DNA of 24,611 bases, taken from positions 1 through 24,611 of the IMG/VR virus record IMGVR_UViG_3300030098_001488; one strand, written 5' to 3'. Position numbers and translations under genes: made by a program. The stretch's first letter is position 1; the number at the start of each line of letters is the position of its first letter. Below the pieces are notes generated by a model. It did not search any database and was not told the origin of the DNA. It saw only the letters and a program-made list of their open reading frames with translations. The stretch comes from a virus. Of the stretch, positions 1 through 24,611 are shown piece after piece.

Positions 1-357
1 TCTTTGGTTTTTACTTGCTGAAGATGTATCTGTGAAAACCCAGAACCCATTATCATATAAAGTTCTATCTTTAAGATGTTCACAGCTTACTTCTGATTGA
101 CCACTCCCATTCATAACAGGGATTTTATTGCCTTGGCTGTCTTTCTTATAGTTATATCCATCCATTTCCCATAATTTCTGTTTGTAGTCTACAACTTCTG
201 GTGCTACTTTGTATGTCATATTGACAACTATAGCCTCACCTGCTCTTGTATTAACTTCTTTAGTAGATAAAGATGTTATATGAGCTGGGTAAATTCCTTC
301 TTCAGTTGGAACCCATTTACTTGTTGAATCATAGACAGCTTCTAGTGCTTTTGCCAT
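1..357 (-). CDS. Conserved phage protein of the recombination cluster, C-terminus outside window
   Basis: This reading frame starts at ATG 357 and runs off the left edge, so only the first 119 residues are seen. It begins MAKALEAVYDSTSKWVPTEE and then GIYPAHITSLSTKE, a pattern of short beta strands with few charged clusters. No catalytic motif is visible. It lies downstream of a Rad52-type annealing protein and a Cas4-like nuclease in the same direction. Phage genes in this position are often single-strand DNA-binding or DUF669-like proteins, and the beta-rich start would suit an OB-type fold, but this is inference from context only. An SD-like GGAG lies about 8 bases before the ATG. The frame stays open to the edge with codon use like its neighbours, so I am sure it is a gene and unsure of its job. 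Confidence 0.75.
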   Translation of the reverse strand, partial: MAKALEAVYDSTSKWVPTEEGIYPAHITSLSTKEVNTRAGEAIVVNMTYKVAPEVVDYKQKLWEMDGYNYKKDSQGNKIPVMNGSGQSEVSCEHLKDRTLYDNGFWVFTDTSSASKNQR

Positions 358-365
358 TATTACTC

Positions 366-632
366 CTATTTATTGTTTGTTGTTGTGTATTTTTCTATCA
401 ATTTATGGTATTGAGTTGTGAACTCTTCCATTTTCTTTGATGGTTTAGTCCCTTTTGCGCCTCGGAAATATAACTGTGGTTCTACAAACTTGCCATCTGC
501 AGTTTTCATAAATCTGCGTACTGACTTAGTTTTAGCAACCAAGTTTTTCTTTTCCATTTCAGCAAGGGCTTTCTTGGACAAGACTCCACTTTTGATAAGG
601 TCTTGTGTATCTTTTGCTGATACTTTTCCCAT
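366..632 (-). CDS. Small basic protein, unknown function
   Basis: An 88-residue, lysine-rich protein beginning MGKVSAKDTQDLIKSGVLSK. The first half looks helical (DTQDLIKSGVLSKKALAEMEKK), followed by a basic stretch and a second helix near the C-terminus. There is no zinc site, membrane segment or catalytic motif. Its ATG overlaps the stop of the upstream gene as TAATG, and an AAAGGAG site sits inside the end of that gene, so translation is probably coupled. It lies between the Rad52-type gene and the partial gene at the left edge. The charge and context would allow a nucleic-acid-binding accessory role, but I do not recognise the family. Confidence 0.7.
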   Translation of the reverse strand: MGKVSAKDTQDLIKSGVLSKKALAEMEKKNLVAKTKSVRRFMKTADGKFVEPQLYFRGAKGTKPSKKMEEFTTQYHKLIEKYTTTNNK

Positions 633-922
633 TATTGCTCTCCTTTTATTTGATTTTGTATGTAAACATCCACTTTACTCTCTAAATCCTCAGGTTGAGG
701 TAGTGGTTGTTCTTCTATTGTGAAAGTATGAAATGATGGATTTATTGTTAGTCGACTATTGTCTTCTGTTTTAAATACCATCATACTCTTTCCATTTAAG
801 AGTTTAGTTCCTTTATAAACTACTCTCCTAAATTCTTTTCCGTCATTCGTTCCTACTGTATAAACTTCATCTTCATGCAGAAGTGAATGAATTTCTCCAT
901 AATTATTATTTAGATTTCTCAT
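632..922 (-). CDS. Small protein of the recombination operon, unknown function
   Basis: A 96-residue acidic protein starting MRNLNNNYGEIHSLLHEDE. The middle (residues about 20-70) alternates hydrophobic and charged residues as in a small beta barrel or SH3-like fold (EVYTVGTNDGKEFRRVVYKG). The C-terminus is a proline/glutamate stretch followed by a short helix. Its start overlaps the last 17 bases of the Rad52-type gene and is preceded by GGAG about 8 bases upstream. Its stop overlaps the next ATG. The close coupling on both sides suggests co-expression with the annealing protein. No family is recognised. Confidence 0.7.
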   Translation of the reverse strand: MRNLNNNYGEIHSLLHEDEVYTVGTNDGKEFRRVVYKGTKLLNGKSMMVFKTEDNSRLTINPSFHTFTIEEQPLPQPEDLESKVDVYIQNQIKGEQ

Positions 923-1541
923 TATGTTTCTCCAGTTCTCTTTCTAGTTTAAGTTTAGATGAATTGTAATTAGCATTATTTATTGCTTGGTCTTTTATTA
1001 ACTCATGTATTTGATTGAATTTATCTTCACTAATTTCATCAGCTATTACAAGTATCTCGTTCTTTTGTTCGTCTGTTAATGTTAAGTCTTCAACTTGAGT
1101 ACGATATACATCATCTGCAATATTTAGATACATTTGCAAAGCTTTCTTGATACAATCAGTATTAGATGCTTTAACATCATTACCTATATCAACAAATTCA
1201 TTTGTTCCACGTTTTTTCTGTATTCTATGCGCTGCTACCATATCACCTTCTCTCCATAATCCTTCATCATACCATTTCAATCTTCCATGTACAACGTACG
1301 CTTCGCTTCCTAGCACTTCAGTTTTCTGTATTGTCCAAGACCAGCCAGGATAATGTGCGTCTGCAATTTTTCTCATGTATGAAAATTCTACATAATCTAA
1401 TCCCATCTTTTTCTTAATAAAAGGTTTAGGAGTTTTAATCCTAGATACTTTCTTATGTTTCTTTGTTATTGCTTGTCTTACTATGTCAGTAGCCTGTAGC
1501 ATTTGCTCATCAACTACTATTATGTCATTTTTATTGCTCAT
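906..1541 (-). CDS. Rad52-type single-strand DNA annealing protein
   Basis: A 211-residue protein with the look of phage Rad52/Sak-type annealing proteins, which coat single-stranded DNA and promote pairing of complementary strands during phage recombination. Seen in the sequence: a conserved PGWSWTI segment (about residues 65-71), a beta hairpin around VVHGRLKWYDEG, and the helix DCIKKALQMYLNIADDVYR (about 129-147), which matches the Rad52 hallmark where an alanine- and lysine-containing helix precedes a glycine/asparagine turn and DxY. The last 60 residues are charged and helical, probably a partner-binding tail. Start at ATG 1541 with AAGGAG 7 bases upstream. The nuclease gene just upstream would supply resected ends, making a two-component recombination system. 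RecT or Erf membership is less likely given the Rad52-like helix. Confidence 0.8.
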   Translation of the reverse strand: MSNKNDIIVVDEQMLQATDIVRQAITKKHKKVSRIKTPKPFIKKKMGLDYVEFSYMRKIADAHYPGWSWTIQKTEVLGSEAYVVHGRLKWYDEGLWREGDMVAAHRIQKKRGTNEFVDIGNDVKASNTDCIKKALQMYLNIADDVYRTQVEDLTLTDEQKNEILVIADEISEDKFNQIHELIKDQAINNANYNSSKLKLERELEKHNEKSK

Positions 1542-1551
1542 TATTTCTCCT

Positions 1552-2334
1552 TTAGTATTTCTTTTTTTTGTCAGCTAATGTACTTGGACAGATACTATAA
1601 TATTGACAGTATCTACATTCCCAATCTGCGACAGGTACACCATATGTAACTTCTGGAATTAATTCATCTCCGAATCCTTTCCCCATATCTTCTTTCATTT
1701 CATATACTTCTGTCCAATATTCAAATGCTTTATCTATCCATTCATTACTAACAATTTGTTCTCTCATTTGAGATGTATTTTTATTGTACCACATTAAATA
1801 CATATTGATTCTATCTGGTTCATATGTATGTCTTACTGTTAATGCATAAGTACCTAATTGAAGTTTGTAATTAGTATCACTACCAGCTATTCTATTTTTC
1901 TTTAGTCCAAACTTAGTAGTCCATTTATATGCAGCTGCAGTTTTGTAATCATATAGATTAAATTCAACTTCTTTTGAAACATTGTTGTTTATTAATTCAC
2001 CAACATCAAATGTTCCCACAACATCTAATGGTTCATATTTTACTTTTTCTTCAATATGAATACTTCTTTTAATAGGACTTTCTGGCAATTGCATATCAGC
2101 AAGTTTATCTTCATACATAGACATTGCTTTTTCTAAATCAGCATGTACTAATGTTCCAAGTCTCAACAACCTAAATGACTTATCATCTTTTTCATCAAAT
2201 GGAAAATCATAATAGGAATACATTTGTTTTCTATAGCAACTACCAGCAGAAGAAGCGTGAAAGACATGTTTGTCTCTCTCTCTTAATAAATCTTCATGTT
2301 TTAAGTAGGCACTATATATGGCTTTTATATCCAT
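1552..2334 (-). CDS. Cas4/RecB-like PD-(D/E)XK nuclease with Fe-S cysteines
   Basis: A 260-residue nuclease that probably degrades one strand at DNA ends to feed the annealing protein encoded next. All RecB/Cas4-family marks are visible: SSAGSC with Cys33, the GTLVH histidine (His64), the catalytic Asp110 in VVGTFDV, the YDYKT motif (Asp129 and Lys131) and the QLGTY motif (Gln159). Three C-terminal cysteines (240, 243, 249; C-x2-C-x5-C) would join Cys33 to hold a 4Fe-4S cluster, as in Cas4, AddB and Dna2. A longer frame opens at 2376, but ATG 2334 has GGGAG about 9 bases upstream and lies directly after a promoter-like element, so I use it. There is no Cas1, Cas2 or CRISPR array nearby, so a phage exonuclease role is favoured over spacer acquisition. 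Confidence 0.87.
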   Translation of the reverse strand: MDIKAIYSAYLKHEDLLRERDKHVFHASSAGSCYRKQMYSYYDFPFDEKDDKSFRLLRLGTLVHADLEKAMSMYEDKLADMQLPESPIKRSIHIEEKVKYEPLDVVGTFDVGELINNNVSKEVEFNLYDYKTAAAYKWTTKFGLKKNRIAGSDTNYKLQLGTYALTVRHTYEPDRINMYLMWYNKNTSQMREQIVSNEWIDKAFEYWTEVYEMKEDMGKGFGDELIPEVTYGVPVADWECRYCQYYSICPSTLADKKKKY

Positions 2335-2360
2335 TGTTATTTCTCCCTTAGTGCATTGTA

Positions 2361-2389
2361 AATTTAATAATATCAAGGTTTAGAGTCAA
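2361..2389 (-). promoter_or_regulatory. Sigma-70-like promoter for the nuclease/annealing operon
   Basis: Read on the minus strand, TTGACT (2389-2384) is followed after exactly 17 bases by TAAATT (2366-2361). The first hexamer matches the -35 consensus at 5 of 6 and the second the -10 consensus at 4 of 6. Transcription would start near 2354, giving a 20-base leader before ATG 2334 that carries GGGAG. The element sits just downstream of the hairpin at 2397-2428, consistent with a stop-then-restart arrangement. Inferred from sequence only. Confidence 0.5.
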
Positions 2390-2396
2390 TCGAAAC

Positions 2397-2428
2397 ATAG
2401 GCTGATGTTGTTTAAAACACCAACCTAT
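2397..2428 (-). terminator. 13-bp hairpin between operons
   Basis: ATAGGCTGATGTT (2397-2409) faces AACACCAACCTAT (2416-2428) across a 6-base loop. As plus-strand RNA there are two mismatches (C/A and A/C). As minus-strand RNA both become G-U pairs, so all 13 positions pair. This points to a function in the minus-strand transcript, downstream of the zinc-finger gene that ends at 2446. No clear U-run follows, so it may be a terminator, an RNA-processing site or a 3'-end stabiliser. Confidence 0.5.
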
Positions 2429-2445
2429 ATTTCTTTTTGCTCAGG

Positions 2446-2919
2446 TTAGCAAATACTAAAACCTCCAGATTGTTCACAGAATTTTGCAAAGTCCATTAGA
2501 AAATCAACTTCAAAAGGATATTCTTTAGACCAATTTTCTTTTTTTCCTTTTCCATCACATCCATTACATTTTATTTTTCCAGCTCCAACTTTAGGTGGTT
2601 CTTTTCTTTTGCCTGTTGCATCACATATTTTACATTCTTCATCTGGAAGTTCTTCAAGATATAAATCTCTAGTAGTTTTATATTTATAAAGTGTTCCATC
2701 TTTTAACAAAGATTCTAATCTATCTGATATTTCCAAAGCAGTTGTTTCGTTATATTCATACCCATTATTATATGTTCCTTCTATAATATCTTGTTCAGAT
2801 AATATATCATCACAATAATAAGCAACACATTCCCATAATGGTCTCCACCACCATACATTTGCTCTGAAATAGTCTCCATTGTCTGTTTTAGGATTGATTC
2901 CATATACATCCATTCCCAT
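2446..2919 (-). CDS. DnaJ-type zinc-finger phage protein
   Basis: A 157-residue protein starting MGMDVYGINPKTDNGDYFRA and continuing with a tryptophan-rich NVWWWRPLWEC segment (residues 21-31). Residues 96-125 hold two CxxC pairs: Cys96/Cys99 (CKICDATG) and Cys118/Cys121 (CNGCDGKG), the second being an exact CxxCxGxG repeat of the DnaJ cysteine-rich type, so one zinc ion is probably bound. There is no J domain. The C-terminus (PFEVDFLMDFAKFCEQSGGF) is hydrophobic and may be a helix. I recall similar MGMDVYG proteins as uncharacterised phage and plasmid proteins. The start has a strong GGAGG 8-12 bases upstream, inside the end of the preceding gene. Function unknown. Confidence 0.75.
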   Translation of the reverse strand: MGMDVYGINPKTDNGDYFRANVWWWRPLWECVAYYCDDILSEQDIIEGTYNNGYEYNETTALEISDRLESLLKDGTLYKYKTTRDLYLEELPDEECKICDATGKRKEPPKVGAGKIKCNGCDGKGKKENWSKEYPFEVDFLMDFAKFCEQSGGFSIC

Positions 2920-3114
2920 TTATCTATCCTCCAAATTATCTAATACTTCATTTAATGTTTGATTTATAATGTCTATTTGTTTATTTGTATTTTCAAATTT
3001 TATATTTATATACCATCGTAACAGATAATGATATATTATTAATAGAACAGCGATATAAACTAATGTAAATACATCAAACCCGTTTTCTGATAATGATTGT
3101 AGCCAAAATTTCAT
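2920..3114 (-). CDS. Small single-pass membrane protein
   Basis: A 64-residue protein with one clear membrane segment, about residues 14-37 (VFTLVYIAVLLIIYHYLL), then a polar, asparagine-rich helical tail (QIDIINQTLNEVLDNLED) with coiled-coil character. The short N-terminus suggests it sits in the inner membrane with the tail on one side. The SD AAAAGGAG lies within the end of the neighbouring membrane-protein gene upstream. Its stop directly abuts the zinc-finger protein's start. In a presumed early region it could be a superinfection-exclusion or host-takeover membrane protein, but that is only a guess. Confidence 0.65.
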   Translation of the reverse strand: MKFWLQSLSENGFDVFTLVYIAVLLIIYHYLLRWYINIKFENTNKQIDIINQTLNEVLDNLEDR

Positions 3115-3115
3115 G

Positions 3116-3265
3116 TTAGTTACTCCTTTTTGTTATGTTATCTATCCAATCTAAAATTGCATAAAATATTAATGTAAATATAAAGATTCCTATACCAGAA
3201 CATAAAAACGCTAAACTGAATATAAAAAAATCTAGTATCCATTCTGATATATCAATCATTATCAT
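3116..3265 (-). CDS. 49-residue hydrophobic membrane protein
   Basis: A short gene starting at ATG 3265, which shares one base with the stop of the upstream gene (TAATG), so its translation is probably coupled. The 49-residue product begins MIMIDISEWILDFFIFSLAF and is almost entirely hydrophobic between residues 8 and 40, enough for one long or two short membrane helices, ending in the polar DNITKRSN. GGAG in the end of the upstream gene serves as SD. The next gene downstream also encodes a small membrane protein whose SD lies inside this gene's end, so the two may act together. No family is recognised. Confidence 0.6.
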   Translation of the reverse strand: MIMIDISEWILDFFIFSLAFLCSGIGIFIFTLIFYAILDWIDNITKRSN

Positions 3266-3516
3266 TATTTTTCTCCTTTGTAATTTCTCATCCATTCAGA
3301 TAAGTATCTTATAGACATATGCTTACTACATTCAAAGTCTGCTTGAATAAAAGAAGCCGCTCCAAACATATTTGTTTTACCAGATTCTCTAAGTTCTTCA
3401 AGATACAAAAATACTTCATTTTTATTTTGATTAAACTCTTCATCTTCTAGTAATGCTTGTGTATCTGGGTCATCATCATAAGCTAAAGATGGTATTTGAT
3501 TTTTACTTGCTATCAT
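3265..3516 (-). CDS. Conserved small acidic phage protein
   Basis: An 83-residue protein. The first 35 residues are acidic and probably disordered (DDDPDTQALLEDEEF). The rest, ELRESGKTNMFGAASFIQADFECSKHMSIRYLSEWMRNY, is helical and resembles a pattern I recall from many phage orphans: a helix, then TNMFGA, then a helix ending in WM. Its function is not known to me. GGAG is placed about 8 bases before ATG 3516. The gene begins inside the end of the zinc-ribbon gene (14-base overlap) and ends at the start of the 49-residue membrane protein. Confidence 0.7.
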   Translation of the reverse strand: MIASKNQIPSLAYDDDPDTQALLEDEEFNQNKNEVFLYLEELRESGKTNMFGAASFIQADFECSKHMSIRYLSEWMRNYKGEK

Positions 3517-3679
3517 ATTTATCTCCGTTTATTATTAGCATTCCATGTTTATCTCCAAACAATTTCATACATGTTTTGCAGTTTTTAGTTATTTTTTTTG
3601 TTATTTTTGTTTGACCAGAAACTCTTATTCCTTTTTCATCAGTTTTTTGATAACAATAAAAACATTCATATACTTTCAT
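3503..3679 (-). CDS. Small zinc-ribbon-like protein
   Basis: A 58-residue protein (MKVYECFYCYQKTDEKG at its start) with two CxxC pairs, CFYC near residues 6-9 and CKTC near residues 34-37, a spacing that fits a one-zinc ribbon or knuckle. A longer frame opens at 3739, but the ATG at 3679 has AAAGGAG 6-12 bases before it and the extra N-terminus shows no conserved look, so the shorter form is chosen. The SD lies a few bases after the right arm of the 13-bp inverted repeat described at 3694-3787, so leader folding could affect its translation. Similar small phage zinc proteins often bind nucleic acid or host polymerase. That is not shown here. Confidence 0.65.
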   Translation of the reverse strand: MKVYECFYCYQKTDEKGIRVSGQTKITKKITKNCKTCMKLFGDKHGMLIINGDKYDSK

Positions 3680-3693
3680 ACTTTCTCCTTTAA

Positions 3694-3787
3694 AATTATT
3701 GGGGTGAGTGCATATCTGCAAGCCAACCGAATTAAACAATATTTATCTATCATTCTTTTCAATTAATATTTTTACACCCCAATAATT
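3694..3787. repeat. 13-bp perfect inverted repeat framing a 68-base leader
   Basis: AATTATTGGGGTG (3694-3706) and CACCCCAATAATT (3775-3787) are exact reverse complements, 68 bases apart. The right copy begins seven bases after the stop of the ParB-like gene (minus strand), and the left copy ends just before the SD of the zinc-ribbon gene. In the minus transcript the pair could close a stem that brings the SD next to a structured loop, or the two copies could be paired protein-binding sites. Within the interval a 25-codon frame (3753-3676, minus) ends in an ATGA overlap with the zinc-ribbon start. It lacks a good SD, so I do not list it as a gene. Confidence 0.6.
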
Positions 3788-3793
3788 ATTATT

Positions 3794-4600
3794 TTACCAA
3801 AGTTTTATTGGTGTTCTATTATTGTAATTATACACATCTTCAATCATCCTAAGATAATCGTTTATTCTTGTACAATGTACAAATCGAGTAGGTATTTGTT
3901 CAATTTTCCTTATTAATACTTCATGTTTAAAATCTGGATGAGTTAATAAGTCAATATAAACAGCTAAAAATGTTCTATGTCTATACACTTTATCATTGTA
4001 TTGTCTAAACTCTTGTATTTTTCCAAGAACATCATGAACAAATTCAAGTGATTGAGTTACTTTAAACTGACCTCTTCTAAATTCATCACACATTGTTTTA
4101 TCATTTCGACCAGCCAATACTCCTATTAAAGTAGAAATAGGATATTTGTATTGTTTCTTAAAACCTGCCAATACTTTGTATTCATGCATACCTCTATTAC
4201 AATAATGATGTAATGAATCATTTAAGTTCCATTTATCTTGTACAGAATTAACTAATCCTATATCATCAAGAGTCATGTTAGAGAATCTATAATAAATAGG
4301 TATTTTCATATCCATACAAGTAATAAATCTGTGTTGTCCTTCTACAATAATTAATTTATTATTGTCATTTAACACTACTTTTATTTCATTTTCATGGGTA
4401 AGGTCGTTCCTTTCTATTTCTACTCTAAGATTAGCAATTTTATTAGGTCGAATAGTTCTATTGCTTTCTACTAATAAGAATCTATTGTAATCTTCTTCAT
4501 CTGTACCTGTTTTGAATATAGGAACCATAGTAATTTCATCTGAGCCAACAGCTTGTTGTTGATTTGCATTTAGTTTTATTTCTTTTGAAGGTGATTTCAT
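3794..4600 (-). CDS. ParB/sulfiredoxin-fold (DGQHR-like) phage protein
   Basis: A 268-residue protein. Around residues 40-115 it has the layout of a ParB-like N-terminal domain: NRTIRPNKIANLRVEIERN, a strand pair, and then LIIVEGQHRFITCMDM, matching the D/EGQHR or GxxR nucleotide-binding motif of ParB, sulfiredoxin and DGQHR-domain proteins. Beyond it the protein is helical and rich in Arg, His and Tyr, with no second recognised domain. Such proteins may hydrolyse nucleotides or DNA, or bind DNA; which applies is unclear. A longer form could start at 4639, overlapping the upstream gene, but ATG 4600 has AAAGGA 8-9 bases upstream and is preferred. It follows an HTH gene in the same operon. Confidence 0.7.
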   Translation of the reverse strand: MKSPSKEIKLNANQQQAVGSDEITMVPIFKTGTDEEDYNRFLLVESNRTIRPNKIANLRVEIERNDLTHENEIKVVLNDNNKLIIVEGQHRFITCMDMKIPIYYRFSNMTLDDIGLVNSVQDKWNLNDSLHHYCNRGMHEYKVLAGFKKQYKYPISTLIGVLAGRNDKTMCDEFRRGQFKVTQSLEFVHDVLGKIQEFRQYNDKVYRHRTFLAVYIDLLTHPDFKHEVLIRKIEQIPTRFVHCTRINDYLRMIEDVYNYNNRTPIKLW

Positions 4601-4620
4601 TTTATTGTCCTTTATGTTAT

Positions 4621-5097
4621 TTATTTTATAGAATACCAATATTTATAGCCACAATCATCATCCCAAACACTTTGCTCTTCAAACTTTAGCTTACTATGTT
4701 GTTTTACATAATATTGGTCATTTGAGTTTATTGGTTTCCAATACCCTATTTTAAAATATCTATTCCCATTTAAATCATTACCAAACTTCACACTATTATA
4801 CTTCTTCATCTTTAATAACAGTTTAGCTTTTTCTTCTTCTTGTTTTGAAATAGAGCTTTTAATCTTATTATCATTATAAACTCCATCCTGTTCTTTTTCC
4901 AGTTTATATCTAGCATAATTAGTGCCGTATTTATTAGTAAACATTTTTGTTTTAATATGATAACCTTCGTTTCGTAATATTTTTATTATAGATGCTAACC
5001 TCATACCCCATCCTCGTTCATATGATTCAACAGCTGTTAGTGAATTGCCTTCTTTAAGATATTCTAATACTTTTTCTTTTTGTGATTTTCTTTTCAT
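4621..5097 (-). CDS. HTH_39-like winged-helix protein
   Basis: A 158-residue protein. Residues 3-70 fit the small phage helix-turn-helix domain known as HTH_39: QKEKVLEYLKEGNSLTAVES, then RLASIIKILRNEGYHIKTK, then a wing ending GTNYARYKL. This domain usually binds DNA. The second half is lysine-rich and helical (KQEEEKAKLLLKMKK), followed by an aromatic tail with many Tyr and Trp (NRYFKIGYWKP, YKYWYSIK). Placed early in the minus arm, it could regulate this arm or assist replication. Only a weak AAGG precedes the start, and the upstream gene ends three bases before it, so translation may depend on coupling. Confidence 0.65.
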   Translation of the reverse strand: MKRKSQKEKVLEYLKEGNSLTAVESYERGWGMRLASIIKILRNEGYHIKTKMFTNKYGTNYARYKLEKEQDGVYNDNKIKSSISKQEEEKAKLLLKMKKYNSVKFGNDLNGNRYFKIGYWKPINSNDQYYVKQHSKLKFEEQSVWDDDCGYKYWYSIK

Positions 5098-5100
5098 TGC

Positions 5101-5295
5101 TTATTGCCTTTTTTTTGATTGGTTTATTATTATTTTATCTATTTCCCAAGACTTATTTATTTCCTTATCTGTTGTTTTTCTCTTTTGAAAAGATTGCTTT
5201 CTTGTCATGTAAGTCAATGGAACATCCGCCAATGATGGTGGTCTTCCCCATTCGTCAACTAATATCTTTTGACCTAACCATTCTTTATTTGTCAT
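5101..5295 (-). CDS. Small basic protein, unknown function
   Basis: A 64-residue protein beginning MTNKEWLGQKILVDEWGRPP. The first 30 residues are compact with two Trp and a GRPPSLADVPLTYM loop. The rest is lysine-rich and probably helical (KQSFQKRKTTDKEINKSWE). A clear AAAGGAG sits about 6 bases before ATG 5295, which supports this strand over the overlapping hydrophobic frame on the opposite strand. It lies between the HTH protein and another unknown small protein. The basic tail would allow nucleic-acid binding, but nothing specific can be said. Confidence 0.65.
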   Translation of the reverse strand: MTNKEWLGQKILVDEWGRPPSLADVPLTYMTRKQSFQKRKTTDKEINKSWEIDKIIINQSKKRQ

Positions 5296-5323
5296 TTTTA
5301 CTCCTTTAACGTTTCTTGCAAAT

Positions 5324-5578
5324 TTAATACTCTGGTTCTGGTTCTATGTCTAAATCTTCCATCGTTTCATAAATAGAGCCAGTACGTACTTTTTCCATAC
5401 TATCAATCATGTTTAATGTCCATTTTAAACCATTTATATACCCTCGGCTATAATCTCTTGCTTGGGTATTATCTTTTGCATAAGGTTCTTTGAAATATTT
5501 TGGATAATTTTCTAAATATTCAATTAATTCATTAAATATTTCATCTTTATGACGAACAGATATTGTTGATTTTGCCAT
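5324..5578 (-). CDS. Small helical protein, unknown function
   Basis: An 84-residue protein starting MAKSTISVRHKDEIFNELIE. It is mostly helical, with EIFNELIEYLENYPKYF, then RDYSRGYINGLKWTLNMIDS, and an acidic C-terminal tail (TMEDLDIEPEPEY). The RGYINGLKW stretch resembles short phage proteins with a conserved G-x-x-x-G helix, but I cannot assign a family. TAAGGAG lies about 7-12 bases before the start. It is the first gene after the 314-base structured region at 5579-5892, so that region would form its leader if transcribed in the same direction. Confidence 0.7.
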   Translation of the reverse strand: MAKSTISVRHKDEIFNELIEYLENYPKYFKEPYAKDNTQARDYSRGYINGLKWTLNMIDSMEKVRTGSIYETMEDLDIEPEPEY

Positions 5579-5892
5579 TTAATACTCCTTAAATATGTTT
5601 TTAATGTTTTAAGCACAAGCTAAACGGTTTTGTGTTTGATTATCTAATTTGAATAAAATTCCAAATACATTATGTCTAGCTTGCACTTAATGATAGGGCA
5701 CTGCTTTTATAGACGATGCGGAGGTCTACTTTACCACATTGTAGTTGTGAGTGGAAGGGAACAGTGCCCATAAATTCTAGAGCCGCATTTTTGTTACAAG
5801 GTAGCGGCACGACTGACACTATATACTTAGCTGAACTCGTACACTAGACGACGTTACTAAGAAATATGTATTAACTATGTCACCTTGTCTCG
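5579..5892. ncRNA. Gene-free structured stretch, candidate ncRNA or leader RNA
   Basis: A 314-base interval between two minus-strand genes with no well-supported gene. From about 5695 to 5850 it is visibly richer in G+C than its surroundings. Complementary pairs seen: CAAGCTA 5616-5622 with TAGCTTG 5677-5683; GGGCACTG 5696-5703 with CAGTGCCC 5762-5769 (74 bases in all); ATGCGG 5716-5721 with CCGCAT 5783-5788; GCCGC 5782-5786 with GCGGC 5804-5808; and ACAAGGT 5796-5802 with ACCTTGT 5882-5888. The third and fourth compete for the same bases, and the fifth would pair a hairpin loop with distant sequence, as in a pseudoknot. The 74-base element is not a tRNA: no T-loop motif and no anticodon stem. 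Strand is undecided; flanking genes favour minus. A 43-codon frame at 5716-5847 plus has no SD. Confidence 0.4.
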
Positions 5893-6030
5893 CTATGAGC
5901 CTGGCCTGCGATGTTTTGGCATAATCTTAATGCGACCATGAGGTATTTCCACAACTGTAACCCGACCTTCCATATATATTTTGCCAATAAGGTCTGGCAC
6001 ACTTTCTTTTAATTCTTTAATTGTTATCAT
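5893..6030 (-). CDS. 45-residue protein, unknown function
   Basis: A short gene from ATG 6030, which has AGGAG 5-9 bases upstream. The product begins MITIKELKESVPDLIGKIYM and ends with a basic tail (HGRIKIMPKHRRPGS). It reads as one helix followed by a strand pair, with no motif. The frame stays open upstream to 6099, where it would add a hydrophobic segment (MILSSIFALTWALTVDFITI), but that extension has no SD and carries the promoter-like elements, so I prefer the shorter start. It stops in TAG at the edge of the structured region, which would be its 3' untranslated sequence. Confidence 0.55.
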   Translation of the reverse strand: MITIKELKESVPDLIGKIYMEGRVTVVEIPHGRIKIMPKHRRPGS

Positions 6031-6041
6031 ATTTACTCCTA

Positions 6042-6074
6042 TTGTTATAAAATCTACAGTTAATGCCCAAGTTA
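6042..6074 (-). promoter_or_regulatory. Possible promoter with shared TAACTTGGGCA motif
   Basis: On the minus strand TAACTTGGGCA (6074-6064) holds a possible -35 TTGGGC, followed after 15 bases by TATAAC or after 17 by TAACAA. The same 11 bases occur on the plus strand at 6709-6719 before the late arm. The element lies just upstream of the 45-residue gene. The -10 spacing is not ideal, so this is a weak prediction strengthened only by the repeat. Confidence 0.3.
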
Positions 6075-6168
6075 ATGCAAATATGGAAGATAATATCACT
6101 ATTATTAAGTTTATATCTTTGATTGTCTCTGATGCACTTCAATATCACACCAACTTGAGCTAATATCT

Positions 6169-6190
6169 CACACAAGTTAATAAATGTGTG
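6169..6190. other. Small hairpin CACACA/TGTGTG
   Basis: CACACA (6169-6174) pairs with TGTGTG (6185-6190) over a 10-base loop. AACTTG upstream near 6153 could instead pair with CAAGTT at 6173-6178. It lies in the gene-free interval 6031-6232, close to the hairpin at 6201-6231. Role unknown; possibly a 3'-end or leader structure. Confidence 0.3.
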
Positions 6191-6200
6191 TTGATAAAGT

Positions 6201-6231
6201 GTAATAGCCCTAAATAAATAGGGCTGATTAC
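6201..6231 (-). terminator. Hairpin terminator after the first minus-arm gene
   Basis: AGCCCTA (6206-6212) pairs with TAGGGCT (6219-6225) over a 6-base loop, and GTAAT/ATTAC extends the stem past a one-base bulge. It begins two bases after the stop of the gene at 6233-6565 (minus strand). Only a short mixed tract, not a clean U-run, follows, so termination may be partial. Confidence 0.5.
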
Positions 6232-6232
6232 A

Positions 6233-6565
6233 TTACTTACCTGCGAACTTAGCTGCTACACTGTAAGCTTCAGTCTTCTCTTCTTCACCTTTCAGCGAAT
6301 AAGCTCTACCGTAAACCATTTCAGTAAGCTGTTGATACTCTTCATCAAGAACATCAACTCTAGCATTGTACCCTCTGTTTACTTTCCAGATAGATGGTAT
6401 CTTAACTTTATGCTTAGCATCCCACTTATCTTGTACTCCGCAAACACTTAAAGCCACACGTCTTTCTGCAATTAAATCCACATAAGTATCTTCAATCTGT
6501 TCTATCTGTAGCTCTAGCTTCTCAGGTAACCTTTGAGGTTTAAAGGTCTTAAGAATGTTTCTCAT
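6233..6565 (-). CDS. Helical protein opening the minus arm, unknown function
   Basis: A 110-residue protein, first gene left of the divergent control region. It begins MRNILKTFKPQRLPEKLELQ and is mainly helical (KLELQIEQIEDTYVDLIAER), then VALSVCGVQDKWDAKHKVKI, a short RGYNARVDVLDEEYQQLTEM helix and an alanine-rich end. There are no paired cysteines or membrane segments. AAGGAG lies about 8 bases before ATG 6565 and a TATAAT is 28 bases upstream. Base use is slightly less AT-rich than in its neighbours. Being first in the arm and followed by a hairpin suggests a separate, strong, probably early transcript, but the protein is not recognised. Confidence 0.7.
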   Translation of the reverse strand: MRNILKTFKPQRLPEKLELQIEQIEDTYVDLIAERRVALSVCGVQDKWDAKHKVKIPSIWKVNRGYNARVDVLDEEYQQLTEMVYGRAYSLKGEEEKTEAYSVAAKFAGK

Positions 6566-6592
6566 TATTTTCTCCTTATTAATTAATAATAT

Positions 6593-6598
6593 ATTATA
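6593..6598 (-). promoter_or_regulatory. Candidate -10 box for the minus arm
   Basis: A perfect TATAAT on the minus strand, 28 bases upstream of ATG 6565. The hexamer 17 bases further upstream (CGTTAT) is a poor -35, and the surroundings are extremely AT-rich, so a perfect box could occur by chance. A phage-encoded or modified polymerase would not need a standard -35. Confidence 0.35.
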
Positions 6599-6624
6599 AA
6601 AATCATAATTGATTTATAACGTAA

Positions 6625-6656
6625 TTCCCGAATGGGAAAACCCCCACTAAGGGGGT
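6625..6656. promoter_or_regulatory. Tandem hairpins in the divergent control region
   Basis: Two adjacent hairpins: TTCCC-GAAT-GGGAA (6625-6638), then ACCCCC-ACTAA-GGGGGT (6640-6656). Read on the minus strand the second is followed by TTTT, like a short intrinsic terminator. Read on the plus strand no T-run follows. A GTATCAA direct repeat comes right after (6658-6664 and 6677-6683, 19 bases apart). Together these could be an operator or attenuator controlling the switch between the two arms. Confidence 0.4.
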
Positions 6657-6708
6657 GGTATCAAGAAAAAGGTTAAGTATCAAAATCCTACAATTTTTTT
6701 TGTAAATA

Positions 6709-6741
6709 TAACTTGGGCAAAGTTGACATATGTATTAAATT
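6709..6741 (+). promoter_or_regulatory. Candidate promoter of the packaging/virion operon
   Basis: TTGGGC (6713-6718) is followed after exactly 17 bases by TAAATT (6736-6741), the same -10 sequence and spacing seen upstream of the nuclease operon. A perfect TTGACA also occurs at 6723-6728 but lacks a good -10 at the right distance. The -35 lies inside the 11-base motif TAACTTGGGCA that recurs at 6064-6074. The first gene starts 31 bases after the -10, beyond a G-rich tract. Confidence 0.4.
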
Positions 6742-6771
6742 TATAGGGTGGTAGGGTAGGGATAAATAATA

Positions 6772-6999
6772 ATGTATAAAAAAATTGATATGGCAGAATT
6801 TATAGAAGAGCTATCTGAATTATCTGTGGATACACAGGAATCAGTATTAAAAAATTTATCAAATTCGATGATACCTTTAGAGATAGATGGCGATGTATTC
6901 ATGGTTCATAAAGAGGTAAGTGAGTTAATAGATAATTTAGTTAAGCAAATAGAAGAATTAAATAAAGAGAATAAAATTGTCGGAAAAGAGATTAATTAA
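6772..6999 (+). CDS. Small acidic helical protein opening the late arm
   Basis: A 75-residue acidic protein, first gene of the plus arm. It begins MYKKIDMAEFIEELSELSVD and shows a helix, a short hairpin (IPLEIDGDVFMVHKEV), and a C-terminal coiled-coil-like helix (LIDNLVKQIEELNKENK). No family is recognised. The SD is a G-rich tract (GGGTAGGG) ending about 10 bases before ATG. Its last 23 bases overlap the TerS gene, which starts at TTG, so the two are probably co-translated. Partner or chaperone roles in packaging are possible but unsupported. Confidence 0.65.
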   Translation: MYKKIDMAEFIEELSELSVDTQESVLKNLSNSMIPLEIDGDVFMVHKEVSELIDNLVKQIEELNKENKIVGKEIN

Positions 7000-7756
7000 A
7001 AAAATCCCTCATTACGTTTATGAGGATTTAGACGAATTTCAAAAAGACCATCCTAATACAGTTGTTCATCCAGATTGGAGAAAAGCTGAAGAAAATGATT
7101 GGGTATATTCTGATGACGATAGAATTGTTCAATTATTAAAAGTATCTAAAGACGTTAATCATCATTCGGATAGAAAAAATTATAAATTTGCACAAGGATG
7201 GGTTCGTACTGTTGTAGGAAGTTTTCTTAATAGACCTAATGTAAAAATGGATACTGACTTTGCTAATCATCCTAATAGATATACATTTTCTACTAATATA
7301 AAGAATACTTCTGATAGGATATACAAAAGAAAAGACGCTACCAATAAAGAAAAAGAATTTGCAGTAAATGTTGTAACTGGTATGGGAGCTGTAGATGCAT
7401 ATAAAAAAGCATATTCAGAAATGTCAGACCAAAAGGCAAGAAAGAAAGCAACAATTTTATTAAAACAGGAAAGAGTAATGAAAGAAATAGAAAAATCAGT
7501 TCTTGATGTAGCAAAAGGTTTAGGTATAGACCATGAGTATATTCTTGGTAAATTAAAAAATCTTGCAGATTTTAGTGAAGATGACAATATTATCTTACAA
7601 TCAACAAAAGAATTAGGTAAGATTGTGGGGACCTCTGGAAATACTATAAAACAAAAAGAAATGGGTTTATTAGGAGTATTTCAGGGATTTTCTCCTGAAC
7701 AACTTGAAGGGGCTACAAGAACAAATAAATTAAATGAAGTAAATTCCGAGGAATAA
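6977..7756 (+). CDS. terS: Terminase small subunit with N-terminal extension
   Basis: A 259-residue protein whose residues about 125-235 match phage small terminase proteins, which recognise phage DNA and hand it to the large subunit. Seen: FAVNVVTGMGAVDAYKKAYS (helix-turn-helix start), then KARKKATILLKQERVMKEIE, a typical TerS helix with its valine, GLGIDHEYILGKLKNLADFS, and QSTKELGKIVGTSGNT. Residues 1-115 form an additional tryptophan-containing region (ENDWVYSDDDRIVQLLKVS, YKFAQGWVRTVVGSF) not present in short TerS proteins. The start used is TTG 6977 with AGAGA upstream; no ATG occurs until the middle of the extension. It is separated from TerL by four genes, which is unusual but does not weaken the call. 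Confidence 0.78.
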   Translation: MSEKRLIKKIPHYVYEDLDEFQKDHPNTVVHPDWRKAEENDWVYSDDDRIVQLLKVSKDVNHHSDRKNYKFAQGWVRTVVGSFLNRPNVKMDTDFANHPNRYTFSTNIKNTSDRIYKRKDATNKEKEFAVNVVTGMGAVDAYKKAYSEMSDQKARKKATILLKQERVMKEIEKSVLDVAKGLGIDHEYILGKLKNLADFSEDDNIILQSTKELGKIVGTSGNTIKQKEMGLLGVFQGFSPEQLEGATRTNKLNEVNSEE

Positions 7757-7778
7757 ATAACAAATAAAAGGGAGAGTT

Positions 7779-8858
7779 ATGAGCATAGGAGATGACATCC
7801 GAAAAGATGCGGATGGGAATGTAATAGGATGCCCACATTGCGGAGCTAGGTCAGTCCATAAAAGTGGATTTTTATATAGAGCAAATCATAAAAAACAACA
7901 ATGGAAATGTACTGCTTGCGGCAGAAAAACAGTAGCTCCAACTATAGTAGAAAAAAGTCCATTTAAAGTAGAAGAGATAGACCCAGACCATATACCAATA
8001 GAAGATTTAATTGAGTATAGAAAAAAACAATACAAACAAAAGAAAATATCCAAAGAAAGTAGAAAACTTATAAAAATCAATATCAATATGGAAGGGCCTA
8101 TTGGAATTGCTCATTTTGGAGACCCTCACGTTGATGATGATGGTACGGATATATCTCAAATATTATATTATATGAATGTGATTAATGGTACACCAGGTAT
8201 GTTTGCTGGAAATCTTGGAGACATCCAAAATAATTGGATAGGAAGGTTATCAGCTTTGTACGGACAACAATCTACTTCTGCAAAAGAATCATGGAGACTT
8301 ACAGAATACTTTGTAAATAAATTAAATTGGCTATACTTAGTAGCTGGAAACCATGATGTATGGAGCGGAGATGGTGACCCACTTGATTTTATAATGAGAG
8401 ACCATCAAGGATTATATGAGAAATGGGGAGCTAGAATGAGATTAGTATTCCCAAATGGAAAAGAAATAATAATAAACGCAAGACATACATTCAAAGGAAA
8501 TAGTATATGGAATACTGCGCATGGAGTATCTAGAGCTGCTCAGACTGGTTGGGCTGACCATGTACTTACTTGTGGACATACTCATGTTTCTGGTTATCAA
8601 GTATTAAAAAACCCATCGAATGGATTAATATCTCATGCTTTACAAGTGGCATCTTTTAAAATAATGGATAGTTATGCAGATAAATTGGGATTAGATGATA
8701 AAAACATCTTTAATTGTCCAGTCACTATTATTGACCCTCAATATGATGATGATGATAATAGATTAATTACAACAATTTTCAACCCTATAAATGCATCACA
8801 ATATTTAACATATCTTAGAAAAAATTATAATAAATTAAAGAATGGCAAAACTAGATAA
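7779..8858 (+). CDS. Zinc-ribbon calcineurin-like metallophosphoesterase
   Basis: A 359-residue fusion. Residues 18-47 are a zinc ribbon (CPHC at 18-21 and CTAC at 44-47) of the type found in transposase and transcription-factor ribbons, likely DNA-binding. A charged linker follows. Residues 107-300 carry every calcineurin-like phosphoesterase motif: GDPH (Asp115, His117), GNLGD (Asp148), GNHD (190-193), a histidine in ARHTF (His236) and GHTH (266-269). These bind two metal ions and cleave phosphodiesters or phosphomonoesters. Family members include SbcD/Mre11 nucleases and small phosphatases. AAAGGGAG lies 6-12 bases before ATG 7779. It overlaps the nuclease gene downstream by 17 bases. Substrate is unknown; position beside TerS and another nuclease favours DNA processing. 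Confidence 0.82.
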   Translation: MSIGDDIRKDADGNVIGCPHCGARSVHKSGFLYRANHKKQQWKCTACGRKTVAPTIVEKSPFKVEEIDPDHIPIEDLIEYRKKQYKQKKISKESRKLIKININMEGPIGIAHFGDPHVDDDGTDISQILYYMNVINGTPGMFAGNLGDIQNNWIGRLSALYGQQSTSAKESWRLTEYFVNKLNWLYLVAGNHDVWSGDGDPLDFIMRDHQGLYEKWGARMRLVFPNGKEIIINARHTFKGNSIWNTAHGVSRAAQTGWADHVLTCGHTHVSGYQVLKNPSNGLISHALQVASFKIMDSYADKLGLDDKNIFNCPVTIIDPQYDDDDNRLITTIFNPINASQYLTYLRKNYNKLKNGKTR

Positions 8859-9246
8859 ATTTATATATAACGCTACTTTAGTAAGGATTGTTGATGGTGA
8901 TACTTGCGATGCTATGATAGATTTAGGTTTTGATACTTGGGTAAAAAAACGAATACGATTTGTAGGAGTGGATACTTGGGAATCAAGAACTAGAAATCTA
9001 GAAGAAAAGAAAAAGGGACTTGAGGCAAAAGCATATACAAAAAAAATGCTTGAAGAATCTAATGAGGGTAAGTTTACATTAAAATCTCACGGTCTTGGTA
9101 AGTACGGTAGAGTACTTGGTGAGATTTTCCTTAAAGGAGAAGAAGATAGTTTAAACGATTTGCTGAAAAAAAACGGCCATGCGTATGAATACGATGGCGG
9201 AAAGAAAAAAATATTTAAAGGAATCCAAAACGACCCAGAGTGTTAA
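8842..9246 (+). CDS. Staphylococcal nuclease-like (SNase) endonuclease
   Basis: A 134-residue thermonuclease-family protein. Residues 13-21 contain VRIVDGDT with the calcium-binding aspartate. RFVGVDTWE supplies Arg39, Asp44 and Glu47, equivalent to Arg35, Asp40 and Glu43 of the staphylococcal enzyme. KYGR supplies Arg90, equivalent to Arg87. The full catalytic set is therefore present, and the length fits a single SNase domain. No signal peptide is seen, so it should act in the cytoplasm on phage or host DNA or RNA. It starts inside the phosphoesterase gene (17-base overlap) and sits upstream of TerL. Possible roles are host DNA breakdown or trimming DNA during packaging. Confidence 0.87.
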   Translation: MAKLDKFIYNATLVRIVDGDTCDAMIDLGFDTWVKKRIRFVGVDTWESRTRNLEEKKKGLEAKAYTKKMLEESNEGKFTLKSHGLGKYGRVLGEIFLKGEEDSLNDLLKKNGHAYEYDGGKKKIFKGIQNDPEC

Positions 9247-9396
9247 ATGAGTGAGCTTCAAGAATCAATTATAAGAGAGAGAGTTATATTACTACTTGAT
9301 AGGAATAGAGACAAAACAAAAAGAATAATAAATAGATTTTTAAAATGTGTAAAGGGAGAATTTGATGAAGCAAAAAAAATCATTAACGAAACATGA
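9247..9396 (+). CDS. 49-residue helical protein, unknown function
   Basis: A short frame that begins immediately after the nuclease stop (TAAATG) and encodes MSELQESIIRERVILLLDRN followed by a basic, helical remainder (KTKRIINRFLKCVKGEFDEA). No clear SD precedes it, but its ATG adjoins the upstream stop, so re-initiation is plausible. It overlaps the next gene by 32 bases in another frame. Without it, 118 bases would separate two genes in a cluster that is otherwise tightly packed. I think it is real, with moderate confidence; no function is suggested. Confidence 0.5.
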   Translation: MSELQESIIRERVILLLDRNRDKTKRIINRFLKCVKGEFDEAKKIINET

Positions 9397-9565
9397 TTTA
9401 AAACGTAGAATAAACGATTTAGAAAAAACTGTATTTTTCATTGCAAATAGATTACAAAAGTTTGAAATTGTATTTAACGATTTTGTGGACATGACAAAAC
9501 AAACTAAAAAATTAGAAAAGTATCTAGATGGCAAATATAAACAGTCAGAACGTAAGCAAAGCTGA
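9365..9565 (+). CDS. Small basic coiled-coil protein before TerL
   Basis: A 66-residue protein starting at ATG 9365 (one codon after an in-frame TTG), with GGGAG 6-10 bases upstream. The sequence is lysine-rich with heptad-like hydrophobic spacing (DLKRRINDLEKTVFFIANRL, then QKFEIVFNDFVDMTKQTKKL), which suggests a coiled coil that could oligomerise. Its last 38 bases overlap the TerL gene. Similar short helical proteins often precede TerL in phages I recall as marine, without known function. A packaging accessory role is an inference from position. Confidence 0.62.
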   Translation: MKQKKSLTKHDLKRRINDLEKTVFFIANRLQKFEIVFNDFVDMTKQTKKLEKYLDGKYKQSERKQS

Positions 9566-11096
9566 AGAAGCTCTTCAATTAGCATATAAAGACCTTATAT
9601 CATTTGGAAAACTTTTTCTTCCAGATGACTTTATGCGAAGCGAGACTCCTTTCTTCCATTATGAAATTGCAGATGCGATTGATGATAAGAATGTAAAACA
9701 AACTGCAATTATTATTCCTAGAGGTCATGGTAAAACTGTCCTTACCAAAGCTTCTATTGTAAAGGATTTTGTATTTGCAAGTAAGGATAATTTCCTTTTT
9801 TATGCTTGGGTATCCGCTACTCAAAAACTAAGTGTAGGTAATATGGATTATATTAAACATCATTTAGAATTTAATGACATGATTAAATATTACTTTGGCC
9901 CAATGAGAGGTAAAAAATGGACAGAAGAAGATATAGAGGTAACCAATGGATGTAAACTTATATCGAAAAGTAATGTCGCAGGAATACGAGGAGGTGCTAA
10001 ATTACATAAACGATACGACCTCATTGTTCTTGACGATTTTGAACACGAAGCGAATACAATTACAAAAGAGGCCAGAGATAAGAATGCGAATCTTGTCACG
10101 GCTGTTGTATATCCTGCTATTGAGCCTCATACTGGTCGTCTCCGTGTTAATGGCACTCCTGTACATTACGATTCTTTTATTAATAATCTTATTAACAACT
10201 ATGCAAAGTCTCAAAAAGATAAAAAAGAATTTTCTTGGCGTGTTATTACATACAAAGCATTACTTGATGAAAATACTCCGCTTTGGGAATCGTTCTTTCC
10301 AATCTCAAAAATAAGAGAAAAGAAAAAATTCTATGCCGATTCTGGTCAACCTCAAAAGTTTTATCAAGAATATATGATGGAAGTAATGAGTGAAGAAGAT
10401 GCAATATGGAGAAGGGAACACATTAGATATTGGGACGGGTATTATAAACATGAAGATGGTGTTAATTATATTGTAAAAGATGGCAACGATATTCCTGTAA
10501 ATACATTTATAGGATGCGACCCAGCTACAGATATTGATACTAAGCATAGCGATTTTTCTGTCATTACTGTAATTGCAATAGATTCTAATAATGAATTATA
10601 TGTACTGGAATATGAAAGACATAGAAGTATTCCAACTATAGGTTCTAAAAATCCAGAGACAGGAGAAATACTTGGAAAAAAAGGAGTTGTGGATATAATC
10701 CTAGAATTACACCAGAAATATAATTGCTTATCATCTACAGTTGAAGATGTTGCAATGAATAGAAGTATCTTTCAGGCTCTAAATGATGAAAGAAGAAGAC
10801 TAAATAAGTACGATATTGCAGTAATTCCAGAGAAACCTGGCGGAACACAGAAAAGAAATCGCATTTATAGTGGACTTTCTGCTCGTTTTAGTACAGGAAC
10901 AGTACATTTACGGAAAAATATGTTTGATTTAATCAACGAAATCCTTACTTTTGGCCCTAAAATGGCTCACGATGACACAATAGAGAGCCTTTATTACTCA
11001 CAAGTTCATGCTTTTCCACCAAATATGAAAAAGGATGAAAAGAAAAAGAGATGGTTTAAACCAAAAAGAAAAGCAAAAAGTTGGTTAATAGCATAG
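9528..11096 (+). CDS. terL: Terminase large subunit (packaging ATPase/nuclease)
   Basis: A 522-residue large terminase that pumps phage DNA into the empty capsid through the portal and cuts it. The ATPase domain shows Walker A PRGHGKT (residues 64-70), and Walker B LIVLDDFE (165-172) with the catalytic glutamate after the two aspartates. A coupling segment NGTPVHYDSF (208-217) follows. The RNase H-like nuclease domain shows Asp331 in GCDPATDID, Glu406 in STVEDVAMN and HDD (481-483) near the end. The length is typical. A basic tail (KKKRWFKPKRKAKSW) could contact DNA or portal. The gene overlaps the small coiled-coil gene before it and has no strong SD, so translation is probably coupled. Confidence 0.95.
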   Translation: MANINSQNVSKAEEALQLAYKDLISFGKLFLPDDFMRSETPFFHYEIADAIDDKNVKQTAIIIPRGHGKTVLTKASIVKDFVFASKDNFLFYAWVSATQKLSVGNMDYIKHHLEFNDMIKYYFGPMRGKKWTEEDIEVTNGCKLISKSNVAGIRGGAKLHKRYDLIVLDDFEHEANTITKEARDKNANLVTAVVYPAIEPHTGRLRVNGTPVHYDSFINNLINNYAKSQKDKKEFSWRVITYKALLDENTPLWESFFPISKIREKKKFYADSGQPQKFYQEYMMEVMSEEDAIWRREHIRYWDGYYKHEDGVNYIVKDGNDIPVNTFIGCDPATDIDTKHSDFSVITVIAIDSNNELYVLEYERHRSIPTIGSKNPETGEILGKKGVVDIILELHQKYNCLSSTVEDVAMNRSIFQALNDERRRLNKYDIAVIPEKPGGTQKRNRIYSGLSARFSTGTVHLRKNMFDLINEILTFGPKMAHDDTIESLYYSQVHAFPPNMKKDEKKKRWFKPKRKAKSWLIA

Positions 11097-11105
11097 GGTG
11101 TTAAA

Positions 11106-11402
11106 ATGGCAAAATGTAAAAAAGGAAAAATTTGGGATAATAAAATAAAAAAATGCAGAACTGCTAGTACAAATGAAAAAAGAATTATGAATAGATACAA
11201 AGAAGATGTTAAAACTGCTAAAAGTTTTGGCACTATGACTGGAGCTGCAGCTGGAGCAACATTAGGTTCAAAAGTTGGAGTAAAAGGAATGGCTTTGGGG
11301 GCAATCGTTGGAGGATTATCTGGAAGGGTAAAAGGTAAAAAATCAGTTAATAAAAAATATAAAAAATCTGGAATTAAAGTTCCAAGTAGAAAAAAAAAAT
11401 AA
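11106..11402 (+). CDS. Basic glycine-zipper protein
   Basis: A 98-residue, very basic protein. It opens with MAKCKKGKIWDNKIKKCRTA, a two-cysteine hairpin-like motif that I recall at the start of other phage small proteins. Residues about 40-73 (GTMTGAAAGATLGSKVGVKG, then MALGAIVGGLSG) form a glycine/alanine zipper able to insert into membranes or pack tightly in an oligomer. The C-terminus is almost all Lys, Ser and Val. It lies between TerL and the M15 peptidase and abuts the latter's start. It could be a minor virion protein injected with DNA or a membrane-active lysis helper. The sequence does not decide between these. Confidence 0.65.
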   Translation: MAKCKKGKIWDNKIKKCRTASTNEKRIMNRYKEDVKTAKSFGTMTGAAAGATLGSKVGVKGMALGAIVGGLSGRVKGKKSVNKKYKKSGIKVPSRKKK

Positions 11403-11783
11403 ATGTATAAATTTGGTAAAAGAAGCAAACAAAGATTAAAAGGTGTTGATGTAAGACTTGTAAATGTCCTTAATGAATTAATTAAAATTATGGATGTTAC
11501 TATTATTGAAGGTGTGCGGAGTAAGGAGCGGCAAGAGCAATTATTAGCACAAGGGAAAACAAAAACTAGATTTTCCAAACACATCGAAGGAAAAGCTGTT
11601 GACCTCGCTCCTTACCCGATTAAATGGGATGATAGAGAAATGTTTCATTATATGGGTGGAATGTTAAGAGGTATTGGTCAATCAATGGGATTAAAGATTC
11701 GTTGGGGCGGCGATTGGGATAGCGATGGGGATATACACGATAATAATTTTGACGACTTAGTCCATGTAGAAATAAGGGATTAA
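11403..11783 (+). CDS. M15-family peptidase, endolysin candidate
   Basis: A 126-residue peptidase of the VanY/M15 group that cleaves peptidoglycan cross-link peptides (L-alanyl-D-glutamate or D-Ala-D-Ala type). Seen: GVRSKERQEQLLAQGKT, the SKHIEGKAVDLAP motif with zinc ligands His60 and Asp67, and LVHVEI with His121 and the general base Glu123. Length equals the compact phage endolysins of this class. There is no signal peptide, so a holin would be needed for lysis, or it may be a virion enzyme used on entry. Its place between TerL and portal, away from the membrane-protein cluster at the right end, leaves both options open. The stop overlaps the portal ATG as TAATG. Confidence 0.85.
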   Translation: MYKFGKRSKQRLKGVDVRLVNVLNELIKIMDVTIIEGVRSKERQEQLLAQGKTKTRFSKHIEGKAVDLAPYPIKWDDREMFHYMGGMLRGIGQSMGLKIRWGGDWDSDGDIHDNNFDDLVHVEIRD

Positions 11784-14041
11784 TGGCAAGAACAACTAAA
11801 AAAACGAAAGCCCAAATAAATAAACAACTATGGGATAGGGCAAATAATTCTCATAGACAAAGATGGCAAACACTTTCTCAAAAAGGATATGATTTTTATC
11901 TTGATGAGCAATTAAGCAAAGAAGAAAAAGACCAATTAGAAGAATCTGGAATGCCAACATTTACTATAAATAGGGTAACTCCTATTATAGAAATAATGAA
12001 ATATTTTGTTACTGCTAATAATCCTAAATGGAAAGCTGTGGGAGCTACTGGAGATGATGTTGATGTAGCGCAAGTGCATTCCGATATTGCAGATTATTGT
12101 TGGTATTTATCAAATGGTAAATCTTTATATAGTCAAATTGCTCTAGACGCTCTTACAAAAGGAATTGGTTATTTTTTAGTAGATGTAGATAAAGACGCAG
12201 ATAGAGGAATGGGAGAAGTTAGATTTAGTAGACTTGACCCCTATGATGTATATGTAGACCCAGCAAGTAGAGATTTTTTATTTAGGGATGCAAACTTTAT
12301 TCAAGTCCGTAAAAATATAGCAAGAACAAGACTTATAAATATGCTTCCAGAATTTGCAGCTAAAATTAAAAAAGTTGCACAAAGTACAGATGTAGTTTCT
12401 TATTCTCAAAGAGATGTTGATTTAGGAGAATCTATACAACCTGAAGATATTACAATGGGGATAAGTTTAGAAGCTGAAGATGAAGATATTGTAGCATATT
12501 ACGAAACTTATCATAAGAAAAAATTTCCATATCGAAATATTTTTATAAAAATAGAGCCTACAAAAGCTCAAATGGTAGAAATAAAAAAACAAGTTGATAT
12601 TGCATTAAAAGATTTTGGAGAAGAAATAGAAGTTGGCTTAATAGAAAAACAACAACAATTAGAACAATCTGTTGAAAATGAAGAAATTGTTCCAGAAAGA
12701 GCTCAATTAGAATTAAGAAGAGCTCAAGAAATGGCTGAACAAGCTATTAAAGAAAAAGAAATGGAACTTATGTCAGAGGCAAGAAGAAAAGCTACTGTCG
12801 TAAAAGAAGATGTTGTATCTGAAAAAAGATTTAGAGAATTATCTCAATCAAAATCGTTTTTAAAAAATTTAGTAGATAGTATAAAATTTTATGAAAATAG
12901 AATTATACAAACTTGTAGTGTGGGAGATGATGTTTTTCTTTATGAATACACTTTACCAATAAATGAATATCCTATTGTGCCTATTCCTTATATGTACACT
13001 GGAACTCCTTATCCAATGAGTGCAGTTACTCCATTAATAGGTAAGCAGCAAGAAATTAACAAAGCTCATCAAATTATGCTTCATAATGCAAACTTAGCTT
13101 CTAATCTTAGATGGATGTATGAAGAAGGGGCAGTCCCAGAAGATGAATGGGAAAAATATTCTTCAGCTCCTGGTGCATTATTAAAATACAGACAAGGATT
13201 TGCAACTCCAACTCCTATATTACCAGCCCCAATTAATAATGCATTTTATTCTGTAGTTCAAGAAGGTAAAGCTGATGCAGAATACATTAGTGGAGTTCCT
13301 TCTGCAATGATGGGTTTTACAAATGAGCAAACTGAAACCTATAGAGGTTTATTGGCAAATGATGAATTTGGAACTCGTAGATTAAAAGCTTGGATGGGTA
13401 GCGTTGTGGAACCTGCTTTAGAACATCTAGGAAGATGCTTTCAAATGATTGCTCAAAAACATTATACAATAGAAAAAGTATTTAGAATAGTGCAACCAGA
13501 AGCTGGTCAATCACCACAAGAACAAGAAAAAGAAATTAAAATAAATGTACAGATTTATAATGATTATGGTGACGTAATTGGAAAATTTAAAGATTATGCA
13601 AGTGCAAGATTTGATATAAGAGTTGTATCTGGAGCTACTATGCCAGTAAATAGATGGGCATTATTAGAAGAATATTTTAAATGGTTCCAAGCTGGATTAA
13701 TAGATGATATAGCTATGATAGCTGAAACAGATATAAGAAATAAAGAGCAAATAGTTCAAAGAAAATCAATGCTTTCTCAAATGCAAGGTCAATTACAATC
13801 TATGCAAGATGCAATGAAAGATAGAGAAGGAACTATAGAAACATTAGAAAGACAACTTGTTCAATCTAATATAAAACAAAAATCTCAAGAAGGTTCTTTA
13901 GAAGTAAGAAAAAGCGTCTTAGATACACAGGCTCAACAAAAATTATTAAGAAGATTAATGCAAGAAGAATTTAAAAACATGAAAGAAGAGTTGAAATCTG
14001 ATATGAAATCAACTGAGAAAGATGTTTCTAAAAACGAATAA
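11783..14041 (+). CDS. Portal protein, large P22-like type
   Basis: A 752-residue protein that would form the dodecameric ring at the capsid vertex through which DNA passes. Marks seen: FTINRVTPIIEIMKYFVTAN near the N-terminus, RFSRLDPYDVYVDPASRDF (the conserved strand region of P22-like portals), IPYMYTGTPYPMSAVTPLIG, QQEINKAHQIMLHNANLASN and a helical C-terminal part with VVEPALEHLG. Residues about 256-340 contain a long Glu/Lys/Gln helix stretch that looks like an inserted coiled coil. The last 100 residues form another coiled coil, as in portal barrels. The size suits podovirus-type portals. It lies directly between endolysin and scaffold genes, the standard head order. I am confident of portal identity, less so of the subfamily. 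Confidence 0.88.
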   Translation: MARTTKKTKAQINKQLWDRANNSHRQRWQTLSQKGYDFYLDEQLSKEEKDQLEESGMPTFTINRVTPIIEIMKYFVTANNPKWKAVGATGDDVDVAQVHSDIADYCWYLSNGKSLYSQIALDALTKGIGYFLVDVDKDADRGMGEVRFSRLDPYDVYVDPASRDFLFRDANFIQVRKNIARTRLINMLPEFAAKIKKVAQSTDVVSYSQRDVDLGESIQPEDITMGISLEAEDEDIVAYYETYHKKKFPYRNIFIKIEPTKAQMVEIKKQVDIALKDFGEEIEVGLIEKQQQLEQSVENEEIVPERAQLELRRAQEMAEQAIKEKEMELMSEARRKATVVKEDVVSEKRFRELSQSKSFLKNLVDSIKFYENRIIQTCSVGDDVFLYEYTLPINEYPIVPIPYMYTGTPYPMSAVTPLIGKQQEINKAHQIMLHNANLASNLRWMYEEGAVPEDEWEKYSSAPGALLKYRQGFATPTPILPAPINNAFYSVVQEGKADAEYISGVPSAMMGFTNEQTETYRGLLANDEFGTRRLKAWMGSVVEPALEHLGRCFQMIAQKHYTIEKVFRIVQPEAGQSPQEQEKEIKINVQIYNDYGDVIGKFKDYASARFDIRVVSGATMPVNRWALLEEYFKWFQAGLIDDIAMIAETDIRNKEQIVQRKSMLSQMQGQLQSMQDAMKDREGTIETLERQLVQSNIKQKSQEGSLEVRKSVLDTQAQQKLLRRLMQEEFKNMKEELKSDMKSTEKDVSKNE

Positions 14042-14102
14042 TAAATATTGAATAATAATTTAATGTTTATTAACTTAATAAAACTCTAACAAAGGAGATA
14101 GT

Positions 14103-14972
14103 ATGTCAGAACAAGTAGGTAACGCTGTAGAAGCCCCCGAAAGTGCAAACGTACAAAATGCAGTTATGGATATGACATCTGATGGCTTTTTTGAAGCATT
14201 AGATAATCAAGTCAATGGCGGCATAATAGACGAACCTTCGCAACCAACCTCGGAACAAAGCGGTAACACGCAGACGAGCCCTAATGCAGAAGTTCAGAGT
14301 GAAGAATCTACTCTTAATGAAGTAGATAATTTACAAAAAAGGTATAGTGATTCTAGTAGAGAAGCAAAAAGGCTTAATGGAAAACTAAAAGAAATTGAAC
14401 CTTATATGCCTATATTAGATGCTATGCGAGAAGACCCTAATTTAATTTCTCATGTAAGAAATTATTTTGAGGGTGGAGGTCAAACCCCACAAAAAATGAC
14501 TGAAAAGCTTAATCTAGGAGAGGACTTTGTCTTTGACGCTGATGACGCTTTTTCTCAACCTGATTCTGATTCAGCAAAAGTATTAGGAGCAACCATTGAT
14601 GGAGTAGTCCAAAGAAGGTTAAACAATGCTTTAAAAGGGCAAAAGGTAGAAAATCAAAAATTAGCAAAAGAAACCGAGTTTCGTCAAAAACATGAAATGA
14701 ATGACGAACAATGGAAACAATTTACTGATTTTGCGAAATCTAAATCTCTTGAACTTGATGATATATACTTTTTAATGAATCGTAAAAATCGTGATGAGAA
14801 AATAGCTGATAATGCAAGACAAGAAGTTCATAATAAAATGAAAGAAGTTCAAAACCAACCAGGTACACTTGCAACACAAGGAAGTACATCAGTTGAAAAA
14901 TCTCCAGACGATAATGTCTTTGATGCCATTTTGGGTTCGACAAACGAACTAGAAAAGGCTTTTGGTATTTAA
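14103..14972 (+). CDS. Capsid scaffold candidate
   Basis: A 289-residue acidic protein directly upstream of the major capsid gene, where phages encode the scaffold that guides capsid assembly and then leaves. The first 90 residues are low-complexity and acidic (Ser, Gln, Glu, Asn), followed by a helical region (NLQKRYSDSSREAKRLNGKL), a middle with FVFDADDAFSQPDSDSAKVL, and charged coiled-coil helices (residues about 180-255). It ends in a short hydrophobic DDNVFDAILGSTNELEKAFG, like the capsid-binding tail of scaffolds. There is no protease motif. A strong AAAGGAG precedes ATG 14103. The call rests on composition and position; sequence similarity to a named scaffold was not tested. Confidence 0.72.
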   Translation: MSEQVGNAVEAPESANVQNAVMDMTSDGFFEALDNQVNGGIIDEPSQPTSEQSGNTQTSPNAEVQSEESTLNEVDNLQKRYSDSSREAKRLNGKLKEIEPYMPILDAMREDPNLISHVRNYFEGGGQTPQKMTEKLNLGEDFVFDADDAFSQPDSDSAKVLGATIDGVVQRRLNNALKGQKVENQKLAKETEFRQKHEMNDEQWKQFTDFAKSKSLELDDIYFLMNRKNRDEKIADNARQEVHNKMKEVQNQPGTLATQGSTSVEKSPDDNVFDAILGSTNELEKAFGI

Positions 14973-15014
14973 ATAATATTGAAGGCCATTAACTCAAAAT
15001 AAAGAGGTAAACAA

Positions 15015-16538
15015 ATGGCTACAGATGTATTTAGCTTAGAGACACCAGGGGCAGGCCCAGATAGTTGGTCGGCCGGTTCTGGTAAACTCACAGGTGACCT
15101 TAGACGAAAGTACAATTTTGGGGATAGAGTTTCTGAACTGAACATTGCTCAAGACCCTTTCTTCCGATTTGTATCTAAAGTTGCCAAAAAACCTACGGAT
15201 GACCCAGAGTTCAAATTTACTGAACGAAGAGGTTCGTATCATAAAAGATATGCATATGTTACTGCTCATGGAGCGGATGTAAGTGTATCAACAACAAGCG
15301 ATGCCACAGTAGCGGCAGGAGCTTTAGACCAAGGAGATATTTACTATTTTAAAATGGGGACTGATTATGAGTCTGCAGGTAATATTGGTAATGTTTCTGG
15401 TCAAGCAACTGGCGCAATTGCTGTTGGAGCTGCAAATACTGCTCCTCAGTTCTTTCTAGAAAACCAGATTGTTAAAATCAATACTAGAGCTGAAGATGAA
15501 GGTAGTGCTTTTAAAGTGCCTACTGGATATATTCTTGCAAAAATAGTTGGTGAGCCAACTGCTGTTAGCACTACTCATCAAATACTTAAATGTGAGATTG
15601 TTAAAGGCGAATCGGCTGCTAAAGACCTTATGTGGGAAAGTGCTACCGCTGCGGTAAGCACTACTTATAACAAAACAATTGCTACGGATTTAGAACCAAA
15701 GCGTTGTTACGTTGTAGGTTCTGCTCATGCACAAGGAACTGGGTATCCAGCGACTTGGAAAGACCAGCCTTTCTCAACAGGTTTTGGGCTTACTCAAATT
15801 TGGAAAACTGCTATGGCAATGGATAACACAACTCGTGCTACCGTTCTCAAGTATGAACCAAATGAGTTTGCAAGAATCTGGCGTGAAAAGTTAATTGAAC
15901 ATAAATTTGACATTGAGCAATCATTATTATTTGGTTCTCAAGGTTCAGTTAATGGTGTTCAATATACTGAAGGAGCTGTTGATTTCTGTGTATCTTACGG
16001 AAATATCTTCAGTGGTACTGGAATGGGTTCAAGTGGTACTAAAGCTCAAGATGATTTTCTTGATGATATGTCTCAGTTCTTAGACCCTCGCTACAATAAT
16101 GCAAGCGCTACTTTATTTATGGTTCCAACTGATGTATATAATTGGTTGCATAAATTAAGTGGTTACTTTTCTGCTAATGTTTCTAAAGTTGCAGACGGTT
16201 CTGGAGGTAGTTCTACTGCTCTCGGAAGAGCTGACTTTTCTATTGGAAACAAGAAAAGCGTCTTTGGTGTAGATATTACACAAATTTATACTCCTTATGG
16301 TGTAATGAATGTGTCTCGTAATATTCACTTAGACGGAACTCAAGTCAAGATGTTAGCTGTTAACATGAAACATTGCGCATATCGACCATTGGTTGGTAAC
16401 GGATTGAATCGTGATACTGCAGTTTACGTTGGAGTTCAGACTCTTGAAAATAGTGGCGTTGACCGTAGAGTTGACTTAATTCAAACCGAGGCCGGTATGG
16501 AATGGCAAATGCCAGAAGCCCATGCGGTCTGGAAATAG
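15015..16538 (+). CDS. Major capsid protein
   Basis: A 507-residue protein in the scaffold-to-decoration position, with the composition of HK97-fold capsid proteins. Its N-terminus is loop-rich (GAGPDSWSAGSGKLTGDLRR). Residues 255-310 include a helix LKYEPNEFARIWREKLIEHK with FDIEQSLLFGSQG, the spine-helix pattern of SU10/N4-like capsid proteins. The following SATLFMVPTDVYNWLHKLSG and the C-terminal region (NVSRNIHLDGTQVKMLAVNM, VYVGVQTLENSGVDRRVDLI) match the domain order of that group. GAGG lies upstream of the start. Codon use is less AT-rich than in its neighbours, as often seen for highly expressed capsid genes. I place it with DUF5309/SU10-like capsid proteins on pattern only. Confidence 0.85.
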   Translation: MATDVFSLETPGAGPDSWSAGSGKLTGDLRRKYNFGDRVSELNIAQDPFFRFVSKVAKKPTDDPEFKFTERRGSYHKRYAYVTAHGADVSVSTTSDATVAAGALDQGDIYYFKMGTDYESAGNIGNVSGQATGAIAVGAANTAPQFFLENQIVKINTRAEDEGSAFKVPTGYILAKIVGEPTAVSTTHQILKCEIVKGESAAKDLMWESATAAVSTTYNKTIATDLEPKRCYVVGSAHAQGTGYPATWKDQPFSTGFGLTQIWKTAMAMDNTTRATVLKYEPNEFARIWREKLIEHKFDIEQSLLFGSQGSVNGVQYTEGAVDFCVSYGNIFSGTGMGSSGTKAQDDFLDDMSQFLDPRYNNASATLFMVPTDVYNWLHKLSGYFSANVSKVADGSGGSSTALGRADFSIGNKKSVFGVDITQIYTPYGVMNVSRNIHLDGTQVKMLAVNMKHCAYRPLVGNGLNRDTAVYVGVQTLENSGVDRRVDLIQTEAGMEWQMPEAHAVWK

Positions 16539-16548
16539 GAGGTAAATC

Positions 16549-17055
16549 ATGGCAAATATACCTTTATATGGTCAAAACAAAGATGGTGATGCTTTAAATA
16601 AAGCTAGTAATGCTTTTAGAGGGGCTCTTGATGTAATTGTCGCTGGAGATAATTCTCAATACTCGCCTGGTAAAGATGAGCTATGTAGAACATATGCAAG
16701 TCATCACGCTAATGGAATGGATATAACTCTTCCTTCAGTAGATAAATCTGATGCTGGATTATGGGTTAAGATAGAAGTAGCAGTTACTGTTACCGCTTCT
16801 GACCTTGTTGCTGTAACAGCAGCGTCTGGCGATTTACTTGAAGGTAGTGTTTATCTTACCAAGGCTACTGATGCAGTTGCTAACCAAGCTGAATTTGCAG
16901 CTGATGAATCTAATGACCTCATTTTTTCAATGAATGGAAGTACAACTGGTGGTTTAATCGGCAGTTGGGCAAAGTTCACTGTAAATGAGAATGGATATTG
17001 GACAGTTGAAGGGCAGTTAATGGGTAGTGGTACTTTAGCTACACCATTTAGTTAA
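16549..17055 (+). CDS. Capsid decoration or head-fibre-like protein
   Basis: A 168-residue protein immediately after the major capsid gene with a perfect GGAGG six bases before ATG. The start MANIPLYGQNKDGDALNKAS is common in small capsid-stabilising proteins of tailed phages. The rest is beta-rich with many Ala, Thr and Val (KIEVAVTVTASDLVAVTAAS), no cysteine pairs and no catalytic motif, as expected for an external virion protein. The strong SD and the terminator right after it imply expression at capsid-like levels. It could be a decoration protein, a head fibre or a second minor capsid protein. I favour decoration by position. Confidence 0.7.
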   Translation: MANIPLYGQNKDGDALNKASNAFRGALDVIVAGDNSQYSPGKDELCRTYASHHANGMDITLPSVDKSDAGLWVKIEVAVTVTASDLVAVTAASGDLLEGSVYLTKATDAVANQAEFAADESNDLIFSMNGSTTGGLIGSWAKFTVNENGYWTVEGQLMGSGTLATPFS

Positions 17056-17071
17056 TAACTAAATAAACAAT

Positions 17072-17099
17072 ATATAGGGGGCTTCGGCCCCCTGTATAT
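17072..17099 (+). terminator. UUCG-loop terminator after the capsid block
   Basis: GGGGGC (17077-17082) and GCCCCC (17087-17092) enclose the very stable TTCG tetraloop, and flanking AT pairs extend the stem with a small bulge. It lies 22 bases after the decoration gene. A run of A and T, not a clean U-run, follows, so readthrough is likely and needed for the downstream virion genes unless another promoter exists there. It may set the higher level of capsid proteins. Confidence 0.8.
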
Positions 17100-17113
17100 A
17101 AAATAAAAATTAT

Positions 17114-17995
17114 ATGGCAATAACAGATATACAAGCAACAGTTTTAGCAAACACAGGAAGCACTCCTACTGCAAATAGCATAGAAGATGCACAAAGATAT
17201 GTAGCTTCTAGTATTCCAAAAAATTTATTATCATGGGCTCAAAGTGCTTCTTCGCCTTCTACAGATGGAAGCGCAATATCTTTTACATCTACTGATTCTA
17301 TTATAGATGTTCAAAGAAATGGATATAGTTGCAAGGAAATACCATTATCTGAATCAGCTTTTGCTTTGAGTTCATCAAGTTTAAAAAAAGCAACATCTAT
17401 ACATCCCGTTTGGTATCATAAACAAGGAGCGATTCATTTTGCTCCTGTAACTGATGGTAGTAATGCTGGGTATATATTTTATGTAGATTATTCTAAAATA
17501 GATGATAGTTCTGATTTAAGAAATGCAATTATTAATTATGCAAGTTCAAGAGAATTTACTGCATTGGCAATTGCTTCTACTTTTCCAGCTCTTGCGTGGG
17601 TGAAAGAAACTCCACCAACTTTTACCCCTCCCACATTACAAGAACCTGATTGGGCAGATGTAGAAAATTGGATTAAAAATGAAGAAGATTCAGAAATGCT
17701 TAATTCAAGAGTAAGTGCTATACAATCTCAAATTGGAGAATATTCAGCTAAATTGCAATCTGCTCAAGCTGAGTTTAATTCGGAATTACAAGATTATCAA
17801 TCTAGATTAAATGAAACAGTTCAATTAAATCAAGGAGAAATAGCTGAATGGCAAGCTGAAAATGGTGTTAAATTAAATCATTATTTACAATTATCTGTTC
17901 AACATTATAATTGGGCAATGACTGAAATAAAAAATTATATAGAAAACAATACAAAAACTTTAGATAAAATGGTAGAATTACAAAGAGGTAAATAA
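17114..17995 (+). CDS. Connector-type virion protein with long coiled coil
   Basis: A 293-residue protein. The N-terminal 175 residues (MAITDIQATVLANTGSTPTA, SIIDVQRNGYSCKEIPLSES, HPVWYHKQGAIHFAPVTDGS, GYIFYVDYSK) follow the order seen in phage head-completion/connector proteins: a helical start, then a sheet with YHKQG and IHFAP, then an Ala-rich helix. Residues 180-290 are a long Gln/Glu-rich coiled coil (LNSRVSAIQSQIGEYSAKLQ). No SD precedes the ATG; an AT-rich tract follows the terminator directly, so initiation may be unusual. Its end overlaps the next ATG as TAATG. I think it is a virion protein at the head-tail junction; the exact family is unconfirmed. Confidence 0.68.
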   Translation: MAITDIQATVLANTGSTPTANSIEDAQRYVASSIPKNLLSWAQSASSPSTDGSAISFTSTDSIIDVQRNGYSCKEIPLSESAFALSSSSLKKATSIHPVWYHKQGAIHFAPVTDGSNAGYIFYVDYSKIDDSSDLRNAIINYASSREFTALAIASTFPALAWVKETPPTFTPPTLQEPDWADVENWIKNEEDSEMLNSRVSAIQSQIGEYSAKLQSAQAEFNSELQDYQSRLNETVQLNQGEIAEWQAENGVKLNHYLQLSVQHYNWAMTEIKNYIENNTKTLDKMVELQRGK

Positions 17996-18366
17996 TGGCA
18001 AATGAAATAAAAATTAGTTTATCAATTACAGCTGAAAAAAATGGGGCAAAATATACAAGGCAAGAAACATTTTTAGATGATATGTCTGGAGATGCTTGGA
18101 CTACTGGAATAGTAGATATAACTGCTTCAGGTGTCCAATTAACTGATTTAGAAGTAGGAACTTATGGATGGGTTTTTGTTAAAAATTTAGGAACTGATTC
18201 TTCTTTATATGTAGATATACAACATAGCCAAAATGATTCCGATGATAATTTATGTAGATTATATGGAGGGGAATCTTCTATATTTAAAAGCTCTGGATTA
18301 ACAGCTTTATGGGCTGATTCAAGTAGTGGAACTCAATCTGTAGAATACGCTATAATAGAATTATGA
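17995..18366 (+). CDS. Beta-rich small virion protein
   Basis: A 123-residue, beta-strand-rich protein: ISLSITAEKNGAKYTRQETF, then TTGIVDITASGVQLTDLEVG, YGWVFVKNLGTDSSLYVDIQ, and a final strand SVEYAIIEL. The pattern resembles single-domain beta-sandwich proteins of phage virions, either minor tail or decoration. There is no signal peptide, cysteine pair or catalytic motif. AGAGGT in the end of the preceding gene is the SD, and the TAATG overlap before it and the ATGA overlap after it tie it to both neighbours. The connector-type gene before and the adaptor-type gene after support a role at or near the tail vertex. Family not identified. Confidence 0.65.
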   Translation: MANEIKISLSITAEKNGAKYTRQETFLDDMSGDAWTTGIVDITASGVQLTDLEVGTYGWVFVKNLGTDSSLYVDIQHSQNDSDDNLCRLYGGESSIFKSSGLTALWADSSSGTQSVEYAIIEL

Positions 18367-18653
18367 CAGTCTTAGAAGTAATGGAGCGTCTTGATATTAA
18401 AGAGGAAACTCTTGCTATTGCTTGGATAAAAGATGCAATTCATTTAATACAAAGCAATACAAAAGAAAAAGTTGAATCCACTAAGAGAGATTTGATTAAA
18501 TCTGTAAACAGTACAGATAATGTATATATACTACCTTCTGATTTAGTTTCTTTAGAAAATATATCTATTAAAGATACGAGTGATAGTAAATACAAAAAAA
18601 TTAGAAGGCTTTCTAATCAACCGCATTATTTAGCTGAGGATGTTTCACCATGA
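18363..18653 (+). CDS. Head-tail adaptor-like protein, first half
   Basis: A 96-residue protein starting MTVLEVMERLDIKEETLAIA and continuing with helices (WIKDAIHLIQSNTKEKVEST) and a loop VYILPSDLVSLENISI. In phage gp6/gp4-type adaptors the same order, helices then YLPSDLV and a short strand, forms the first half of one protein. Here the frame stops and another begins at an ATGA overlap (18650), whose product supplies strands and a C-terminal helix. That suggests a split adaptor or two tightly coupled proteins. It could also reflect an ancestral frameshift. The call is based on pattern and position. Confidence 0.62.
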   Translation: MTVLEVMERLDIKEETLAIAWIKDAIHLIQSNTKEKVESTKRDLIKSVNSTDNVYILPSDLVSLENISIKDTSDSKYKKIRRLSNQPHYLAEDVSP

Positions 18654-19351
18654 GTTCATATGTAGATAAAGAATGGTTTTATTATTTAAGAGGAAGAGAA
18701 ATTCTTTTATATAAATTGCAAGGTGGAATAAGCACTGGAAGAATTAGTCAAAGTGGTGTATTTCAATCTTATGATAAAGAATTAGTATATCCAGATGAAG
18801 ATATTGCTGATGGATTAAGAATAGAATATACAAGAGTTAGTGAGCCTTTTGTTGCTGAAGCATTAGAAACAACAACTGCATATGCAAGTGGGACTAATAT
18901 TAGTTTTGCTCTTTCTGGTGCAAGAATAACTACACAAACTTCTAATTTTTGGGACACAATAAGTGGATTTGAAGTAGGTGATAAAATTAGAATAAGGGGT
19001 TCTGCAAGTAATGACGCAGATTATACTATTGATAGTTTTAGTGGAAGTAGCAATGTAAATATGATTGTTTCTGGTTCTACATTAACAGATGAAACTGCTG
19101 GTGAAAGAATTTCAATTACTCAAATCCCAAAAGAAGATTCTTCTCCTTCGGCTACATCTCATATTAATCTTAATAAAATGTTAAATCTTGCAGTAATAGA
19201 TTATTGCAAAGCTATGTTAGCAGAAAGAAATGGAGAGATAGACAAAAAAGAATATTTTATGAAAGAGTTTTATAGTAAATTAGGCGACAACGAAAGCAAC
19301 AAAAGGAACATATCAGTTGCATTTCCAGCAGGGCCTTTTGCAGTAAAATAA
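18650..19351 (+). CDS. Adaptor-like protein, second half, with inserted beta domain
   Basis: A 233-residue protein coupled by ATGA to the previous gene. Residues 1-66 (VDKEWFYYLRGREILLYKLQ, GLRIEYTRVSEPFV) are strands typical of the middle of adaptor proteins. Residues about 80-158 form a separate beta domain with GFEVGDKIRIRGSASNDADY, a GDxIxIxGSxxNDxxYTI pattern seen in assorted phage virion proteins. Residues 168-220 (HINLNKMLNLAVIDYCKAML) are helical, the expected C-terminal helices of adaptors. Read together with the preceding gene it looks like one adaptor broken in two, with a domain inserted. There are 50 bases before the fibre gene. Confident as a virion protein, moderate as adaptor. 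Confidence 0.65.
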   Translation: MSSYVDKEWFYYLRGREILLYKLQGGISTGRISQSGVFQSYDKELVYPDEDIADGLRIEYTRVSEPFVAEALETTTAYASGTNISFALSGARITTQTSNFWDTISGFEVGDKIRIRGSASNDADYTIDSFSGSSNVNMIVSGSTLTDETAGERISITQIPKEDSSPSATSHINLNKMLNLAVIDYCKAMLAERNGEIDKKEYFMKEFYSKLGDNESNKRNISVAFPAGPFAVK

Positions 19352-19401
19352 GAATTAATGCCTTAGTGGCGGTGGTGGTGGATAATATATAGGTACAAGT
19401 T

Positions 19402-22400
19402 ATGGCAGATAACTTAAGAAAGTATACAACACAAGAAGTGTTGAATAAAGTGTATACCGATTCTTCAGGTGACACAATAGGACTCCAAGCACAAACATCA
19501 AAAGAAACATTAAATGCAGTATTAAATACTTCTACTAATAGTTTAAATGTATCTTTATCTGGTAGCAATACTATCTCAGGTGATGTTACCATTACAGGCG
19601 ATTTAACTGTACAGGGTAGCGGTGGAGCAGTATACGATGAAATAATTGAAGGTAGTTTACATATTAAAACTGCAAGTTCTGGTCAAGCGACAGCCGATAC
19701 AGCCGCAGATGAATTAGTGGTAGAAAATAGTGGGTCTGGTGGTATTTCTATACTAACACCAGATAATAGCTTAGGTCAGTTAGCTTTTGGTAGTGCGTCA
19801 GATGCTTATGGTGCTTTTATAGGATGGAAGCATGACGATAATCAAATGACCATTGCAACTGCAAACGCTGGAGATAGTATTGTACTACAAACAGCAAATA
19901 AAACTACTGCACTTACCATAGACTCAAGTCAAAATGCTACATTTGCTAAAGGTGTAACTATATCAAATGGCAATTTAGATATTGCGGCTACCAAAAAATT
20001 ATTTTTTGATGCTGGTGGAGATACTTACATTCATGAACAGGCCGCTAATAAGTTAGATTTTTTTGTAGGTAATGGTACAAGATTTGTTCTTGATGCCAAC
20101 TCTAGAATCTCACTAACTAATAATGATGGTAGTGGTGGAGGTACAACTGTATTTGGCTATCAATCTGGAGGTGGTTTAGTAAGTGGTGGTATAAATATGA
20201 CTCTTTATGGTTATCAAGCTGGAAACGCAATTACCAATGGAGACAACAACACTTTGATAGGTAAGCAATCTGGTTATCAAGGCACTTATGGACTTACAAC
20301 AGGTAGCGACAATACAGCTTTAGGTTCAGGTTCATTTGGAAGTTCTGCTGGTGCTAATATTACTGGAAATTATAATACTGCTATTGGTAGTCAATCAATG
20401 CTTGAGGCTGAAGGTACAGTTGCAAATAATACTGCTGTTGGGTATCAAAGTTTAGTTAATTTGACAAATGGAGGTGGAAATACAGCTGTTGGTAGTCAGG
20501 CAATGGGGCTTGGAGCTGTTACAGGAGCCAATAATACAGCAATAGGGCATGGGGCAGGATATGATATAAGTTCAGGTCACTCTAATGTTATTGTGGGTAA
20601 GGATGCTGGGGTAAATGTTGATTCAGGAACAGAGAACACTATTGTAGGTCATCAAGCTGGAGCTGGTTTGCAATCTGGAACCGTTAACACACTTGTGGGT
20701 TTAAATGCTGGTGGAGATGTAACTGGCTCTTCCAATACTTTAATAGGAGCAAATGCTGGTCATAGTGGTTCTAATGATTTGGTTGGTGCAAACAATTGTG
20801 TGTTTATAGGAAGAGAAACTGCTGGTAGCTCTGCATCAGCAAATAACCAAATAGTTATAGGTAAAGGTGAAGTAGGGTATGGAGATTATACAGCAAGTAT
20901 TGGAGGAACTGTACTTGGATTAAATGTACCTAATACAATGTCCTCTCCATATTATCGCTTTGATGGTACGGATGATAAAATTGATTGCGGTAATAATTTT
21001 GATTTATCTTCTGGAGATTTTTCTGTTTCAGCTTGGGTATACTACATTGCCAATACTTCCGCTGGTGGTATTGTTGGCATAAGAGCAAATGGAGCAACAC
21101 CAGCCGAACTTCAACTTTATATAGAAAATAGCACATTAAAATCATGGAATGGTTCTACTAACATAAGTTCAACTGCATCAATTCCAGACCAGAAATGGAC
21201 TCATATAGTTATGGCTCAAGATGGTAGTAATAAACTATTTTATATTAATGGTGTATTGGACAGCACACAATCACAAGCAAATGGTGCATCTTCAAGTGAA
21301 ACTTTAAAAATTGGACATACAGGTCATGCAAGTGAATATTTTAAAGGTTCTATTGCTGGAGTACAGATTTGGAACAAAGCAGTTGATGCTACAGAAGTAA
21401 AAGAACTATATAGTGGTGCAAGTGTACCTTTTAAATACAAAGGTGCAAATCAGACTAATTTACTTACAAATGGTACATTTGATAGTAATACAACTGGATG
21501 GAGTGCTGTTAGAAGTACTTTGGCTTCTGTAAGTGGTGGTCAATCTGGAAATTGTTTAGAAATTACAAGAACAGGTGACCCAGACCAATCTGCATTTCAA
21601 AGTTTTACTACTGTTATTGGAAAAATATATAGAATATCAGCTTATGTAAAAGATGGAAGTGTTACTGGTGGTGCTTTTACAATTCAAGCATGGAATGGTA
21701 GTGATGCTGTTGGTGTTATTAATGGAACAACTACAAGTTCTTGGGTAAGATATTCTTCTACATTTACAGCAACAACAACTTCCCATGATATTACACTAAG
21801 AAAAAATAACAGTTCAGCAGGTACTATGCTTTTTGATACTGTAAGAATGGAACAAATCGGTGCAGTAGCTGAATACGATGGTAGTGGAATAGCATCAGAT
21901 AAATGGTTTGATAAATCTGGTAATGATTTACATGGAACAATTGCTTCTGGTTCAACTGCTCCAACTGTAGAAAATGCTCCTTCAGGTGATGATGGTTTAG
22001 TTTATGAGGAAGGTACTTGGGATGCTGGTCTTTCTTTTGGTTCTGGAAGTGCTTCTTTGAATTCAAGTTATAATACGGGAAAATATATAAGAGTCGGTAA
22101 TGTAGTTCATGTGCAAGGTTATTTTGCTTTATCAAGTATTAGTTCACCAAGTGGAGATACACTTATTACAGGATTACCATTTACTAATCCAGACCATGTA
22201 GAAGGTCAAGAGTTTTCAGCAGTTTCTATAAGAATGACAGATTTAGCATCAGCAATGAATGGTTTTCCTCAAGGGTTTATATCTTCCAATGCTACAACTA
22301 TTTTTCTTGAAAAATTCCAAGAAGATGGAACAAATGCTGGTACATCAAGAGAATTAGGAACTCATATTGGTGCCTCAACAACTATTATACTTAATGCAAC

Positions 22401-22413
22401 ATATCAAATTTAA
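19402..22413 (+). CDS. Modular receptor-binding tail fibre (YadA, LamG, CBM-like)
   Basis: A 1003-residue fibre. The N-terminus begins MADNLRKYTTQEVLNKVYTD, then a strand-repeat part (GDVTITGDLTVQGSGG). Residues about 247-490 are YadA-like head repeats of the NTxxG type (see the repeat entry), which form trimeric beta-roll stalks. Residues about 514-675 are a LamG/concanavalin-type domain (FDLSSGDFSVSAWVYYI, KWTHIVMAQDG, FKGSIAGVQIWNKA), usually carbohydrate-binding. Residues about 680-825 look like a carbohydrate-binding module (LLTNGTFDSNTTGWSAV). The end (YEEGTWDAGLSFGSG, YIRVGNVVHVQGYF, DTLITGLPF) is the common C-terminal tip of phage fibres. It therefore probably decides host range. The SD is weak. 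Confidence 0.88.
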   Translation: MADNLRKYTTQEVLNKVYTDSSGDTIGLQAQTSKETLNAVLNTSTNSLNVSLSGSNTISGDVTITGDLTVQGSGGAVYDEIIEGSLHIKTASSGQATADTAADELVVENSGSGGISILTPDNSLGQLAFGSASDAYGAFIGWKHDDNQMTIATANAGDSIVLQTANKTTALTIDSSQNATFAKGVTISNGNLDIAATKKLFFDAGGDTYIHEQAANKLDFFVGNGTRFVLDANSRISLTNNDGSGGGTTVFGYQSGGGLVSGGINMTLYGYQAGNAITNGDNNTLIGKQSGYQGTYGLTTGSDNTALGSGSFGSSAGANITGNYNTAIGSQSMLEAEGTVANNTAVGYQSLVNLTNGGGNTAVGSQAMGLGAVTGANNTAIGHGAGYDISSGHSNVIVGKDAGVNVDSGTENTIVGHQAGAGLQSGTVNTLVGLNAGGDVTGSSNTLIGANAGHSGSNDLVGANNCVFIGRETAGSSASANNQIVIGKGEVGYGDYTASIGGTVLGLNVPNTMSSPYYRFDGTDDKIDCGNNFDLSSGDFSVSAWVYYIANTSAGGIVGIRANGATPAELQLYIENSTLKSWNGSTNISSTASIPDQKWTHIVMAQDGSNKLFYINGVLDSTQSQANGASSSETLKIGHTGHASEYFKGSIAGVQIWNKAVDATEVKELYSGASVPFKYKGANQTNLLTNGTFDSNTTGWSAVRSTLASVSGGQSGNCLEITRTGDPDQSAFQSFTTVIGKIYRISAYVKDGSVTGGAFTIQAWNGSDAVGVINGTTTSSWVRYSSTFTATTTSHDITLRKNNSSAGTMLFDTVRMEQIGAVAEYDGSGIASDKWFDKSGNDLHGTIASGSTAPTVENAPSGDDGLVYEEGTWDAGLSFGSGSASLNSSYNTGKYIRVGNVVHVQGYFALSSISSPSGDTLITGLPFTNPDHVEGQEFSAVSIRMTDLASAMNGFPQGFISSNATTIFLEKFQEDGTNAGTSRELGTHIGASTTIILNATYQI
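20140..20865 (+). repeat. Degenerate YadA-type NTxxG coding repeats
   Basis: About a dozen units of roughly 14-25 residues, each carrying N-N/D-T-x-x-G or a variant (NNTLIG, DNTALG, YNTAIG, NNTAVG, GNTAVG, NNTAIG, SNVIVG, ENTIVG, VNTLVG, SNTLIG and others) followed by a variable Gly/Ser-rich turn. This is the left-handed beta-roll head repeat of trimeric autotransporter adhesins, here inside the fibre gene. Short similar DNA segments could permit copy-number change by recombination. Confidence 0.8.
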
Positions 22414-22437
22414 TTGGATAATTAAAAGGAGTCAGGA

Positions 22438-22815
22438 ATGGCGTTAGAAAAAGTGGTCGAAGTAGACCAAATAGAAGTAAAAGGCGAATACTCAATTCAA
22501 GTGAGAACAGCCACAAAAGTAATGGATGATGGTAAACAGATTGGCAGCGTAGGCTATCATCGGCATGTAGTACATCCAGATTCTATACTTACATCAGAAG
22601 ATGCAAAGGTAAAGAAGATTGCTGAAGCATTGTGGGGTGACACAGAAAAAGAAGCATGGTTTGTTTTTCAAAATGGACATCCAAGTGGTGAACCAGCAGA
22701 TAGTTGGACTAAAGAACAATTAAAAAAATATTTAACTAAACATAGCGTAGAATACAAAGAAAGTGATGCTAAGTCTGCATTGCTAACTAAAGCAAAAGCT
22801 AAATACGCTGAATAA
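22438..22815 (+). CDS. Phage protein with C-terminal HeH/LEM-like domain
   Basis: A 125-residue protein. Its first 80 residues hold a strand-rich part (EVKGEYSIQVRTATKVMDDG, VGYHRHVVHPDS) and a helix (VKKIAEALWGDTEKEAWFVF). Residues about 89-121 (SWTKEQLKKYLTKHSVEYKE, then SDAKSALLTKAKA) form the helix-extended-helix fold seen in HeH/LEM/SAP-like domains that bind nucleic acid or proteins. AAAAGGAG precedes the ATG with a short gap. It directly follows the fibre gene, so it may be a fibre-related assembly factor or minor tail protein. The HeH call is by pattern. The N-terminal part is not assigned. Confidence 0.65.
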   Translation: MALEKVVEVDQIEVKGEYSIQVRTATKVMDDGKQIGSVGYHRHVVHPDSILTSEDAKVKKIAEALWGDTEKEAWFVFQNGHPSGEPADSWTKEQLKKYLTKHSVEYKESDAKSALLTKAKAKYAE

Positions 22816-22833
22816 CAAACAAGGAGTCGAAAA

Positions 22834-23109
22834 ATGGCTAAAAAAGAAAAAGAAAAGCCAGTCTTGAATCTCGATGGTAAAGAGTATGTTATCGAAGATA
22901 TGACTGATTCACAAAAGGAACTAGCAGGAGAAGTTGCTATGTACCAAAATCATGTAAATGATGTTCAGAATAAACTAAATACAAATGCTTTCATGCGCCA
23001 GCAATTAGTTGAGTGTGAAAAAGTGTTTGTGGAAAAACATCAGAAAGGTGTGATGGAGCTTAAAAAAGCTTTAGAGCCTGAAGAAGTTGAGGCTGAAATA
23101 GAAGCATGA
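22834..23109 (+). CDS. Small DUF6447-like helical protein
   Basis: A 91-residue protein beginning MAKKEKEKPVLNLDGKEYVI, where the LDGKEY motif plus a following DMTDSQKELAGEVAMYQNHV helix resembles DUF6447, a small phage protein family of unknown role. The rest is helical with an acidic end (EPEEVEAEIEA). AAGGAG lies 9 bases before ATG. The end overlaps the next gene by ATGA. In many phages I recall it sits near tail fibre and assembly genes, as here, but I cannot say what it does. Confidence 0.6.
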   Translation: MAKKEKEKPVLNLDGKEYVIEDMTDSQKELAGEVAMYQNHVNDVQNKLNTNAFMRQQLVECEKVFVEKHQKGVMELKKALEPEEVEAEIEA

Positions 23110-23279
23110 AAATTAAAGGAGTATCATTAAGCGGTTTAAATAAAAGACAGGAAAATGCTATGAAAAAACATTCTAAGCATCATACTGGTAAGCATTTAAA
23201 AGAAATGATTTCTTTAATGAAAAAAGGTAAAACTTTTACTGATTCTCATAAACTAGCAATGAAGAAAGTTGGTAAATAA
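23106..23279 (+). CDS. 57-residue basic protein conserved in phages
   Basis: A short gene between two ATGA/TAATG overlaps. It encodes MKIKGVSLSGLNKRQENAMK followed by KHSKHHTGKHLKEMISLM and a tail ending in SHKLAMKKVGK. It is rich in Lys and His, probably two amphipathic helices. I recall near-identical small proteins (KIKGVS..GLNKRQ..AMKKHS) in many phages from marine samples, with no known function. Coupling to both neighbours makes it almost surely translated. The high positive charge suggests binding to nucleic acid or an acidic virion surface. Confidence 0.75.
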   Translation: MKIKGVSLSGLNKRQENAMKKHSKHHTGKHLKEMISLMKKGKTFTDSHKLAMKKVGK

Positions 23280-23569
23280 TGCTTATAAGGAAAAGTTCAC
23301 AGGGTCATGATTTGAAGTTGTATAGAAATACAACTCCAGGTGCAACTAGAACAAAGAAGTATCCAGATGGTACAACAGAGACCCTGGCTTATCCTACAAG
23401 CAAAACATACTTTCTTGTTTTTAATGGTGAAGTGGTACAACGTAGTGACAATTGGGATACAATTGAACAAGCTTATGTTGATAAATGCGAAGATGAGCAT
23501 GGCGGAGGAACAGGAAGAATGTTAATAGGTAAACATAAATTAGTTAATAACGTAATAAAAGAAATATGA
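23279..23569 (+). CDS. Small protein, unknown function
   Basis: A 96-residue protein with TAATG coupling to the previous gene. It begins MLIRKSSQGHDLKLYRNTTP and is beta-rich in its first 60 residues (TSKTYFLVFNGEVVQRSDNW), then has a helix DTIEQAYVDKCEDEHGGGTG. No membrane segment or catalytic motif appears. It ends four bases into the next gene. The overall shape, a small sheet capped by a helix, occurs in many virion-assembly factors, but no relative is recognised. Confidence 0.65.
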   Translation: MLIRKSSQGHDLKLYRNTTPGATRTKKYPDGTTETLAYPTSKTYFLVFNGEVVQRSDNWDTIEQAYVDKCEDEHGGGTGRMLIGKHKLVNNVIKEI

Positions 23570-23859
23570 AAAATCCTTTAGCAACATTAGTATCATGGCA
23601 ATATAAAACAGGCCAATTAGATGGATGGACTGCTTATCATTTAGCAGCAGGAGCTTTTTTATGTAAGATATTTCAATGGTTAAGTTGGACAGATTTTTGG
23701 TGCGTAATGGGAGTATTTATTATTGGAGTATTGTGGGAAATATTTGAATGGATTATTGAAGGTGATGAAGAAACCTATGGAACTAAAAAAGCATGGGCAT
23801 ATAATACTATGGCTGATATTGTTGTTGAGACAGGAATTGCATGGTGGATGGTATTATGA
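23566..23859 (+). CDS. Multi-pass membrane protein (VanZ/DUF2238-like)
   Basis: A 97-residue membrane protein with probably three hydrophobic segments: about residues 24-40 (AYHLAAGAFLCKIFQWL), 44-64 (FWCVMGVFIIGVLWEIFEWI) and 83-97. The pattern YHLAAG, WEIFEWIIEG and NTMADIVVE, with conserved His, Glu and Asp facing the membrane, is like small VanZ or DUF2238 proteins. Start coupling by ATGA to the preceding gene. It is the first of four small membrane or coiled-coil genes at the right end, so a holin or antiholin role is possible. No experimental relative was recognised, so the family call is tentative. Confidence 0.68.
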   Translation: MKNPLATLVSWQYKTGQLDGWTAYHLAAGAFLCKIFQWLSWTDFWCVMGVFIIGVLWEIFEWIIEGDEETYGTKKAWAYNTMADIVVETGIAWWMVL

Positions 23860-23883
23860 ACAAAATAATAGAAAAATTAAATA

Positions 23884-24129
23884 ATGGAGATTTTAAAGTT
23901 GTTAGTACAAGTTATGACATTCCTGTTAATTATATTAGGAATACCAAGATGCAGTCAAGGGTGGATAGTGGCAAATGTTCCACTAACACCACAAGATACA
24001 CTTACAAACACAGTATTTACAGAAATAACTGATGCTGATTCAATTACACATTGGTATCATGGTAATATCTCTAATTATACTAATTGGTGTTACTTGCACA
24101 ATGATTGGGAAAAAGTCGAGGTAAAGTGA
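23884..24129 (+). CDS. Small secreted/membrane-anchored protein in the lysis-like cluster
   Basis: An 81-residue protein with a hydrophobic N-terminus (MEILKLLVQVMTFLLIILGI) followed by PRCSQGW and a polar domain rich in Thr, Asn and Tyr (VANVPLTPQDTLTNTVFTEI) ending in NWCYLHNDWEKVEVK. This is like a signal peptide or anchor with a small periplasmic part; the cysteine after it does not match a lipobox well. No SD is seen before ATG 23884. Another frame, opening at 23856 by ATGA overlap with the previous gene, covers the same bases until 24032 but turns to C/G-ending codons after about 23940. I favour this frame for its hydrophobic signal and codon use. Confidence 0.5.
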   Translation: MEILKLLVQVMTFLLIILGIPRCSQGWIVANVPLTPQDTLTNTVFTEITDADSITHWYHGNISNYTNWCYLHNDWEKVEVK

Positions 24130-24446
24130 GTGAAAAACCAGATACCGCCAGAAGTTATCGTGCTACTGTGCTTGATGATAACGCCATTGTTAGCATTAAC
24201 CTTAAATGGTTGGCTCAAATTGGAGTTCTTATCGGAATGTTGGTATATGGTTATTGGCAAATTGAAAGTAGGATTAGAAAACTTGAAGATAAAGTTACTT
24301 ATGCGGATGAACAAATTGGGAGCCTCCTTGATAAGCATATCGTGGAAGAAAGGGTTGAAAGAGAAGAATTGGCACAAAAGGTAGCTTTTTATGAAAAAGA
24401 ATTTAATATCAATCCTTTAAGTTGGGGTAAGAGGAAAAAGAAATAA
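24126..24446 (+). CDS. Single-pass membrane/coiled-coil protein
   Basis: A 106-residue protein started at GTG 24126, which shares bases with the stop of the preceding gene (GTGA) and has GAGG about 6 bases upstream; a TTG at 24105 is the alternative. Residues about 28-46 (LKWLAQIGVLIGMLVYGYWQ) are a membrane helix, followed by a charged coiled coil (IESRIRKLEDKVTYADEQIG, EERVEREELAQKVAFYEKEF) and a basic end. This is the shape of inner-membrane spanins or of phage membrane proteins of unknown role. Next to other small membrane genes a lysis role is likely but unproved. Confidence 0.65.
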   Translation: MSEKPDTARSYRATVLDDNAIVSINLKWLAQIGVLIGMLVYGYWQIESRIRKLEDKVTYADEQIGSLLDKHIVEERVEREELAQKVAFYEKEFNINPLSWGKRKKK

Positions 24447-24611
24447 TGGATTTTTTAGCATTATATGGTGAAGCGGGAATGATTGGAGTTGTTGGTGCAA
24501 TGTTTGTATATTTAGTAGTGCAAATGTCGAACAAGGCGGCTAAGCAACAAGAAACTCTAGAAAATTTAAAAGTTGAAAATAAAGGTCAAAGTGAAACTTT
24601 AGAAAACATGG
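24446..24611 (+). CDS. Holin-like membrane protein, partial
   Basis: The start of a gene cut by the right edge after 55 codons. It begins MDFLALYGEAGMIGVVGAMF with one membrane helix (about residues 10-27), then a Lys/Glu/Gln coiled coil (NKAAKQQETLENLKVENKGQ). BhlA/UviB-type holins and related small membrane proteins have this order. The TAATG overlap with the preceding stop shows coupling. The identity stays tentative since the C-terminus is missing. Confidence 0.6.
   Translation, partial: MDFLALYGEAGMIGVVGAMFVYLVVQMSNKAAKQQETLENLKVENKGQSETLENM

Follow-up and report, generated by a model that had tools for sequence, protein, structure and literature searches.

The interval 5579-5892 of this phage DNA lies between two genes, and the question it raises is what such a stretch may encode. 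The window, that is, the whole stretch of DNA analysed (24,611 bases), is an IMG/VR virus record, an uncultured phage contig with terminase, portal and ParB-like genes. Genes lie on the minus strand to the left of about 6.6 kb and on the plus strand to the right, and the interval is flanked by two minus-strand genes, one of 45 aa ending at 5893 and one of 84 aa starting at 5578. The original prediction described a gene-free, structured stretch and took it for a possible new phage RNA: a regulatory leader, a trans-acting RNA or an RNA-based switch between early genes. The observation itself was confirmed, and the interpretation found partial support. Within the interval several separable RNA structures cluster together, all in the sense orientation of the leftward early operon, and the central one (5696-5769) represents a new RNA family. 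The modules and flanking genes are as follows.

5324..5578, minus strand: 84-aa gene, downstream in the operon (ORF; homologues)
5610..5690, minus strand: module E, a 16-bp hairpin pairing 5674-5689 with 5610-5625 and including the 7-bp pair (z -5.3; 6 distinct stems in relatives)
5696..5769, minus strand: module A, a three-way-junction RNA of 74 nt (CM match of 85.8 bits; MFE structure identical to the centroid, z -4.1; 45 distinct homologues)
5696..5705, minus strand: 3′ strand of helix P1 of A (same basis as the 5′ strand)
5709..5729, minus strand: hairpin H2 of A, stem 5724-5729/5709-5714, loop L2 CUCCGCAUC at 5715-5723 (16 distinct stems)
5734..5754, minus strand: hairpin H1 of A, stem 5751-5754/5734-5737, loop L1 UCACAACUACAAU at 5738-5750 (18 distinct stems)
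5760..5769, minus strand: 5′ strand of P1 of A, pairing with 5696-5705 (fully paired in 39/39 elements tested, mean 11 bp)
5782..5808, minus strand: hairpin of module C, GCCGC/GCGGC with loop UACCUUGUAACAAAAAU (stem variants in relatives)
5815..5881, minus strand: module B, a hairpin-like segment of about 62 nt within the C pseudoknot's linker (BLAST matches to L045, L049, L050, L052 and L053, at another position)
5882..5888, minus strand: 5′ strand of module C, ACAAGGU, pairing with the loop segment ACCUUGU at 5796-5802 to give an H-type pseudoknot (covarying forms)
5893..6030, minus strand: 45-aa gene, upstream in the operon, with ATG at 6030 after AATAGGAGT and a basic C-terminus (ORF; conserved as cluster c0)

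All pairings originally named in the interval are present in the sequence, among them an 8-bp pair closing a 74-base element (GGGCACTG, 5696-5703, with CAGTGCCC, 5762-5769), a 7-bp pair (CAAGCTA, 5616-5622, with TAGCTTG, 5677-5683) and a link between ACAAGGT (5796-5802) and ACCTTGT (5882-5888). The reported rise in G+C is likewise real, at 0.455 over 5695-5850 versus 0.329 for the window. By count, perfect pairs are not above chance: one 8-bp pair was observed where shuffles of the interval gave a mean of 0.69, and four 7-bp pairs where they gave 2.6. The entire 211-nt stretch folds no better than its shuffles (z -0.3 on the plus strand, -1.2 on the minus strand), and single modules, A and E, stand out on the minus strand. 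Single-sequence pairing was no better than chance; the case for a structured RNA was decided by comparison with homologues.

Relatives were obtained by way of two neighbouring proteins; from the metagenome identifiers, we take these contigs to be marine. BLAST showed the interval to be a mosaic in which E (5610-5688), A (5689-5778), C (5779-5816) and B (5817-5878) are each conserved and, in relatives, are split by insertions, missing or reordered. Instead of the one RNA originally proposed there are at least three separable modules. The two-loop pattern of A occurred in 48 stretches among 2.9 million viral contigs; further patterns and two covariance models, R1 and R2, extended the set. With all pattern and model searches combined, about 60 IMG/VR contigs have the fold, in 45 distinct sequences. 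The family divides into class Ia, to which the window and its relatives belong, class Ib, and a type seen only in L004; it spans two or three phage lineages. Class Ib phages carry two genes taken here to be resolvase-like and to encode a DUF1376-like replication protein, respectively. Pattern matches in L138, L139 and L147 were discarded as having no fold. Bacterial and archaeal genomes (257 Gb) yielded 4 pattern matches only, unstructured and none with P1, and among isolated and sequenced phages none matched class Ia, class Ib or class II at the DNA level, their proteins being only distantly related. The last of these groups (L094, L099, L103, L115 and L131) has both L1 and L2 in another architecture, with L2 on the stretch that joins two hairpins, and follows a cro-like gene. 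It is possibly a real second class and could be a chance match, about one chance family being expected when the 4 chance genome matches are scaled to the viral set, whose size was guessed.

No match was found to Rfam 15 at gathering thresholds in the window or in 12 related loci, relaxed E-values giving chance-level matches only, and no description of the module A RNA was found in the open-access literature. The claim of a structured RNA absent from Rfam is supported. So is that of an interval with no supported gene, homologous elements ranging from 67 to 86 nt and keeping no frame.

Read 5′ to 3′, module A is GGGCACUGUU CCCUU CCAC UCACAACUACAAU GUGG UAAA GUAGAC CUCCGCAUC GUCUAU AAA AGCAGUGCCC. 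P1, of 10 bp in the window, encloses two hairpins with near-invariant loops. Over 39 sequences the L1 core ACAACUACA is near-invariant, the loop reading YCACAACUACAAU across the family, and CUCCG of L2 together with the following A is invariant in 39/39. The stems are replaced freely: the 39 elements have 22 distinct P1 stems, all fully paired, beside 18 for H1 and 16 for H2. When each homologue was folded alone (MFE), the same three helices were nearly always recovered, in minus-strand sense.

In class Ia (n=18), 180/180 P1 cells pair and double changes occur at 3 of the 10 pairs; 0/500 shuffles reached the doubly changed cell count or the covariation score, and slid controls paired at 34-54%. 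In class Ib (n=13), 128 of the 130 P1 cells are paired (shuffles: mean 121.5, maximum 127), with position 6 taking five pair types (GC, GU, UG, AU and UA). Re-joining stems between sequences as chimeras brought the H2 score down from 5.67 to 4.00. That of H1 fell only from 5.92 to 5.03, making H1 the least supported helix.

The strand could be assigned from the wobble pairs, which are G.U only when read on the minus strand. Contiguous P1 averages 11.0 bp in message sense versus 7.6 on the other strand, being longer in 35 of the 39 elements and shorter in 0, and the pairs of module E in relatives, read in minus-strand sense, number 73 Watson-Crick, 17 G.U and 0 A.C. On both counts the RNA lies on the window's minus strand, on which both flanking genes and the early operon are also read; a plus-strand RNA, the strand of the first search pattern, was rejected by the same asymmetry. 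With compensatory changes in every helix, H1 being the weakest, and a strand assigned, the compared sequences mark module A as an RNA family new to the catalogues. The asymmetry bears also on a reading of the locus at the level of DNA, as an origin, a protein site or a MITE-like mobile hairpin. The single copy in the replication and early region would suit such an element, as would modules that are shuffled and nested (in L053, A contains F, described below; in the window, the C linker contains B). The wobbles fall on the message strand without exception, 35:0 in A and 17:0 in E, stems covary while loops do not diverge, and multiple copies are lacking, so that this reading seems barely credible.

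Beside A, module C has varying stems (GCCGC/GCGGC, GCCAC/GUGGC and GCCUGC/GCAGGC) and a pseudoknot that changes on both sides, as ACAAGGU/ACCUUGU, UAAGGU/GCCUUA, UUAGGGU/ACCUUAA and CUUGAGGU/ACCUUAAG. The ACAAGGT link thus turned out to be a covarying pseudoknot, and changes that are compensatory or preserve a wobble maintain both the 8-bp and the 7-bp pair; covariation across homologues was seen in three of the four pairings, pseudoknot included. The pair of competing helices fared otherwise. Both are in the sequence (GCCGC, 5782-5786, with GCGGC, 5804-5808; ATGCGG, 5716-5721, with CCGCAT, 5783-5788), but the rival helix is not conserved. As the basis of a switch it fails on two counts: the loop CUCCGCA is invariant even in phages without a C module, and GCAGGC in L010 breaks the rival helix while C's own stem stays paired. 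C is found away from A in L004, L043 and L024; therefore A and C are independent. Its fold is like that of the preQ1-I riboswitch type, an H-type pseudoknot with two stems and an A-rich loop; C likewise has two covarying stems and an A-rich loop, but has no Rfam match and is not tied to a queuosine gene. Module B folds weakly (z -0.7) while its sequence is kept, and is less certain than the other modules; in the five relatives with BLAST matches it follows A when read in message sense.

In nearly every locus A stands between co-directional genes, on their strand. It often begins 5-9 nt past a stop codon and often ends 19-41 nt short of the next start codon, its flanks are 83% A+T, and contigs as long as 56 kb have just one copy. 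The genes beside it include ParB-like and PDDEXK-like genes and genes of 84, 64, 50 and 37 aa. The 45-aa protein (5893-6030, minus strand), which has a conserved basic tail, HGRIKIMPKHRRP, is found beside A in many relatives and looks like a nucleic-acid-binding protein. Further upstream, directly after a 110-aa gene, a hairpin AGCCCUA-UUUAUU-UAGGGCU (6203-6230, minus strand) occurs without a clear U-run behind it, possibly a second control point of the early operon. The window has 0 tRNA or tmRNA genes by ARAGORN, and no promoter or terminator belonging to the element itself was found near it. A was not among terminator matches, and its AU-rich 3′ flank is without a constant U-run.

A ligand- or protein-controlled, riboswitch-like leader of the downstream gene is suggested by about a dozen loci in which a start codon with RBS follows 19-41 nt after the end of A. 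Elsewhere 100-370 nt and other modules intervene, and the first downstream gene differs between most groups of phages; the lack of a constant neighbour, be it a gene or a pathway, argues against a riboswitch or a leader of one gene. Neither does L2 co-vary with the downstream Shine-Dalgarno sequence: masking of the latter by L2 was rejected, as the loop is invariant where the sequence is AGGAU or CGGAA, just as it fails to track the AGGAG, AGGGAG and GGGGG variants. With no Rfam match either, this part of the original prediction is very unlikely to hold.

Often occupying nearly all of the space between a stop codon and the following RBS, with AU-rich flanks, A could also be an mRNA processing or stability element, i.e., an RNase III or RNase E site or a decay barrier between cistrons. 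The RNase III hairpins of the T7 early region are structured RNAs of this kind between co-directional early genes. Module E, a plain 16-bp hairpin, resembles them. A differs in its branched fold and near-invariant loops; loops so constant over wholly replaced stems would go unexplained. A general processing site, and likewise a mobile repeat, would hardly be single-copy and consistently oriented. We consider this account unlikely for A, though deserving of some weight.

Another comparison is with the putL and putR RNAs of phage HK022, two stem-loops just downstream of early promoters that bring about antitermination via the beta′ zinc-binding domain of RNA polymerase and need no dedicated phage protein (PMC9378689). 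A might similarly bind RNA polymerase as nascent RNA and suppress pausing or termination in the early operon. It is of similar size (about 70 nt), belongs to an early operon, has no gene-specific neighbour and, in class Ia, lies about 0.6-2 kb from the divergent promoter region; a conserved partner such as put has would account for invariant loops in different lineages. However, put stem-loops stand in tandem with no closed junction, whereas P1 encloses both hairpins in nearly all 39 elements. A three-way junction between genes, A would lie well beyond the 0-270 nt past an early promoter expected of put: measured from the divergent region, about 0.8 kb away in the window, 2.5 kb in L004 and over 4 kb in class Ib. 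Nor was an intrinsic terminator found downstream on the minus strand (3000-5700). We therefore regard a put-type role as distinctly unlikely.

Fixed loops on freely replaced stems imply a specific partner that reads the loops of A. Its single copy, its constant co-orientation with the operon and the lack of a fixed neighbour gene point to action in trans or on the operon as a whole. The best overall explanation, to which we would give about an even chance, is that A is an early-message RNA module whose loops are bound by a conserved partner and which acts in trans or operon-wide. The RNA would be made within the early polycistronic message, and its free-to-vary stems would present L1 and L2 to a conserved partner in trans, be it protein or RNA, from host or phage. 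In the version that we prefer, with modest confidence, A would act in trans after release by cleavage in the AU-rich flanks; of the roles originally proposed, that of a trans-acting RNA is still a possibility. Alternatively, A might act on the whole operon, not on one gene. In class Ib (L151, L154, L156, L158, L159, L175 and L176) the UAG stop codon of an upstream zinc-ribbon-like gene falls within A: in nearly every sequence it occupies nt 16-18, part of the 5′ strand of H1. A terminating ribosome would there cover the element, which rather suggests a cis role coupled to translation and counts against the trans view.

Candidate partners were sought as well. A kissing interaction between the loops was rejected, since L1 has no G and L2 only one and the two offer no pairing on the message strand. 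The pRNA of phi29 is a three-way-junction phage RNA with two functional loops that are mutually complementary. A shares the three-way junction, but its loops, nearly without G, cannot pair; the phages studied here carry ordinary TerS/TerL genes. The 45-aa basic protein was rejected as the partner, since several groups that carry A lack it in the loci fetched. In the window, complementarity to L1 or L2 singled out no target. Complementarity of modules A, B, C, E, F, G and H to 16S and 23S rRNA is at chance, and rRNA targeting was rejected on this ground; the loop of C is similar to the antisense sequence of the 3′ region of 16S rRNA.

Further modules came to light in the relatives. Module F (67 nt; L053:6087-6153, L118:10502-10567) has an 11-bp closing stem with wobbles in message sense only; it is nested in A between the two hairpins in L053 and stands between C and A in L006. 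Module G (L123:8977-9053, also L061, L102 and L109) is a structured segment closed by UGGCUCAAC/GUUGGGCCA (UGGCCCAAC in L109); in several phages it immediately precedes A when read in message sense. Module H (L032:5423-5532, also L113, L061, L123 and L057) is a candidate for a multibranched RNA of 110 nt, closed by a stem of 13-14 bp (UUUGAGUG.../...CACUCAAA), with several compensatory-looking changes and no Rfam match; its GCGC segments could form a pseudoknot. Tentatively, such loci might be "RNA islands" of uncultured marine phages, in which unrelated RNAs (A, C, E, H, F and others) would be exchanged, permuted and nested like tRNA or anti-defence cassettes, each released as a trans-acting RNA directed against a conserved host component.

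A structured intercistronic RNA is as such of a known kind; what is new is the RNA family itself, which matches none known. Phage genomes are usually annotated as proteins and tRNAs, and here, in a group of uncultured marine phages, a gene-free gap holds several structured RNAs under selection. Loops nearly unchanged over wholly replaced stems imply that a specific partner exists, for which module A could be used as bait.
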